The notes beneath the pieces were generated by a model that was not told where the DNA came from, made no database searches, and saw only the letters and a program-made list of their open reading frames with translations. Both the position numbers and the translations under genes were made by a program. From Dyella mobilis (GTDB lineage Bacteria; Pseudomonadota; Gammaproteobacteria; Xanthomonadales; Rhodanobacteraceae), in contig NZ_JADIKF010000040.1 in NCBI RefSeq assembly GCF_016904945.1, forward strand, positions 992,001 through 1,056,000: a stretch of 64,000 nt of DNA, written 5' to 3'. Below, in pieces: positions 1 through 64,000 of this stretch. The stretch's first letter is position 1. The number at the start of each line of letters is the position of its first letter.

Positions 1-48
1 AGCTCCTCCAATTCCTGAGAACTTCCACCCAAGCTATTGATTTGATAT

Positions 49-79
49 AACCTCGGCGCAAACACGCCGAGGTTTTTTT
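49..79 (+). terminator. Rho-independent terminator of an upstream gene
   Basis: A perfect 10-bp stem (49-58 with 65-74), a 6-nt loop and a run of seven T at 73-79. It must end a transcript entering from the left edge of the window. The T run ends at the base before the ATG at 80, and the 3' stem arm contains GAGG (69-72), which could act as the Shine-Dalgarno sequence of the next gene. Confidence 0.85.
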
Positions 80-649
80 ATGGCTCTGGCCAGCACAGGT
101 GACGCCGACAAATACCGATCATGCCGAACGGCGCTGCGCCGGGCTGCGCTGGTCGGCCTGGCATCCCTGCTTGCCGCCTGCGCCGGCTCGCCTCGCCGCG
201 AAGCCACTTACAAGCCTTCCGAGTCGCAACTGGCCAACGAACCCGCGCGTGCACCTGAAAACTCCGTAGGCACCGCCAACGACGTATTGTTCCGCGCCAT
301 GGCGCTGGTCGGCACGCCCTATCACTGGGGTGGCAATACACCGGAAAGCGGTTTCGATTGCAGTGGGCTGGTGGATTACATCTACCGCAATGCCGCCAAC
401 ATCCAATTGCCGCACAGCTCGCGCGACATGGCCGTGGTCAACGGCGAGAAAGTGCGCAGCATGGATGACCTGATCAGCGGCGACCTGGTGTTTTTTGGCA
501 GCCGCGGCGGCATCAGCCACGTCGGCGTATACGTCGGCAAAGGCCGTTTCGTGCACGCTCCCAACAGCGGCGGCACGGTGCGGCTGGACGACATCGACGG
601 CCCGTACTGGCGCGACCACTTCGTCTACGGCAAACGATTGCTGGACTGA
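80..649 (+). CDS. NlpC/P60 (C40) family peptidoglycan endopeptidase, lipoprotein
   Basis: A 189-residue predicted cell-wall hydrolase that would cut peptide stems of murein in the periplasm. The N-terminus is basic, then hydrophobic, ending in a lipobox (LAAC, Cys34), so it is probably a membrane-anchored lipoprotein. The NlpC/P60 domain fills the C-terminal two thirds: FDCSG with nucleophile Cys94, SHVG with His147, and FVHAP with His159. Size and order fit the Spr/MepS type. The ATG at 80 is the only usual start codon before the lipobox, and it directly follows the T tract of a terminator. The GAGG at 69-72, seven bases upstream, is part of the terminator stem. I see no convincing promoter between the left edge and this start. 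Confidence 0.88.
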   Translation: MALASTGDADKYRSCRTALRRAALVGLASLLAACAGSPRREATYKPSESQLANEPARAPENSVGTANDVLFRAMALVGTPYHWGGNTPESGFDCSGLVDYIYRNAANIQLPHSSRDMAVVNGEKVRSMDDLISGDLVFFGSRGGISHVGVYVGKGRFVHAPNSGGTVRLDDIDGPYWRDHFVYGKRLLD

Positions 650-736
650 TATCTCGCCTGCGCGCACTACCGGTCGCACAGGATCTCGCATACGATCCCC
701 ATGATCGGCTCTCCTTCTACGCGGAGGAATGCAAGC

Positions 737-1846
737 ATGCGCCTGCAAGCGATGGTTCTGGCCCTTCTGTTTTCGTTGTCCGGCCCGTTGTGGGCGGAGG
801 CAGTCATGCCAAGCGATGCATCCCTGGGTTTCGCACTGCTCAAGCGCGTCAGCGCCGAGCACCCCGACAGCAACGTGATCATTGCTCCGCGCAACATACG
901 AACGGCGCTGGCCGCCGTAGCCACGGGAGCAGAAGGGGAAACGGAGCAGCAAATCGTTGCGCTCACCGGCTCCTACCAGAGTATCGACAACACTTCGCTC
1001 GGTTCCGCGCAATCGGCCATGGATATCTGGGTGGCGCCGGTGGAAAAGCTGCAGCCTTCCTTTGCCGAAGGCCTGCCTGGCGTTCACGTGCAAAGCACCA
1101 GCCCGCAGGCCGCGCCCGCCGCCATCAACGACTTCGTGAGCCAGCATACGCACGGCATGATCACCCAGGTGCTGGATCAGGCGCCCGAGACCGGCATCGT
1201 GCTGACGGCAGTGCTCTATTTCAAAGGCACTTGGCAATTGCCGTTCGACAAAAACAATACCAAGCCACGGCCTTTCCATTTCGCCGGCGGCAAGACCGCC
1301 GATGTCGAAACCATGTTCCAGGCCAACAAGTTCGATTACGCCCAGAACGACAGCGGCCAGATCATCCGGCTGCCTTACAGCGGCAACGATCACCTGGTGA
1401 TGACCGTATTCCTGCCGAGGCAGAACCTCGATATTCACACCTGGCTTGCATCCATCGACGAAACATCCTGGAAAGCGATGCTCAACACGCTGCAGCGGAC
1501 TCCCGGCTCGCTGCAGGTGCCGAAGCTGAAATCGAGCTTTTCCACGACGCTGTCGCGCGAGTTGCAAGCACTTGGCATGCACCGCCCCTTTTCCGATGCG
1601 GCGCAGTTCAACGGCATCGTGCAAGGGCACCCTTTGAAGATCAGCGAAATCGTGCACAAAACCGCGTTCGCCATGGACGAGGTGTCCACCGAGGCGTCGG
1701 CGGCCACCTCGGTGATCGCTGTCGCTGCCGCCATACGGGCTCCGCGCCCGCCGTTTTCCATGGTGGTCGACCGGCCATTCTTTCTGACCATCGGCGATCG
1801 CTCCAACGATCGCATCCTGTTTGCCGGACTCGTCAACAGCCCCTAG
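737..1846 (+). CDS. Serpin family serine protease inhibitor, secreted
   Basis: A 369-residue serpin, a suicide inhibitor that traps serine (sometimes cysteine) proteases; bacterial serpins are uncommon. The ATG at 737 is chosen over an upstream GTG at 701 because it follows GGAGGA with 8-nt spacing and opens a signal peptide ending near WAEA. The reactive-centre hinge is recognisable near the C-terminus (STEASAATS, the small-residue stretch needed for loop insertion). It is followed by the strand motif VVDRPFFLTI and a final ILFAGLVNSP, matching the serpin ending FxGxVxxP. The hinge suggests an inhibitory rather than a storage or chaperone serpin. The loop contains IRAPRP, but I cannot assign the P1 residue. 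The protein is probably periplasmic; its target protease is unknown. Confidence 0.87.
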   Translation: MRLQAMVLALLFSLSGPLWAEAVMPSDASLGFALLKRVSAEHPDSNVIIAPRNIRTALAAVATGAEGETEQQIVALTGSYQSIDNTSLGSAQSAMDIWVAPVEKLQPSFAEGLPGVHVQSTSPQAAPAAINDFVSQHTHGMITQVLDQAPETGIVLTAVLYFKGTWQLPFDKNNTKPRPFHFAGGKTADVETMFQANKFDYAQNDSGQIIRLPYSGNDHLVMTVFLPRQNLDIHTWLASIDETSWKAMLNTLQRTPGSLQVPKLKSSFSTTLSRELQALGMHRPFSDAAQFNGIVQGHPLKISEIVHKTAFAMDEVSTEASAATSVIAVAAAIRAPRPPFSMVVDRPFFLTIGDRSNDRILFAGLVNSP

Positions 1847-1882
1847 ACCAGGCCACCTGATGACTCCAATACGGCCTTCACG

Positions 1883-1909
1883 AAATTTATATTGTTCACA
1901 ATTAAATTT
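1883..1909. promoter_or_regulatory. OhrR operator palindrome
   Basis: A 27-bp near-perfect AT-rich palindrome with outer arms AAATTTA/TAAATTT and inner arms ATTGT/ACAAT, 19 bp before the ohrR start. MarR-type OhrR proteins are known to bind AT-rich sites of the ACAATT/AATTGT type. In this GC-rich genome the site stands out. TATATT at 1888-1893 within it could be a -10 box, in which case binding would block the promoter of ohrR-ohr. Confidence 0.75.
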
Positions 1910-1927
1910 GATGCTAACGTTACTGCC

Positions 1928-2383
1928 ATGAAGACACCCATCCACCCCTCTCTGCTTCTGGACGAACAGCTCTGCTTCGCGCTGTATGCGGCCTCGCGGC
2001 GCATGACGGCTGCGTATCGCCCCTTGCTGGAAGCAATGGACCTGACCTATCCGCAATACCTGGTGATGCTGGTGTTGTGGGAACGCGACGGGCTGACGGT
2101 GCGCGAGTTGGGCGCCCGCCTGCAACTGGATTCGGGCACCCTCACCCCGCTGCTCAAGCGCCTGGAACAGGCCGGCCTGGTCGCACGTCGCCGCCGCCAG
2201 AGCGACGAGCGCGAGGTGGAAATCTCCCTGACCGATGCCGGCGGCAAATTGCACGAGCGCGCGGCGGATATTCCGCGCTGCCTGGCTGACCGGCTCTGCA
2301 TGTCCGTGGACGCATTCGTGCGCCTGCGCGACGAACTCAAATCCCTCGCGGCGCAGTTGGCCGCCCCCTCCGACGACGAATGA
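1928..2383 (+). CDS. ohrR: Organic hydroperoxide-sensing MarR-family repressor OhrR
   Basis: A 151-residue winged-helix repressor that senses organic peroxides through a reactive cysteine and releases the ohr promoter. Cys16 lies in the DEQLCFALY segment, where OhrR proteins carry the peroxidatic Cys. Cys118 and Cys124 near the C-terminus could form the resolving disulfide, so this looks like the two-cysteine xanthomonad type. The MarR DNA-binding part is visible ([20 protein letters not shown], then the wing [15 protein letters not shown]). ATG 1928 is preferred over an earlier ATG at 1892, which lies inside the operator. It is followed after 10 bp by ohr, its target, and preceded by a palindromic operator, so the unit is probably autoregulated. 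Confidence 0.93.
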
Positions 2384-2393
2384 GACCAAGACC

Positions 2394-2825
2394 ATGAGCA
2401 ACCCAGCCAAGATCCTCTATACCGCCACCGCCACCGCCAAAGGCGGCCGTGAAGGCCACATCCACAGCAGCGATGGCGTACTCGATTTCGACCTGAAGGT
2501 GCCGAAGGAACTCGGCGGCCCCGGCGGCCACGGCAGCAATCCGGAGCAGTTGTTTGCCGCCGGCTATTCGGCGTGTTTCGAAGGCGCCGTGCGCTACGTG
2601 GCACGCGAGAAGAAGGTGACGCTGAAGGAAGCTTCGGTCACCGGCCACGTCGGCATCGGCCCGCGCGAACCTACCGGCTTTGGCATCGCCGTAAAGCTGG
2701 AAGTGAGCCTGCCAGGCATCGATCGCGCGGTTGCGCAGGAGCTGGTGGATATCGCCCATCGCGACATCTGCCCGTATTCGCACGCTACGCGCGGCAATGT
2801 GGATGTGCAGATCGTGCTGGTTTGA
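2394..2825 (+). CDS. ohr: Organic hydroperoxide resistance protein Ohr
   Basis: A 143-residue OsmC/Ohr-family thiol peroxidase that reduces organic and fatty-acid hydroperoxides to alcohols, probably in the cytoplasm with lipoylated partners as reductant. Both catalytic cysteines are present: Cys61 in GYSACFEGA and Cys126 in the Ohr signature [11 protein letters not shown]. Arg19 and Glu51 sit where the active-site Arg and Glu are expected. Full family length. It lies 10 bp after ohrR in the same operon. The signature CPYS separates it from the OsmC subfamily. Confidence 0.95.
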
Positions 2826-2848
2826 TTTTCACGTAACGCAAAAACAGC

Positions 2849-2870
2849 AACGGCGCCCAAGGGCGCCGTT
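2849..2870 (-). terminator. Terminator between convergent ohr and slyD
   Basis: A perfect 10-bp inverted repeat with a 2-nt loop. Read on the minus strand the stem is followed by GCTGTTTTT, so it terminates slyD. The plus-strand side has only a weak T content but may also serve ohr. Confidence 0.8.
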
Positions 2871-2891
2871 GGCTTGTCTGCGGGAAGCGGC

Positions 2892-3377
2892 TTAGTGCGC
2901 TTCGGCACCCGGCGGATGCGCGTGGCCGTGCTGCAGTTCTTCTTCGGTCGGCTCGCGCACTTCCTGGATCGCCACGTCGAAGTTCAGCGTCTTGCTGGCC
3001 ATCGGATGATTGAGGTCCACGTCGATCGTGCTCATGCCGACCTTGTGCACCGTCACGGCGCGCTGGCCGCCCTCCTTCAGCGCCAGCACCGTCACCATGC
3101 CCGGCTTCAGATGCTTGGCGTCCTGGAAATATTTCTTGGGCACGCGCTGGACCTGGTTTTCCTGGCGCTCGCCGTAACCTTCGGCAGGCTCGATCTCCAC
3201 CTGCAGCGTATCGCCGGCGGCATGATCGTCCAGGGCTTTTTCCAACCCGGGAATCAACTGGCCGTGGCCCAGCAGTATCCACAACGGCTGCCCGGTGTCG
3301 TGCGAGCTTTCAACCTTCTCGCCGTCCACGGTAAGCGTGTAGTGGAGTGCGATGACCTTGTCCTTGCCAGCCTTCAT
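2892..3377 (-). CDS. slyD: FKBP-type peptidyl-prolyl cis-trans isomerase, SlyD-like
   Basis: A 161-residue folding helper with prolyl isomerase and chaperone activity, probably cytoplasmic since no signal peptide is visible. The FKBP half-domains are split by the SlyD insert-in-flap arrangement: LTVDGEKVESSHDTGQPL, then GHGQLIPGLEKALDDHAAGD, then the flap insert around GYGERQENQV, and the closing DLNHPMASKTLNFDV. The last residues (HGHAHPPGAEAH) form a short His-rich tail that may bind nickel or zinc as in SlyD, but it is much shorter than the E. coli tail. A terminator lies 22 bp after the stop. Confidence 0.92.
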   Translation of the reverse strand: MKAGKDKVIALHYTLTVDGEKVESSHDTGQPLWILLGHGQLIPGLEKALDDHAAGDTLQVEIEPAEGYGERQENQVQRVPKKYFQDAKHLKPGMVTVLALKEGGQRAVTVHKVGMSTIDVDLNHPMASKTLNFDVAIQEVREPTEEELQHGHAHPPGAEAH

Positions 3378-3414
3378 TGCCTGTCTCTCGATAGAAGCGA
3401 AAGGACCGATTCTA

Positions 3415-4653
3415 TCAGTTGCCGCGCTGGCCGAAGCCTACGCCGCGCGCCTCCGGCCCCAACCAGACCAGCAAGGCCAGCACGATCGCCACGGCCGCGA
3501 TCCACAGCGACATCACCAGGGGCAGACCCAGGGCCAGTCCATCCTTGCCGGCCAGCCAGGATTGGGCGGTGGCCGTGCCTGCCGCAATCAGGTTGCCCAT
3601 CTGGTAGGCAAAACCCGGCAAGGTGCCGCGCACGGCGTCGGGCGACAGCTCGTTCAGGTGGGTAGGCACCACACCCCAGGCGCCTTGCACCATCACCTGG
3701 ATCAGGAACGCGCCCAACCCAAGCAGCAAAAAGGAGCCGCCATAGGTCCACAGCGGAATGACTGGAATGGCCAGCAACGCCGAGAGGATCATGGCCCGGC
3801 GCCGGCCGATCTTTTCCGACCATGCGCCAAAACAGATGCCGCCGACCAGGGCACCCAGGTTGAGCAGGGCCACCAGCACGAAGGCGATGCTCGAGCCGGT
3901 CGGCAGATGCAGGTTCACTTCCTCGAAGGTGTGATACATGTCCTGCGACCCGTGGCTGAACATGTTGAAGGCCGCCATCAGGCACATCAGGTAGATCGCC
4001 AGTTTCCAGTGGCCACGCATGGCATCGACCAGACCGCGCTTGCCATGCTCGGCCTGGCTGGCCTTCCACGCCGGGGATTCAGGCACCTTGTGGCGGATGT
4101 ACAGCACCAGCAGGGCCGGCACCGCGCCCACCACGAACAAGCCGCGCCAACCGATGTGATCCACCAGCAGCCAGTTCACCAGGGCGCCGAGAAAGAAACC
4201 GCAGGGATAGCCGCTTTGCAGCAGGCCCGAGACCAGGCCGCGCGATTTGGGCGGGATCGATTCCATCACCAGCGACGCGCCAATGCCCCACTCGCCGCCC
4301 ATTGCGACGCCGAACAAAAAGCGCATGACCAGCAAGGCGGTGATGGTGGGCGAAAACGCGGTAGCCAGCTCAAAGACCGAAAACAGGATCACGTCGATCA
4401 TCAGCACCGGCCTGCGGCCAAACCGATCGGCCAGGCGCCCGAACAGGAACGCACCCACCGGGCGCGCCGCCAGGGTCAGCCAGATACCCAGTGTGACCCG
4501 GGTGCGATCGACGTGGAATTCGTTCGCGATACCGACGATCACAAACGTGAAGATGAAATAATCGAATGCATCCAGCATCCAACCCAGGAAGCTCGCCAAC
4601 ACGGTGTGCCGTTGCTCGTGGTTCAACTCGCGCAAGGCTGACAGGACGGACAC
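3415..4653 (-). CDS. MFS transporter, SHS (sialate/carboxylate:H+ symporter) type
   Basis: A 412-residue inner-membrane carrier with about 12 hydrophobic segments. The first helix FLGWMLDAFDYFIFTFVI is typical of the SHS group (lactate, pyruvate or sialic-acid proton symporters). MFS motif A follows (GRLADRFGRRPVL), and the second helix pair carries GVAMGGEWGIGASLVME. The substrate is not readable from sequence; a small monocarboxylate is the likeliest guess. It stands alone, 37 bp beyond the start of slyD on the same strand, and is divergent from rhlE. Confidence 0.82.
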   Translation of the reverse strand: MSVLSALRELNHEQRHTVLASFLGWMLDAFDYFIFTFVIVGIANEFHVDRTRVTLGIWLTLAARPVGAFLFGRLADRFGRRPVLMIDVILFSVFELATAFSPTITALLVMRFLFGVAMGGEWGIGASLVMESIPPKSRGLVSGLLQSGYPCGFFLGALVNWLLVDHIGWRGLFVVGAVPALLVLYIRHKVPESPAWKASQAEHGKRGLVDAMRGHWKLAIYLMCLMAAFNMFSHGSQDMYHTFEEVNLHLPTGSSIAFVLVALLNLGALVGGICFGAWSEKIGRRRAMILSALLAIPVIPLWTYGGSFLLLGLGAFLIQVMVQGAWGVVPTHLNELSPDAVRGTLPGFAYQMGNLIAAGTATAQSWLAGKDGLALGLPLVMSLWIAAVAIVLALLVWLGPEARGVGFGQRGN

Positions 4654-4745
4654 GTGGCGCTCCCAGGGTGTGATGGCCGGAGGCTAGCACGTTAAAAAAG
4701 GCATGCCGACGGGAAGTCCATCGTTCATGTATACTGTGCGACTGG

Positions 4746-4766
4746 GTACGCCCGTCCGGGCGGTAC
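4746..4766 (+). promoter_or_regulatory. Hairpin in the rhlE leader
   Basis: The 195-bp gap before rhlE holds a TATACT box at 4730-4735 without a good -35. A GC-rich inverted repeat follows (GTACGCCCG pairing with CGGGCGGTAC, one bulge), then GTTTTCCCC. If transcription starts just after TATACT, this would be a 5'-UTR hairpin or weak attenuator about 80 nt before the start codon. This is an inference only. Confidence 0.3.
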
Positions 4767-4848
4767 GTTTTCCCCTACCCAGCCACTATTTATCAACACG
4801 GCAACGCGGTTCTGCATCAAGGCTCCGGGTTGCACACTGGAGTACTTC

Positions 4849-6174
4849 ATGTCATTCGAATCGCTGGGCCTGGTGCCCGCGTTATTGCGCGCGCTCGCCG
4901 ATCAGGGCTACGCCGAACCCACGCCGATCCAGGCTGGCGCCATTCCGGTGGTGCTGGAAGGCCACGATCTGCTGGCCGCCGCACAGACCGGCACCGGCAA
5001 GACCGCCGCCTTCTCGCTGCCGTTGCTGCAGCGCATGTCCCAGGGTTCGCAGCCCGGCATCCGCCGCCCCCGCGCACTGGTACTGACGCCCACGCGCGAG
5101 CTGGCCGCACAGATCCTCGACAACGTACGCGTCTACGGCAAACATCTGCGCGTCAGCAACACGGCGATCTTCGGCGGCGTCAGCATGGGCCCGCAAATCC
5201 AGACGCTGCGCAAAGGCGTCGACATCGTCATCGCCACGCCCGGTCGCCTGGTCGATCACATGCAGCAGCGCACGATCGACCTCAGCGGCGTAGAGGTGCT
5301 GGTGCTCGACGAAGCCGACCGCATGCTCGACATGGGCTTCCTGCCCTCGTTGAAGCGCATCGTCAGCGCCCTGCCGAGACAACGCCAGACGTTGCTGTTC
5401 TCGGCCACCTTTGCGCCGGAGATCAAGTCGCTGGCCATGCAGTTCATGCACTCGCCACGCGAAGTCTCGGTAACGCCGGCCAACAGCGTGGCGACGACTG
5501 TTAGCCACCAGGTGCATCCGGTGGACGCCTCGCGCAAGCGCGATCTGCTGCTGCACGTGCTGAGCAAAGAGAGCCGTCGCCAGACGCTGGTGTTCAGCCG
5601 CACCAAGCACGGCGCGGACAAGCTGGTGCGTTACCTGGAGCAATCGGGCCTGCGCGCCGCCGCCATCCACGGCAACAAGAGCCAGAACGCACGTACGCGC
5701 GCTCTGTCCGACTTCAAGAACGGCCGCACCACCGTGCTGGTCGCCACCGATATTGCCGCACGCGGTATCGATATCGACCAGTTGCCGATCGTGATCAACT
5801 TCGACCTGCCGATGGTCGCCGAAGACTACGTGCACCGCATCGGCCGCACCGGCCGCGCCGGTGCGGAAGGCGTGGCGCTGTCGCTGGTCAGCCACGAAGA
5901 ATCGGGCCTGCTGCGCGACATCCGCAAACTGCTCAACCAGGACATCGCCATCAGCGAAGTGCCGGGTTTTGAGCTGTCCTCGCCATTGCGCCTGGATGCG
6001 CAGGCGCCGCGCCCGAAACAGGGACAGCGTCAACCGCAGCAGCGGCCGCAACGGCAAGGCAACTCATCGCATCGCCCGCATGGACATGCGCAACAGAACA
6101 ACGGCGGTGGCGACCACGCCATGGGCAATCGCAAGCGGCGCCCGCGCGGTCGCAGGCCGGCCGCGAAAGCGTAA
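4849..6174 (+). CDS. rhlE: DEAD-box RNA helicase, RhlE-like
   Basis: A 441-residue ATP-dependent RNA helicase for ribosome maturation or RNA decay. All core motifs are in order: the Q motif ([10 protein letters not shown]), Walker A AQTGTGKT (about 46-53), [23 protein letters not shown] in [20 protein letters not shown], and [10 protein letters not shown]. The C-terminal 80 residues are a basic, Gln/Arg-rich, low-complexity tail ([13 protein letters not shown]) ending in [12 protein letters not shown], typical of RhlE proteins that tether to RNA. The ATG at 4849 begins the family's usual MSFESLGL. Confidence 0.92.
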
Positions 6175-6189
6175 CGTCGCCGCTGGTTT

Positions 6190-6217
6190 CCGCGGGCTGG
6201 GGTAACCCAACCCGCGG
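6190..6217. terminator. GC-rich hairpin between convergent rhlE and acetyltransferase
   Basis: CCGCGGG (6190-6196) pairs with CCCGCGG (6211-6217), with an inner GGG/CCC pair around GTAA. It lies between two convergent stop codons. There is no T run on either side, so it is a weak terminator or an extragenic palindrome. Confidence 0.4.
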
Positions 6218-6219
6218 CA

Positions 6220-6774
6220 TCACTCGTCGGGGCGCACCAATGCCGTAAGCACGTGGTCCTGCCACTGGCCGGCAATCTGCAGATAGCGCTTGGCATAGCC
6301 TTCGCGCTCGAAACCCAACGATGCGAGCAGCCTCGCGCTGCGCTCGTTGTGCGGCAGATAATTGGCCATCACCCGATGCACGCCGAGCTCACCGAAGGCC
6401 CAGGCGATGCCGGGCCCAAGAATTTCCCGCATCAGTCCCTGCCCTTGCACATCCACGGCAACGCCATAGCCTAGATGGCAGGCTTGGAATGCTCCGCGCA
6501 CGACATTGGCAAATGTGACAGTCGCCAGAATGCGCCGGTCGTCCGGATCGACGACGATCAACGGATAGCCGCGATCCTGGCTGGCGAGCGTGCGGCCCTC
6601 GACGATGGTCTTCGTGCAATGCCCCAGCGTGTAGTACTCCGATTCGCGCAAAGGCTCCCACGGCGCCAGGTGCGCGCGGTTTTCAACGCGATACTGCAGC
6701 AACATGGCCGCATCCGACTCCTCAGCGAGGCGAATACGCGTGCGCAGCGTTTGCAAACGAGGAAGGGCAACCAC
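6220..6774 (-). CDS. GNAT N-acetyltransferase, RimJ/RimL type
   Basis: A 184-residue acetyl-CoA-dependent acetyltransferase resembling ribosomal-protein alanine acetyltransferases. Recognisable parts are the N-terminal TRIRLAEESDAAML, the acetyl-CoA loop region GVAVDVQGQGLMREIL, and the closing HRVMANYLPHNERSARLLASLGF followed by EGYAKRYLQIAGQWQDH, a typical RimJ ending. It starts with GTG 4 bp after the stop of the SDR gene, so the two are probably co-transcribed. The true substrate is unknown. Confidence 0.85.
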   Translation of the reverse strand: MVALPRLQTLRTRIRLAEESDAAMLLQYRVENRAHLAPWEPLRESEYYTLGHCTKTIVEGRTLASQDRGYPLIVVDPDDRRILATVTFANVVRGAFQACHLGYGVAVDVQGQGLMREILGPGIAWAFGELGVHRVMANYLPHNERSARLLASLGFEREGYAKRYLQIAGQWQDHVLTALVRPDE

Positions 6775-6778
6775 GCGC

Positions 6779-7528
6779 TCAGCGTTCCTGGTCGGTCGGG
6801 CGCATCAACACCTCGTTGATGCACACGTAGTCCGGACGCGTCACGCAAAACAGAATCGCATCGGCGATATCTTCAGCCTGCAACTGGCGCATTTCGCCGG
6901 CACGTACATTCACCGCACGCTGGCTGGCTTCGTGGGCAACGTGTTGGCGCAATTCGGTATCCACCATGCCCGGCTCGATCACGCTGACCCGGATATTGTC
7001 TTTGTAGACCTCGCGCCGCAGCGACTCGGAGAATCCCACCACGCCAAACTTGGTCGCCGCATAAGCGGCCGCCATGGGATTGGCAACGCGCCCGGCCACC
7101 GAGGACACGTTCACCACGTGCCCTTCGCGGCGCGCGCGCATGCCGCCCAGGGCCGCCTGGGTGGAAGCTATCAGGCTGAGCACATTCAGCTCCAGCATGC
7201 TGCGCCAACGGCCAAGATCGGCTTCGGCCACGGGCTCCAGATACATCACGCCGGCGTTATTGACCAGGATATCCAGGCGTCCGTAGCGCGCCTCCGTCTC
7301 CCTCACGATGCGCTGCGCCTCGGCTTCGCGCGTCAGGTCGGCAGCCAGCACCAAGGGCTCGGCACCGAGATCGGCCAGCTTGGCAGCCAATTGCTCCAGC
7401 CGGTCCTTGCGCCTTGCGGCGATCGCGACCTTGCCCCCCTGCTCGGCCAAGGCCAGTGCGGTGGCTTCGCCAATCCCCGAAGAAGCCCCCGTCACCAGGG
7501 CAATACGGTCTTTCAAGCGATCTTTCAC
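6779..7528 (-). CDS. SDR-family NAD(P)-dependent oxidoreductase
   Basis: A 249-residue classical short-chain dehydrogenase. The cofactor loop TGASSGIGEA is near the N-terminus. AARRKDR after the second strand suggests NADP preference. NNAGVM, the catalytic Ser in VNVSSVAGRV and the YAATK Tyr/Lys pair are all present. Overall similarity is to the YdfG/serine-3-dehydrogenase group. It begins with GTG (7528), and the acetyltransferase follows 4 bp after it. Substrate unknown. The divergent gene upstream is deaD. Confidence 0.87.
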   Translation of the reverse strand: MKDRLKDRIALVTGASSGIGEATALALAEQGGKVAIAARRKDRLEQLAAKLADLGAEPLVLAADLTREAEAQRIVRETEARYGRLDILVNNAGVMYLEPVAEADLGRWRSMLELNVLSLIASTQAALGGMRARREGHVVNVSSVAGRVANPMAAAYAATKFGVVGFSESLRREVYKDNIRVSVIEPGMVDTELRQHVAHEASQRAVNVRAGEMRQLQAEDIADAILFCVTRPDYVCINEVLMRPTDQER

Positions 7529-7603
7529 GGCCTTTTCCCTATAAACGCGTCAGCCAATAAGGGTATGGCCGTCAGGGACTGATACAATAGTGACTATTCT
7601 CCT

Positions 7604-7621
7604 GCATGCATCCGTGCATGC
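7604..7621 (+). promoter_or_regulatory. Small hairpin in the deaD leader
   Basis: A perfect 7-bp inverted repeat, GCATGCA/TGCATGC with loop TCCG, just before the GAGG ribosome site of deaD (start 7639). A TACAAT box at 7583-7588 could be the -10, which would put the hairpin about 10 nt into the mRNA. Confidence 0.3.
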
Positions 7622-7638
7622 CACGTCGAGGTCTCCCC

Positions 7639-9480
7639 ATGTCGTCCCCGTCTTCCGACTCCGCTCCGGCCTCCGCTGGCTTCTCTGCGCTTGCGCTCAC
7701 GCCGGAGGTGCTGCGCGCCTTGTCCGACGTGGGTTACGAATCGCCATCGCCGATCCAGGCCGCCACCATCCCGCCGCTGTTGGAAGGGCGCGACGTTCTG
7801 GGCCAGGCGCAGACCGGTACCGGTAAAACAGCTGCTTTTGCGCTGCCGATTCTTTCGCGCATCGAAATGCGCCCCGGCAAGCCGCAGGCGCTGGTGCTGG
7901 CGCCAACGCGCGAATTGGCCATCCAGGTGGCCGAGGCCTTCCAACGCTATGCCTCGCACATACCTGGCTTCCAGGTGTTGCCGATCTATGGCGGACAAAG
8001 CTACGGACCGCAGCTGCATGCCTTGCGCCGCGGCGTGCACATCGTGGTCGGTACGCCGGGTCGCGTGATCGATCATCTCGATCGCGGCACGCTCGATCTT
8101 TCCGAGCTGCGTTTCATCGTGCTGGACGAGGCCGATGAAATGCTGCGCATGGGCTTTATCGACGATGTCGAGAAAGTGCTGCAGGCCACTCCGCCGCAGC
8201 GTCAGGTGGCGCTGTTCTCCGCCACCATGCCGCCGCCGATCCGCAAGATCGCCCAGCAGCATCTGAAGGATCCGGTGGAAGTCACCATCAAGGCCGCCAC
8301 CACCACGGCTGCCAATATCCGCCAGCGCTACTGGTGGGTAAGCGGCATGCACAAGCTCGATGCGATGACGCGTATCCTCGAGGCGGAACCGTTCGACGCG
8401 ATGATCATCTTCGCGCGCACCAAGCAGGCCACGGAAGAATTAGCCGAAAAACTGCAGGCGCGCGGCCTGGCCGCCGCCGCGATCAATGGCGACATCGCAC
8501 AGCCGCAACGCGAGCGTGTCATCCAGCAGCTCAAGGATGGCAAGCTGGACATCCTGGTCGCCACCGACGTCGCTGCACGCGGCCTGGACGTGGAACGCAT
8601 CAGCCACGTGCTGAACTACGACATCCCTTATGACACCGAAAGCTACGTGCATCGCATCGGCCGCACCGGCCGCGCGGGACGCAGCGGCGAAGCCATCCTG
8701 TTCGTAACGCCGCGCGAGAAAGGCATGCTGCGCGCGATCGAGCGCGCCACGCGCCAGCCGATCGAGGAAATGAAGCTGCCTACCGTCGAGGCCGTCAACG
8801 ACCGCCGCATCGCACGCTTCAAGCAGAACATCAGCGATACGCTGGCAATCGGCGGATTGGAGCAATTCCAGCAGCTGATCGAGCAGTACGAACAGGAACA
8901 CGATATTCCGGCGATCGAAATCGCCGCTGCCCTTGCACGGATCGCGCAAGGCGATCGCCCGCTGTTGATGGAGCCGCCGGCCAAGCGCGAACACGTTCGC
9001 GAGCGCGAGCCGCGCCCCAGTCACGCGCAGGAAGGCGATACGCGCCGGCCGCCGCGCCATCGCGACAGCGAACCGCGCGACTTCGCACCTCGCCAGGTGC
9101 GCCCGCATGCCACGGAAGCCGGCAAGCGCACCTATCGCATCGAGGTGGGGCACGAGCACGGCGTCAAACCCGGCAACATCATCGGTGCCATCGCCAACGA
9201 AGCGGGCCTGGAAAGCCAATTCATCGGCCGCCTCAGCATCCGCGGCGACTACAGCCTGATCGACCTGCCCGACGGCATGCCCGCCGAGACCTTCCAGCAT
9301 CTGAAAAAGGTGTGGGTGAACCAGCAGATGCTGCACATCACTGAGTGGGACGGCAACGACGATGGCGGTGGCGAACGCCCGCCACGCAAGCAGGGCTTCC
9401 GACCCGCGAACGCGCGCGGTCACGCCGGCAAACCGCGTCCGCACGGCCATGGTGGCGGCAAGCCGCCGCGTCGCAAATAA
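7639..9480 (+). CDS. deaD: DEAD-box RNA helicase DeaD/CsdA
   Basis: A 613-residue cold-shock-type RNA helicase acting in ribosome assembly and mRNA unwinding. The helicase core occupies about 1-370 with [55 protein letters not shown] and [11 protein letters not shown] linker domain and a charged region follow, then a DbpA-type RNA-binding fold (YRIEVGHEHGVKPGNIIGAI through NQQMLHI, about 500-570) and a Gly/Arg/Lys-rich tail. The ATG at 7639 has GAGG seven bases upstream; an earlier in-frame ATG at 7606 lies inside a leader hairpin and lacks a site. It is the second DEAD-box gene within 5 kb. Confidence 0.93.
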   Translation: MSSPSSDSAPASAGFSALALTPEVLRALSDVGYESPSPIQAATIPPLLEGRDVLGQAQTGTGKTAAFALPILSRIEMRPGKPQALVLAPTRELAIQVAEAFQRYASHIPGFQVLPIYGGQSYGPQLHALRRGVHIVVGTPGRVIDHLDRGTLDLSELRFIVLDEADEMLRMGFIDDVEKVLQATPPQRQVALFSATMPPPIRKIAQQHLKDPVEVTIKAATTTAANIRQRYWWVSGMHKLDAMTRILEAEPFDAMIIFARTKQATEELAEKLQARGLAAAAINGDIAQPQRERVIQQLKDGKLDILVATDVAARGLDVERISHVLNYDIPYDTESYVHRIGRTGRAGRSGEAILFVTPREKGMLRAIERATRQPIEEMKLPTVEAVNDRRIARFKQNISDTLAIGGLEQFQQLIEQYEQEHDIPAIEIAAALARIAQGDRPLLMEPPAKREHVREREPRPSHAQEGDTRRPPRHRDSEPRDFAPRQVRPHATEAGKRTYRIEVGHEHGVKPGNIIGAIANEAGLESQFIGRLSIRGDYSLIDLPDGMPAETFQHLKKVWVNQQMLHITEWDGNDDGGGERPPRKQGFRPANARGHAGKPRPHGHGGGKPPRRK

Positions 9481-9585
9481 GCTTTGATTGTTTCGCAGCA
9501 GGCAACGATGCGTTTCGCCTCGTTGCCGCTGCAAAAACGCAACGTGGCCCATACTTGCAGGGAAGCGCCTCCCCGAGCGGTCACC

Positions 9586-10395
9586 ATGAATACGTTGCCC
9601 AGTCTCTATATTTCGCACGGCTCGCCGATGACTGCCTTGCATCCAGGCAAGGTGGGTGAGCGTCTGGCCGAACTGGCGACCGAGTTGCCGCGCCCGAAAG
9701 CCATCGTGATTGCCACGGCTCACTGGCTCGCGCACGAGCCGACCGTAGGCGGCTCGCCACAGCCGGAAACCATCCACGATTTCTACGGCTTTCCACGCGA
9801 ACTGTTTGCGATTCGCTACCCTGCGCCCGGCGCGCCCGAACTTGCCCTGCAGGTTGCGCAGTTGCTCGATCGCGCCGGACTCGCGCCCCGGCTCGACCGA
9901 GCCCAAGGCCTTGATCACGGTGCGTGGGTGCCGTTGCGCCTGCTTTATCCGCAGGCCGATATTCCGGTGGTGCCTTTGTCGATCCAGTCCAACCTGGGGC
10001 CGGCGCATCAGTACGCCGTCGGCCGCGCGCTGGCACCGTTACGCGAGCAAGGCGTGCTGATCATCGGCTCGGGCAGCATCACCCACAACCTGCACGATTT
10101 CCGCGCCGGGTATAGCGAGGAGCGCGAAGCCCCTTATGTACGCCCCTTCATCGGCTGGCTCGAGCAAAAGATGAAGGCCGGCGATATCGATGCCCTGCTC
10201 GACTACCGCCGCCAGGCGCCGTTTGCCGAACACGCGCATCCGACCGACGAGCATCTGTTGCCGCTCTACGTGGCGCTCGGTGCAGCCGGTGAAGATGCTG
10301 CCGTTCGACGCATCGATGCCGGCATCGACCTGGGCTTCCTGGCGATGGATATCTACCGCTTCGATACGCAGGAAGCCGCCGCTACTGCACGATGA
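9586..10395 (+). CDS. ygiD: 4,5-DOPA dioxygenase extradiol-like protein (YgiD)
   Basis: A 269-residue class III extradiol ring-cleavage dioxygenase fold, predicted to bind one metal ion. LYISHGSPM at the start gives the first metal His. ATAHWLAHEPTVGGSP and DHGAWVPLRLLYPQADIPVVPLS are YgiD/DODA signatures, and SGSITHNLHDF holds a further His. The ATG at 9586 is chosen for fit to family length; the frame stays open upstream to 9484 but shows no homologous-looking residues. The last 14 bases overlap the convergent cupredoxin gene. Confidence 0.88.
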   Translation: MNTLPSLYISHGSPMTALHPGKVGERLAELATELPRPKAIVIATAHWLAHEPTVGGSPQPETIHDFYGFPRELFAIRYPAPGAPELALQVAQLLDRAGLAPRLDRAQGLDHGAWVPLRLLYPQADIPVVPLSIQSNLGPAHQYAVGRALAPLREQGVLIIGSGSITHNLHDFRAGYSEEREAPYVRPFIGWLEQKMKAGDIDALLDYRRQAPFAEHAHPTDEHLLPLYVALGAAGEDAAVRRIDAGIDLGFLAMDIYRFDTQEAAATAR

Positions 10396-10741
10396 TCGTG
10401 CCCACCATGTGCGGGTGGATCGAGCAGTAGTAGGTATACGTTCCCGGCCTGGAAAAGATCGCCTCGTACCTATCGTCCGTATCCAGCGCTTTGGATGAGG
10501 CAAAGCCCGATCCGGCGCTGGTCACCGTATGCGGCTCCTCATCCTGGTTGACCCATACCACGGTGGCACCAGCCGGCACCGTGATGGTTCCCGGCTCGAA
10601 AGCAAAGTTGCGGATCGCGACCTGATAGGTCCTCGCGCCGTTGGATGATGATGCCTTTGCGGTCATCGCTGACGCCTCGACAGCGCACAGCAATACCGTC
10701 AACGCGAACGCAAACGCCAAAGCCTTGATGACGGTGCTCAT
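10382..10741 (-). CDS. Small periplasmic cupredoxin (plastocyanin/amicyanin-like)
   Basis: A 119-residue protein with an N-terminal signal peptide (cleavage near ASA, about 25) and one cupredoxin domain. The type 1 copper ligands are all present: His71 (EEPHTVTS), Cys106, His109 and Met112 in YYCSIHPHMVG. It is probably a soluble one-electron carrier. Its start overlaps the stop of the upstream metallophosphatase by 4 bp, so the two are translationally coupled and share the ECF-type promoter at 11718-11745. Confidence 0.92.
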   Translation of the reverse strand: MSTVIKALAFAFALTVLLCAVEASAMTAKASSSNGARTYQVAIRNFAFEPGTITVPAGATVVWVNQDEEPHTVTSAGSGFASSKALDTDDRYEAIFSRPGTYTYYCSIHPHMVGTIIVQ

Positions 10742-11667
10742 CGCGACAAAGCCTCGTCAGTGATCGCCAGGCGCTCTTTGCCCTGCACGTGGCGTACATC
10801 GCGAACGCCGATGTAGCGATGCAAGGCATCCGGCGGCACGCTCGCCAAAGGACCGGGAGCAGGGCCTTCACCCGGTGCCGGCTGCGGATAGGCAGTTGAG
10901 CGCGCGGTGTAGAAGGTGATGGTGCCCTCCACCTTCTGCTGGATCTGGTGGATGTGTCCGTTCAACACGCTCACCGACCCGAAGCGCCGCAAATGCACCA
11001 GCGCCTCGGCGCTATCGTCCGTGCCCCAGCCCCATGGCGGATACAACGGCCACAGCGGCATGTGCGCAAACACCACAATCGGCGTGGAGGCGGAAAGGCC
11101 GCCCAGATCGTTCTTCAGCCACGCAAGCTGATCAGTGCCAAGCGAACCCAGGCCGCCTGCTTTCAGATTGAGCACGTTGATCAAGCCGACAAAATGGACA
11201 CCGCCGTGATCGAAGCTGTACCAGCCGCCCGCCTGTTGGCGCTCGCCGAAGCGGCGAAAGAATTCGGCACCGCTATCGCCGATCACGTCGTGCTCGCCCG
11301 GTACGTAGAAAGTGCGCCCAACACGCGCCTCTTGCATCAATCCCGCCAGGGTGTCGAATTCTTCAGGCCGGGATAAGTGCGTGAGATCGCCCGTATGCAG
11401 CAGAAACGCCGGACGCGAAGCTTCCGCGTTCACCCGCGCCAGCGCCTGCCGAAAGGTGCCGGCCACATCCGCGTTCGGCGCCTTGTGAAAACCGATGTGC
11501 GAGTCGCTGATCTGCACGAAACTGAAGCTGGCATCTTTCGCCGCTGCCTGATCGCCGCCCAGCGGCTGGGCATGCAGCACGCCGCCTTTCATCAGCCAGA
11601 CCGTACCGGCTCCGGCCCAGGCCATGCATTTGAGGAACTGCCGTCGACTGTCGGGGGTGTCTTGCAT
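10738..11667 (-). CDS. Calcineurin-like metallophosphatase, Tat-exported
   Basis: A 309-residue metallophosphoesterase. The dinuclear-metal motifs appear in order: DSHIGFHK, TGDLTHL, PGEHDVIGD, VFAHMPLWPLYPPWG and LNGHIHQ. The N-terminus has a twin-arginine signal (SRRQFLK followed by a hydrophobic stretch), so it probably folds with metal in the cytoplasm before export. ATG 11667 is preceded by GGAG at 9 nt and is better than the GTG at 11682. It is the first gene of an operon with the cupredoxin and is divergent from the ECF sigma gene. The phosphodiester substrate is unknown. Confidence 0.88.
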   Translation of the reverse strand: MQDTPDSRRQFLKCMAWAGAGTVWLMKGGVLHAQPLGGDQAAAKDASFSFVQISDSHIGFHKAPNADVAGTFRQALARVNAEASRPAFLLHTGDLTHLSRPEEFDTLAGLMQEARVGRTFYVPGEHDVIGDSGAEFFRRFGERQQAGGWYSFDHGGVHFVGLINVLNLKAGGLGSLGTDQLAWLKNDLGGLSASTPIVVFAHMPLWPLYPPWGWGTDDSAEALVHLRRFGSVSVLNGHIHQIQQKVEGTITFYTARSTAYPQPAPGEGPAPGPLASVPPDALHRYIGVRDVRHVQGKERLAITDEALSR

Positions 11668-11717
11668 AGTCCAATACTCCACCTGGAAGCGGGCCGCCCG
11701 TTGCGGCCTTCACTGGC

Positions 11718-11745
11718 ATTACCCGCTTTCCAGTCCGCCTATTCC
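11718..11745 (-). promoter_or_regulatory. ECF-type promoter for metallophosphatase-cupredoxin operon
   Basis: Read on the minus strand: GGAATA, 16 bases, GGTAAT. The same GGAATA-N16-GGTA pattern occurs on the plus strand at 11761-11788 facing the sigma gene. The predicted transcription start is near 11711, giving a leader of about 44 nt. The GGAA-type -35 is typical of ECF sigma promoters. Confidence 0.7.
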
Positions 11746-11760
11746 GCCTTTTGCCAGCAG

Positions 11761-11788
11761 GGAATAAAGTCGCGGCAAGCGCGGTATC
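11761..11788 (+). promoter_or_regulatory. ECF-type autoregulatory promoter of sigma/anti-sigma operon
   Basis: GGAATA (11761-11766), 16 bases, GGTATC (11783-11788). It has the same spacing and core as the divergent site at 11718-11745. The predicted start point is about 11795, immediately before the ATG at 11796, so the sigma mRNA may be leaderless. Confidence 0.65.
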
Positions 11789-11795
11789 AAGGCTT

Positions 11796-12368
11796 ATGCC
11801 AGTGAATATTCACGACCATCCACCTGACCTGCCCGCTACCGCAAGCGCGAGCTTCGAGGGAGTGGTTTTGCCGCACCTGGATGCGGCCTACAACCTTGCG
11901 CGCTGGCTGGCCCGGGACGATGCGGACGCCCAGGATGTCGTGCAGGAAGCGCTGCTGCGCGCATTCCGCTATTACGCCAGCTTCCACGGCAGCGATGCGC
12001 GCACGTGGCTGCTGGCCATTGTGCGCAACACCTTTTATTCCCTGCGCATGAAGACGCTGCCCGATAGCGCTCGCGAAGCCTTCGACGACGACGTGCACGT
12101 GCCGGCCGACGATCAACCCACTCCCGAAGCGCGTGCCTTGCTTGCACTGGATGTCGACTCCCTGCAACGCGCGCTGGAAAAGCTGCCGCATGCCTTGCGC
12201 GAGACCATTGTGCTGAGGGAGTTGCAAGAATGTTCGTACAAGGAAATCGCATCCATTACCGGACAGAAGATCGGCACCGTCATGTCGCGCCTCGCACGCG
12301 CACGCGAACGGCTCAGGCTGGAACTCACTTCTCACTCCACGGAGGCGCGCCGTCATGATGTGCCATGA
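11796..12368 (+). CDS. ECF-type RNA polymerase sigma factor
   Basis: A 190-residue group 4 sigma factor. Region 2 spans about 25-95 (LDAAYNLARWLARDDADAQD, VVQEALLRAFRYYASF, RTWLLAIVRN) and region 4 about 125-180 (LPHALRETIVLRELQECSYK, then the helix-turn-helix EIASITGQKIGTVMSRLARA). The ATG at 11796 fits the usual N-terminus and sits just after the predicted promoter. The gene overlaps the downstream anti-sigma gene by 14 bp. The ECF subgroup cannot be fixed by eye. Its likely regulon includes itself and the divergent metallophosphatase-cupredoxin operon. Confidence 0.92.
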   Translation: MPVNIHDHPPDLPATASASFEGVVLPHLDAAYNLARWLARDDADAQDVVQEALLRAFRYYASFHGSDARTWLLAIVRNTFYSLRMKTLPDSAREAFDDDVHVPADDQPTPEARALLALDVDSLQRALEKLPHALRETIVLRELQECSYKEIASITGQKIGTVMSRLARARERLRLELTSHSTEARRHDVP

Positions 12369-13131
12369 CGCCAGGCTGCTTCTGCATGCCTATCTCGACG
12401 ACGAGCTGGATGCCGCGCAAAGCCTGGCGATTACCCGTCACGTGCAAGAATGCGCAGCCTGCGCGGCCAGCTATGCGGAATTCGCCAAGCTGAGCAAGGC
12501 CATGGCGCAACCGGCGCTCTATCGCCGCGCGCCGGATGCATTGCGCAAGGCATGGACACCGACCGCGTCCGCCCCCACCGCAGCGGCTACCAAACTGCGC
12601 CGTCCACCGGTCGCCCTGGCCATGGCGGCAGGATTCGTCGCTGCGCTATTGCTGACTGCGCCGGCATGGTTCTACGTCTCGCAACGCCAGGATGCAGGCA
12701 CCAACACCGAAATCAGCGATGTCGTCTCCAGTCACATCCGCTCGATGCAGCCAGAGCATTTGATGGATGTGGTATCGACCGACCAGCACACGGTGAAACC
12801 CTGGTTCGACGGCAAGCTCGACTTCGCGCCACGCGTGAAAGATCTGGTGAGTGAAGGCTTTCCATTGATAGGCGGTCGCCTGGATGCGCTGGAAGGCCAC
12901 AGCGTGGCCGCGCTGATCTACAAGCGGCGACTGCACATCATCAATCTTTATCAGTGGCCCGCTTCGTCGGGATCCGCCGCTGAAGAAGCGACGCAATGGC
13001 ACGGCTACAACGTAATCTGCTGGACCGCAGACCGCGTGCATTACGTTGCAGTCTCCGACGTCAGCGAAAGCGAATTGCATCAGTTCGTACTGGCGTTTCA
13101 GGACGATGCTTCAACATCAGTCGCACGTTGA
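12355..13131 (+). CDS. Membrane anti-sigma factor with zinc-finger (ZAS) domain
   Basis: A 258-residue partner of the preceding sigma factor. The N-terminal ZAS motif is clear: His and Cys residues in MMCHDARLLLHAYLDDE and HVQECAAC (H-x3-C-x2-C). A single transmembrane helix lies at about 83-104, leaving a periplasmic domain of about 150 residues with no motif I recognise. It overlaps the sigma gene by 14 bp, as is usual for co-translated sigma/anti-sigma pairs. Signals sensed in the periplasm would release sigma. The nature of the signal is unknown; the cupredoxin in the target operon hints at copper or redox stress. Confidence 0.88.
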   Translation: MMCHDARLLLHAYLDDELDAAQSLAITRHVQECAACAASYAEFAKLSKAMAQPALYRRAPDALRKAWTPTASAPTAAATKLRRPPVALAMAAGFVAALLLTAPAWFYVSQRQDAGTNTEISDVVSSHIRSMQPEHLMDVVSTDQHTVKPWFDGKLDFAPRVKDLVSEGFPLIGGRLDALEGHSVAALIYKRRLHIINLYQWPASSGSAAEEATQWHGYNVICWTADRVHYVAVSDVSESELHQFVLAFQDDASTSVAR

Positions 13132-13496
13132 AGCGACAGGTGCGAGGCGTACGAAACGACTGTCTTTTGCCAACCAGTCTTCTTGATTTGGCGGCAGGAC
13201 GCGCTCTGTCGCATTGTGGGTTGTGGATGCCGGGCTCCCAGGATGACTCCACGTCGCGGCACACGGTCGGACGCTGCAGATAGATCGTGCAACGTACCTG
13301 TTGCCCGATGACGCCACCCAGCGCAATTTGACGAGGGTGAGCTGCTTGCGTGCCGAGCATGGCCAGACGGTGCCGGTCGAGCTTTTCAGCAAGCGCAAGC
13401 GCCTCCCTCGCCCACCTGGGATGCGGTTTCCAGCCAATGCAACGTCACGCGAAAACTCGCCCAACAGGTACCGCAGTGCAGGCAGGGTTGGGCCAT
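13117..13496 (-). pseudogene. Decayed YkgJ-family cysteine-cluster protein (two frameshifts)
   Basis: Three reading frames on the minus strand together spell one YkgJ (CxxCxxCC) protein. Segment 1, from ATG 13496, reads MAQPCLHCGTCWASF and runs to about 13400. Segment 2 (about 13400 to 13204) reads ALAEKLDRHRLAMLGTQAAH, then IYLQRPTVCRDV and HNPQCDRA. Segment 3 (about 13204 to 13117) reads VLPPNQEDWLAKD. Family members end LPPLTxEDW. Besides the two frame changes, two conserved cysteines look lost: Trp stands in the fourth position of the CxxCxxCC motif, and RQIAL stands where RCxAL is usual. Substitutions at cluster ligands argue for real decay rather than only sequencing error. The tail overlaps the end of the anti-sigma gene by 15 bp. 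Confidence 0.8.
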
Positions 13497-13533
13497 GGTG
13501 CGTCGATTGCGCCCGTGCTGCGTGCCACTGCGA

Positions 13534-14394
13534 TCAAAGCGCCCCGCTAAACGTGTCGCACTGCTGAATGTCGCCACTCTGCAGTCCGGTCTTGAACCAC
13601 TTCACGCGCTGCGCCGAGGTGCCGTGCGTAAACGAATCCGGCACCACCGTACCGCGCGCCTCGCGTTGCAAGGTGTCGTCGCCGATCTGGCTGGCGGCAT
13701 TGAGTGCCGACTCCACGTCACCGGGCTGCAACCACTGCAGGCGCTGCTGCGTGCGGTTGGCCCATACGCCGGCGAAGCAATCGGCTTGTAGTTCCTGCCG
13801 CACGGACAGTCCATCCGCGCCTTCCATGCGCGCGCCCTGCCGCTGCAGCTGGCTGGTCTTGGCAAAGATGCCGAGCTGGTTTTGCACGTGATGTCCGACT
13901 TCGTGCGCAATCACGTAGGCACGCGCGAAGTCGCCACTGGCGTGGAAACGCGTGCCCAGTTCACGGAAGAAATCCAGGTCCAGATAAATCTTCTGGTCGC
14001 CCGGGCAATAGAACGGCCCCACCGCCGTAGACGCTGCACCGCACGCGGTATTCACCCCGCCACTGAACAGCTCCAGCTTGGGATCGGTATAAGTGCGACC
14101 CATGCCGGCGAAGATGTCGCCCCAGGTTTTTTCGGTGGAACCAAGAATGTGCGAGACAAACGCCTTCTGTTGCGGATCCACCTGCACGGGCTGGCTGTTC
14201 GGCGCATAAGCCCCGGGCTGCCCGCCACCCTGATCCAGCAAGGCCAGCGGGTTCTTGAAGAAGATCCAGCCCAGCAAGGCCAGGATGATCAACCCCCCGA
14301 TCCCCATGCGCCCGCCACCAAACCCTCTGCCACCCCCGCCTCCGCCACTATCGACTTCGACATTCTCGCTCTGCTCGCCTTTCTGCCAGTCCAT
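13534..14394 (-). CDS. ypfJ: Neutral zinc metallopeptidase, YpfJ/KPN_02809 family
   Basis: A 286-residue membrane-anchored zinc metallopeptidase of unknown substrate. The N-terminus (MDWQKGEQSENVEVDSG then a Gly-rich linker) and a single helix at about 30-48 match the family. The active site is HEVGHH within AYVIAHEVGHHVQNQLGI. Other family markers are SGGVNTACGAAS, GPFYCPGDQKIYLD and the ending GTSAQRVKWFKTGLQSGDIQ. The start was set at ATG 14394, where family-like sequence begins, rather than at an upstream open-frame start. Confidence 0.92.
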   Translation of the reverse strand: MDWQKGEQSENVEVDSGGGGGGRGFGGGRMGIGGLIILALLGWIFFKNPLALLDQGGGQPGAYAPNSQPVQVDPQQKAFVSHILGSTEKTWGDIFAGMGRTYTDPKLELFSGGVNTACGAASTAVGPFYCPGDQKIYLDLDFFRELGTRFHASGDFARAYVIAHEVGHHVQNQLGIFAKTSQLQRQGARMEGADGLSVRQELQADCFAGVWANRTQQRLQWLQPGDVESALNAASQIGDDTLQREARGTVVPDSFTHGTSAQRVKWFKTGLQSGDIQQCDTFSGAL

Positions 14395-14505
14395 ACGCCC
14401 TCCGAGCTGCTGCGTCGTCAATGTGCCAGCCGGCACCTCCGGCCATGCCCCACAGCATCGCACCAAACCGCTACAGTGACATCACCTGCCTGCACTGACT
14501 CGACC

Positions 14506-14901
14506 ATGATCCAGAACCTTCCCGCCCTGGTTGCCTTGCTGGCCGCCATCCTGCAGTTCGGCACCATGTTCGCCGTGGGACATGCCCGCGGGAAATACCG
14601 GATCGAGGCCCCGGCCATAAGCGGGCATCCTGCATTTGAACGCGCTTACCGCGTGCAGATGAATACGCTGGAAAGCACCGTGATGTTCCTGCCCACGCTG
14701 TGGGTCGCTGCCCACTATGGCTATGTCCTGGCGGCGGGCATTGCAGGCCTCGTCTGGGTAGTCGGCCGGGTCTGGTACGCGCTGTCGTACTTGCGGGATG
14801 CCAAGAAGCGCGGACCGGGGTACATGGTCGGCATGCTGGGATGGGGGGCGCTGGTGGTCATGGCAGCGATGGGACTGGGTCGCGCGATGCTGGCCGGCTG
14901 A
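14506..14901 (+). CDS. MAPEG family membrane protein
   Basis: A 131-residue, four-helix inner-membrane protein of the MAPEG family (membrane glutathione transferase/eicosanoid-type). The family signature is visible: ERAYRVQMNTLESTVMFLP, with the conserved Arg, Asn and Glu that contact glutathione in relatives, and GRVWYALSYLRDAKKRGPG. Bacterial members have unclear function. The CPBP protease gene begins 11 bp downstream, so the two may be co-transcribed. Confidence 0.87.
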   Translation: MIQNLPALVALLAAILQFGTMFAVGHARGKYRIEAPAISGHPAFERAYRVQMNTLESTVMFLPTLWVAAHYGYVLAAGIAGLVWVVGRVWYALSYLRDAKKRGPGYMVGMLGWGALVVMAAMGLGRAMLAG

Positions 14902-14912
14902 AACGGTGCAAC

Positions 14913-15725
14913 GTGGCGGCATGGCCCATTAACCTGCGCAAGCAACGACCGCAGCCGCTCGACGACACGCCTCGCGCGCCAAACGTCGGTTACGCACTGG
15001 CGCTGATTGCCGCGTATTTTTTGCTGCAGATCGCGGCAGGCGGCCTGGTCAGCCTGATCGTCGGCCTGGCGCAAAGAATCCTCCACCCGGACCTGACCCG
15101 AGCCCAAGCCCACGAACACGCGCTGACCTTGCTGCGTCAGCCCGACAGCAACGCACTGCTGGTCGTCGTGGCTCTGCCGCTGATCACCTTGTTGATCCTC
15201 ACGTTCGTACAGCGCAACTGGCCCGCACTGTGGACGCGTGCCATGCCGCCCGGTTTCGGGTTGGCTGCGCCATCATCGGCGGGCTGGTATGTCATTGCGC
15301 TATTGGTCGGCCTGGTGATGCCGCCGCTCGGAGCGTTCATCACCCAATGGCTGGCGCACGGCCATCCGGTAACGCAGAACGTCGAGGAACTGAGCCGCCA
15401 GGCTTCGGGTAGTTTGCGTCTGCCGCTTGGCCTGGTCGCGGTAACCGTCGGTCCGATGATCGAAGAACTGATGTTTCGCGGGGTGCTGCTTTCCGCGCTC
15501 ATGCAACGTCTGTCGGTGCGCTGGTCGGTGACCATTTGCGCCGTGCTGTTCGGCGTCGTGCACCTGGTCGGACTGGACTTCCAATGGTACGCCGTGCCCA
15601 ACCTCACCCTGCTAGCCGTCGTGCTGTGCTGGCTGCGCCTGAAATCAGGATCGCTGTGGCCTGCGATCCTTACGCACGGCGTCTACAACCTGTTCGCTTT
15701 CATCGCGCTGCTGGCGGCACCGTGA
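14913..15725 (+). CDS. CPBP (Abi) family intramembrane metalloprotease
   Basis: A 270-residue integral membrane protein of the CPBP/CAAX-protease group. The diagnostic EE-x3-R motif is EELMFRG after TVGPMI, and the second motif lies in FGVVHLVGL with a conserved His. A third His sits near the C-terminus (LTHGVYNLF). No ATG precedes the first helix, so GTG 14913 is used. The last 26 bases overlap the convergent maf gene. Function is uncertain; relatives process prenylated proteins, modify bacteriocins or give immunity. Confidence 0.85.
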
Positions 15726-16296
15726 TATCGGCGCGAAAGTTTCTCAGCAGGCGCACGGTCTCGAACAACGGCAAACCCATCACGCCGGAATAGCTGCCTT
15801 CCAGATATTCGATCAGCGTGGCACCCAGGCCCTGGATCGCATAGGCGCCGGCCTTGCCAAAGGATTCGCCACTGGCCACGTATGCTGCCCTCGCTGCTTC
15901 GTCGAGTGCGGCAAAGCGCACGCGCGATACGCAAACCTCGCCCCGCTCCCGATCGACTGCCGCCAGCCACACCGCCGACATGACCTCGTGCGTACGCCCG
16001 GACAAGCGCTGCAACATGGCGCCCGCATCGGCCGCATCGACCGGTTTGCCGAACACCTCGCCGTCCAATACGACCTCGGTATCTGCGCCGAGCACGATGG
16101 CATCAACCCGATCGTTGCCCTTCAGGCACTCCAGTCCGGCGCGCGCCTTGTCGCGCGCCACGCGCTGCACGTAATCCTGCGGCGATTCGCCGTCAGCACG
16201 CTGCTCAGGGACATCCACATTCAATACCGAAAAGGCCACGCCGGCTTGTTCGAGCAGTTCACGGCGGCGCGGAGATTGCGAAGCGAGATAAAGCAC
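15700..16296 (-). CDS. maf: Maf family nucleotide pyrophosphatase
   Basis: A 198-residue house-cleaning nucleoside triphosphate pyrophosphatase that removes non-canonical or excess NTPs (dTTP/UTP or m7GTP subtypes). Maf motifs are clear: [16 protein letters not shown] at the N-terminus, [22 protein letters not shown] and [11 protein letters not shown]. The end region [11 protein letters not shown] is typical. It ends overlapping the CPBP protease gene on the opposite strand. I cannot decide between the YhdE and YceF substrate classes. Confidence 0.93.
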
Positions 16297-16378
16297 AGGT
16301 CATCCTCATCGATGGCAAAACGGCGTGTCAGGCACGGGAGCGCCAAGGGAACGGAGCGGTGTCACCGGGTCACGCGAT

Positions 16379-16852
16379 TCACACCGGTAGCGCCGTGGTC
16401 TTCTTGACGGTACGCAGCGCCAGCGTCGACTGCACGCGCACCACGCCTGGCAATTGGGTGAGGATCTCGGTGTGGATGCGCTCGAAATCGGCGGAGTCGG
16501 CGTAGGCCACACGCACCATGTAATCGGCCGCGCCGGCCAGCAGGCAGCATTCGGTGACTTCGGGGTGCTGCTGGATGGCTGCCTCGAAGGCGTCCAGCGC
16601 GGCGCGCCCCTGCTGATCGAGCGTCACCAGGACGAACGCCGTACCAGCCAACCCGGCGGCCTTTTCGTCCAGCAGCATCACGTAGCGGGAAATCAGCCCC
16701 CGCTCTTCCAATAGCTTTACCCGGCGCAGGCAGGCGGACGGCGAAAGATTTATCTGTAGGGCCAGGTCCATGTTGGCCAACCGACCGTCCTGCTGCAGCA
16801 GTCGCAGGATGGCTCGGTCGCGCTCGTCCAAAGGGGGCGAAGGAGTCGTCAT
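16379..16852 (-). CDS. Lrp/AsnC family transcriptional regulator
   Basis: A 157-residue feast/famine regulator. The helix-turn-helix lies at the N-terminus (DERDRAILRLLQQDGRLANM, then LSPSACLRRVKLLEERGLIS). The C-terminal half is the RAM ligand-binding fold (VECCLLAGAADYM-like core and LPGVVRVQSTLALR). ATG 16852 is used since the frame upstream lacks similarity. It is divergent from alanine dehydrogenase with a 155-bp gap, the classic arrangement of an Lrp-type activator next to its amino-acid-catabolic target. Alanine or leucine is the plausible co-effector. Confidence 0.92.
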   Translation of the reverse strand: MTTPSPPLDERDRAILRLLQQDGRLANMDLALQINLSPSACLRRVKLLEERGLISRYVMLLDEKAAGLAGTAFVLVTLDQQGRAALDAFEAAIQQHPEVTECCLLAGAADYMVRVAYADSADFERIHTEILTQLPGVVRVQSTLALRTVKKTTALPV

Positions 16853-17007
16853 AAATTCTATGCTTATCCAAATTTGTCGCAATGGATGCGAAAAATAGGT
16901 AATACCACTGCCTTAATCAGCGAGAAATTGCGCAATGTCTCGATCATACTGCGAACCGCGCGAGACCGGGAGGGCCGGCGCGCAAACCCACTTGAGAGAG
17001 AACATTC
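16853..17007. promoter_or_regulatory. Divergent control region between Lrp regulator and ald
   Basis: This 155-bp gap is clearly AT-rich against its surroundings at 16853-16930 (stretches such as AAATTCTATGCTTATCC and AAATTTGTCGCAA). Lrp-type proteins bind degenerate AT-rich sites, so it probably holds their binding sites and both promoters. I could not define exact boxes. Confidence 0.45.
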
Positions 17008-18126
17008 ATGCGCATTGGTGTGCCGAAAGAGATCAAGAACCACGAGTACCGCGTCGGCCTCGTCCCCTCGTCCGTGCAGGAACTGGTGCACAACGGCCAT
17101 CAAGTGATGGTGCAGAAGGACGCCGGTGTCGGCGCCGGCCTCAGCGATGCCGACTATGTCGCCGCTGGTGCCACGATCGTCGACAATGCCGACCAGATCT
17201 TTGCCGAAGCCGACATGATCGTGAAGGTCAAGGAGCCGTTGGCGGTTGAGCGCAAGAAGCTCCGCAAGGGCCAGATCCTGTTCACCTACCTGCATCTCGC
17301 CCCCGATGCCGAACAGACGCACGACCTGATCGCCTCCGGCGCCATCTGTATTGCGTACGAAACCGTCACCTCCGCCAATGGCGCGCTGCCGCTGCTGACG
17401 CCGATGTCTGAAGTCGCAGGCCGCCTGGCTCCTCAGGTCGGCGCGCATTCGCTGGAAAAAGCCCAGGGCGGACGCGGTGTCCTGCTGGGCGGCGTGCCGG
17501 GTGTGCCGGCCGCTGAAGTGGTGATCCTGGGCGGCGGCGTGTCCGGCACCCATGCCGCCACCATCGCCGTGGGCATGGGCGCCAAGGTAACCGTGGTCGA
17601 TCGCTCGGCCGACGCGCTCAAGCGCCTGGCCACGCAGTTCGGCACCTCGATCTCCACCGTGTTCTCCACCCGCTCGGCGATCGAAGAGCTGGTACGTCGC
17701 GCCGACCTGCTGATCGGCACCGTGCTGGTGCCGGGTGCCGCTGCACCCAAGCTGGTGACCCACGACATGGTGCGCACCATGAAGCCGGGCTCCGTGATCG
17801 TGGACGTCGCCATCGACCAGGGCGGTTGCGTGGAAACCTCGCACGCCACCACTCATTCGGACCCCACCTACGTGGTCGATGGCGTGGTGCACTACTGCGT
17901 AGCGAACATGCCCGGCGCCGTCGCGCGCACCTCGACCTTCGCGCTCAACAACGTCACCCTGCCGTTTGCCCTGGCCCTGGCCAACAACGGCTGGAAGAAG
18001 GCGCTGGCGCAGGACGTTCATCTGCGCAACGGCCTGAACGTGTGCGAAGGCAAGGTGGTGTGCGAGCCGGTTGCCCAGGCTCACAACCTGCCGTACGTGA
18101 AGGCTGAAACCGTCATCGGCCTGTAA
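17008..18126 (+). CDS. ald: Alanine dehydrogenase
   Basis: A 372-residue NAD-dependent enzyme that interconverts L-alanine and pyruvate plus ammonia. It has the family N-terminus [20 protein letters not shown], the catalytic region [27 protein letters not shown], and an NAD-binding loop [19 protein letters not shown]. It ends with the usual [13 protein letters not shown]. Full length. The preceding divergent Lrp-type gene is the likely regulator, and a strong terminator follows the stop codon. Confidence 0.97.
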
Positions 18127-18137
18127 GGCAATATTGG

Positions 18138-18172
18138 CCGGGCGCCGCCACGTGGCGGCGCCCGGTTCTTTC
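18138..18172 (+). terminator. Terminator after ald
   Basis: A perfect 13-bp GC-rich stem (18138-18150 with 18153-18165) with a 2-nt loop, followed by TTCTTTC. It lies 12 bp after the ald stop and also separates ald from the convergent methyltransferase gene. Confidence 0.85.
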
Positions 18173-18184
18173 GGGGTTAACCGC

Positions 18185-19054
18185 TCACACTCTGGCGCAC
18201 ATCACGCGTCCACCCGAACGCAATCCGTCCTTGCGTCGGAACAAATAACGGCGGTTCAGCACATCCGGCTCCAAGGTTTCCGCTTCGCTGAAACCCAGCG
18301 CCAGCAACTGGCGTTGCAGTACCTGCGGATGGAAGGCACAAATCCACGGCTCGCCAATGGCCGCCGCACGTTGCCCCATCATTTCGCCGACGACTCGCTC
18401 GATCGGATTGAGCAGGGACTCGTGCAGACGATAGTCGAAGCAGATCGAACTACCGCGAGGCAGCTTGGCCACAAACGCCAAGGTGCGCATGATTGCGTCC
18501 TCAGTTAGATACATCGTTACGCCAAGCCAGGACACGCAGGCCGGCAGGTCTGCACGAAAGCCCGCGTCGGAAAGCCCTCGCGCCAATGTTTCGCGCTCGA
18601 AATCCACCGGTGCGAAAGTCAGGTTTTCCGGCAGCGCGATACCCGCGGCATCGAGGCATCGCCGCTTCCATTGCTGCGTCGAAGGATGATCGACTTCGAA
18701 CACGCGCAAGCCGATCGCACTATGCGGATTGCGGTACGCAAACGTATCCAGGCCGGCCCCGAGCACCACGTATTGCCGCACTCCTGCAGACACCGCGTGC
18801 GCCAGTTCGTCCTCGGCAACGCGGCTTCGTACCACCAGAGCGGCCCGCAGGCCGCGCGATAGCGGATCGTTGTATTCGAAAGGATCCTCGCGCATTGCCG
18901 CTTCGCGCTCGCGCCCGAGTATCGGCAAAGCGACGGGATCATCGAGCACGATCGGCTCATCCAGCAGCTGGTGTGCCGCGCGCAAGGCCGCTACCCGCCA
19001 TGCGGTGCGACTAGGCTCTCCGCTGCGAACAATATTTTCCGACGTCACTGTCAC
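18185..19054 (-). CDS. Class I SAM-dependent methyltransferase, LCM/TIGR00027-like
   Basis: A 289-residue methyltransferase of the leucine-carboxyl-methyltransferase-like group (mycobacterial-type putative SAM-dependent family). SAM-binding motif I is YVVLGAGLDTFAYRN (about 95-110). FEVDHPSTQQWKR follows as motif II, and WLGVTMYLTEDAI is a family signature. The N-terminal TAWRVAALRAAHQLLDEPIV is also characteristic. The substrate is unknown. The acetyltransferase gene lies downstream of no obvious partner here; this gene begins 15 bp after that gene's stop. Confidence 0.85.
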   Translation of the reverse strand: MTVTSENIVRSGEPSRTAWRVAALRAAHQLLDEPIVLDDPVALPILGREREAAMREDPFEYNDPLSRGLRAALVVRSRVAEDELAHAVSAGVRQYVVLGAGLDTFAYRNPHSAIGLRVFEVDHPSTQQWKRRCLDAAGIALPENLTFAPVDFERETLARGLSDAGFRADLPACVSWLGVTMYLTEDAIMRTLAFVAKLPRGSSICFDYRLHESLLNPIERVVGEMMGQRAAAIGEPWICAFHPQVLQRQLLALGFSEAETLEPDVLNRRYLFRRKDGLRSGGRVMCARV

Positions 19055-19069
19055 ATTGCGGCTCCATTC

Positions 19070-19528
19070 TCATGGCAATACGAGAGCATATTCGCAAAAT
19101 TCGCGGTCGCGCTGCCATCCCAGGGATTCGTACAACGCTTGCGCCGGATGATTGTCGAGCGCCGTCGTCAGCGACAAGCTGGCCGCGCCCAGTGCGCGCG
19201 CACCATCAGCCGCAGCAAGTAGCAGCGCCTTCGCAACGCCTTGCCTGCGCGCCTGGGGCGATACGAACAGATCGTTGAGTACATAAGTGCGCACCGTACG
19301 CACCGATGAAAACAGCGGATAGAGCTGGACAAAACCGAAGCCGACGCCACTGTCCTCATCGCTGCGCGCCAGCACGATCACCGATTCGTGATGGGCAAAA
19401 CGCTCGGCAAGAAAGCTGCGGGCACGCGAGGGATCGGAGGGTTGTCGATAAAACTGCCGATAACCGTCGAACAGCGGCACCAGCACGTCGAGATCCTGGA
19501 TGCCGGCTTGATGAATGGAAAAGCCCAT
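19070..19528 (-). CDS. GNAT family N-acetyltransferase
   Basis: A 152-residue acetyltransferase. The acetyl-CoA site is LFVSPQARRQGVAKALLLAA (the R/Q-x2-G-x-G/A loop), preceded by the beta strand VRTYVLNDLFV. The conserved ALYESLGWQRDREF follows. No substrate clue. It sits 48 bp after rlmH on the same strand and 15 bp before the methyltransferase gene. Confidence 0.88.
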   Translation of the reverse strand: MGFSIHQAGIQDLDVLVPLFDGYRQFYRQPSDPSRARSFLAERFAHHESVIVLARSDEDSGVGFGFVQLYPLFSSVRTVRTYVLNDLFVSPQARRQGVAKALLLAAADGARALGAASLSLTTALDNHPAQALYESLGWQRDREFCEYALVLP

Positions 19529-19576
19529 ATCGACTCCGGTGGCGATAAAGACGCACGCCGGAGGTTTTCAGGTGCC

Positions 19577-20047
19577 CTAGGCGCGATGATACGGATGCCC
19601 GGCGAGCAGCGTCGTCGCACGATAGAGCTGCTCGGCCAGCACCAGCCGCACCAGCATATGTGGCAGTGTCAGCGGACCCAATGACCACTTTTGGTCGGCA
19701 CGCGCCAAAACGTCGGGCGAGTGGCCATCCGGGCCGCCGATCAGAAACGCCAGGTCGCGGCCGGCCATGCGCCACCTGGCCAGCTGTTCGGCAAGCTCCT
19801 CGCTCGACCAGGTCTTGCCGCGGCCATCCAGCGCAACCACGTGGGTATCTCGAGGCAGTGCCGCCAGTATCGAGGCGCCCTCATCGTGCATCGCACGCGC
19901 ATCGTCGCGGCTCTTGCCGCGTGCGCCGGGCTTCAGCTCGATCAATTCGAGGGGCAAATCGTGGGACAGCCGTTTGCGGTATTCGGCAAACCCTTCTGCA
20001 ACCCACGAGGGCATGCGTTCGCCGATGGCGATCAGGCGGGCGCGCAT
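19577..20047 (-). CDS. rlmH: 23S rRNA (pseudouridine1915-N3)-methyltransferase RlmH
   Basis: A 156-residue SPOUT methyltransferase that modifies pseudouridine 1915 in helix 69 of 23S rRNA. The knot-forming SAM site is FLIGGPDGHS, followed by the family ending LGPLTLPHMLVRLVLAEQLY and HPYHRA. Full length. It follows rsfS by 13 bp, the conserved rsfS-rlmH pair. Confidence 0.96.
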   Translation of the reverse strand: MRARLIAIGERMPSWVAEGFAEYRKRLSHDLPLELIELKPGARGKSRDDARAMHDEGASILAALPRDTHVVALDGRGKTWSSEELAEQLARWRMAGRDLAFLIGGPDGHSPDVLARADQKWSLGPLTLPHMLVRLVLAEQLYRATTLLAGHPYHRA

Positions 20048-20060
20048 ACCGATGTTTTTC

Positions 20061-20468
20061 TCAGCCGGCTAGGGCAGCTTCGCCCTGGGCGTCGCGGTCG
20101 CCCACCGTCCACAGGCGCTCCAGCCCATAGAACTCGCGAATGCGCGGCAGCATGACGTGCACGATGACGTCACCCAGATCCACCAGCACCCACTCCGCTT
20201 CGCGCTCGCCTTCGACACCCAGCGGCATCACGCCCGCCTGTTTGGCGAACTTGACCACTTCGTCGGCGATGGATTTGACGTGGCGTGCCGAGGTGCCGGA
20301 AGCAATCACGAGCAGGTCGGCGATAGAGGTTTTGCCGCGTACATCGATCTCTCGGATGTCCTTGGCTTTGAGATCTTCAAGTGCGGCGATGACGGACTTG
20401 CGCAGGGCGGCCGTGGTGACGGCCTTGGTATGGCGGGTAGTGGTCAAGAGTCGGGGCCTCTTAGGCAT
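20061..20468 (-). CDS. rsfS: Ribosome silencing factor RsfS
   Basis: A 135-residue protein that binds uL14 on the 50S subunit and blocks subunit joining during starvation. Characteristic residues: [39 protein letters not shown] and [20 protein letters not shown], ending LERLW. ATG 20468 gives the usual length. It is followed by rlmH. In most relatives nadD lies directly upstream; here a sigma/anti-sigma pair and dipZ-msrB intervene. CGTCAA/AGTATA on the plus strand (TTGACG and TATACT on the minus, 20 nt apart) at 20496-20527 could be a poorly spaced promoter of its own. Confidence 0.95.
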
Positions 20469-20539
20469 ATCGACAACGCGGGATCGCGCGGCTGCAGTAT
20501 ATCCGCCCAGCCATGACCAGGCGTCAAGCGGATTGCGCC

Positions 20540-21190
20540 CTAGGCCCTGGAAAGCAGGCGCCCGCCCATGGCCGCGTTGGCGGCCACCACGATGGCGACG
20601 GCCAGCGCGTGCATCAGCAGATCCGTCGCGGCGGCATCGAAGTTGTGGCAGATCTCGAGCAGGCTGGCCGAGGCGGCGGCGCTGGCCAGGCCGACCATCA
20701 CCGCCGTCAGGACCGGCCGCAGCGGACAAGCCCTGCGCAACAGCCAGATCAGCAGGCCCGACAGCGGAATCGAGAAACTGATAATGAAGATCAGGCAGTC
20801 GTTGGCGCCGTGCAGATCCATCACCGGCATGCCGGGAATGTGGGCGCGCAGGCAGCCCAGGCCGCTGGCGCCGATCCACAGCACGGTGCTGGGCACCGGC
20901 AGCCACGCCCAGGCGGTCGGGCGCCCAGGCACGGCGAGCACCAGGGCCGCCAGCACGGCAGTGACCGCCGTCAACACGGCGCCGCAGGCCGCCCAGCCAA
21001 GATCCGGCGCTGCGGCCCATCGATGCAGCATGGTATGCGCGCCGTAGTGCATGAACATCACCGCGGCAATTACTGCCACCACCAGCAGCCAGCCGAGCGC
21101 GCGCCGCCATGGCGGCGGCAGACGCCGCACCGGCGTCAGCTCGGCACCGAGCGTGTCGATCAGGGCTTCGTGGCGTGCTGCGTCGGACAT
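20540..21190 (-). CDS. nrsF: NrsF-like (DUF1109) membrane anti-sigma factor
   Basis: A 216-residue protein with about six transmembrane helices and a short cytoplasmic N-terminus ([24 protein letters not shown]-type opening). This is the DUF1109/NrsF family, polytopic anti-sigma factors that hold SigF-type ECF sigmas at the inner membrane. Cysteines lie in [11 protein letters not shown] and LRRACPLRP, the sort of residues implicated in signal sensing by relatives. It starts 5 bp after the stop of the sigma gene and ends 71 bp before rsfS on the same strand, so read-through into rsfS-rlmH is possible. Confidence 0.85.
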
Positions 21191-21195
21191 CGGGT

Positions 21196-21873
21196 TCAGG
21201 ATTCTCCGTTCATTCGGTCACGCAGCGTCTTCAGTGCGCGGTGCAGATTAACTTTCAGGGCACCGGTCTTGCGCCCCGTGTGCTCGGCAGCCTCGGCCAG
21301 CGAACGCTCGCGCAAGCCGAGTTGCTCGACCGCCTCACGCTGGCCCGGCGGCAGGGCATCAATCGCCTCGCGCAAGCGCCCGGCCTGCTGCGCGCGCTCG
21401 GTTTCGGCACTGGCATCGTCGCGGTCCGCATGCATGTCGTAAGCCCGCTCGTCGTGCACTTCGCGCCGGTCGCGACGACCGTGGCTGCGCAAGGCATCGA
21501 TCGCGCGCCGGCTGGCGATGGCCGCCAGCCATGCGTCATAGGAACGGGTCGGATCGAACGTGTGGCGTACGCGGTGGACCGTCAACAGCGTCTCCTGCAC
21601 CACATCGTCCAAGGCATCTACCGCCACGCCCTGCCTTCGCGCCACGGCCCGAATCAAGGCCACCGAATCGGTCAGCAGGCGCGCATAGGCGCGCTGGTCG
21701 CCCGCTTGCGCGGCGGCCATCCATGCTGCCCGCTGCCGGTCAGCCTGTTCGCTGGCGTGGATGGTTTCGGTCGACACGGCCTTCGGGTTACCTGGCTCCC
21801 GAGCTGGGAGCCCGCGTAGTAGTACCCACGCGTCACCAAAGGTCAAGCTATCGAAAGTCGGAGAATGCGCCAT
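21196..21873 (-). CDS. ECF sigma factor of the SigF type
   Basis: Up to 225 residues. Sigma region 2 begins about residue 55 ([20 protein letters not shown], then [19 protein letters not shown] and [17 protein letters not shown]). Region 4 is [20 protein letters not shown] followed by [20 protein letters not shown]. The start is uncertain. ATG 21873 leaves a 23-nt leader after the promoter at 21904-21929. GTG 21777 and ATG 21720 are alternatives, because residues 1-32 look non-conserved and contain a perfect inverted repeat (21794-21812). The nrsF gene follows by 5 bp. Predicted targets are its own operon and dipZ-msrB. Confidence 0.9.
21766..21791 (-). promoter_or_regulatory. Third GTAACC-N16-CGAA match, inside the sigma gene
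   Basis: Minus strand, 21791 to 21766: GTAACC, 16 bases, CGAA, the same pattern as the two promoters upstream. If active it would start mRNA near 21759 and require translation from ATG 21720. It may instead be a chance match or a remnant of promoter duplication. Confidence 0.35.
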
Positions 21874-21903
21874 GAGCCGTCCGGGCCGTCGTATGTAGCG
21901 TTA

Positions 21904-21929
21904 TTCGTTGCGTTTCGAGCACTGGTTAC
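21904..21929 (-). promoter_or_regulatory. Autoregulatory promoter of the sigma/nrsF operon
   Basis: Minus strand, 21929 to 21904: GTAACC, 16 bases, CGAA. The predicted start is near 21896. Its -35 lies back to back (24 bp apart) with the identical promoter on the plus strand at 21954-21979. Confidence 0.75.
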
Positions 21930-21953
21930 CGCTAAAAAAAATGGCGCACACTC

Positions 21954-21979
21954 GTAACCGCTCCGCCCCGCGTGGCGAA
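21954..21979 (+). promoter_or_regulatory. Sigma-dependent promoter of dipZ-msrB
   Basis: GTAACC (21954-21959), 16 bases, CGAA (21976-21979), the same pattern as the divergent sigma-gene promoter. The predicted start near 21987 leaves a 27-nt leader to ATG 22014, which supports that start over the GTG at 21972. Confidence 0.75.
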
Positions 21980-22013
21980 TACCCCGTCAGAAACCAAGCC
22001 GAGAGCCATCGTG

Positions 22014-23735
22014 ATGATCCTGCTGATCCTTGCCTTTCTAGGTGGCGTGCTGACCATTCTCAGCCCCTGCATCCTGCCCGTACTGCCTTTCGTATTCGCA
22101 CGAGCTGATCGTCCATTCGCGCGTAACGGCTTGCCAATGTTGATCGGCATGGCACTCACTTTCGCACTGGTAGCCACGCTCGCCGCTGTCGGCGGCAGTT
22201 GGGCGGTACGCGCCAACCAATACGGGCGCTATGCCGCCATGGCAGTGCTTGCGCTGCTTGGACTCACCCTGCTTTCTTCCCGCGTAGCCCAATGGCTCAC
22301 CCGCCCGTTCGTGGCATTGGGCAACCGGCTGAGTTCGCGCTCGAACGCGCAACACGATTCGGCGTGGTCGTCCGCAGGTCTAGGCATCGCCACCGGCTTG
22401 CTGTGGGCGCCTTGCGCGGGCCCCATCCTCGGATTGTTGCTGACCGGTGCGGCACTCAAAGGGGCTAGCGTGCAAACCACCTTGCTGCTGCTCACCTATG
22501 CCTGCGGCGCGGCGGTTTCGCTCGCCGCCGCACTACTGGTTGGCGGCGGCGTATTTGCAGCGATGAAGCGCTCGCTTGGCGCTGGCGAATGGGCGCGCCG
22601 CGGACTGGGTGCGCTGGTGCTGGCCGGAGTTGTCGTGGTGGCGCTGGGTGCAGATACCGGATGGCTGACGCGCGCATCGCTGGCCAATACCGGCAGCATC
22701 GAGCAAAAGCTGATCGACGCCATAAGCCCCTCGCCCGTGGCGGCGGCCACCACGCATTCGGCCGGAGAGTCCTTGCCGGTGGAAGGCGAAATGCCTTCGC
22801 TGTCGGGGGCCACCCAATGGCTCAACAGCGCGCCGCTGACGCCCGCATCGCTGCGCGGCAAGGTGGTACTGGTGGATTTCTGGACCTATTCCTGCATCAA
22901 CTGCATTCGCTCGCTGCCCTATGTGAATGCCTGGGCACAGAAATATCGCGATCACGGCCTGGTGGTGATCGGTGTGCATTCGCCGGAATTCGCCTTCGAA
23001 AAAGATCCCGCCAATATCGCCAAGGCGATCAAGCATTTCGGCATCACCTACCCCGTTGCAGTAGATAGCAACTATGCGATCTGGAAAGGCTTCAACAACG
23101 AATACTGGCCAGCGCATTACTTCATCGACGCACAAGGGCACATTCGTGCGCACCACTATGGCGAAGGCGCCTACACCGCCAGCGAGGACGAGATCCGCCG
23201 CCTGTTGACCGAAGCCGGCTACCAGAACCTGCCGGGCGGCTACGTGCAACCCGGTGCAACGGGCGCAGAAGCGGCCGGCTCCGGCGACGTCAGCCGATCA
23301 CCGGAAACCTATGTGGGTTATGCAAAAAGCAAGAACTTCGTGAGTGGGCCGATATCGCAAGACTACGAGGATCATTATCGCGCGCCCTTGCTGGAGGTGA
23401 ATCAATGGGGGCTCAAGGGTTTTTGGACCGTCGAAGCACAAAGCGCCTCGTTGAATCGCGCGGACGGCAGCATCGTCTATCGCTTTCGTGGCCGCGACCT
23501 GCACCTGGTGCTGGGACCGGGCAAGGACGGCAAGCCTGTTCGCTTCCGCGTCACCCTTGACGGCAAAGCGCCCGGCGACGATCACGGCGCCGATACCGAC
23601 GCCGACGGCAATGGCGTCGTCACCGGACAACGGCTCTACCAATTGGTGCGTCAGGCGCACGGTACCGGCGACCGCAACTTCGAAATTACTTTTCTCGATC
23701 CGGGCGTGTACGCCTACGCCTTCACCTTCGGTTGA
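22014..23735 (+). CDS. dipZ: DipZ-type thiol:disulfide transporter (CcdA + thioredoxin + C-terminal domain)
   Basis: A 573-residue inner-membrane protein that carries electrons across the membrane to periplasmic thiol enzymes. Residues 1-215 form a CcdA/DsbD-like membrane domain with the paired cysteines Cys19 (LSPCILP) and Cys134 (WAPCAGP). A periplasmic thioredoxin-like domain follows (about 262-410) with the active site C294-I-N-C297 after VDFWTYS. The C-terminal 150 residues match the DipZ beta-rich domain (YVGYAKSKNFVSG, VYRFRGRDLHLVLGP, FLDPGVYAYAFTFG). It is followed by msrB after 20 bp, so it is the likely reductant source for MsrB. Confidence 0.9.
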   Translation: MILLILAFLGGVLTILSPCILPVLPFVFARADRPFARNGLPMLIGMALTFALVATLAAVGGSWAVRANQYGRYAAMAVLALLGLTLLSSRVAQWLTRPFVALGNRLSSRSNAQHDSAWSSAGLGIATGLLWAPCAGPILGLLLTGAALKGASVQTTLLLLTYACGAAVSLAAALLVGGGVFAAMKRSLGAGEWARRGLGALVLAGVVVVALGADTGWLTRASLANTGSIEQKLIDAISPSPVAAATTHSAGESLPVEGEMPSLSGATQWLNSAPLTPASLRGKVVLVDFWTYSCINCIRSLPYVNAWAQKYRDHGLVVIGVHSPEFAFEKDPANIAKAIKHFGITYPVAVDSNYAIWKGFNNEYWPAHYFIDAQGHIRAHHYGEGAYTASEDEIRRLLTEAGYQNLPGGYVQPGATGAEAAGSGDVSRSPETYVGYAKSKNFVSGPISQDYEDHYRAPLLEVNQWGLKGFWTVEAQSASLNRADGSIVYRFRGRDLHLVLGPGKDGKPVRFRVTLDGKAPGDDHGADTDADGNGVVTGQRLYQLVRQAHGTGDRNFEITFLDPGVYAYAFTFG

Positions 23736-23755
23736 GCGGTCCTAAGGAGATTCAC

Positions 23756-24385
23756 GTGACTTCCATCTCTCACAACCTCGCCATGGATCGCCGCCGCTTC
23801 CTGCTCGCCGTACTGGGCGGCGGTGCCGCGTTCACCGTTGGCGGCCTGTCGGCGGCTCGCTTGTTTGCCGGCGGCAAAGGCACCGGCACGACGGCTGCAG
23901 CCACACCGGCGGCGTCACCGGCACAAACTCTGTTGCTGGAATGCTTTTCCGACGACGACGGCCACAACCTGGGTCCATGCAACGTACGCAAGCTGGTACT
24001 GACCGACGAACAATGGCATCAGCGCCTTTCCGATGCGGCTTTCAATGTCATGCGCCGCAACGGTACGGAACGCGCATTCAGCGGTCCGCACGAAAAACCA
24101 AACAGCAAGGGCATGTATCGCTGCGCCGGCTGCGACACGGCGCTGTTCGACGCGGCCACGCAATTCGACTCCGGCACGGGCTGGCCCAGTTTCTGGCAAC
24201 CGATCGCCAAGCAGAATGTCATCCAAGGCAATGACACCAGCTACGGAATGGTCCGCACGGCGATCAGCTGTGCCGGCTGCGACAGCCATCTGGGCCACGT
24301 CTTCGACGATGGTCCGGCACCGACCGGTCTACGCTACTGCATGAATTCGGTGGCGATGCGGTTTGTCGCGTTCCGGGTCAGCTAG
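23756..24385 (+). CDS. msrB: Exported peptide-methionine (R)-S-oxide reductase MsrB
   Basis: A 209-residue enzyme that reduces methionine-R-sulfoxide in damaged proteins. The catalytic Cys195 is in GLRYCMNSVAMRF. Zinc cysteines are Cys123/126 and Cys172/175, and GTGWPSF is intact. The N-terminus carries a twin-arginine-like signal (DRRRFLLAVLGGGAAF), so it should act in the periplasm, where DipZ can reduce it. An insert before the MsrB core (about 55-80) carries two further cysteines (Cys63, Cys75). GTG 23756 is preceded by AAGGAG at 6 nt. The last 8 bases overlap the convergent nadD. Confidence 0.93.
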   Translation: MTSISHNLAMDRRRFLLAVLGGGAAFTVGGLSAARLFAGGKGTGTTAAATPAASPAQTLLLECFSDDDGHNLGPCNVRKLVLTDEQWHQRLSDAAFNVMRRNGTERAFSGPHEKPNSKGMYRCAGCDTALFDAATQFDSGTGWPSFWQPIAKQNVIQGNDTSYGMVRTAISCAGCDSHLGHVFDDGPAPTGLRYCMNSVAMRFVAFRVS

Positions 24386-25013
24386 CGCGATAAGGTGCCA
24401 GCAGGGATGGATCGTCGAACAGCCCGGCGGGCAGCAGGTAACGAGGATCGCGTCCCGCAGCCAGCAATTCGCGAATGCGCGTGGCCGATACTTCCAGCGG
24501 GGTGACGGAAAGCTCTATCACCCTTCCTGCCGGTTGCGTGCGAATGATGCTGAAATCATCCGTGCGACGCGGCGCCACGGCGCGCTCCAACTCGATTGGA
24601 ATGCAGGCTTCGATGCCGGGACGGTTCAACATGCCGACGTGCGTGACATCGAACAGGTCGCGCCAACGATGCCAGCTGCGCAGACCGGCGAAGGCGTCGG
24701 CCCCGAGCAGCAATACCAGCGGACGATCGCCAAATTCCCTGCGCAGCTCGTACAACGTATCGATCGTGTAGGACGGGCCGCTGCGGTCCAGTTCTCGCGT
24801 ATCCAGACTGAGGCGCGTCTGCCCGCGCAGCGCGGCGCGCAACATGCTCACGCGTTGCTCGGCACTGGCGGTAGGCGGCGAACGATGCGGCGGAACACTC
24901 GCCGGCATCAGCCGCACCTCGGCATCGAGCAGTTCGGCCGCTTCCCAGGCGACGCTGAGATGGCCGATGTGGATCGGATCGAAAGTACCGCCGAAGATAG
25001 CGAGCGGATTCAT
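24378..25013 (-). CDS. nadD: Nicotinate-nucleotide adenylyltransferase NadD
   Basis: A 211-residue enzyme making deamido-NAD from nicotinate mononucleotide and ATP. The nucleotidyltransferase motif is GGTFDPIHIGHLSVA at residues 8-22, and the second is VSATRIRELLAAG. LLLGADAFAGLRSWHRW is typical of NadD. It follows holA by 30 bp. Its usual downstream partner rsfS is displaced by 3.9 kb. Confidence 0.96.
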   Translation of the reverse strand: MNPLAIFGGTFDPIHIGHLSVAWEAAELLDAEVRLMPASVPPHRSPPTASAEQRVSMLRAALRGQTRLSLDTRELDRSGPSYTIDTLYELRREFGDRPLVLLLGADAFAGLRSWHRWRDLFDVTHVGMLNRPGIEACIPIELERAVAPRRTDDFSIIRTQPAGRVIELSVTPLEVSATRIRELLAAGRDPRYLLPAGLFDDPSLLAPYRAS

Positions 25014-25043
25014 GCCAAGCTTCCTACTTGTCGTGCCTGTTCA

Positions 25044-26054
25044 TCATGCCAGCGCCCCGGCCGCCCGCGGCTCAGCCATGGTTGCAATCAAGCGCTGGGC
25101 TTCCAGCCAGGCATCGCCCGCTTCGCGCCCCTTGGCGATGCGGTCGATGCGCGCAGCGCGCGCCAGGCACTGCATCCAGTGCTCGCGCGGCGCGCGACGC
25201 AGCGCTTTTCGAAACAGCTGTTCGCGTGCCGGCCACAGACGCTCGGCCCGCGCTTGCGCGGCGAAATCCCGCGCATTGGCAAGGCGCATGGCGAGCTGAA
25301 GCTGATTGACCAGCCAACCCATCAAGGCGATCAGCTCCTCGCCTTCGGCACGCAGCCCGTCGAGAATGCGCAAGGCACGCGCACCATCGCCGCCGAGCGC
25401 GGCATCGCTGAGCTTGAAAGCATCGTAGCGGGCGCTATCGGCAACCAGATGTTCCATCTCGGCCGCATCGATCCTGCCCTGTCCGTGCAGCACGGCAAGC
25501 TTGTCGATTTCCTGCGCGGCCGCAAGCAGATTGCCTTCCACCCGTTCGGCCAACAAGGCCGCGGCCTCCGGTGCCGCACTCAGGCCGCGCGAAGCCAGCC
25601 GCGCGCCGACCCAGGCTTGCCATTCGTTGGACCGCGGCGCATTGAACACCACCATGCTGCCGGCGCCATCCACCTGTTTGGTCCAGGCACCTTCGTGCTT
25701 GCTGCTCCATTCCACCGCGGTAATCAGCAGGCTGACGTCGGGAGGCGGATTGGCACAGAACTCGTTGATCGCCTTGGCGCCTTCCACACCTGGCCGCCCG
25801 GTCGGCAGGCGCAGGTCCAGCAGGCGGCGCGTGGCGAACAAGGACATGCCTGCGGCGGAGCGCGCCAGTTCATCCCAATCGAAATGCGCACCCACGTCCA
25901 GCACGTCGCGCTCGGTGTAGCCAAGCTTGCGCGCTTGCGCCCGCAGGGCATCGGCCGCCTCGAGCACCAGCAATTCTTCGCCGGCAAGCAGGTAGACCGG
26001 GCTCAGGCTGTCCCCAGCCAACGCCTTCTGCCACTGTGCGTGGTTGAGCGGCAT
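25044..26054 (-). CDS. holA: DNA polymerase III subunit delta (HolA)
   Basis: A 336-residue clamp-loader wrench subunit. It has the N-terminal PVYLLAGEELLVLEAADALR, the mid region LLITAVEWSSKHEGAWTKQV, EIDKLAVLHGQGRIDAAEME and the C-terminal helical collar domain. ATG 26054 lies 5 bp after the lptE stop, so the genes are coupled. The frame extends further upstream but only over lptE. Confidence 0.95.
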   Translation of the reverse strand: MPLNHAQWQKALAGDSLSPVYLLAGEELLVLEAADALRAQARKLGYTERDVLDVGAHFDWDELARSAAGMSLFATRRLLDLRLPTGRPGVEGAKAINEFCANPPPDVSLLITAVEWSSKHEGAWTKQVDGAGSMVVFNAPRSNEWQAWVGARLASRGLSAAPEAAALLAERVEGNLLAAAQEIDKLAVLHGQGRIDAAEMEHLVADSARYDAFKLSDAALGGDGARALRILDGLRAEGEELIALMGWLVNQLQLAMRLANARDFAAQARAERLWPAREQLFRKALRRAPREHWMQCLARAARIDRIAKGREAGDAWLEAQRLIATMAEPRAAGALA

Positions 26055-26059
26055 GCGAC

Positions 26060-26647
26060 TCAGTCGATCGGCGGCGAATATTGCGGCGGTTGCGCGACCG
26101 TGCTGGCGTTGGCCGGCAACGGACCGGCAGCCTTGGCCGCCGCCTGCTCGCCATGCCTGGCCACCGCCTGCAAGCGGAACAGCAATGCTTGGATGGCGTC
26201 GTCGATCAGGCTGCCCTGGATTTGCTCCATCTGTGCCTGCGTACCCACCGGTTGGCTGGCGTCGTAGCTGTATTCGCGCTGCAGATCGATCGATTCGTCC
26301 GGAACGATGAGCTTGCCGTCCGGATCCGTCGCGGTAAATACGACGTGGAAGCGCACGGCAAATTCCGTCACCTGCGCAACGCCGTTGACCGTCAGCGTCT
26401 GCACGTTGAAGTTCTGCGCGGGAACGTGCAGTTCTGCAATGCCCGGGCCCGACTTGTCCTCGACCTGGACGTTCGACGCCACCAGGGCGCGCACCAGCTT
26501 GCGCTGGAAATCGCCGTTGCCGCCGACCGTGAGGTGCACCCGCTCCATGCCCTTGGGCAAGGCGGCACTGCCGCGCAGGTGAAAGCCGCATGCCGCCAGA
26601 GCAAGCAGGGGCAGCAACGAAAGGACTTTGAGCACGCGGTGGTTCAT
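26060..26647 (-). CDS. lptE: LPS-assembly lipoprotein LptE
   Basis: A 195-residue outer-membrane lipoprotein that plugs LptD during lipopolysaccharide insertion. The signal peptide ends at the lipobox LAAC, followed by GFHLRGSAALPKGMERVHL, the standard LptE opening. The C-terminal 30 residues are a low-complexity Ala/Pro/Gln tail. It sits 4 bp after leuS and 5 bp before holA, matching the conserved leuS-lptE-holA order. Confidence 0.95.
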   Translation of the reverse strand: MNHRVLKVLSLLPLLALAACGFHLRGSAALPKGMERVHLTVGGNGDFQRKLVRALVASNVQVEDKSGPGIAELHVPAQNFNVQTLTVNGVAQVTEFAVRFHVVFTATDPDGKLIVPDESIDLQREYSYDASQPVGTQAQMEQIQGSLIDDAIQALLFRLQAVARHGEQAAAKAAGPLPANASTVAQPPQYSPPID

Positions 26648-26651
26648 GAAC

Positions 26652-29297
<2,646 letters not shown>

Positions 29298-29408
29298 TTA
29301 TGCGTATTTGCCAGCGCAAGGCGTCCGCCGCCGTGCACTGCATGGAACGCGGCAGACTAGCAGAAATAGGGTGAGGCTTGGATCGCCAGCCCCACCCTGG
29401 CAGCGGTT

Positions 29409-30014
29409 TCACCGGGTAGGACAAGCCGCCGAACTGCCCGCCACCAGCGCCGGCGCGACGCTGGCAATCTGCCCCGCCAGCTCCGCCAGGGCCTGCTGAT
29501 GCCCGGCAACCAGCCCGCCATAACCCTGCCCTACGTTCTCTTCGATGCGACTGCTGCAGGTGAGCACGGTCCCGCTCTTCAATGGGCGCACCGACCACGT
29601 CGCCTCGATCAGTGCGTAGCTGCCCGGCGCAGAATCGAAGCGGCGCAGATCGACCTTGATGCGCAGCACCGGCTTGCCGTCGGCCGGCAGCCCGCTGCCA
29701 ATGTCCTGCGTGTCCAGGCGCCGGGAGAGATCGACGGACAGTGCGCTGCGTACCTCTTCGGCAAGGGGGGCGATCCAGCGCTCGCCGTCCACCAGGGCTA
29801 CCGATTGCCCTCCCTGCCGCACGACCAGTTGCGGCACATCGTTTTGCGCGGGAATGCCCACCGGCAGCAGCTCGAACTGAAACCCGGCCGGAGCCACGTT
29901 GACCGGGGCGCTGTCAGGCTCCGGCACCAGCGTGTAGTAATGCACCGGCGCCGACGCGCAGGCCGCCAGAACCGCTGTGCCCATGACCGCCATCAGGTGT
30001 CGCATACGAATCAT
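29409..30014 (-). CDS. pqiC: PqiC-type outer-membrane lipoprotein (DUF330)
   Basis: A 201-residue lipoprotein (lipobox LAAC, Cys19) of the ABC-type transport auxiliary family, which sits at the outer-membrane end of the PqiB needle. Family features: PVHYYTLVPEPDS after the lipid site and ERWIAPLAEEVRSALSVDLSRRL. The gene overlaps pqiB by 4 bp. Together with pqiA1, pqiA2 and pqiB it forms a lipid-transport bridge across the envelope. Confidence 0.9.
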   Translation of the reverse strand: MIRMRHLMAVMGTAVLAACASAPVHYYTLVPEPDSAPVNVAPAGFQFELLPVGIPAQNDVPQLVVRQGGQSVALVDGERWIAPLAEEVRSALSVDLSRRLDTQDIGSGLPADGKPVLRIKVDLRRFDSAPGSYALIEATWSVRPLKSGTVLTCSSRIEENVGQGYGGLVAGHQQALAELAGQIASVAPALVAGSSAACPTR

Positions 30015-31702
30015 GGCTTGTTCCCTTGCTGCGGCGTGGCGGCAGGTGTGGCGTTGGAAGATCCCGTCGCCGGCGGCGGCGCATCCGCACTGCGCCCCCT
30101 GATCAGCGAACTGGGGTGCGTACCCAGGTAATCGGTCAGCACGCGCAGCGAACGAGCCATGCGTTGCAACTCTTGCAAGGTGTTGCCGAGGTTCTGCTGC
30201 AATGGCGAATCGGCGGAGAACACGTCATTGGCGGCGCCCAATGTCTGGTTGGCGCCCTTGAGCGTGGTCTGGAATTGCGGCAACACCTGGGTATTGACCT
30301 TGGTCAGCGTCTGGTTGAGCGAAGCCAGGGTCTGGTTGAGGTTGTTGCCGATGCTGTCAAACGGAATCTTTTGGACCTTGTCCACGATATCCGCCAGTTG
30401 CTCCTGCAGCTTGTCGAAGTTGCCCGGAGCCGTGGGAATGAGTACCGGGCGAACGTTGGGATCGTAGTCGGCCTTCGGCGCGTTCTTGATGAAATCCAGC
30501 GAAATGAACAGCTGGCCGGTCAGCAGGTTGCCGATCTTCGCCTGCGCGCGCAGGCCGTGCTGCACCAGCACGCCCATCACGTGGGAAATGTCGTTGTTGT
30601 CGCCGCGCGACTTGGCCAGCGCCAGCAGCTTCTCGTGCGCCGCACCGAGTCGATCGGGATAGATCACGGCACCGACGTAGATCGGGAAGTGCCCGGTCTT
30701 TTCGTCATAGTCCATGCGGATCGAGACCACGTTGCCGATGTTGATGCCGAGGAATTCCACCGGCGCATTGACTGCCAGGCCACGCAGCGGCTGGTCGAAG
30801 CGCATGCGGATGAAATGCGGCTCGCCGTCTGGCGGAGCCATCGCATTGGCCTGCGTGTCGAACAGCGTGAAGGCTGCATCCTGGCTGGCCATGGTCGGAT
30901 TCGGGTGCGGCCCCGGTGAATCGCCGAAAGCCACGCCACCGGCCAGCACGGTAGCCAGCGACTGCGTGTTGAGCTTCAGGCCGTCCGCACCCAGCGAGAC
31001 GTCCACGCCGCTGGCATTCCAGAAGCGCGAATCGGTGGTAACGAACTTGTCATAGGGGGTTTCGATGAAAATCTGCAGCGTCACGCCCTTGCCATCGTCA
31101 TTGAGCTTGTAAGACGCCACGCGGCCGACCTGGATGCGCCGGAAGTACACCGGCGAACCGATATCGAGCGAACCGAGGTCGCCCGTGTGCAAAACGAAGC
31201 TCTTGCCTTCGGCATCGTGCGTCACCGAAGGCGGCGTCTCCAACCCCACGAAATCGGTTTGCTGCTGCTGGGAATCGCCGACGTCCACGCCGATGAAGGA
31301 ACCGGACAGCAAGGTATCGATGCCCGACACTCCGCCCAGGCCGATGCGCGGGCGCACCACCCAGAAGCGCGTATCGGACACGGCAATGCCTGCAGCGCTT
31401 TTTTCCAGATCCACCTTGACCACCACCCGGTGGCGATCGGGACTGAGCCGGATGGTCGTGACCTTGCCGATCACCACATTCTTGTATTTCACCACCGTCT
31501 TGCCGGGGTCCAGCCCTTCGGCCGTCTGAAAGCTGATGCTGATGGCGGGCCCTTGCTGCATCCAGGCATGGATGACCAGCGACAGGCCGATCAGGGCCGC
31601 CACGATCGGCACCAGCCAGATCAGGGATACGTTGACACGACGATGCCGTACCACCGGCTGGGGCAGGCCGTGCTCCAAGTCAGGTGAATTTTTTTCAGTC
31701 AT
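30011..31702 (-). CDS. pqiB: Intermembrane lipid-transport protein PqiB (MCE domains)
   Basis: A 563-residue periplasm-spanning protein. An N-terminal cytoplasmic stub and one helix (VSLIWLVPIVAALIGLSLVI) are followed by three MCE domains. They begin near ISISFQTAEGLDPGKT, DLGSLDIGSPVYFRRIQVG and FDQPLRGLAVNAPVEFLGI. A long C-terminal coiled coil is rich in LNQTL repeats and ends in a low-complexity Ala/Pro tail. Hexamers are thought to form a lipid tunnel. ATG 31702 overlaps pqiA2 by 8 bp. Confidence 0.93.
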   Translation of the reverse strand: MTEKNSPDLEHGLPQPVVRHRRVNVSLIWLVPIVAALIGLSLVIHAWMQQGPAISISFQTAEGLDPGKTVVKYKNVVIGKVTTIRLSPDRHRVVVKVDLEKSAAGIAVSDTRFWVVRPRIGLGGVSGIDTLLSGSFIGVDVGDSQQQQTDFVGLETPPSVTHDAEGKSFVLHTGDLGSLDIGSPVYFRRIQVGRVASYKLNDDGKGVTLQIFIETPYDKFVTTDSRFWNASGVDVSLGADGLKLNTQSLATVLAGGVAFGDSPGPHPNPTMASQDAAFTLFDTQANAMAPPDGEPHFIRMRFDQPLRGLAVNAPVEFLGINIGNVVSIRMDYDEKTGHFPIYVGAVIYPDRLGAAHEKLLALAKSRGDNNDISHVMGVLVQHGLRAQAKIGNLLTGQLFISLDFIKNAPKADYDPNVRPVLIPTAPGNFDKLQEQLADIVDKVQKIPFDSIGNNLNQTLASLNQTLTKVNTQVLPQFQTTLKGANQTLGAANDVFSADSPLQQNLGNTLQELQRMARSLRVLTDYLGTHPSSLIRGRSADAPPPATGSSNATPAATPQQGNKP

Positions 31703-32321
31703 CTTCGTCCTTGCAATCCCATATGAGGCGTGGATCAAAACTCATGGAAGCGAGCATGGTAAGCACCACGGTCAGGCCGAAATACACCACGCCCGGCAGA
31801 GGTTCCACAGCACTGAAGAAGCCGAACTGCACCAGGGCCGTCAGCAGCGATACCACGAATACGTCCAGCATCGACCAGTAACCGATGAACTCCACCAGGC
31901 GGTACAGCTTGGCTCTTTGCGTACGCGCCCAATTGGTGCCGCGATGCACGCTCATCAGCAAGGTGCCCAGCACCAGGAACTTCATCATCGGCACCACGAT
32001 GCTGGCGGTGAACACGATGACGGCAAGATCCGGCGACCCCTTCACCCACAACTCGACCACGCCGCTGAGGATGGTGTTGTCGTCCACGTCGCCCAGGCTC
32101 ACCGTGCGCATGATCGGCAGCACATTGGCCGGAATGTACAGGATGAAGGCGGCAATCAGCAGCGCCCAGGTACGCGCGCAGCTATTGGGCTTGCGCCGGT
32201 GCAGCGCGCCGCCGCAGCGCGGACAGGCCGCGTGCTCGATGTTCGTGTCGCGGCATACCAGTCCGCAGACGTGGCAGCCGATCAGGCCCAGCTCGTGCGC
32301 GCGCGGCAGAGAGGTGCTCAC
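31695..32321 (-). CDS. pqiA: PqiA C-terminal half (zinc ribbon plus four helices)
   Basis: A 208-residue inner-membrane protein equal to the second half of a canonical PqiA. It opens with a zinc ribbon (CHVCGLVC, then CPRCGGAL) followed by four hydrophobic helices (LLIAAFILYIPANVLPIMRT, VIVFTASIVVPMMKFLVLG). The GTG at 32321 overlaps the stop of the preceding half by 4 bp. In E. coli both halves are one chain. Confidence 0.9.
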   Translation of the reverse strand: MSTSLPRAHELGLIGCHVCGLVCRDTNIEHAACPRCGGALHRRKPNSCARTWALLIAAFILYIPANVLPIMRTVSLGDVDDNTILSGVVELWVKGSPDLAVIVFTASIVVPMMKFLVLGTLLMSVHRGTNWARTQRAKLYRLVEFIGYWSMLDVFVVSLLTALVQFGFFSAVEPLPGVVYFGLTVVLTMLASMSFDPRLIWDCKDEDD

Positions 32322-32965
32322 GTTGCCTGCTCCGGAATCTTGTCCCACAACTGGCGTATGTCGATACCGGAAAACACCGTAATGAGCAGGGCCAGCGCTG
32401 CATAGGCGAACGCGCCGGCATCCGGTTTTACGTCGAAGTAGAGCTGCGCCTTGACGATCGACACCAGCACGCCCAGCACGAACACCTCGCTCATGGTCCA
32501 GGGCCTGATGTAGTACAGCATCACCATGAGTGGACGGAACCCCGGCGCGCGCCTCCCCCGCCTGGCGTAGGTCAACAACCAGCCCAGCGCCAGCATCCTG
32601 CACAGGGGGAAGAAAAACAGTGTGGCGGCCGCCAACACCGCTACTACCTGCGAATGCTCCTGCCACATCATGAGGATGATGCCCCACAGCCGGGCGTGGA
32701 TCTGCTCGCCGTTGAAGCCCAACGTGATGATCGGCCAGACATTGGCCTGCACGAACACCACCGCAACCGTGGCCACCAGCGCCAGCATCGCGTTCAGGCC
32801 GATCCGCTGATGCCGCTCCAGCACCGCATGGCAACGCACGCAGCGCGCCACGTCGCCACGGACCAGCGTCCGGCGGCGATAAACCGTGTCGCAGTGCTCG
32901 CAGATCAGCAGATCCGGCGTCGATGCCGTCTGCGCACGTGCGGAACTGGAAGATGGCAGTGTCAT
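32318..32965 (-). CDS. pqiA: PqiA N-terminal half (zinc ribbon plus four helices)
   Basis: A 215-residue inner-membrane protein equal to the first half of PqiA. The zinc ribbon is CEHCDTVYRR...CVRCHAVL, followed by four helices including VVFVQANVWPIITLGFNGEQ and RPWTMSEVFVLGVLVSIVKA. It heads the pqiA1-A2-B-C operon. It is divergent from cnoX with a 110-bp gap. Confidence 0.9.
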   Translation of the reverse strand: MTLPSSSSARAQTASTPDLLICEHCDTVYRRRTLVRGDVARCVRCHAVLERHQRIGLNAMLALVATVAVVFVQANVWPIITLGFNGEQIHARLWGIILMMWQEHSQVVAVLAAATLFFFPLCRMLALGWLLTYARRGRRAPGFRPLMVMLYYIRPWTMSEVFVLGVLVSIVKAQLYFDVKPDAGAFAYAALALLITVFSGIDIRQLWDKIPEQAT

Positions 32966-33075
32966 GAGGCTAATTCTCGCAAATCCCCGGCGAGCATGCG
33001 CGTAGGCGTGTGCTGAACTATTGATATCCTCCGCGCAGCCCCGACCTCAACCGGGATAAGACTCAGGAGCCGCTT

Positions 33076-33945
33076 GTGAACGCCACCGTAACCGCCTCGC
33101 CCATTTTTGACGTAACCACGGAAAACTTCGAGTCCGAAGTGCTGCAAGCCTCCTTGCAGACCCCGGTGCTGGTCGATTTCTGGGCAACCTGGTGCGGTCC
33201 CTGCAAGTCGCTCGGCCCGTTGCTGGAAAAACTGGCCAACGAATACAACGGCGCCTTCCGCCTCGCCAAAGTGGATGTCGACCAGCATCAGGAGCTGGCC
33301 GGCATGTTCGGCATCCGCAGCATCCCCACCGTGATGCTGGTGAAAGACGGCCAGATCCTGGACGGCTTCGCCGGCGCCTTGCCGGAAGGTCAATTGCGCG
33401 AATTTCTGTCCCGACACATGGAACCGCTGCAAGGCGACCTCGATGAAGCGCCCGATGCGGAAGCGCCGTTGGAATCGCCCGAACAGACCATTCTCCGTCT
33501 GCAGCAACAGATCGCCGCCGACCCGGACCGCGGCGAGCTGAAACTCGACCTGGCGATCGCGCTGGCCCAGGCCGGCCAGGCTTCGGCCGCCGAAGCCGAA
33601 CTCAACGCCCTGCCCGCCAACCTGGCAACCGATGCGCGCGCCGTGCGACTGCGCAGCCAGCTCGACCTGATCCGTTCGCTCGAAGGCAAGCCGTCGCTGG
33701 ACGCGTTGCAGCAACGCGTGCACGCCGATCCGCAGGATTGGGAAGCGCACGATCTGCTCGGCGTGCGCCTGCTGCTCGGCGACGATCCCGCCGCAGGCCT
33801 GGAACACTGGCTGCTGGTGCTCGAAAAAGCGCGCGATTGGAGCGACGGACAAGCAAAGAAACGCCTGATCGCCGCCTTCAATACGCTCGACGACGCGGAG
33901 CTGGTGGGACGCTATCGCCGGCGCATGTCGTCCCTGCTGTTCTAA
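33076..33945 (+). CDS. cnoX: CnoX/YbbN-like chaperedoxin (thioredoxin + TPR)
   Basis: A 289-residue protein: a thioredoxin domain (about 8-112) with the active site WCGPC in FWATWCGPCKSLGPLLEKLA, then a helical TPR-like region to the C-terminus (DWEAHDLLGVRLLLGDDPAA, KKRLIAAFNTLDD). CnoX protects substrates from over-oxidation under bleach or heat and delivers them to GroEL or DnaK. Unlike the E. coli protein, which lacks the first active-site Cys, this one keeps a full CxxC and may be an active reductase. GTG 33076 follows CAGGAG. Confidence 0.92.
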   Translation: MNATVTASPIFDVTTENFESEVLQASLQTPVLVDFWATWCGPCKSLGPLLEKLANEYNGAFRLAKVDVDQHQELAGMFGIRSIPTVMLVKDGQILDGFAGALPEGQLREFLSRHMEPLQGDLDEAPDAEAPLESPEQTILRLQQQIAADPDRGELKLDLAIALAQAGQASAAEAELNALPANLATDARAVRLRSQLDLIRSLEGKPSLDALQQRVHADPQDWEAHDLLGVRLLLGDDPAAGLEHWLLVLEKARDWSDGQAKKRLIAAFNTLDDAELVGRYRRRMSSLLF

Positions 33946-34019
33946 GGCCCGTTAGCGCCGCAATCCATTCCATACGTAACAGTATGGTAGGCTGAGTGCT
34001 CCTCCCCGGAGCACTCCCG

Positions 34020-34508
34020 ATGCGCGCATCCACCTTCCGCCGCCTGCTGAACTTGTGGCCGCCATTCCTGTGCAACAGCATCCGCGTGCTGAGCCTGGAT
34101 GAGGGTTACACCGAAGCACGCGTGGTACTGCGCTTGCGCCCGTGGAATCGCAATTACGTGCGGGCACAGTTCGGCGGCAACCTGTTCGCCATGACCGACC
34201 CGTTCTGGATGCTGCTGATCCTGCATCATCTGGGCGAGGACCATTACGTGTGGGACAAGGCCGGCGCCATCGATTTCGTCGCGCCAGGCCGCACCGACGT
34301 CTACGCGCATTTCAAACTCGAACCGGGCGTTCTGGACGAATTGCGCAAGGCCGCCGCGGAGGGCGAAAAAGTGCTGCGCTGGTTCGAGGTACACATCAAG
34401 ACCGCTCAAGGCGAAGTCATCGCCATCGTGCGCAAGCAGATCTACGTGCGGCTGAAGCCGCGCGAACGCCCGAATGCCGCCCGGCAACCCGTCGCGTCGG
34501 AGGCGTAG
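34020..34508 (+). CDS. DUF4442 (hot-dog fold, PaaI-like) protein
   Basis: A 162-residue protein with the hot-dog fold signature of DUF4442: RLLNLWPPFLCNSIRVL, VRLRPWNRNYVRAQFGGNLF-type core and DKAGAIDFVAPGRTDVYAHF. Family members are related to acyl-CoA thioesterases but have no settled substrate. ATG 34020 has GGAG upstream; a GTG at 33996 is less likely. It stands alone between cnoX and a transporter. Confidence 0.85.
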   Translation: MRASTFRRLLNLWPPFLCNSIRVLSLDEGYTEARVVLRLRPWNRNYVRAQFGGNLFAMTDPFWMLLILHHLGEDHYVWDKAGAIDFVAPGRTDVYAHFKLEPGVLDELRKAAAEGEKVLRWFEVHIKTAQGEVIAIVRKQIYVRLKPRERPNAARQPVASEA

Positions 34509-34601
34509 CCGCCCCGGCATCCTCGACATCCGGCTCTTCACGCCGGTTAACCGGCGCGGCAGCGGATAATCGCCTTCGATCTTCGTTGGCGGGAAGACGC
34601 G

Positions 34602-35651
34602 ATGGCTGCCATCGACAGCGCCCTGGTGCGAGTCCGACGACTCGCCCCCGACTGCTTCGCCCTGGTCATGGCGACCGGCATCGTGTCGGTTGCTGCCAGC
34701 GAACACGGCATGCCCACCGTCGCGCGGTGCATGTTTTGGCTGAACCTTTTTCTCTATGTCTGGCTGCTGGCCTTGAGTGCGCTGCGCCTCGCGCGTTTTC
34801 GCAACGAGGTGATCGCCGACTTCATCAATCCTTCGCGCGGCGCGGGGTTTCTCACCCTCGCTGCAGCCACCTGCATCCTGGGCAGCCAATGCGTGCTGGT
34901 GGTGCCGCTGCCGAAGCTCGCGACGTGGCTGGCCGTCGCTGGCGCTGCGCAGTGGCTGGTGCTGATCTACCTGTTCTTCGCCGCAACCATTACGGCACGC
35001 ATCAAGCCCGGCTTCACCCGCAGCATCAACGGCGGCTGGCTGGTGGCCGTGGTCGCCACGCAGGCACTGGCCACGCTGCTCGCCTTGCTGGCGGGCGATC
35101 GGCACGTGCTGTGGCTGTTTGCGTCGCTGTGCCTTTACTTGCTGGGAGCGGCACTCTATCTGCTAATCATCACGCTGGTGGTTTACCGTATGGTGTTCTT
35201 TCCGCTGCGCGCTTATCAGTTCAGTCCGCCCTATTGGATCGACATGGGCGCGCTCGCGGTCACCACCCTGGCGGGAAGCCTGATCGTGCTGCAATCGCCT
35301 GCGACAGGGCCACTAATGGCACTGCAACCTTTCGTCAAAGGCTTCACTCTGTTTTTCTGGGCGACAGCAAGCTGGTGGATACCCTTGCTGGTCATTCTGG
35401 AAATCTGGCGACACGGCTGGCGACACGTTCCGCTGCGCTACGAAACTGACGATTGGGACATCGTCTTCCCGATCGGCATGTACAGCGTAGGTACTTACCA
35501 ATTGGCCCAGGCACTGGACGCGCCCTTCCTGCTGCCCATTCCGGCGGCAGGCGTCTATGCAAGCCTGCTGCTGTGGGCGCTGGTGGCGGCTATCGGCTTG
35601 CGCCGCCTCTATCGCAAGAGCCTTGGGCACCGCCGATTGCCGCATCGTTGA
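34602..35651 (+). CDS. TDT family transporter (SLAC1/TehA/Mae1-like)
   Basis: A 349-residue integral membrane protein with about ten hydrophobic segments. Opening residues RLAPDCFALVMATGIVSVAA match the tellurite-resistance/dicarboxylate transporter family. Members carry C4-dicarboxylates, sulfite or nitrate-like anions. The substrate is not clear here; the N-terminal MATGIVS form is nearest to the anion-channel/sulfite group. Confidence 0.82.
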   Translation: MAAIDSALVRVRRLAPDCFALVMATGIVSVAASEHGMPTVARCMFWLNLFLYVWLLALSALRLARFRNEVIADFINPSRGAGFLTLAAATCILGSQCVLVVPLPKLATWLAVAGAAQWLVLIYLFFAATITARIKPGFTRSINGGWLVAVVATQALATLLALLAGDRHVLWLFASLCLYLLGAALYLLIITLVVYRMVFFPLRAYQFSPPYWIDMGALAVTTLAGSLIVLQSPATGPLMALQPFVKGFTLFFWATASWWIPLLVILEIWRHGWRHVPLRYETDDWDIVFPIGMYSVGTYQLAQALDAPFLLPIPAAGVYASLLLWALVAAIGLRRLYRKSLGHRRLPHR

Positions 35652-35697
35652 CCCGCTCCGCCTACAATGGGCGCTCCCCTCCTCGACGCGCCTCCCC

Positions 35698-36366
35698 ATG
35701 CCGCCGCTGCGACTCAAACGCTACATCCTCACCGGCTTGCTGACCTTCATGCCTTTGTGGGTCACCTTCCTGGTTTTCAAATTCATACTCGGCCTGCTGG
35801 TTGAACTGGGCACGCCGCTGGTATCGGCACTACTGGGTACGCTGGGTTTCGTGGCACCGCAAACGGCCACCCAGCTCAACCAGAGCTGGGCTACTTATCT
35901 GCTGGCCCTGGTCTTGACCTTGGGTGCCCTGTACGCCATCGGCTTTCTTGCCAACCGGGTAATCGGGCAGCGCCTGCTGCACGCCTTTGACACGCTGTTG
36001 CAACGCATTCCACTGGTGCAGACCATCTACGGCGGCACCAAGAAACTGATGGCCGTATTGCAAAACAAGCCCAGCGGCGTGCAACGCGTGGTGCTGGTGG
36101 ATTTTCCGCGCAAAGGCATGAAGGTAGTCGGTTTCGTCACCCGCGTGATGACTGAGGAAGGCACCGGCCGCGAGATGGCGGCCGTCTACATTCCCACCAC
36201 GCCCAACCCGACCGGCGGCTATCTGGAAGTAGTGCCGGTAGACGAGGTGACGCCCACCGACTGGACGATGGACCAGGCCATGGCGTTCATCATTTCCGGC
36301 GGCGCGGTCGCACCGGATACCTTGCCGGCGTCCAAGCAAATCCAACACAACGGAAACCCTGCGTGA
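35698..36366 (+). CDS. DUF502 family membrane protein
   Basis: A 222-residue protein with two N-terminal transmembrane helices (RYILTGLLTFMPLWVTFLVF and YLLALVLTLGALYAIGFLA) and a soluble beta-rich C-terminal domain. The family markers are IPLVQTIYGGTKKL, RVVLVDFPRKGMKVVGFVT and YIPTTPNPTGGYLEVVPVD. Function unknown. It overlaps the next gene by 4 bp, so the two are co-translated. Confidence 0.88.
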   Translation: MPPLRLKRYILTGLLTFMPLWVTFLVFKFILGLLVELGTPLVSALLGTLGFVAPQTATQLNQSWATYLLALVLTLGALYAIGFLANRVIGQRLLHAFDTLLQRIPLVQTIYGGTKKLMAVLQNKPSGVQRVVLVDFPRKGMKVVGFVTRVMTEEGTGREMAAVYIPTTPNPTGGYLEVVPVDEVTPTDWTMDQAMAFIISGGAVAPDTLPASKQIQHNGNPA

Positions 36367-38171
36367 TCCGCGGGCGCGCACTGCTATCGATTTTGCTCGC
36401 CACGTTCGCGGTAACGGCCTTTGCCGCCGATACGCGCGACAACAATTGGACAACACCCGCCGAAGCTGCGCATTTCGCGACCACGCCCAACTACGAGCAG
36501 ACCCTGGCTTATCTGCAGCATCTGCAGCAAGCCGCGCCCGGCAAGATCAAGCTGGAAAGCTTCGGCATCTCACCGCAGGGCCGGCCGATGACCGTGGTCA
36601 TTGCCAGCGGCGACGGCACGTTCACGCCACAAGCCGCCCGCGCCGCACACAAACCCATCGTGCTAGTACAAGCAGGCATCCATCCGGGCGAAATCGAAGG
36701 CAAGGACGCGGGCCTGATGCTGCTGCGCGATATCGCCGTCACCGGAAAATTCCCGCATCTGCTTGACCACGCGGTGCTGGTCTATATTCCCGTATTCAGC
36801 GTGGACGGACACGAAAACAGTTCGCCTTATCACCGCATCAACCAGAACGGCCCGGCGAGCATGGGCTTTCGTGGCCAGTCGCAATACCTCAATTTGAATC
36901 GCGACTACATCAAGGCCGATGCACCGGAAATGCGCGCCTGGCTGAAACTGTGGCAGACGTGGCTGCCGAATTTCCTGGTCGATGTGCACACCACCGACGG
37001 CGCCGATTACCAATACGATCTGACCTGGTATACCGAAGATCCGCACAAGCTCGATCCGGCCATCGACGCCTGGCAGAAGAAAACCATCGTCCACGACACC
37101 ATGCCGGCCTATGAAAAGCTCGGCCATCTCGCCTCGATCTACCTGGAATTCAAGGACGCACGTGATCCACGCAAAGGCATCGAGAATTTCGGGTCAGGCC
37201 CGCGCTTCTCCACCGGTTACGCCGCCTTGCAGAACCGTCCGGCGCTGCTGCTGGAAACGCATATGCTCAAGCCGTACGAGGTGCGCGTGCAGGCCGTCTA
37301 CGACTTGCTGCACGTGCTGCTGGACGACATCAATCGTCATCCCGCCGACCTGCTGGCAGTCACTGAAAAAGCCGACGCCGATACCATCGCTCGCGCAGCG
37401 GACAGCCATGCAACGGTGCCGCTCACCTTCAAGCTCGACCCTACACCCGAGCCCTTCGAATTGAAGGGCTACGCGTTCACGCTATCCCACAGCGACATTT
37501 CCAACGACATCTGGATTCAATACGACCCCAGCAAACCGCGGAACTACCGCATCGACAACTGGAACAGTTTGCTGCCTGATCTTTCGATCACACCGCCGGC
37601 GGCTTATGTGGTGCCCGGGGAATGGACATCAATCATCGACAAGCTCGATGCGCACGGCATTGCTTACCGCCGCATCGGCCACCCCATGAAACAAGTGCAG
37701 GCGGAGGCTTACCAGCTGGGCCATCCCGTTTGGGCCAGCGAACCGTTCGAAGGCCACCTCATGCTGCGCAGCTTCACGCTCGAAAGCCTACCTACCGAAG
37801 TAAACCTGTCGCCCGGATCGATCGTCGTGCCACTCGATCAGCGCGACGCCAACGTCGCCATCGAACTGCTCGAACCGCAAGCGCCCGATTCGCTGCTGCA
37901 CTGGGGCTATCTCAATGAGATCTTCGAAGCCAAGGAATATGGCGAGCCGCGCGTACTGGAAAAGCTGGCACGCGACATGATCGCCAAAGATCCCGCATTG
38001 AAAACCGAATTCGAGCAAAAACTGCGCGCCGACCCGGCCTTTGCCGCCGACAGCCGCGCACGGCTGGAATTCTTCTTCGAGCGCTCTCCCTGGTACGCGG
38101 CGCAGAATGTGGGGCGGTATCCGGTGTTGCGATTGGATGCTGCACAGCTGGCCATACTCGGGACCAAATAG
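36363..38171 (+). CDS. M14 family zinc carboxypeptidase, secreted
   Basis: A 602-residue metallocarboxypeptidase with an N-terminal signal peptide (cleavage after AFA, about 21). Zinc ligands are visible: H-x2-E in QAGIHPGEIEGKDAG and the later His in VDVHTTDGADYQYD. The likely catalytic Glu is in LLLETHMLKPY. The remaining C-terminal 250 residues lack a motif I know. It starts with GTG overlapping the DUF502 stop. It is probably periplasmic or secreted and used for peptide scavenging. Confidence 0.88.
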   Translation: MIRGRALLSILLATFAVTAFAADTRDNNWTTPAEAAHFATTPNYEQTLAYLQHLQQAAPGKIKLESFGISPQGRPMTVVIASGDGTFTPQAARAAHKPIVLVQAGIHPGEIEGKDAGLMLLRDIAVTGKFPHLLDHAVLVYIPVFSVDGHENSSPYHRINQNGPASMGFRGQSQYLNLNRDYIKADAPEMRAWLKLWQTWLPNFLVDVHTTDGADYQYDLTWYTEDPHKLDPAIDAWQKKTIVHDTMPAYEKLGHLASIYLEFKDARDPRKGIENFGSGPRFSTGYAALQNRPALLLETHMLKPYEVRVQAVYDLLHVLLDDINRHPADLLAVTEKADADTIARAADSHATVPLTFKLDPTPEPFELKGYAFTLSHSDISNDIWIQYDPSKPRNYRIDNWNSLLPDLSITPPAAYVVPGEWTSIIDKLDAHGIAYRRIGHPMKQVQAEAYQLGHPVWASEPFEGHLMLRSFTLESLPTEVNLSPGSIVVPLDQRDANVAIELLEPQAPDSLLHWGYLNEIFEAKEYGEPRVLEKLARDMIAKDPALKTEFEQKLRADPAFAADSRARLEFFFERSPWYAAQNVGRYPVLRLDAAQLAILGTK

Positions 38172-38186
38172 CCGGCGGCACTCACG

Positions 38187-38266
38187 GTAGGTCGGGTTAG
38201 CGCAGCGTAACCCGACATCGAGCCCGACATCGCTGGTTACCCCGGATCAAGCCCGGGGTAACCAGC
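38187..38266. repeat. REP-like extragenic repeat (copy 1): two hairpins
   Basis: First hairpin: GTCGGGTTA/TAACCCGAC around GCGCAGCG (38191-38216). Second: a perfect 14-bp stem, 38232-38245 with 38253-38266, loop of 7. It lies between two convergent genes and may also terminate both. A second copy of the first hairpin is at 58624-58649. Confidence 0.75.
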
Positions 38267-38283
38267 CTGTTCTCCAAACACCA

Positions 38284-39903
38284 TCAGGCAGGCACTACCT
38301 CGAACGGTCGCATCATTTCGTTCGCCTCGTGTTCCAGCAGGTGGCAATGCCATGCGTAACGGCCCACGTAGCCGTCGAAACGAATGATGATGCGCGTAAT
38401 CATGCCCGGCCACGCTTGCACCACATCCTTCCATCCGGCTTCTTCCGGCGGCGGCGATTGTGCTGGGCCGGTGTAGCGGATGGTTTTCGATGCCAGCCAC
38501 TGGCCCTGATCAAACGGCCGGCGGTCGAGAATCTGGAACCGAACCAGATGCAAATGGATGGGGTGCGTGTCGTCCGTGAGGTTGATCAAGCTCCAGATTT
38601 CAGTGCTGCCAAGCACCGGCTTTTCGGTTACCGGTTCATGCCAGCGCTTGCCGTTGAGCAACATCAGCATCGGCTCGGCCACGCAATCGTCGTATTGATC
38701 CAGCGTCATCAGGCGCTGGTTGCTGCCGGCAGTGGATTCGGGCATGCGCGGTACGTCGCGCAGCACCGCCGGCACCACACTGGCGTCGTGCACACTTCGC
38801 GTACCGACACGAAACTGCATGATCGGCAGTGCGTCGTTGATCAGTTCCACCTGTTGGCCGGCCATCGATGAAAAGTCGATCACCAAGTCGACTCGCTCGG
38901 CAGGCGCGAGCAATACGTTTTTCTGCACGACCGGCGCTGCGAGCAAGCCTTGATCGCTGCCGATCTGCTGGAACGGCCGTGCGCCGGCCAGCTTCAAACG
39001 GAAGAAGCGCGCATTGGCCGCATTGAGCACGCGAAAGCGATAACGGCGCGGCTGCACATCCAGGTATGGCAGCAAGGCCCCGTTGACCAGCATCGCATTG
39101 CCGAATACCTCCGACACCCACGGCGCCTCGCTATTGCCGGAGACCGGGTAATAGAGCTGCGCATCCTTGGTCAGCAGGCGATCGCTCAAGGTCAGCGGAA
39201 TCTCCTGCTCGCCCTGCGGCAGGCCGAGCGATTGCTCGTGCTCGTCGCGCAACAACACGCTGCCGAACATGCCGGCGTAGATGTTGAGGCGATTGATGCC
39301 CATCGCATGATCGTGATACCAGAGCGTCGCCGCATCCTGCTCGTTCGGATAGGTGCTCACGCGCGACTGGCCGGGTACGTACCAATCGTCGGGGTAGCCG
39401 TCGCTGGCGGTCTGCACGCGCGCACCATGCAGGTGCACGATGGCGCGTACTTCGGGCTTGTCCTTTTCGGCACCGTGAAGCCGATGATCGATCGGCAGGA
39501 AGTGCTTCGCCGGCAACGCATTGCGCCACTCGATGCGCATCGGCGTTCCGCTGCGCGCCTCGATCGTCGGGCCGGGCATGCAGCCGCCATAGGTCCACAC
39601 CCTCGTCGGCGCCAGGTCGCGATGCAGGCGCTGCTCCGTTTCCTTCATGTCGATACGGATCAGCTTGCCCTGATCTGCGCGCAACACCGGCGGCAATGGC
39701 AACGGATCGACGAACGCCGCCAGCCTGGTCGGATCGAGCAGCAACGGCACATTCGGATGGTCTTCCACCGCGTGCTTGCACAGGCCGCCACCGCCCATCT
39801 TTGCCCTGGGCATGGACGCCATGTCGTGCGCAAACGCGGGCCACGTACCGGCGCCCAGGCCGAGCACGGACCACTTCAGGAAATCGCGACGTGAAGGCGG
39901 CAC
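38284..39903 (-). CDS. Multicopper oxidase, Tat-exported
   Basis: A 539-residue three-domain cupredoxin oxidase. A twin-arginine signal opens the protein (SRRDFLKWSVLGLGAG). Copper-binding motifs: HLHGARV, YHDHAMGINRLN, HPIHLHLVRFQI and HCHLLEHEANEMM. This resembles CotA/bilirubin-oxidase or CueO-like enzymes; no Met-rich insert is seen, so a copper-detoxifying CueO role is less certain. GTG 39903 is used because the frame upstream of it runs through the terminator of the phospholipase gene. Confidence 0.9.
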   Translation of the reverse strand: MPPSRRDFLKWSVLGLGAGTWPAFAHDMASMPRAKMGGGGLCKHAVEDHPNVPLLLDPTRLAAFVDPLPLPPVLRADQGKLIRIDMKETEQRLHRDLAPTRVWTYGGCMPGPTIEARSGTPMRIEWRNALPAKHFLPIDHRLHGAEKDKPEVRAIVHLHGARVQTASDGYPDDWYVPGQSRVSTYPNEQDAATLWYHDHAMGINRLNIYAGMFGSVLLRDEHEQSLGLPQGEQEIPLTLSDRLLTKDAQLYYPVSGNSEAPWVSEVFGNAMLVNGALLPYLDVQPRRYRFRVLNAANARFFRLKLAGARPFQQIGSDQGLLAAPVVQKNVLLAPAERVDLVIDFSSMAGQQVELINDALPIMQFRVGTRSVHDASVVPAVLRDVPRMPESTAGSNQRLMTLDQYDDCVAEPMLMLLNGKRWHEPVTEKPVLGSTEIWSLINLTDDTHPIHLHLVRFQILDRRPFDQGQWLASKTIRYTGPAQSPPPEEAGWKDVVQAWPGMITRIIIRFDGYVGRYAWHCHLLEHEANEMMRPFEVVPA

Positions 39904-39924
39904 TGGATGAATTCCGTTGAAAGC

Positions 39925-39958
39925 AAAAAAGCATCGCCCCACCGGAATGGGGCGATGC
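39925..39958 (-). terminator. Terminator of the phospholipase gene
   Basis: A perfect 10-bp stem (39931-39940 with 39949-39958), an 8-nt loop, and six T on the minus strand (A run 39925-39930). It lies 28 bp after the phospholipase stop and directly before the multicopper oxidase start. Confidence 0.9.
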
Positions 39959-39985
39959 GCGATGCGTCGGCTCGCTGCGTCGAAT

Positions 39986-41623
39986 TTACCAGTTGCGGGC
40001 CAGCGGCTCGCCGGTCTTTTCGCTCAGGAACAAGCGGCGGTTCATCGGGAACGGCAGATAGAAATCGAACATGCCGTTGATGTTGCCGGACACACTGTCG
40101 AACGAACCGCCGCCCAGGCGTTCGCCGTTCAGCCAGTTGTCTTCGATGAAGCGGGTGATCGAAGTCTGATCGGTCAGCGCGTGGTCCACATAGTTCTGGC
40201 GCGCCCACGGCGAGATCACCAGCAGCGGCAGGCGCGGGCCGAAGCCGCAGCGCCCTTGTACCGGCTGGCCGTTGCTGTTCACACCCGCCAGCGTGCTGCG
40301 GGCATTGCATTGGCCGCTTCCGGTGAGCGCATCCTGGCTGCTCTGCGAGCCGTTGACGTGCGGTGCGGCCTGATGGTCATACCAGCCGTCGGAGTCGTCA
40401 TACGCGATGATCACGGCGGTATCGCGCCACTCCGGCTGTTTCTGCAGGAAATTGATCACGTGCGTGACGAAGGCCTGCTCGTCCAGCGGATCGGAATAGC
40501 CCGCGTGACCATCCTGGTAGCCCGGCGCCTTCAGGAAGCTCACTGCCGGCATGTTGTGCGCTTCCACTGCAGCGTAGAAGTCGTTGATGTCGTACTGATG
40601 ATTGGCCGCATCGCCCTGGTGGCCGATCATCGCCACCGAGGTCGGACGCACGTGGTTCGGATTGGACGTGCTGCTGTAATACTGGAAGGGCTGGTGATGC
40701 GGGATGTAATCCGCCTTCACCGTCTGCGTCACCGTCGACAACGTGCTGCGCTTGCAGCCGGTGGTGCCGTTGGCGTTGACGGTGCTTAGATCGAAGCCGC
40801 CTTCGAAGAAGCCCCAGGTGATGCCCTTTGCGTTCAACAAATCACCGATGTTCTTGCCGCTCATGTGCACGCGCGCGCCACTGCTGGTGGAGCACACGTC
40901 GTCGGTCGGATCGGCGTCGCTGACCAGCGTATAGCCGCCCTGACCATCGGCCACTTCCACACCGCCGGCGGCGATCGAATCGCTGATGCCGTTGGTCTGG
41001 CCGGAGATCAGGTTGATGGCGCCCTGCGTGGATGCACCGAAGGTCGAACCGTAGCTGTTGTCGCTCATCGCGAAGTGCTGCGCGTAATGCCACATCGCGG
41101 TGACGGTATTGCCATCGTAATAGGCCATCACCTGGCCATTGCCTTCCTCGGCGGCGGTGGCGCCGGGCAAGGTTTCGCCCGAACCGGTGTATTCCGGGAA
41201 CAGGTCCATCGCGTCGTTATCGAACGCCTGCTGTTCCGGCTGGTAATCGTGATCTTGGTCGGCGGTGGCCGCCTGTGCGGGCGACAGGCGGAACGGGTTG
41301 ATCGCGCCCGTGCCGTTGCCGGCGTTGGCGGCATTCGGATTGTTGCTCAGCAGCTGCGGCGTAAACCCATTCACGCGCGGCGTGAACGGTGCCGGATAGA
41401 ACGCCGGCTCGCCCGGCATATTCTGCGCGTAGGGATAGGTGCCGAAGTAGTGATCGAAAGAAACGTTTTCCTGAAAGATCACCACCACGTGCTTGATCGG
41501 GGTGGTGGTGCGCGCGTGATCCCCGCCGCGATGGAAATCGGCGGAATCGGGACCCTGGGCTGAGGATGCAACGGACAGCGTGAGCAAACTTGCGGCAAGA
41601 CAGACGGCAAGACGAGTGCGCAT
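39986..41623 (-). CDS. Phospholipase C/acid phosphatase-family phosphoesterase, secreted
   Basis: A 545-residue member of the PF04185-type phosphoesterase family (alkaline-phosphatase superfamily). The signal peptide ends near ASSAQG. Metal and active-site features: IFQENVSFDHYFGTYPYAQN, SFLKAPGYQDGHAGYSDPLD, IAYDDSDGWYDHQ and the family ending FDFYLPF. ATG 41623 follows GGAG at 7 nt. A Pho-box-like site sits 71 bp upstream, fitting a phosphate-scavenging role. Whether it prefers phospholipids or phosphomonoesters is not clear. Confidence 0.9.
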   Translation of the reverse strand: MRTRLAVCLAASLLTLSVASSAQGPDSADFHRGGDHARTTTPIKHVVVIFQENVSFDHYFGTYPYAQNMPGEPAFYPAPFTPRVNGFTPQLLSNNPNAANAGNGTGAINPFRLSPAQAATADQDHDYQPEQQAFDNDAMDLFPEYTGSGETLPGATAAEEGNGQVMAYYDGNTVTAMWHYAQHFAMSDNSYGSTFGASTQGAINLISGQTNGISDSIAAGGVEVADGQGGYTLVSDADPTDDVCSTSSGARVHMSGKNIGDLLNAKGITWGFFEGGFDLSTVNANGTTGCKRSTLSTVTQTVKADYIPHHQPFQYYSSTSNPNHVRPTSVAMIGHQGDAANHQYDINDFYAAVEAHNMPAVSFLKAPGYQDGHAGYSDPLDEQAFVTHVINFLQKQPEWRDTAVIIAYDDSDGWYDHQAAPHVNGSQSSQDALTGSGQCNARSTLAGVNSNGQPVQGRCGFGPRLPLLVISPWARQNYVDHALTDQTSITRFIEDNWLNGERLGGGSFDSVSGNINGMFDFYLPFPMNRRLFLSEKTGEPLARNW

Positions 41624-41693
41624 GGCAGTCTCCGGTGACGGTCGATGGGCACGCTCCCCTAAGCGTGATAGCCCACGACCATAGCCAACCCCG

Positions 41694-41711
41694 ATGACAG
41701 GCCTGTAACAG
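41694..41711 (-). promoter_or_regulatory. Pho-box-like site upstream of phospholipase
   Basis: Minus strand: CTGTTAC, 4 bases, CTGTCAT, the 7-4-7 layout of PhoB binding sites. A second partial unit (CTGTCAT, 4 bases, CCGATTC) is on the plus strand at 41731-41748. Both lie in the 314-bp gap between the phospholipase and the M13 peptidase gene. Confidence 0.55.
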
Positions 41712-41801
41712 CCAGGCGACGAAGCTGCCGCTGTCATCTTTCCGATTCAAGACCGTGAATCCGGCCACGCAATAACGGCCTATACGCCTACACCCTACCC
41801 C

Positions 41802-41924
41802 TGACCTTTGACACTATGGGGCTCATGACCTTTGACCTAGCTTGGTGGGTCATGGCCGGAACGGGGAGTGTCCACAACCGGCCTGCACCATCGGAAGCCG
41901 CCTGCGGGCGATTCATTGACCTAG
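41802..41924 (+). repeat. TGACCTTTGAC direct repeats before the M13 peptidase
   Basis: TGACCTTTGAC occurs at 41802-41812 and 41826-41836 (24-bp period). The related TTGACCTAG occurs at 41832-41840 and 41916-41924. Spacing near two helical turns suggests a tandem operator or promoter duplication. The rest of the 41624-41937 gap holds the Pho-box-like site and no gene. Confidence 0.4.
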
Positions 41925-41937
41925 AAGAGGGATATCC

Positions 41938-44070
41938 ATGACCTACAAGCATTTGAAGCCGCTGTTGCTCGCAGCCAGCGTCACTTTCGCACTGGCCGCC
42001 TGCGGCAAGCAGGAACCGGCCGCCGCACCGACGCCGGCTCCGGCACCCGCCGCCACTGCACCCGCCGCCGCATCGACCACCGCCAGCGCAGCCAAGCCGA
42101 CCAGCGTGTTCGACGTGAACGAGCTGGACAGCGGCATCAATGCTTGCCAGGACTTCAACGGCTTCGTCAATTCCAAGTGGATCGCCGCCAATCCGATCCC
42201 GAATGACCACACCAGCTGGGGCGCCTTCAACGTGCTCCGCGAAAAGAGCCTCAATACCCAGCACGACATCGTCGAAGCCGCCGCCAAGAACGCCGGGCAG
42301 GCCAAGTCGGATTCGATCGAACAGAAGATCGGCTACCTGTACCAGGCGGGCATGGACCAGGATGCTCGCAACAAGCTCGGCTACGACCCGATCAAGCCCA
42401 AGCTCGACCAGATCGCCGCCATCAAGACGCCGGCCGACGTGGCCAAGTTCATCACCGACCGCTTCGCCGAAGGCGACCAGCAGGTGTTCAACTTCGGCTC
42501 GGGCGCCGACTTCAAGGACGCCAAGATCCAGATCGGCTTCGCCAACCAGAACGGCCTGGGCCTGCCCACGCGCGACTACTACACCGATGCCAAGTACGCC
42601 GACATCCGCGACGCCTACAAGGGCTACATCGCCAAGTCGCTGGAACTGACCGGCGTCGCCGAAGCCGATGCCAAGAAGCAGGCCGACGACGTGCTGGCCT
42701 TCGAAACCGAGCTGGCCAAGGCCTCCCTGTCGCCGACCGAAATGCGCGACCTGGATAACGAGTACCACTTCGTCAGCGTCGACGCCGCCGACAAGGTCAC
42801 CCCGCACTTCAACTGGCAGGATTTCTTCAAGGCCCAGGGCCTCACCATCGACAAGGGCTTCTCGCTGTCGCAGCCGAAGTTCTTCGCCGAGTTCGACAAA
42901 CTGCTGGCCAAGGCGCCCGCGTCGCAGTGGCAGGCTTACCTGCGCTTCCATGCGATCGACGACGCCTCGCCGTACCTCAGCACCGCGTTCCAGGACAACC
43001 GCTTCGACTTCTACGGCAAGACCCTGTCCGGCCAGCCGGAACAGACCCCGACGTGGAAGCGCGTGCTGGGCGCCGTGAACGGATCGATGGGCGAAGCACT
43101 GGGCCAGCTCTACGTGGCCAAGGAGTTCACCCCCGAAGCCAAGGCTCACGCGCAGGAACTGGTCACCAATGTGCGCGAAGCGCTGAAGAATCGCATCGAG
43201 CATCTGGACTGGATGAGCGACGAGACCAAGCAGAAGGCCATCGACAAGTGGAACAAGTTCCTGCCCAAGATCGGCTACCCCGATCATTGGCGCACCTGGG
43301 ACGGCCTGGATATCAAGCAGGGTGACTACTACGGCGACGTGATGGCCGCCGGCAAGTTCAATTACGACTACGACATCGGCCACATCGGCAAGCCGACCGA
43401 CCGCACCGAGTGGGGCATGACCCCGCAGACGGTCAACGCCTACTACGACCCGAGCACCAACACGATCAACTTCCCGGCCGCGATCCTGCAGCCGCCGTTC
43501 TTCTATGCCAACGGCGACGACGCGATCAACTACGGCGGCATCGGCGCGGTGATCGGCCACGAATCCAGCCATGGTTTCGACGACCAGGGTTCGCAGTTCG
43601 ACGGCGACGGCAACAAGGCCGACTGGTGGACGGCCAAGGACAAGGCTCAGTTCAAGGACCGCACCGGCAAGCTGGTCGACCAGTTCAACGGCTATGCGCC
43701 GCTGAAGGACAAGCCAGACGTGCACGTCAATGGCGAACTGACCCTGGGCGAAAACATCGCTGACCTCGGCGGCCTGAACGTGGCCTACGACGCGCTGCAG
43801 GACGCCATGAAGAAGAACCCGGCCGAAGCGCAGGAAAAGATCGACGGCTACACCCAGGACCAGCGCTTCTTCATGAGCTGGGCACGCGTGTGGCGCAACA
43901 ACATCCGCGAGAAGCAGGCGGTGCTGTATCTCAACACCGATCCGCACGCTCCCGCTTCGCTGCGCGCGATCGGCGCGCCATCCAACATGCCGGCCTTCGC
44001 CGAAGCATTCCAGTGCAAGCCGACCGACCCGATGGTTCGCTCGGGCGACAAGCAGGTGAAGATCTGGTAA
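41938..44070 (+). CDS. M13 family metallopeptidase (PepO/neprilysin-like), lipoprotein
   Basis: A 710-residue zinc endopeptidase with a lipoprotein signal (LAAC, Cys21) followed by an Ala/Pro-rich linker. The catalytic zinc site is HESSH in AVIGHESSHGFDDQGSQFD, with the third ligand in ENIADLGGLNVAYDAL. The substrate-binding NAYYDPSTNTINFPAAILQ, the LEXXK-like N-terminal lobe and the C-terminal R-x4-W-type ending (SGDKQVKIW) fit the family. It is probably periplasmic and degrades oligopeptides. AGAAGAGG upstream serves as ribosome site. A strong terminator follows. Confidence 0.95.
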   Translation: MTYKHLKPLLLAASVTFALAACGKQEPAAAPTPAPAPAATAPAAASTTASAAKPTSVFDVNELDSGINACQDFNGFVNSKWIAANPIPNDHTSWGAFNVLREKSLNTQHDIVEAAAKNAGQAKSDSIEQKIGYLYQAGMDQDARNKLGYDPIKPKLDQIAAIKTPADVAKFITDRFAEGDQQVFNFGSGADFKDAKIQIGFANQNGLGLPTRDYYTDAKYADIRDAYKGYIAKSLELTGVAEADAKKQADDVLAFETELAKASLSPTEMRDLDNEYHFVSVDAADKVTPHFNWQDFFKAQGLTIDKGFSLSQPKFFAEFDKLLAKAPASQWQAYLRFHAIDDASPYLSTAFQDNRFDFYGKTLSGQPEQTPTWKRVLGAVNGSMGEALGQLYVAKEFTPEAKAHAQELVTNVREALKNRIEHLDWMSDETKQKAIDKWNKFLPKIGYPDHWRTWDGLDIKQGDYYGDVMAAGKFNYDYDIGHIGKPTDRTEWGMTPQTVNAYYDPSTNTINFPAAILQPPFFYANGDDAINYGGIGAVIGHESSHGFDDQGSQFDGDGNKADWWTAKDKAQFKDRTGKLVDQFNGYAPLKDKPDVHVNGELTLGENIADLGGLNVAYDALQDAMKKNPAEAQEKIDGYTQDQRFFMSWARVWRNNIREKQAVLYLNTDPHAPASLRAIGAPSNMPAFAEAFQCKPTDPMVRSGDKQVKIW

Positions 44071-44110
44071 CTCGCCCGATCACGGCTTGATTGCCGTGAT
44101 GTAAAAAACG

Positions 44111-44143
44111 AAAAGCCCCGCGTGCAAACGCGGGGCTTTTTTT
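44111..44143 (+). terminator. Terminator after the M13 peptidase gene
   Basis: A perfect 12-bp stem (44111-44122 with 44129-44140), a 6-nt loop and a run of T to 44143. The A-rich left arm would make it work in both directions. Confidence 0.92.
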
Positions 44144-44150
44144 ATGTGCT

Positions 44151-44310
44151 CCTCCCCCTGCCCAAGCAGGGGGAGGCTGGGAGGGGGTAGCTCGCACTTG
44201 CGATAACCCGTGGGCTCACGAATCTCTCATGAAGCGCTCACCCAAGCACTTACCCCTCCCCCAGCTTCGTTCCACGGGACTAGCTTCGCGCCGCAGGGGA
44301 GGGAGCGCAT
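44151..44310. repeat. Extragenic palindromic element (about 160 bp)
   Basis: The left end is a perfect 11-bp hairpin (44151-44161 with 44166-44176). GCTGGGAGGGGGTAG after it is nearly complementary to TACCCCTCCCCCAGC at 44251-44265, and GCAGGGGAGGG follows at the right end. This makes a long imperfect inverted repeat with no reading frame. It resembles the C/G-rich extragenic repeats scattered in xanthomonad-type genomes. It fills most of the 420-bp gap before the TonB receptor. Confidence 0.6.
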
Positions 44311-44345
44311 CGCCGCACCTGCTTCACAACTTCGTAATAGCGTGT

Positions 44346-44364
44346 GATAATAAAAACGATTCGC
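44346..44364 (+). promoter_or_regulatory. Fur-box-like site upstream of the siderophore receptor
   Basis: GATAATAAAAACGATTCGC matches the 19-bp Fur consensus (GATAATGATAATCATTATC) at about 13 positions. It lies in a locally AT-rich patch 128 bp before the receptor start. Iron-dependent repression of the receptor and piuC is the expected role. Confidence 0.6.
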
Positions 44365-44491
44365 ATTTGCCGAACAGCCAGTGTGGGGCAGCAAGCGGGA
44401 TTGAGTCACCTCCGGAGCCCGGCTCCAGGCAGGCGCTCAAGCGAGCCAACCACCGTTCGGACTCCCTTTCCCCTTTGCCGATCCGGTTCTC

Positions 44492-46678
44492 ATGCCCGCC
44501 AACTTCCGCGTATCCCCCCTGCACGCCGCCCTGTTGCTCACCCTCGCCCTTCCCGCTACGGGGCATGCGCAAACGGCGTCTTCTTCCGACGACAACAGCT
44601 CCGCCACCTCGCAAAGCGATACCGGCAAAGCCAAAACGCTGAGTTCGGTACACGTCACGGGCAGCATCGTCGGCAACGACTACGAAACGGACACCTCCAC
44701 CGTCGGCGCCAAGGTACCAACCTCGTTGCGCGACATCCCGCAGACCGTCGTGGTGGTCAATCGCGACCTGCTGGACGCACAAGGCGCCACTTCGCTGCAG
44801 GATGCCTTGCGCAACGTGCCCGGCATCACCATTGGCGGCGCCGAGGGCGGCCAGATCGGCAACAACATCAACCTGCGCGGTTTTACGGCGCGCACCGATA
44901 TCTATCTGGACGGCTTTCGCGATCCGGGCCAGTACTACCGCGACGTATTCGACCTGGATGCGATCGAGGTCTTGAAAGGCCCCTCGTCCATGCTGTTCGG
45001 CCGCGGCTCCACCGGCGGCGTGATCAACCAGGTGACCAAGGAGCCTGAACTCAAATCCTTCGGCGAAGTGACCGCCACCGTCGGCACGGATGATCGCTAC
45101 CGCACCACCGCCGATTTCAACCAGCAGCTGTCGAGCACCTCGGCCGCGCGCCTTAACGTCTACGGGCAGGACATGCATTCCACCCGCGACGTGCAGAAAA
45201 ACCAGGACTTCGGCATCGCGCCGTCGGTGCGTTTCGGCATCGGCACGCCTACGCAGATCACGCTGTCCGCGCTGATCCAGCGCAACCACGACATGCCCGA
45301 CTATGGCCTGCCGCCGGTCAACGGCCATCCCGCCGACGTGAGTTACAAAAACTGGTACGGGCTCACCGACGACCGCACCAACCAGAACGTCAACGAATTC
45401 AACGCGCGGCTGGAACACGCGTTTTCCGACACCTTCAAATTGCGCACGCAGTTGATGTACAGCCAGTACGACACCAACGCCCGCGAAACCGCAGCCAACA
45501 GCGTGGTGACCAATACCGGCGTCACGCTCAACAAGACGCTGGGCAACCCGACCAACCTGCCCTTGCAGGACTTGTACGTACAGTTGGCCAGCCACGATCG
45601 CGTCATCCACGACACCATCCTCGACAGCCAGACCGACCTCACCACGCAGTTCGACACCGGCAGCCTGCAGCACACGCTGATCACCGGCGTGGAGTTGGCA
45701 CGCGAGACCTACAACAACCAGGGCTACACGCGTAACGGCTTGCCGCTGCTGTCGCTGCTCAATCCCGTGCAGGAAGCTACGCCTTCCAACGTCACCACCA
45801 CGATCGGCAACTACGCGCAATCCGTTGCCAAGACCGCCGCGATCTACGCCAACGACACGATCCGCTTCAACGATCAATGGATGCTGGTGGCCGGCCTGCG
45901 CCGCGACGAATTCGACGCGCACATCAGCAACACCGTATCGCTGCCCGCCTATGCGCAGCAGACCGTGTATTTCACCAGCGTGCGCGGCGGGCTGATCTAT
46001 CAGCCGAGCGAACAGCAGTCCTATTACGTGTCGTACGGCACCTCGTTCGATCCTTCGCTGGAACAGCTCACGCTAACCAACGGCACGCAGGATCTGCAGC
46101 CGGAGAAAAACCGCTCCTACGAAATCGGCGGCAAGTGGAACCTGATGGACGATGTGCTGGCGGTCAACGCCGCGCTGTATAACCTGGAGCAGACCAACGC
46201 ACGCACCCAGACCTCCTCCGGCGAATACACCCTGGACGGCACCATTCGTGTGCGCGGCGCCGAACTCGGCGTGGTCGGCCACCTCACCAAGAGCTGGCAG
46301 ATATTCTCCGGCTACAGCTACATGGACGGCAGAATCGTGAAGGCGCTGGATGGCACCCAGGGCAACGTGCCGGCGAACACCCCGCGCAACACCTTCACCA
46401 CCTGGACCACCTACACCTTCGCCGAACATTGGGAAGCCGGCGGCGGCCCCACCTACATGTCGCAGCGCTACGCCGCCAATACCGACAAGGTGAGCGTGGG
46501 CGGCTATACCCGCTGGGACGCCACGCTGGCGTACCACCAACCCAGCTACGACATCCGCCTCAACGTGCTCAACCTCGCCAACAAGCGCTATTTCGATGCG
46601 TTGATCCAATCGGACGGCGGCCGCTCGGTACCGGGCATCGGACGCACGGAAATGGTGACGTTTACCTATAAGTTCTAA
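44492..46678 (+). CDS. TonB-dependent siderophore receptor
   Basis: A 728-residue outer-membrane receptor. The signal peptide ends at GHAQ. The plug domain covers about 60-200 (SLRDIPQTVVVVNRDLL, LQDALRNVPGITIG, NINLRGFTARTDIYLDGFRD, IEVLKGPSSMLFGRGSTGGV), and the rest is a 22-strand barrel ending in the aromatic residue of TFTYKF. The Fiu/PiuA-like layout and the piuC gene 130 bp downstream point to a catecholate siderophore receptor. A Fur-box-like site lies upstream. Confidence 0.95.
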   Translation: MPANFRVSPLHAALLLTLALPATGHAQTASSSDDNSSATSQSDTGKAKTLSSVHVTGSIVGNDYETDTSTVGAKVPTSLRDIPQTVVVVNRDLLDAQGATSLQDALRNVPGITIGGAEGGQIGNNINLRGFTARTDIYLDGFRDPGQYYRDVFDLDAIEVLKGPSSMLFGRGSTGGVINQVTKEPELKSFGEVTATVGTDDRYRTTADFNQQLSSTSAARLNVYGQDMHSTRDVQKNQDFGIAPSVRFGIGTPTQITLSALIQRNHDMPDYGLPPVNGHPADVSYKNWYGLTDDRTNQNVNEFNARLEHAFSDTFKLRTQLMYSQYDTNARETAANSVVTNTGVTLNKTLGNPTNLPLQDLYVQLASHDRVIHDTILDSQTDLTTQFDTGSLQHTLITGVELARETYNNQGYTRNGLPLLSLLNPVQEATPSNVTTTIGNYAQSVAKTAAIYANDTIRFNDQWMLVAGLRRDEFDAHISNTVSLPAYAQQTVYFTSVRGGLIYQPSEQQSYYVSYGTSFDPSLEQLTLTNGTQDLQPEKNRSYEIGGKWNLMDDVLAVNAALYNLEQTNARTQTSSGEYTLDGTIRVRGAELGVVGHLTKSWQIFSGYSYMDGRIVKALDGTQGNVPANTPRNTFTTWTTYTFAEHWEAGGGPTYMSQRYAANTDKVSVGGYTRWDATLAYHQPSYDIRLNVLNLANKRYFDALIQSDGGRSVPGIGRTEMVTFTYKF

Positions 46679-46702
46679 AGTTGCCGCAAGCTAATGCTCG
46701 TC

Positions 46703-46740
46703 GTCCCGGCGAAAGCCGGGACCCAGCGACTTTCACGCAC
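46703..46740. repeat. REP-like hairpin after the receptor gene
   Basis: GTCCCGGC-GAAA-GCCGGGAC (46703-46722) followed by CCAGCGACTTTCACG. This 'GAAA' hairpin with the trailing CCAGCGACTTT is a repeat type I recognise from many proteobacterial intergenic regions. It lies 24 bp after the receptor stop and could also end its transcript. Confidence 0.6.
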
Positions 46741-46807
46741 CCGAAGCACAGGCCCCCGTCCACCACTGCACCGGCACGATCACGCTGACACGATTCGAGG
46801 CACCATC

Positions 46808-47494
46808 ATGCTGGTCCACATCCCCAACCTGCTCAACGCCGAACAGCTCGCACACTTCCGCCGCCAGCTCGATGCCGACAACGCACCCTGGGTAGACGGC
46901 CGCGTCACCGCCGGCCATCAAGGCATCCACGTCAAGCAGAACCAGCAGATCGCCGAAGGCTCGGGCCTGGCGATCGAACTGGGCAACATCGTGTTAGCCG
47001 CCCTGGAGCGCCACCCGCTGTTTATCAGCGCCGCGCTGCCCAACCGCGTCTACCCGCCAATGTTCAACCGCTACCAGGGCGGCATGCACTTCGGCAGCCA
47101 CGTCGACGGCTCCATCCGCCTGCTGCCCGGCACGGGGCAGAAAATCCGCACCGATCTCTCCGCCACGTTGTTCCTGGCCCCGCCGGAAAGCTACGACGGC
47201 GGCGAACTGCTGGTGGAAGACACCTACGGCACCCAGACCGTCAAACTGCCCGCCGGCGATCTGATCCTCTACCCCGCCAGCAGCCTGCATCGCGTCAACC
47301 CCGTCACCCGCGGCACCCGCCTGGCCAGCTTTTTCTGGGTGCAAAGCATGGTGCGCGACGACGGGCAGCGAACCTTGCTGTTCGATCTGGACAACGCCAT
47401 TCAGCGGCTTGCCGCTACCGGCGCCGACGAAGCCGCAAGAGTGCGGCTTACCGGCTGTTACCACAATCTGTTGCGAATGTGGTCTGACACATAA
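46808..47494 (+). CDS. piuC: PKHD-type Fe(II)/2-oxoglutarate hydroxylase PiuC
   Basis: A 228-residue dioxygenase often paired with catecholate siderophore receptors (YbiX with Fiu, PiuC with PiuA). Iron ligands are His and Asp in [10 protein letters not shown] and a distal His in [14 protein letters not shown]; the 2-oxoglutarate Arg lies in that last motif. It opens with [20 protein letters not shown] and ends with the usual NLLRMWS. ATG 46808 fits the family. Its substrate is not established. Confidence 0.94.
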
Positions 47495-47513
47495 AGAAAC
47501 AACCGGTGTCGGG

Positions 47514-48044
47514 TCAATGACCCCAACATTCGGCAACGGTACCCACCCCGGATGTTCCGGAAAAACCGCGTGTTCCCTGATTAGTGATCGAGAGAGTGCC
47601 GCAATCGGTGTCGTTGGTAGCCTGGGTTCCTTTGGGAACAGCCTCGTACGTATAAGCCGTCGTGCTCGCGGCACTTGGAAATTCGTAGGTGTAATTCAAT
47701 CCTGTTGAGCTCGTCCCTTCGCAATCCAGCGCGGACGACGGCGTAGCTCCGGTATAGCTCAGGCTGGTCGTGTAGTAGCGCTCCATATAATTGGCTGCCT
47801 CCGAAAGGCACGCCGTCGCTGCAGCGCGATTGGTGCGGGTGACGTACTTCGAATAAGCCGAATACGCGTAGGCCGCCAGCACGGCCACGATAATCACCAC
47901 GATCATCATTTCGATCAGGGTGAATCCAGCTACACGGCGCGCTCGTGCGCCACGACGCAAACTGGGCGTCGCACACGGCGCATCTTTGTAGCCCGCTACT
48001 GAATCCGATACCTGCAACGTCGCAACCGCACTACGTCCCATCAT
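47514..48044 (-). CDS. pilE: Type IV minor pilin PilE
   Basis: A 176-residue pilin-like protein. The prepilin site is AG-FTLIEMM, followed by the hydrophobic helix IVVIIVAVLAAYAYSAYSKY. The C-terminal globular part has paired cysteines (ALDCEG, TDCGTL, AECWGH). From ATG 48044 the leader before the cleavage site would be about 42 residues, unusually long; an in-frame TTG closer to the site would give a normal basic leader. ATG 48044 overlaps the end of pilY1 and has GAGGGG at a good distance. It is the last gene of the fimT-pilVWXY1E operon. Confidence 0.88.
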   Translation of the reverse strand: MMGRSAVATLQVSDSVAGYKDAPCATPSLRRGARARRVAGFTLIEMMIVVIIVAVLAAYAYSAYSKYVTRTNRAAATACLSEAANYMERYYTTSLSYTGATPSSALDCEGTSSTGLNYTYEFPSAASTTAYTYEAVPKGTQATNDTDCGTLSITNQGTRGFSGTSGVGTVAECWGH

Positions 48045-48054
48045 GGCTTGCCCC

Positions 48055-51000
48055 TCATTGAGTAACCATCTCGCGCCAGGAGACGCGTTGCACGCCATTG
48101 GTATTACCGCCGGTCTTGATGCTGGTATTACCACCATTATCGAAGCTCACCAACATATTGCCACCCGCGAAGATCGGGTTGTTCGGAATCGAGGTGAATT
48201 GCACGCCGGCCGCGACATAGCTTTGCCCGTTGACCGTCACCATGTCCGACGCGTTGATCACCCCATCGCCGTTGGTGTCGAAGAAGCTGGCCGAAGGCGC
48301 CGTGCCAGTGAAGGGATTGACAGCCATCACCCAGCCGCTGCCCGAAGGATTACAGATATCCGAAGCCGTCGGAATGCGCGTAGTGCCGATCAGCAAATTG
48401 CCGTCAAATTCGTTCGGCGTCACCATGCGCTCGCCCTGCAGGGTCGGACTTCCCGAGGTCGTCGCGGCAGGCTCCTCCAGATCGATATACCAACCCGACT
48501 CATCGGTCATATCGGGCGTCGACGGTACCTGCGTAATCACGCGCGTAGGCAAGACTGGCGGTGTAACGGTGGTATTTCCGGCCACCTGGGCAATGATCGA
48601 GCGCTGCTTGAGTGCGCTGCGCCCTCCGCTCAAGGCTGGCAGGGTGGTGCCGGAATTGTTCTGCACGATTAATCCGTACCAGGTTTGCAAATTGGTGTTG
48701 GAGAGATCGGAGGAACTCAAATACTGCCCGGTACCGAAGAACACCCACAGATTCTCGGTAGACGGATCCTGGCCGATCAGCATGCCGGAGGTGATCGGTT
48801 GGGGATTGTTGGCACTGGTACCGTCCGTCGCCGTAAACAACGACGTGCCGGTCGTCGTACTGGTCGTGGTGGAGGCAAGCGTAAACTGCCACACGTTGCC
48901 GAAGAGGTCGCCGGCATAGGCACTCGTGCTGTCGCCGTTGCTCAAGGTATTGATCCACACGGCCGGGGCCGCCAGGCCATTGTTGGCGGTCGTGTTCGTT
49001 CCGTAGACATTCAATGCGCCCGTAGCCAGGTCGAACTGCAACAGCGCCGCGGTGCCCTTTGCGCTGTTATAGCCATTTCCCATCAGCGCGACCCACTTGC
49101 TGGTACCGCTTCCGGTGGCCACCTGCGCAATGACAGGCTGCCCGGTCATCTGGCCGATGTAGTTGCTTCCGGTCAGTCCGTCCGTCGCCGAACGTTCCCA
49201 GAGGAACTTGATGCTGCTGGGGTTGGTGATATCCAGCGCATAAATGGCCTCGGCCGTGCCGCGCCCGGTGGTACCGATCAGCACCGTACTCCAGGCGGAA
49301 TTGATGTAGGCATCGGCAATCGTCAACTGCCCATCGTTATAGAACTGGTGCGGATAACCAATTTGCCCGTAAAGCAGGTTGGATAGATTCGACAGCGGAT
49401 TGGGACCCGCAGCCCCTCCCGAGGTCAATCCATCGGTAATCACGGCACCGGGAATATAGGCATAGGTCTCAGCGCCGGTCGACGCATTGAATGCATGCAA
49501 CATGCCGTCATTAGCTGCCACCCAGATCAATGCGGTGCGGCTCGCCTCGTTGCTGGCATACGTACCGAAGGTGCTCGTGCCGGTGAAGGACTGCTGGTAA
49601 AACTGGTTCGGATTGGGCGCGCCTTCATAGACGGGCTGCGAATCCACGATGTCGCCGATCGGCGTCTGCGCGCGATTCCTGAGGGTTCCGCCAGGGTTTC
49701 GCGCTTCGAGCGTGGGATCGCCTCGCAGATAATTGATCATCTGCGCCTCGGTGATGGAGCCGACCGTCAATGAAGCGGCCTGCGCCGCAGAAAGCGCGGG
49801 CGCGGCGCCCGTGGTGCCGTTGTCCTGGAACGCTACATACTGGCTGCCCGCCGCCGCCGATGGGTTGTAGGTCCAGATATTGCGATTGGCTGCGGCCGGC
49901 AATTCGGTTGAAGCTTTCCAGGCTGGCGTCGTGCTGATCGCACCAGTAGTCGCATTCACGTCGTATGCCTGAAGGTCGCCGTACCACAGAGACGTGTAGT
50001 AGTTCGCCTGATAGGCCACGGTGCCGTTCGTCAGTTCCGTGGAATTGGCGGCCAGGCTGGCGCCCGTGCCGATGCGTGACGCCGCACGATTGAGCGCGTC
50101 CTGCAATCCGCTGGTAAATGCCTGGGGACTGGTCGCCGAATAGAAACCGCCGTGACCGTTTACACCAGCGTGCGCCAGGTCGGCGATGTTGTAGATCGAG
50201 TTCGAGCCCGGTTGCGGCCAGCTGAATCCGCTGATCGCCGGACCGGTGCCATCGGCCCAGTTGAATATCTGGCTGACCGTCGTACCGGTCGGGCTGATGC
50301 CCGTGGGCTGGAAACCCAAGCCGATGGTAAACGTGGTCATGTGCTGCCAGAAGGCGGGGTCGTCCGAATTGGTGGGCACTTCGTTGTTGATATTCGGCTG
50401 CAGGTCGGTTTCCCAATACTTCATGGCAACGTCCGCCAGGGTATTGGAGTAGCTGTCCTTATAAGGCGCGACCGCCGTATAGGTATAACTCTCGTCGTTA
50501 GGCCCGGTTATCGCGGTGGTGCTGCTAGTGCCGTCCGCGTTTCCGGGTCCGGTGAAGCTGCTGTTGGATTCGTTCCAGAAACCGTCCGTCGTCAGGATCG
50601 TGTAGGACAAGCGACAGGCGTACATATCGGCCGTGCTGGTATCAGAATCCGATGCCTGCCATGGCTGAGATGACTGGTAATACTGGCCTACCGAATCCAA
50701 AGCCATGCGCAGCGGCGTGCCGCCGTTGGGAGATACGCCAGTCAGCCAATTCCACATACTGGCTTTCTGCGTACCGGACGAGCCATTTCCAAATGGCTCC
50801 GCCTCGGCCATGTTCTGCTGGTTGAACGATGCCGTAGGCGACGGCAAGTTGCCGTCGTTGGTACCGTCGATTGAACCGAACCCGACGCGATACGTGGACG
50901 ACACGTTGGAGAACGCCGTCATCAAGCCGCTTCGCGCCATCTGCACGCGCGTGTGGTAGTAGGCGAACCAATTGGCGACATTCGTTCCTGCAGCTAGCGC

Positions 51001-51819
51001 AGCTCCGCTAGCGTCCTTCGCGGGAGCCGCGGTACCCGAAGTGTCGGATGCCAGCACGCAATTGCTCAAGCTGGCGCAGTTCGTAGTGGCAATGTAATAG
51101 GTCGTATACGGCCCAGCTCCGCTGTTGGAGTCGAGCGAGTATTGAAAAACCGAAATGCTATAGCTGAAGGAACACGTTCCGTTTTTGTAATCGCCGTTCT
51201 TGTAACCGCTGCTGGAGCCGACCGTCTTGGTATACAACGCGCTGCAGGCACTGCTTGATGCCACTGCCTGCGATACCGAAAAAGACTTCGATGTCGAAAA
51301 GCTAATCGTATCGTTGTCTTGATCCGCTTCGCCTGTAACGTCATTGTTAGTGTAAGTGGTCAGATTGGCATTGCCACTGGACGCTACATTGAAGCCATCG
51401 ATGGGCACGTTGGTCATGTCCGTATAGCTCTGGTAACTATCCGGAGAGGTCGACGTGCTGTCTGCGTGCGGTGGCGGCGTATAGAGAACCGCCGGGTTGT
51501 AATAAAGCCCGTTGTTATAAGGATCGATCAGGGCGGCATTGTTAATGGTATTTATGTAGTTGTTATTGCTGGTACAGGTCACACCATGGAGATAGCACGC
51601 ATCCGGCATGTAGTCCCACACCATGGATCCGGAGTCATCCATCATCAACATCACATTCGGCGCCAAGGCGGCCTGAATGATCAGCGGCTGCTGGTCCACG
51701 GTAACTGAGGCCATGGCCGGCGCGTAGACCAGGCCCAGCATCGAAACGATTGTTCCCATCGACAAGAGCCGGCCGACGAATCGGCCAACCTTGCTATGAA
51801 TGAGCGAGGTGATATTCAT
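48055..51819 (-). CDS. pilY1: Type IV pilus tip-associated adhesin PilY1
   Basis: A 1254-residue secreted protein with a signal peptide (cleavage near AMAS). The N-terminal part holds a von Willebrand A-type site: MMDDSGSM gives the DxSxS metal site. A large beta-propeller occupies the C-terminal half (LIWVAANDGMLHAFNASTGA, YALDITNPSSI, KWVALMGNGYNS). Near the end DTNGDGVINASD is a canonical EF-hand-like calcium loop, as in PilY1 proteins that control pilus retraction. It follows pilX by 40 bp and is followed closely by pilE. Confidence 0.95.
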   Translation of the reverse strand: MNITSLIHSKVGRFVGRLLSMGTIVSMLGLVYAPAMASVTVDQQPLIIQAALAPNVMLMMDDSGSMVWDYMPDACYLHGVTCTSNNNYINTINNAALIDPYNNGLYYNPAVLYTPPPHADSTSTSPDSYQSYTDMTNVPIDGFNVASSGNANLTTYTNNDVTGEADQDNDTISFSTSKSFSVSQAVASSSACSALYTKTVGSSSGYKNGDYKNGTCSFSYSISVFQYSLDSNSGAGPYTTYYIATTNCASLSNCVLASDTSGTAAPAKDASGAALAAGTNVANWFAYYHTRVQMARSGLMTAFSNVSSTYRVGFGSIDGTNDGNLPSPTASFNQQNMAEAEPFGNGSSGTQKASMWNWLTGVSPNGGTPLRMALDSVGQYYQSSQPWQASDSDTSTADMYACRLSYTILTTDGFWNESNSSFTGPGNADGTSSTTAITGPNDESYTYTAVAPYKDSYSNTLADVAMKYWETDLQPNINNEVPTNSDDPAFWQHMTTFTIGLGFQPTGISPTGTTVSQIFNWADGTGPAISGFSWPQPGSNSIYNIADLAHAGVNGHGGFYSATSPQAFTSGLQDALNRAASRIGTGASLAANSTELTNGTVAYQANYYTSLWYGDLQAYDVNATTGAISTTPAWKASTELPAAANRNIWTYNPSAAAGSQYVAFQDNGTTGAAPALSAAQAASLTVGSITEAQMINYLRGDPTLEARNPGGTLRNRAQTPIGDIVDSQPVYEGAPNPNQFYQQSFTGTSTFGTYASNEASRTALIWVAANDGMLHAFNASTGAETYAYIPGAVITDGLTSGGAAGPNPLSNLSNLLYGQIGYPHQFYNDGQLTIADAYINSAWSTVLIGTTGRGTAEAIYALDITNPSSIKFLWERSATDGLTGSNYIGQMTGQPVIAQVATGSGTSKWVALMGNGYNSAKGTAALLQFDLATGALNVYGTNTTANNGLAAPAVWINTLSNGDSTSAYAGDLFGNVWQFTLASTTTSTTTGTSLFTATDGTSANNPQPITSGMLIGQDPSTENLWVFFGTGQYLSSSDLSNTNLQTWYGLIVQNNSGTTLPALSGGRSALKQRSIIAQVAGNTTVTPPVLPTRVITQVPSTPDMTDESGWYIDLEEPAATTSGSPTLQGERMVTPNEFDGNLLIGTTRIPTASDICNPSGSGWVMAVNPFTGTAPSASFFDTNGDGVINASDMVTVNGQSYVAAGVQFTSIPNNPIFAGGNMLVSFDNGGNTSIKTGGNTNGVQRVSWREMVTQ

Positions 51820-51859
51820 GGCGTTTCACTCAAAGATATTGTGTAGGCAGTGGGCCAAA

Positions 51860-52489
51860 TCAGCCCTGCTTGACCATGGCCTGCAAAACCACCACCGCAC
51901 GATCGCCCACCACTGTGGGATCTCCGCTGCGGGCAGTAATACGGTAATACGTGGAAGTGGTAGACACGCCTTGCGCGCCGTATTGGGCTGCGTTGGCACT
52001 TTGGTTGTAGCCGGTATCGGTACTGGTGTCGTACCAATTGCCCATGTTCTCGACGACGTACTGGGGCGTGCCCGCGGAAACTCCGGTGGTGAACTGCCCG
52101 CTGGCAGCACCAGCCGCCACGCTCTTGATGCTGCCGGCGGGAAGCGTCGAATCGGTAAAAGGATTCGCCTGGCAAGTCACGCCACCCGATCCGCAAACGC
52201 GGGCAATGTCGCCGGTGTCGACGCCAATACGAGCCGTCGCTACACGAATCGCCGCTTCGGCTGCCTGGAACGCCGCCTCACGGTCGTAAGCATTGTTCGA
52301 CATCTTCTGCTGCATGATCGTGCCACGCATCGCCAGCAAGCCCACGATGGCCACCACCACTAGCAAGATCAGGGCAACGACCAGCGCAACACCACGCTGT
52401 GAATTACGTGCGCCGCTCATCGCAAACCGAAATGGCTTTCCGCGCAGATGAGCGGTCGATACTGGCTGAAGAATCGTTTCAGAATTCAT
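51860..52489 (-). CDS. pilX: Minor pilin PilX
   Basis: A 209-residue minor pilin. The prepilin region is SQRG-VALVVALILLVVVAIV, with no Glu5, typical of PilX/GspK-type subunits. It is followed by AAFQAAEAAIRVATARIG. ATG 52489 lies one base after the pilW stop; an internal ATG at 52420 would give a shorter leader. PilX helps present PilY1 at the pilus tip. Confidence 0.9.
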   Translation of the reverse strand: MNSETILQPVSTAHLRGKPFRFAMSGARNSQRGVALVVALILLVVVAIVGLLAMRGTIMQQKMSNNAYDREAAFQAAEAAIRVATARIGVDTGDIARVCGSGGVTCQANPFTDSTLPAGSIKSVAAGAASGQFTTGVSAGTPQYVVENMGNWYDTSTDTGYNQSANAAQYGAQGVSTTSTYYRITARSGDPTVVGDRAVVVLQAMVKQG

Positions 52490-52490
52490 C

Positions 52491-53549
52491 TCACAGCACT
52501 CGGTTGCGTATGGCGATCGTTGAAGTAAAGGTGCGGCTGATCGGCGTGGAAGTAACGCTTGCGTTTGTACTGGTGCTTTGCATGGTCAACTGCACCTGCA
52601 CGGCGGTGACCAGGCTCCAGTTCGTCACGCTGGATGCCGTGCCAAACGTCGTGCCAGGCGACTGAAGGTAGGAAATCTTCATACTCGTCACATTGGGCAC
52701 CATCTCGGTTGACGTCGCCGTCACTGTCGCCCCGCTCGTGCCCGGCTGCAGACTGATCCGGTACAACGCCGTGCCCCCGCTTGGCACTTCTCCGACATAC
52801 CAGTCCACCGGATTGAGTTGCGCCACCAGTGCATTGGCGGCAAACGTATAAGCCTGCCCGGAGGTGGTGCACACCGTCGGATAACCCAGGCCGTTGGAAC
52901 AATTGCCTGGCGTGCCGGACGTCGACGAATGCGTAATGCTGAGCGAACTGCCGCTGCTGTAGGTCGTAGCCTGCAGGACGCTCGTGTGATTGGGGTCGCA
53001 GACGATCAGCAGATCGCCGGCCTGCAAGCTCGACGTGGTTTCATTGAACGTGATGGTTTGCGTGGTCTCGTTGTCCGTAGCGACGCTGAGGCCAGTATCA
53101 GCGCCACCCACCAACTCGATCGAGGAAACGCTGGACGCGGAGGCAGGAAAACCCGACGTTATCGCAGGATCCGACCCGCCGCTATCGTAGCCCTTGACCG
53201 CATTGCCCAGATCCGCCCACCAAACCTTGGTGCCGGCGCCATTGGGTCCGTTGTTGAGGATATTGGCAACCGGCGCAGTGTTGTTGCACCCGCTCATCCC
53301 CGCACTGCGGATATCTCGAGACATCAATTCGAATGCGATGCGCGATTCGTTCTGCACATCGTCCAGCGCCTGGTTGGTGGAATAGCTCTTGAGGTTGGCA
53401 ATAAACACGCTGCACACGCCAAGAATGACGACCACGCCGAGCACCATCGCCACCATCATCTCGATGAGCGTAAAGCCGTCCGGCCCTCGCAACTTTCGCA
53501 CTGGCCGCATCTGCACGCGAGCACGTTTCGGCATGACGTGGTGACTCAT
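52491..53549 (-). CDS. pilW: Minor pilin PilW
   Basis: A 352-residue minor pilin with cleavage site DG-FTLIEMMVAMVLGVVVIL after a basic leader of 25 residues. The PilW marker SRIAFELMSRDIRSAGMSGC follows. The globular part is Ser/Thr/Gly-rich. ATG 53549 overlaps the pilV stop by 4 bp. Confidence 0.92.
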   Translation of the reverse strand: MSHHVMPKRARVQMRPVRKLRGPDGFTLIEMMVAMVLGVVVILGVCSVFIANLKSYSTNQALDDVQNESRIAFELMSRDIRSAGMSGCNNTAPVANILNNGPNGAGTKVWWADLGNAVKGYDSGGSDPAITSGFPASASSVSSIELVGGADTGLSVATDNETTQTITFNETTSSLQAGDLLIVCDPNHTSVLQATTYSSGSSLSITHSSTSGTPGNCSNGLGYPTVCTTSGQAYTFAANALVAQLNPVDWYVGEVPSGGTALYRISLQPGTSGATVTATSTEMVPNVTSMKISYLQSPGTTFGTASSVTNWSLVTAVQVQLTMQSTSTNASVTSTPISRTFTSTIAIRNRVL

Positions 53550-54091
53550 AACATGCCCACCGTGGTGATGGTCTGAATACCCGCTGTGGTACCCGTCCCG
53601 TTGGTGCCGCCGTTGCCCGAACGGTTGTCGCTGAATTGCACGGTGACCGTGCAGGCAGTCGAACTGGCCGTGCTCGTGCTCGTGGTGGTCGTGCACGAAA
53701 TCGTCCCTTTGGTGGTGCTGACTGCGCCGAGGTCGTTACCCAGCTGCTTGCACCATTGGTTGATCTGGTTCCCCGATAACGTCGTTCCCGTCGTCGAGCA
53801 ACTGCTGGCCGTCACCGAGGTGCCCGTATAGCTCGATGCATTGCCGATATCTGCACGCATTGCATCCAGGATCGAATAGGTGTCGATGACGGCCATGTTG
53901 CGCGCCATCGAACTGTTGTTGGTGGACAGCGACATGGCCTGTAACGCCGCCACGCCCAGGAAGCCGACGGAAAGGATCACCACGGCCACCAACACCTCGA
54001 TAAGGCCGACCCCGGCCTGTGACCGCTTGTTGAGGGGTCGCCTGGTGGTGGTCCCACAGACCGCTGAAGCGTCGCAAGAGATATTCATCAT
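53546..54091 (-). CDS. pilV: Minor pilin PilV
   Basis: A 181-residue minor pilin: AG-VGLIEVLVAVVILSVGFL, then GVAALQAMSLSTNNSSMARN, the PilV signature. The C-terminal region is unusually rich in Thr and Ser (CTTTTSTSTASSTACTV). ATG 54091 overlaps the stop of the fimT-like gene by 4 bp. Confidence 0.92.
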   Translation of the reverse strand: MMNISCDASAVCGTTTRRPLNKRSQAGVGLIEVLVAVVILSVGFLGVAALQAMSLSTNNSSMARNMAVIDTYSILDAMRADIGNASSYTGTSVTASSCSTTGTTLSGNQINQWCKQLGNDLGAVSTTKGTISCTTTTSTSTASSTACTVTVQFSDNRSGNGGTNGTGTTAGIQTITTVGML

Positions 54092-54741
54092 GGGCACGTC
54101 CCCGAGCTGAAACTGGTCGAAACGATCGTTCCGCCGGTCATGACGACTTTGATGTGGTTGTTGGTGCTGAGTGAGCTGTTGCATATGTCCGCGACGGCGG
54201 GCGAGGTCGATGACGCCGACACCGGCGTGGTCGTCCCGGCGACGTAGCCGATTCCAAGCGGGGTAAAGCGCACGGCAGTGATATCGCCATGCAATTGCAC
54301 CGGCGACGTGAGGCCAACCTCCCCCGTCTGCACCGTCGTCGTGGAACTGCTCGAAGACGGCACCTTGGTCACCACCGCTCCCGCCGGTTGCGACAGTGCG
54401 GAACAGGCCGAACCAAGCTTGTCGGATTGATTGTTGCTGGACGAATCACTGCAAAACTGGGTATCCGCGTTGGTCTTGACCGCTTCCATACGCGCGAGGT
54501 TGAGCGCGGCCACCATGTCATTGGCGGTGGTCGTCAGCCGGTAGTTGTTGACCATCACGATGAAGTTCGGGATGGCGTACATCAATAAAACGACGCCTAT
54601 CACCATCGTTACCAGCAGCTCGATCAGGGTAAAGCCGCGGCATGGCTTGCTTGAGGCACGAGAGAACCGGCGCACGGGGACATGCCCCTCCGCCGGATGA
54701 CGCGCACCACAGACCTCCGCTGGCGCGACAAAGCAATGCAT
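54088..54741 (-). CDS. fimT: GspH/FimT family pseudopilin
   Basis: A 217-residue minor pilin and the first gene of the cluster. The prepilin site RG-FTLIELLVTMVIGVVLLM and the FimT/GspH pattern NDMVAALNLARMEAVK are present. The C-terminal domain contains paired cysteines and runs of Ser/Thr (SSSSSTTTVQTG). ATG 54741 (AGGGGGA about 10 nt upstream) gives a 36-residue leader; a GTG at about 54678 would shorten it. It probably carries the operon's main promoter upstream. Confidence 0.9.
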   Translation of the reverse strand: MHCFVAPAEVCGARHPAEGHVPVRRFSRASSKPCRGFTLIELLVTMVIGVVLLMYAIPNFIVMVNNYRLTTTANDMVAALNLARMEAVKTNADTQFCSDSSSNNQSDKLGSACSALSQPAGAVVTKVPSSSSSTTTVQTGEVGLTSPVQLHGDITAVRFTPLGIGYVAGTTTPVSASSTSPAVADICNSSLSTNNHIKVVMTGGTIVSTSFSSGTCP

Positions 54742-55055
54742 AGCTGGTGTTCCCCCTTAGGCCCCTGGCGGCAAGTGTACGCATCCCACAGCAGCCCATC
54801 AGGGCAAAGCTCACATAATGAAAGGTATTTCTGACAGACGGCCAGATTTCCCCGATAAGTGGCGCCCGATGCCCGCCGAGATTTGCGCTTCTTCACAAGG
54901 CAATCGTGACCTCCGTCGCCGCTGTCAATCGACCCTGCCGACCCCGCGCATCCCTGGTGGCCCATAACCCCGAAAGGCATACCCCATCGGTAAAAGGTTC
55001 CTTCAACCATCGCAGGAGCGGATAATTGGCGCCCCTCGACACAAGCGGCTGTGAA
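54742..55055. promoter_or_regulatory. Divergent gap between fimT operon and rapA
   Basis: A 314-bp region without a convincing gene. It must hold the promoter of the minor-pilin operon (minus) and that of rapA (plus). An AT-richer patch at 54810-54850 is the best candidate for the pilus promoter, but I found no clean -35/-10 or -24/-12 boxes. Confidence 0.35.
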
Positions 55056-57896
55056 ATGTACGTACCCGGTCAACGCTGGATCTCCACCGCCGAGCCCGAG
55101 CTCGGCCTCGGCACCGTGCTGCGCGTCGAAGGACGCGGCGTGCAGGTGCTGTTTGCCAAATCCGGCGTGTTGCGCCCTTATGCCGTGGATTCGGCGCCCC
55201 TGGTCCGCGCCGAGTTCCGCGCCGGGCAGCGGGTCGCCGGCAAGGGCATTGCCTTCCTGGTGGAGCGGATCGAGGAGCGCGAAGGGCTGCTGGTGTACCG
55301 CGGCGAGGGCCGCGAGCTGCACGAAGGGCAGCTCGACGACGAACAGAGCGTCAGCCAGGCCGATGACCGCCTGATCGGCGGCCGCACCGACCCCGCGCAC
55401 CACTTCGAGCTGCGCCTGGAGGGCCTCAAGCGCCGCGCCGACGCCCGCCGCTCAGCCAGCTGGGGCTTGGGCGCCGCGCGTATCGGGCTGGTGCCGCATC
55501 AGCTGCGCGTGGCCGGCATTGCCGCATCGCGTCATCCGCCGCGCGTGCTGCTGGCTGACGAAGTGGGCCTGGGCAAGACCATCGAAGCGGGCATGATCAT
55601 CGCTCGCCAGATCGCCACCGGCCGCGCCTCGCGCGTGCTAGTGCTGCTGCCCGACACCCTGGTCTACCAGTGGTTTGTGGAGTTGCTGCGGCGCTTCAAC
55701 CTCAGCTTCGCCATCTACGACGAGGAACGCTGCGAAGCGGTGGAAAAGTCCGACGGCGGTCACAACCCGTTCGAAGACGAACAATTGGTCATCGCCGACT
55801 TCAGCTTCCTCGAACACAGCCCCAGGCGCATCGAGGAGCTGCTGGACGCCCCCTGGGACCTGCTGGTGGTCGACGAAGCCCATCACCTGGCCTGGACCCC
55901 CGAAGCGGCCAGCCCGCGCTACACGCTGGTCGAGCGGCTTGCCGCCGTCACACCGGGCGTGATCCTGCTTACCGCCACCCCGGAGCAGTTGGGTCGCAGC
56001 GGCCACTTCGCGCGCCTGCGCCTGCTCGATCCGCAGCGTTATCACGACTTGGACCTGTACCTGGCCGAATCCGAGCGCTTCCAGGCGCTTTCACACATCG
56101 CAGACAAATTGCTGGAACGCACGCCGCTGGAAGCCGCTGAGCTTGAAGTTTTGCGCGTCGCGTTCGAGGGCGATGCCGCACTGCAAGCCCATCTCGCCGA
56201 CACGAGCAAGCCCGAACACAGCCGCGAGCTGGTCGCCGCACTGATCGATCGCCACGGCACCGGCCGCTCGATGTTCCGCAACCGCCGCGCCGGCATCGGC
56301 GGCTTCCCCAAGCGCATCCCCAGCTGGGAGCTGATCGACGCCGACGGCCTGGACGAAAGCACGCGCCAGGCCCTGCTCGGCGAATTCCACACCGATATCC
56401 AGCAGCCGGTGCCGGTAGTCGACGTGGACTACGACAACGATCCGCGCATCGACACGCTGGTCGACCTGCTGGAACGGCACCCGCAAGACAAATTCCTGCT
56501 GATCTGCCGCAGCCAGGCCAAAGTGATGGCGCTGGAAGAAGCCCTGCGCACGCGCACCGGCGCGGGCATCGCGCGCTTCCACGAAGGCCTGGGCATCGTG
56601 CAGCGCGACCGCAACGCGGCCTACTTCGCACAGGCCGACGGCGCACGCCTGCTGATCTGCTCGGAAATCGGTTCGGAAGGCCGCAACTTCCAGTTCGCGC
56701 ACCGCCTGGTGCTGTGGGACTTGCCGCTCGACCCGGACCTGCTCGAACAGCGCATCGGCCGCCTGGACCGCATCGGCCAGAAGCACGATATCAGCATCCA
56801 CATCATCGCCGTCGCCGATAGCGCGCAGCACGTGCTGGCGCGCTGGTACGACGAAGGCGTGGACGCATTCCGCACCAGCCCCGCCGACGGCCGCGAACTG
56901 CTGCGTCGCTTCGGCGAACCGCTGACCCGACTGGCCGACGAACATGCCCGCGGCGACGACCAGCGCGACCAGGAGCTGGATGTACTGCTCGCCGAAACGC
57001 GCGCCAGCCACGAGCAGATGGCCGAGCTGATCCGCGCCGGCCGCGACCACCTGCTGGAACTCGCCGCCAGCCGCGACCTGCATGCCGACGAACTGGCGCA
57101 GGCGTTCCGCCGTGAGGACAACGACCCGTCGCGCGATGTCTTCCAACAGCGCTTGCTCGAATCCTTCGGCATTCACGCCGAAGAACTCGGCGGCAACGTC
57201 GTGCTGCTCGATCCGCAATACCTGTCCACCGACGCCCTGCCCGGTTTCGCCGAAGGCCCGACCTCCATCACCTTCTCGCGCGACGTGGCATTGGCCCGCG
57301 AAGAACTGCCGCTGCTGCGCCTGGATCATCCGATCATCAGCGGCGCACTCGATCTGGCGCTGTCCAGCGAGCGTGGCAACGCCGCATTCATGGTCGACGA
57401 CGCCTTGCCGCCGCGCAGCGCGCTGCTGCAAGCGGTGTACGTGCTGGAATGCGTCGCCTCGCGTCAGCTCGATGCCGAACGCTTCCTGCCCACGCAACCC
57501 ATCGTGGCCACCATCGACACCAAGCTCACCGAGCGCGCCGGCTTCCATCCCAGCGACGGCTCGCTGCGCAAGGCCGCCGAGCGCAACATCGAAGTGCCGC
57601 GCTATCGCAAATTCCTCAACAAGCTGGTGCCGCCGATGCTGGAAAAAGCCGAGGCAGCCGCCGCCCTGCGCGCGCAAACCAGCATCGCCGAGGCCGTCGA
57701 CGAAGCCAGGGAAACGCTGGATGCCGAACTGGCACGCCTGCGCGCCTTGCAAGCGATCAACTTGTCGATCGGCGAAGCGGAAGTGACCCGTGTGGAAGAA
57801 GAACGCGCCGCGCTGCTCTCCGCGCTGCCGCAAGCGCGCTTGCGCCTTGATGCCGTGCGCTTCGTGGTAAGCCCTGATTTCCTGGCGCTGCGCTGA
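55056..57896 (+). CDS. rapA: RNA polymerase-associated helicase RapA (HepA)
   Basis: A 946-residue Swi2/Snf2-family ATPase that recycles stalled RNA polymerase. The N-terminal Tudor-like part opens with MYVPGQRWISTAEPELGLG. The helicase core has the Walker A DEVGLGKTIEAGM, DEAH in VVDEAHHLAW, LLTATPEQLG, and the C-terminal lobe SEIGSEGRNFQFAHRLVLWD plus LEQRIGRLDRIGQ. A long RapA-specific C-terminal domain follows. ATG 55056 matches the family start and is preferred to an upstream TTG. Confidence 0.97.
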   Translation: MYVPGQRWISTAEPELGLGTVLRVEGRGVQVLFAKSGVLRPYAVDSAPLVRAEFRAGQRVAGKGIAFLVERIEEREGLLVYRGEGRELHEGQLDDEQSVSQADDRLIGGRTDPAHHFELRLEGLKRRADARRSASWGLGAARIGLVPHQLRVAGIAASRHPPRVLLADEVGLGKTIEAGMIIARQIATGRASRVLVLLPDTLVYQWFVELLRRFNLSFAIYDEERCEAVEKSDGGHNPFEDEQLVIADFSFLEHSPRRIEELLDAPWDLLVVDEAHHLAWTPEAASPRYTLVERLAAVTPGVILLTATPEQLGRSGHFARLRLLDPQRYHDLDLYLAESERFQALSHIADKLLERTPLEAAELEVLRVAFEGDAALQAHLADTSKPEHSRELVAALIDRHGTGRSMFRNRRAGIGGFPKRIPSWELIDADGLDESTRQALLGEFHTDIQQPVPVVDVDYDNDPRIDTLVDLLERHPQDKFLLICRSQAKVMALEEALRTRTGAGIARFHEGLGIVQRDRNAAYFAQADGARLLICSEIGSEGRNFQFAHRLVLWDLPLDPDLLEQRIGRLDRIGQKHDISIHIIAVADSAQHVLARWYDEGVDAFRTSPADGRELLRRFGEPLTRLADEHARGDDQRDQELDVLLAETRASHEQMAELIRAGRDHLLELAASRDLHADELAQAFRREDNDPSRDVFQQRLLESFGIHAEELGGNVVLLDPQYLSTDALPGFAEGPTSITFSRDVALAREELPLLRLDHPIISGALDLALSSERGNAAFMVDDALPPRSALLQAVYVLECVASRQLDAERFLPTQPIVATIDTKLTERAGFHPSDGSLRKAAERNIEVPRYRKFLNKLVPPMLEKAEAAAALRAQTSIAEAVDEARETLDAELARLRALQAINLSIGEAEVTRVEEERAALLSALPQARLRLDAVRFVVSPDFLALR

Positions 57897-57920
57897 GTCC
57901 CCACACATACGTCTGCTAGC

Positions 57921-57949
57921 AAACCCTCTCCCATTGGGAGAGGGTTTTT
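57921..57949 (+). terminator. Terminator after rapA
   Basis: A perfect 12-bp stem (57921-57932 with 57936-57947), a 3-nt loop and a T run to 57949. Confidence 0.92.
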
Positions 57950-58372
57950 CGTATGTGCGTCAGGATTCACCTAATCACTCCATCCGCAACCGCCGACATA
58001 CAACCGTCTGGCAAAGTGGAGAATGGGCAACGTCGGGCGTGCTCCGTGCTTTTCGGGAAATCGCACACCCGACGTATGAAGTGAAGTGCGCGGATCGCAA
58101 GAGCTACCAACTCAAACGATCCGCTGGCCACCACCAACTGAAAGAGAGTTGATCATGGTTAAACCCATCATACGGCACACGTGCACCCCCGCACCCCACC
58201 CGTGCCACATTTCGAGTCACTTCACACGCGTCCGGACAGGGCGACGTCGGGCCATCCCGGGTAGCGGATAAAGCCATATCGGCCGGTATCGCTTTTCCGT
58301 GCAGGATTTTCCTGCAACCCATCACGCCGTGTGCAATGCACGGCGTGACTTAACGCTCATGGAGTGACGACA
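57950..58372 (+). other. Intergenic stretch with one possible small ORF
   Basis: 423 bp between the rapA terminator and the XAC0095-family gene, with no recognised gene. A 38-codon frame at 58155-58271 (ATG preceded by GAGAG at 6 nt, rich in His, Arg and Pro) is possible but unsupported by any family. GTGCAATGCACGGCGTG near 58330 forms a small palindrome just before the next ribosome site. Confidence 0.3.
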
Positions 58373-58633
58373 ATGACCAAGCGCCTCAACGAGGACGCCG
58401 CCGCGTCCGGCTATCTGCTGACCGAAAAAAATTATCTGCGATTGGAAAAAGTTCGCGATCAACTCCTGCTGATCGCTAACTTCATCACCGCCGTAACGCA
58501 GGAAGAAGAGGACATCCCCCTACAAGTAACACGCAGCGCTTTCAGCCAATGCCTGGAAAGCTTTGCCGATCAGATCGACGTGGCATTGACGACAACGGAA
58601 TGGCGCAAGCGCGCAAACCGTAGGCTGGGTTAG
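58373..58633 (+). CDS. XAC0095-family small protein
   Basis: An 86-residue protein matching the XAC0095-like family known from xanthomonads. The core is GYLLTEKNYLRLEKVRDQLLL, then a variable acidic segment (TQEEEDIPLQV), then FSQCLESFADQIDVAL. Function unknown. ATG 58373 has GGAG at 8 nt, better than a GTG at 58364. The last codons and the TAG stop (58631-58633) lie inside a REP-like repeat, so the repeat has supplied this gene's end. Confidence 0.8.
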   Translation: MTKRLNEDAAASGYLLTEKNYLRLEKVRDQLLLIANFITAVTQEEEDIPLQVTRSAFSQCLESFADQIDVALTTTEWRKRANRRLG

Positions 58634-58705
58634 CGCAGCGTAACCCAGCGATGGCGATCGGGATGTCGGGTTACCCCCGGATCAACTCCGGGGCAATCCA
58701 ACCCA
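58620..58705. repeat. REP-like extragenic repeat (copy 2)
   Basis: Hairpin GCTGGGTTA/TAACCCAGC around GCGCAGCG (58624-58649), sharing GGGTTAGCGCAGCGTAACCC with the copy at 38187-38266. It is followed by a decayed second hairpin (GGGTTACCCCCGG and CCGGGGCAATCC). It lies between the XAC0095-family gene and the convergent permease. Confidence 0.75.
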
Positions 58706-58721
58706 CGTCTTACGGCTGCGA

Positions 58722-60089
58722 TTACACCGTGCTTGCATCGGCACCCAACGCACTCATGCGCCGTCCCACGCCAAACACCACGTACGCCACGCTCAGCAGC
58801 GCCACCCACAGCGCGCCAACATACAGCGCCACGCGCGTATCCGGGCTGTAGCCCAACATCACCAGCACAAAGGTGAGGAAGGCCAGGCACACCAGGCTGC
58901 TCAACGGCCACACACGCAGCGGAAACGCGGTGGCACCGTGGCGGCGACGGAAGCTGAAGTGGGCGATCAACACCATCATCCACGTCCACACGGTGTTGAA
59001 CGACAAGATCGACATCATCATCGCGAAGATGCGCCCCGGCAGCAGGTAGTTCAGCACCACGCCAACCACCAGGCACGCCATGCACGCCAGCACGCTGCGC
59101 GTCGGCACGCCGTCCTTGCTCACCTTGCCCAAGAACGCCGGTGCCTGCTTCTTGTGCGACAGGCTGTACAGCATGCGGCTGCCGCTGAAGGTGGTGCTGT
59201 TGAAGCCCGACAAAGCCGCGGTGATCACCACGAAATTGATCACGCCTGCAGCCTGGTGAATGCCCAGCTTGGCGAACGTGGTCACGAACGGGCTGCCCTG
59301 CGTACCGAGCTGATTCCATGGATAGATCGCCATGATCACCAGCAGCGCACCCACGTAGAAAATCAGAATGCGCCACAGCACCGAATTGACCGCGCGCGGA
59401 ATGGTGCGCGAGGGGTTTGCCGCCTCGCCCGCGGCCATGCCGATGGTCTCGATGCCGCCGAAGGCGAACACTACGATCGGCAACGCCAGCAGCATGCCGC
59501 TCACGCCGTTCGGGAACCAGCCACCGTGATTCCACAGATTGCCCAGGCCCACCGGATGGCCGCCATTGCCCAGGCCAAACCAGATCATGCACGCGCCACC
59601 GATGATCATCAGCACCACGGTCACCACCTTGATCATGGTGAACCAGAATTCCATTTCGCCGTACACGCGCACGGCCATCAGGTTCAGCCCGCCGATCATC
59701 ACCACGCTGCCGAACACCCAGATCCACTGCGGAAGTTCGGGAAACCATTCCTTCATGTAGATGCCCACGCCGGTGCTTTCGGCCATGCCCACGCCCACCA
59801 TCAGCAGCCAGTAGTTCCAGCCGGTGAGGTAGCCGGCGAACGGCCCAAGATAGCGATGTGCATAGCTGCTGAAAGAGCCTGCCACCGGATCTTGCACCGC
59901 CATCTCGCCCAGCGCGCGCATGATGATGTAGATCATCAAGCCGCCGAACATGTAGGCGAAGATCACCGACGGACCCGCCATCTGGATGGAGTTGGCCGAG
60001 CCAAGGAACAGGCCCGTACCAATGGCCATGCCCAGCGCCATGAAGGTGATGAGGCGCGAATTGAGGCCGCGCTGCAGGTGTTGGGTCAT
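58722..60089 (-). CDS. APC-family amino-acid permease (ProY/AnsP-like)
   Basis: A 455-residue inner-membrane permease with 12 predicted helices. The amino-acid transporter opening is clear: LNSRLITFMALGMAIGTGLFLGS and the helix 3 motif RALGEMAVQDPVAGSFSSYA. It also has GFNSTTFSGSRMLYSLSHKKQAP. Closest in feel to proline-, GABA- or aromatic-amino-acid-type permeases; the substrate is not certain. Confidence 0.9.
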   Translation of the reverse strand: MTQHLQRGLNSRLITFMALGMAIGTGLFLGSANSIQMAGPSVIFAYMFGGLMIYIIMRALGEMAVQDPVAGSFSSYAHRYLGPFAGYLTGWNYWLLMVGVGMAESTGVGIYMKEWFPELPQWIWVFGSVVMIGGLNLMAVRVYGEMEFWFTMIKVVTVVLMIIGGACMIWFGLGNGGHPVGLGNLWNHGGWFPNGVSGMLLALPIVVFAFGGIETIGMAAGEAANPSRTIPRAVNSVLWRILIFYVGALLVIMAIYPWNQLGTQGSPFVTTFAKLGIHQAAGVINFVVITAALSGFNSTTFSGSRMLYSLSHKKQAPAFLGKVSKDGVPTRSVLACMACLVVGVVLNYLLPGRIFAMMMSILSFNTVWTWMMVLIAHFSFRRRHGATAFPLRVWPLSSLVCLAFLTFVLVMLGYSPDTRVALYVGALWVALLSVAYVVFGVGRRMSALGADASTV

Positions 60090-60116
60090 GGATGAAGCCC
60101 GTCGGTAAGTGTTTTA

Positions 60117-60767
60117 TCAGCGCATCAAGCGGCGGTTCGGTTTGATCGGCAGCTTGCCGCGCCAGTATTCGATCATCAGGAAGCCGCCCAGCATACCGCC
60201 GAGATGGGCGTAGTGAGCAATACCCGGCAGTGTATTGGTCACACCGAAGAAAAGCTCAACTAGCGCATAGCCCGGCACCAGCACCCAGGCCGAAATGGGT
60301 ATGGGAATTGGAAACACGATGATCTTCTCACGCGGATAAAGCATGCCGAAGGCAAGCAGCACACCAAAGACCCCGCCCGACGCACCGAGTGTTGGATAGA
60401 CATCGTGAGCGAACCGGGCAACGACCAACTGAGTGAGCCCGGCAGTAATGAGACACACGAAGTAGTAGATCGTGAAATTTCGCTTTCCAAGCACTGGCTC
60501 CACGATGCGGCCGAACATAAACAAACCGAACATGTTCGAGAAAATGTGCAGGTATCCGCCGTGCAGAAAGCCGTAGGTAAGCAACTGCCAGAACCTGAAG
60601 CCTACTGATACAACGGAGCCATCAGCCGCCCGGAGCATCTGATCTGCACCAAGTGGCCAAAGCGCGAAATGCACCAACAGATAGTCCCCGATCACCTGCT
60701 GCAGCAAGAACAGGGCGACGTTGGCGACAATCAGATTACGGGTAATGGGAGGGAGGCGAATTGGCAT
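60117..60767 (-). CDS. Rhomboid family intramembrane serine protease
   Basis: A 216-residue six-helix protease. The catalytic Ser is in LGASGGVFGVLLAFGML, the catalytic His in HYAHLGGMLGGF, and the oxyanion-region motif is LTYGFLHGGYLHIFSNMFGL. ATG 60767 opens the usual short basic N-terminus. It stands between the permease and a terminator serving the NlpC/P60 gene. Confidence 0.93.
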   Translation of the reverse strand: MPIRLPPITRNLIVANVALFLLQQVIGDYLLVHFALWPLGADQMLRAADGSVVSVGFRFWQLLTYGFLHGGYLHIFSNMFGLFMFGRIVEPVLGKRNFTIYYFVCLITAGLTQLVVARFAHDVYPTLGASGGVFGVLLAFGMLYPREKIIVFPIPIPISAWVLVPGYALVELFFGVTNTLPGIAHYAHLGGMLGGFLMIEYWRGKLPIKPNRRLMR

Positions 60768-60815
60768 AGAAACGTCCGGCACGACTCGCTCTAGTATCGA
60801 GCACCTCTCATCCAA

Positions 60816-60844
60816 CAAAAAGGCCACCGCGAGGGTGGCCTTTT
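60816..60844 (-). terminator. Terminator of the NlpC/P60 gene
   Basis: Stem GGCCACC/GGTGGCC (60822-60828 with 60834-60840), a 5-nt loop, and flanking A/T runs giving TTTTTG on the minus strand after the stem. Confidence 0.88.
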
Positions 60845-60866
60845 GCATGAATTGCCTGCGGAGCGA

Positions 60867-61583
60867 TCAGCCGTTGTGCGTGCTCAGATCGATCTGCGCC
60901 ATCGCATCCGGACGGCGTGCGCCGGCAAAGTGCTTCGACCAGTAGCTGTCGCCAAGGTTGTCCACGCGCACCGACTCGCCGCGGCGCGGCGAATGGATGA
61001 ACTGGCCGTCGCTGAGGTAGATGCCGACGTGCGAGACGCGGCCCTTGCCGTGGCGGCCGGCCGTGCGGAAGAACACCAGGTCGCCCGGCTGCATGTCGTC
61101 GCGGCGAACGATGTGGCCGATCAGGTACTGCGAGGCGGAGTTGCTCGGCAGCTCCAGGCCCAGCGCACGTTCGAACACGTAGCGCACGAAGCCGCTGCAA
61201 TCGAAACCGTGGGAAGGATCGCGGCCGCCGCGCACGTAGCGCACGTGACGCAGCTGCATGGCCAGGCCGATCAGCATGTCGCGCAGGCCCTGCGCGGTCT
61301 TGGCGTCGCTGAACTGGGCGGTGATGTCGTCGCCGGCGGCGTCTGCATCGGTGTTCGCAGCGTTCTTGGCGTCAGCCAGGGCGGCGATCGGAAGCTGGGT
61401 GGGAATCGTGGACTGCGCCAGGGAAGGCGCGGGCGTAAAGGCAGCCAGGGGATTCAACAGCGAAGTGGAGATCTTTCCGGAAATCTGTGCCTGCATGCCG
61501 TCGTCGACGGAAGCTGCGAGGACCGGGCTTGAAAAGCACATAGCCGTGGCCAGCGCGGCGAGTACGAGTCGCGTTTTAGGCAT
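60867..61583 (-). CDS. NlpC/P60 (C40) family peptidase, secreted
   Basis: A 238-residue periplasmic murein hydrolase with a cleavable signal peptide (VLAAS, about 24). A spacer of about 85 residues rich in Ala and Asp precedes the catalytic domain, which has FDCSGF with Cys129, SHVGIY with His185 and FIHSP with His197. This is the second C40 hydrolase in the window and, unlike the first, is not lipidated. Its 270-bp upstream region contains an AT-only palindrome. A terminator follows the stop. Confidence 0.92.
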   Translation of the reverse strand: MPKTRLVLAALATAMCFSSPVLAASVDDGMQAQISGKISTSLLNPLAAFTPAPSLAQSTIPTQLPIAALADAKNAANTDADAAGDDITAQFSDAKTAQGLRDMLIGLAMQLRHVRYVRGGRDPSHGFDCSGFVRYVFERALGLELPSNSASQYLIGHIVRRDDMQPGDLVFFRTAGRHGKGRVSHVGIYLSDGQFIHSPRRGESVRVDNLGDSYWSKHFAGARRPDAMAQIDLSTHNG

Positions 61584-61742
61584 TAGGTGGATCTCTGGGC
61601 GGTAACTTAGTCCGGTCGTCGCCCCCTGCGGCGACCGTGACGAAGCAGTGAAGGTAACAAAGCAACTCCCCCCACATGTTCGGATGAAGTTAACTGAACC
61701 CCGTCGTTTGCAAAATCAGGCAATGCCCTGATGTCGACATAA

Positions 61743-61764
61743 TTATTTGTTTTTAAACAAATAA
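61743..61764. promoter_or_regulatory. AT-only palindrome upstream of the NlpC/P60 gene
   Basis: A 10-bp perfect inverted repeat TTATTTGTTT/AAACAAATAA with a 2-nt spacer, in a 30-bp island almost free of G/C. It is either a regulator site in a long leader or a weak terminator for yggS read on the minus strand. Confidence 0.5.
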
Positions 61765-61853
61765 AAATGAGAAGTTACAGATTGTAGGCGAGCGGGCCTG
61801 AAATTTTTAGGCAACATTAACGCCAGAATCGCGAAGAACCTCACAATTTTGTC

Positions 61854-62546
61854 CTAGTGACGCCCCCCAAAAATGGCCGTACCGATGCGTATTTCCGTCG
61901 CTCCCTCAGCGATGGCAAGGGGAAAATCGCCGCTCATGCCCATGGAAAGCCGCGGCAGGTCGTGGCCTTCGGCCGCGCTGCGATCGCGCAGCTCGCGCAG
62001 ACGGCGAAAGCAGGCTCGCACCTCGCCGGCATCCTCGGACAGGGTGGCCAGGGTCATCAGGCCGCGCACGTGCAACGTGGGATAGGCTCGCAGTGCCACC
62101 AGGAAGGCCGGCAGTTCCCCGGGAGGCAGGCCGGTCTTGCTCTCCTCACTGGCCGTCTTCACCTGCACCAGAACGTCCAGGCTGCGGCCTTCGAGCTGCA
62201 GCCGGTGATGCAGGGCTTCGGCCAAGTCCAGCCGATCCAGCGATTGCACCTCGTGAGCGAGCCGGGCCACGTCCTTGGCCTTGTTGGTCTGCAGGTGACC
62301 GATCACCACCCACTCGATCGCCTCGCCGGCCAGGGCCGCCGCCTTGTCGCGGACTTCCTGCACCTTGTTCTCGCCGAAGCGATGCAAGCCCAGGCCCAAG
62401 GCGGCGCGGACGGTGTCCGCGCCGAAGGTCTTGCTGACCGGAAGAATGGTCACCTCGGCCGGGTCGCGACCGGCCGCCTGGCAGGCCTCGTCGACCCGCC
62501 GGCGTACCGCGGCCCAGTTGGCGGCCAGTTGCGCGGCATCGGTCAA
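61854..62546 (-). CDS. yggS: YggS/PipY family PLP homeostasis protein
   Basis: A 230-residue PLP-binding protein that buffers free pyridoxal phosphate and affects amino-acid balance. The PLP lysine is in ILPVSKTFGADTVRAAL. HRFGENKVQEVRDKAAAL, WVVIGHLQTNKAKDVARL and LSMGMSGDFPLAIAEGATEI are all family landmarks. No ATG lies near the family start, so TTG 62546 (GCGGGG about 8 nt upstream) is used. It begins 4 bp after the stop of the M20 dipeptidase gene, so the two are probably co-transcribed. Confidence 0.92.
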   Translation of the reverse strand: MTDAAQLAANWAAVRRRVDEACQAAGRDPAEVTILPVSKTFGADTVRAALGLGLHRFGENKVQEVRDKAAALAGEAIEWVVIGHLQTNKAKDVARLAHEVQSLDRLDLAEALHHRLQLEGRSLDVLVQVKTASEESKTGLPPGELPAFLVALRAYPTLHVRGLMTLATLSEDAGEVRACFRRLRELRDRSAAEGHDLPRLSMGMSGDFPLAIAEGATEIRIGTAIFGGRH

Positions 62547-62550
62547 CGGA

Positions 62551-63975
62551 TCAACCCCGCTTGCCCTGCTCGAAATGGCGCGCCACCACGTCGGCCACCA
62601 CCATCGACACGCGCTTGCCGGTCGGGATGTGGATGAACTCGTTGGGGCCATGCGCGTTGGAGTGCGGTCCGAGCACGCCGGTGATCAGGAACTGCGCCTG
62701 CGGGAACTTGGCGCCCAGCATGCCCATGAACGGAATCGAGCCACCCTCGCCCATGTACGCGGCCGGCTTGCCGAAATACTGTTCGGAGGCCTTGGTCACG
62801 GCGTCTTCCAGCCAGGGCGACAGCTGCGGTGCGTTCCAGCCGCTGCCGTCCTTTTCCAGCTTGAAGCTGACCTTGGCGCCGTAAGGCGGGTCCTTTTCCA
62901 GCAGCCCCTTCACGAAATCGCCGGCCTTGGCGCCGTCCAGCGTCGGCGGCACGCGTAGGCTGAGCTTCACCGAGGTCTTGGGACGCAGCACATTGCCCGC
63001 GCTTTCCAGCGGCGGCAGGCCGTCTGCACCCGTCACCGCCAGTTGCGGACGCCAGGTACGGTTGAGCACCAGCTCGGTGAGGTCTTCGGTGACCGGATGC
63101 ATACCTTCCACGAATGGGAACTTGCTGTAGATCTCCTTGCCCAGCACGCCGGCCGCGGCCTTGGCCTGGTCGATGCGCTGCGCCGGAATCTCCGCGTAGA
63201 GTTCCTTCGGCTTGATCCGACCGGTTTCAGGATCTTCCAGGCGCGACAACAGATCGCGCAGGATGCGGAAGCTGGACGGCACCACGCCGGAGGCATCGCC
63301 CGAGTGCACGCCTTCGTCCAGCACCTGCACGGTCAGCTCGCCGCCGGTCATGCCGCGCAGCGAGGTGGTGAGCCACAACTGCTCGTAGTTGCCGCAACCG
63401 GAATCCAGGCAGACCACCAGCGAAGGATTGCCGATGCGCGGAGCCAGGTGATCCACGTAGTAAGGCAGGTCGTAGCTGCCGGATTCTTCGCAGGCCTCGA
63501 TCATGATCACGCAGCGCGCGTGCGGAATGCCCTGCTCCTGCAGGGCCAGCAGCGCAGCCAGCGACCCGAAGATGGCGTAGCCGTCGTCGGCACCGCCGCG
63601 GCCGTAGAGCTTGTCGCCCTTCAGCACCGGCGTCCACGGCCCCAGGCCCTCGGACCAGCCAGTCATTTCCGGCTGTTTGTCGAGATGGCCGTACAGCACC
63701 ACGGTATCGTCGTTCTGGCCAGGCACTTCGATGTAGATCAACGGCGTGCGGCCTTCCAGGCGCACCACTTCGAGCGTGGCGCCGGGCAGCGACGGCAACT
63801 TGGTGTGCGCCCAGGTTTCCATCAGCTTCACGGCGGCGTCCATGTGGCCGTGCGCGACCCAATCCTTGTCGAACATCGGCGACTTGTTGGGAATCCGGAT
63901 GTAGTCCATCAGTTGCGGGACGATTTCAGCGTCCCACAGATCGCTGACAAAGCGAGAAATGCGCGCGGTATCCAC
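62551..63975 (-). CDS. M20 family dipeptidase
   Basis: A 474-residue dizinc peptidase. Metal ligands appear as His in VVLYGHLDKQP, the bridging Asp in GRGGADDGYA, the catalytic/ligand pair in EACEESGSYDLP, and a late His in HSNAHGPNEFIH. The central dimerisation domain is present, giving the full length of carnosinase-like M20 dipeptidases. It starts with GTG 63975, preceded by GGAG, 25 bp from the right edge. Confidence 0.95.
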   Translation of the reverse strand: MDTARISRFVSDLWDAEIVPQLMDYIRIPNKSPMFDKDWVAHGHMDAAVKLMETWAHTKLPSLPGATLEVVRLEGRTPLIYIEVPGQNDDTVVLYGHLDKQPEMTGWSEGLGPWTPVLKGDKLYGRGGADDGYAIFGSLAALLALQEQGIPHARCVIMIEACEESGSYDLPYYVDHLAPRIGNPSLVVCLDSGCGNYEQLWLTTSLRGMTGGELTVQVLDEGVHSGDASGVVPSSFRILRDLLSRLEDPETGRIKPKELYAEIPAQRIDQAKAAAGVLGKEIYSKFPFVEGMHPVTEDLTELVLNRTWRPQLAVTGADGLPPLESAGNVLRPKTSVKLSLRVPPTLDGAKAGDFVKGLLEKDPPYGAKVSFKLEKDGSGWNAPQLSPWLEDAVTKASEQYFGKPAAYMGEGGSIPFMGMLGAKFPQAQFLITGVLGPHSNAHGPNEFIHIPTGKRVSMVVADVVARHFEQGKRG

Positions 63976-64000
63976 GTGGACTCCATGGTTCGAGTGAAAA

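Follow-up and report, generated by a model that had tools for sequence, protein, structure and literature searches.

The closest described systems to the locus studied here are the sigma factors of ECF group 16 (ECF16) with their NrsF-type anti-sigma factors, as reported in the accessible parts of three papers (PMC3511200, PMC3420878, and PMC8315932). The sequence bound by Caulobacter SigF is GTAACC-N16-CGAA (PMC3511200), the consensus tGTAACc-N16-CGAA has been cited for ECF16 as a whole (PMC3420878), and promoters of the same type have been mapped in Brucella (PMC8315932). In Bradyrhizobium japonicum, EcfF controls three methionine sulfoxide (MetSO) reductases, a DsbD-type protein, and a periplasmic thioredoxin, and joint regulation by EcfF/OsrA of a periplasmic Msr and the proteins delivering its electrons is put forward as speculation in the Discussion of that paper (PMC3420878), so the idea of such co-regulation is not new.

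We compared the window (the whole stretch of 64,000 nucleotides of Dyella mobilis DNA that was analyzed) with these systems. Like B. japonicum EcfF/OsrA, it has an ECF16-type sigma factor, a DUF1109/NrsF-type anti-sigma factor, and a GTAAC-type promoter, and the autoregulation reported for EcfF/OsrA is proposed here as well (PMC3420878). The B. japonicum thioredoxin is membrane-anchored and periplasmic, and the electron carriers there are separate proteins, whereas DipZ in the window joins membrane and thioredoxin domains; the accessible text of PMC3420878 describes no back-to-back layout of sigma and msr genes. B. japonicum is an alphaproteobacterium whose system was studied with mutants and primer extension (PMC3420878), whereas the system of the window is predicted from sequence.

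The ECF16 system of Brucella melitensis, BcrS/AbcS with bcrXQP, resembles the window in that a sigma/NrsF-family pair adjoins its target operon under the same type of promoter, and it includes a methionine-rich MXKDX protein together with a MetSO reductase (PMC8315932); to judge by the gene numbering, B0022-23 would be divergent from B0021-19. The Brucella target is, however, a quinone-fed MsrPQ-type system, against a thiol-dependent MsrB with DipZ here, and the bcr system is induced by hypochlorous acid, as tests there showed (PMC8315932). SigF/NrsF of Caulobacter crescentus, the prototype of ECF16, shares the GTAACC-N16-CGAA promoter with the window; two conserved cysteines of its NrsF matter for function, and its target operon CC3254-57 adjoins sigF and has a very similar promoter (PMC3511200), the gene numbers suggesting that CC3253-52 lies back-to-back with CC3254-57. 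The Caulobacter regulon differs in comprising DUF692, DUF2063, DUF2282, and DoxX genes and a YedY-like oxidase, and msrA homologs were unchanged there, as far as the accessible text goes (PMC3511200). In Azospira suillum, the yedYZ-mrpX genes repair MetSO in the periplasm, the role proposed here for the window genes, and include a methionine-rich scavenger (cited in PMC8315932). The A. suillum reductase is of the YedYZ type, whereas MsrA and MsrB are involved here. The yedYZ-mrpX genes are reportedly under SigF/NrsF control. No report of the system in Dyella or Rhodanobacter was found among the matches listed for these genera with MetSO reductase, NrsF, or DipZ in open-licence literature (titles and abstract openings).

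Predicted divergent promoters and the genes they face

The features of the locus are as follows (positions are those of the window):

20540..21190, minus strand: predicted NrsF-family membrane anti-sigma factor (PF06532, E = 2.9e-22)
21196..21873, minus strand: ECF sigma factor (Pfam Sigma70_r2 and Sigma70_r4_2; ATG start at 21873 probable)
21766..21791, minus strand: third exact GTAACC-N16-CGAA match, within the sigma coding frame (N-terminal extension), overlooked in the original prediction
21904..21929, minus strand: predicted ECF16-type promoter toward sigma-nrsF (GTAACC, N16, CGAA(T); exact match)
21954..21979, plus strand: predicted ECF16-type promoter toward dipZ-msrB (GTAACC, N16, CGAA(T); exact match)
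22014..23735, plus strand: DipZ (DsbD/CcdA-type membrane domain, thioredoxin-like domain, and C-terminal Thioredoxin_10; PF02683, PF08534, and PF17991)
23756..24385, plus strand: MsrB (SelR domain), downstream of dipZ (GTG start at 23756 picked by eye)

The original prediction placed GTAACC-N16-CGAA on both strands, 24 bp apart, and both copies are exact at the coordinates given: GTAACCAGTGCTCGAAACGCAACGAA on the minus strand (21929-21904) and GTAACCGCTCCGCCCCGCGTGGCGAA on the plus strand (21954-21979), with 24 bp separating the 5′ ends of the two −35 elements (GTAACC). Its statement that Caulobacter SigF promoters have a similar GTAACC-type −35 element was right, the published sequence being GTAACC-N16-CGAA (PMC3511200, accessible part), and its naming of the sigma factor as SigF-type agrees with two findings: the motif equals the promoter published for ECF16/SigF (accessible parts of PMC3511200, PMC3420878, and PMC8315932), and the next gene downstream of sigma is nrsF (PF06532, E = 2.9e-22).

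In 100 shuffles of the window, the motif occurred 0.07 times on average (SD 0.29, maximum 2), against three matches in the real window, a number reached in 0/100 shuffles. The third match (21791-21766) was considered as a second sigma promoter and rejected: the coding frame opens upstream of it, and it recurs at the same place in only 3/88 related loci (window counted). With so little recurrence, and lying inside the sigma coding frame, it is probably due to chance.

The predicted sigma start codon lies 30 nt downstream of the −10 element of the minus-strand site. We preferred this ATG (21873) and set aside a GTG at 21777 because an in-frame start codon follows the −10 element by 15–60 nt in 88/88 sigma loci (66 ATG, 13 TTG, and 9 GTG). 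About 47 aa precede the conserved sigma core (RAAWMAAAQ). Differences at codon positions 1–3 were 0.33, 0.34, and 0.38 in this extension and 0.10, 0.05, and 0.29 in the core, and in the extension they are not diagnostic of coding. The N-terminal extension (21733-21873, minus strand; ∼47 aa) evolves fast, with an LTxxGxxxLD-like stretch that recurs in relatives, and a strong inverted repeat, GGCTCCC-GAGCT-GGGAGCC, lies within it at 21794-21812.

The domain test on DipZ found the DsbD/CcdA membrane domain, the thioredoxin-like domain, and the C-terminal domain all present; we take DipZ to be the name for the domain order PF02683-PF08534-PF17991. Its likelier start is ATG 22014 (or GTG 22011), because the listed GTG 21972 falls inside the promoter. 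MsrB scores above the curated cut-offs (PF01641, 156.7 bits; TIGR00357, 168.7 bits) and, judged by eye, seems to carry a Tat signal (RRRFL); given this signal and the membrane and thioredoxin-like domains of DipZ, both proteins fit the envelope. The NrsF model has six long helices (AlphaFold2, mean pLDDT 87.4), and the protein is the single NrsF match in the whole D. mobilis genome.

Conservation of the sites and further sites in the genome

An NrsF match was found in 108 of the 197 family genomes searched, in most of them a single one, and loci with a sigma match at least 60% identical form a set of 88 (window included). Dropped before this count were the pattern loci of the D. mobilis genome itself (L001-L008), duplicates of the window or of another locus (L030, L034, and L037), and loci whose sigma match was absent or <60% identical (L009-L027 and L117); G058 (contig end), the weak or partial matches of G172, G007 (second), G180 (second), G190, and G089 (second), and second copies of DUF692-type NrsF were left out of the locus set. 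Conservation of the motif in relatives had been put forward as a test of the original prediction, and it was found on both sides: the sigma-facing site (GTAACn-N16-CGAA) is kept in 88/88 loci, by a search pattern that itself required the −10 letters and failed at no sigma gene, and the dipZ- or msrB-facing site in 86/86 loci with either gene in reach (L074 and L084 have neither). The spacer is 16 nt in 88/88 sigma-facing sites and in 82/87 target-facing sites, being 15 nt in the other five (one locus, L047, has two target-facing sites, hence 87). Apart from its leading t, which is not conserved in the dipZ-linked clade, the consensus tGTAACc-N16-CGAA is present in this clade at the sigma operon and at the targets. 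At six loci where dipZ was not found beside sigma, msrB itself is divergent and carries the site, and at seven loci with dipZ >1 kb away, dipZ still has a site of its own. A second genome set (the best 80 of 152 matches, largely repeating the same species) gave 77/77 for the target-facing site at loci with dipZ or msrB and 79/79 for the sigma-facing site at evaluable loci; L413 starts inside the operon (hence 79), and L399, L413, and L415 have neither dipZ nor msrB in reach (hence 77).

The genome-wide motif search proposed alongside gave a divided answer. The 10-base pattern GTAACC-N16-CGAA was weak (11 matches vs. 8 for the pattern read backwards), and a relaxed pattern gave a small excess (12 vs. 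8); with one conserved base added (GTAACC-N16-CGAAT) there were seven sites vs. none for the reversed control. Five of these seven face sigma, dipZ-msrB, a thioredoxin (PF00085; signal peptide by eye), a lipoprotein-like MsrA (PF01625), and a second MsrB, msrB2 (PF01641), and the genes faced by the other two, identified by eye as a LuxR-type regulator and a phosphoglycerate-mutase-like protein, are off theme. Neither these two sites (C31:1188417 and C33:515690) nor those of the relaxed pattern were taken as targets. A distance of 4 bp separates the thioredoxin site from a GTAACT-N16-CGAA site that lies back-to-back with it and faces a CcdA-like protein (PF02683). The start codon comes ∼30 nt past the −10 element at sigma, dipZ, thioredoxin, msrA, and msrB2, and 76–104 nt past it at the candidates on the ccdA side.

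The msrA site was present in 18/18 NrsF-bearing family genomes examined. Within the genus (16 genomes), the ccdA-facing site was found in 16/16 and the thioredoxin-facing site in 15/16, the remaining one lacking an exact −10 element. For msrB2 the site was present in 4/4 close orthologs (≥87%) and in 0/5 homologs at 69–74% identity, so its link to the regulon holds in some species only; the stops flagged as internal in five msrB2 homologs turned out to mark where the genes end. Weak thioredoxin homologs had the site in 0/14 cases, and among 21 further msrB loci it occurred at one only, L264, at −292, which is the sigma-adjacent msrB of G003. Original expectations of a compact sigma regulon with dipZ-msrB are borne out in their computable parts, the sites being conserved as above (88/88 and 86/86), and the regulon looks larger than was envisaged.

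As a control we took, from the 89 family genomes (out of 197) without an NrsF match, the 20 that carry a name. The site was present at 0/25 of their MsrA loci (19 genomes; 27 loci minus two contig-end fragments of G037, L317 and L324), many of which are only 40–54% identical and may be paralogs, the closest (67, 59, and 58%) also being without it. A full-length DipZ match was found in only one of the 20 genomes, and the site was present at 0/4 dipZ-like loci examined, the best of 30 DipZ-search loci (one full-length at 52%, three with the C-terminal half only). Outside the family, at the order level, 0/11 MsrA loci from 12 genomes had the site.

Two kinds of neighbors were observed besides. 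The motif precedes a DoxX-like membrane protein in three same-genus genomes (L121, L133, and L140; PF07681 in one tested), and DoxX genes belong to the Caulobacter SigF regulon (PMC3511200, accessible part). Downstream of nrsF, many relatives encode a secreted-looking methionine-rich repeat protein (L036, L040, L048, L056, and L063; further L082, L086, L089, L095, and others). At least 14% Met over 50 residues was found at 26/77 evaluable loci of the second genome set vs. 3/204 background stretches, and when TIGR02953 (MXKDX) was run on three of the Met-rich proteins, one passed (60.0 bits, cut-off 41) and two fell short (38.7 and 31.6 bits). Neither the window nor any of the 13 other evaluable loci of the genus has such a protein after nrsF. 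The protein may be a sacrificial methionine sink. The MXKDX link is known elsewhere, since the accessible part of PMC8315932 reports an ECF16-controlled MXKDX protein in Brucella.

Other NrsF loci, NrsF cysteines, and promoter spacing

A survey of 369 genomes of the class (D. mobilis included) returned an NrsF match in 21, over the cut-off in 15. Six of the 14 loci from other families have a DUF692 gene near sigma. At L436 and L438, from another family of the class, the sigma/NrsF pair is divergent from a thioredoxin-ccdA operon, and the gap between sigma and thioredoxin contains no exact motif; at L425, L426, L431, L432, L435, and L437 no other query gene was found near NrsF or sigma. L437 and L438 share a near-identical site, GTAACTTAGCGCT(A/G)ATAATCGCGAA, away from the sigma start. 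Within the family, both strands carry the motif at 18/18 high-scoring NrsF loci, 15 of which include DUF692 in the stretch analyzed, and the back-to-back layout therefore seems common to sigma/NrsF switches. In two genomes of the window's genus, G163 (L163) and G154 (L164), the dipZ-type NrsF gene is accompanied by three high-scoring NrsF genes, with several motif copies around them. In a sigma tree of 48 rows, with no named ECF16 reference included, the 15 dipZ-linked rows form one group (100/99); branches elsewhere are long, so the placement between groups is unsure. Rows L009-L026 are labeled DUF692-linked in this tree, DUF692 being present in 15/18 of those stretches.

C113 and C132 are invariant in 77/77 clade NrsF proteins aligned (window included; 11 of the 88 sequences were dropped for odd ORF length), with C155 in 61 and C181 in 67. 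C132 aligns with a column of Cys in 18/18 high-scoring family NrsF and 14/14 class-level NrsF, C113 is largely clade-specific (just 2 of those 18 family proteins have Cys there), and C181 lies one column away from the Cys of other NrsF proteins and is missing in 10/77 clade members. The conserved cysteines are C131/C181 in Caulobacter and C129/C179 in OsrA; in our alignment, of clade, family, and class-level NrsF proteins, the match between the second conserved cysteine of the clade and the other NrsF proteins is not clean. From the order of helices in the model, C113 and C132 would bracket a periplasmic loop.

The gaps between divergent −35 elements cluster at 2–5, 13–16, and 22–29 bp at two loci (window 21904-21979; L165 and L209-L224), and short gaps of 6–12 and 17–21 bp are unused. 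For 31 genus-deduplicated gaps <30 bp, the best period was 10.7 (R = 0.68; 0/5000 uniform draws as high); values within one genus are related, gaps >30 bp show no visible phase, and at L047, with its two target-facing sites, the 14-bp gap was used and the overlapping one (−16) left out. A stricter test on 17 values gave 1 in 5000, with binning by tens, which favors the result. The clustering suggests helical phasing, and we trust the spacing test only in part.

Proposed regulon and competing explanations

We consider it highly probable (about 0.88), from the sequence comparisons, that the ECF16-type sigma/NrsF pair controls itself and envelope MetSO repair together with its electron supply. 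The regulon probably also holds msrA, the divergent thioredoxin/ccdA pair, and, in some species, the second msrB. The six-helix NrsF would hold the sigma factor at the membrane, and oxidation in the envelope, probably acting via the NrsF cysteines, would free it, by analogy with EcfF/OsrA. The freed sigma factor would transcribe its own operon and dipZ-msrB from the putative back-to-back promoters, and likewise the secreted thioredoxin and the CcdA-like transporter (the second back-to-back pair), the lipoprotein-like MsrA, and the second MsrB. DipZ and CcdA/thioredoxin may then carry cytoplasmic electrons to MsrA and MsrB, which, if the signals read by eye place them correctly in the envelope, would repair MetSO there.

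The two −35 elements also form an inverted repeat, GGTTAC-N24-GTAACC, with similar inverted pairs at thioredoxin/ccdA, as would suit an operator for a dimeric regulator in place of two promoters. We regard such an operator as very improbable, given that msrA (18/18) and 3/4 close msrB2 orthologs carry a single forward site with N16-CGAA, ∼57–60 nt before the start codon where aligned; moreover, half-sites lie anywhere from 2 bp to >2 kb apart, each promoter remains next to its gene where others intervene, and the full motif matches mapped ECF16 promoters. A chance match in a GC-rich gap might be argued from the 10-base pattern, with its 11 genomic matches against 8 for the reversed control, but conservation in 88/88, 86/86, and, in the second genome set, 77/77 loci leaves chance almost no credibility.

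The sites could also be genuine promoters of which only the one at the sigma operon needs this sigma factor, dipZ-msrB being transcribed with a different ECF sigma factor of similar specificity, such as a DUF692-linked SigF paralog. The 18 high-scoring family NrsF loci (15 with DUF692) do show the motif on both strands, and NrsF genes of both kinds coexist in G154 and G163, of the window's genus; however, the D. mobilis genome, like most with NrsF, has a single NrsF match, and the site is present at 0/25 MsrA loci in family genomes without NrsF, so we give a second sigma factor little more than token weight, about the same as the operator.

A sigma/NrsF pair controlling both itself and the repair genes is thus our preferred reading. 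An extension of it, which we offer tentatively and think rather unlikely, takes the divergent promoters as one coupled unit and joins to them a lineage-specific NrsF whose C113/C132 pair would act as a disulfide sensor and so link oxidation in the envelope to a full MetSO cycle. With both −35 elements retained on one face of the helix, transcription of sigma and of the repair operon would be coordinated, or set in competition, through two holoenzymes or through upstream contacts in common, and the cycle would run from methionine-rich sink proteins (in some species) to MsrA, MsrB, DipZ, and CcdA/thioredoxin.

The comparison points to at least two classes of target for NrsF-type switches, DUF692 clusters and MetSO repair, with a promoter sequence in common, so that the question of how two switches in one cell stay apart can be tested directly. 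For the family, which is mostly of soil (Dyella, Rhodanobacter, Frateuria, and Fulvimonas), the analysis defines a small stress regulon on the basis of sequence, and this regulon predicts which periplasmic electron carriers would feed the envelope MsrA and MsrB.
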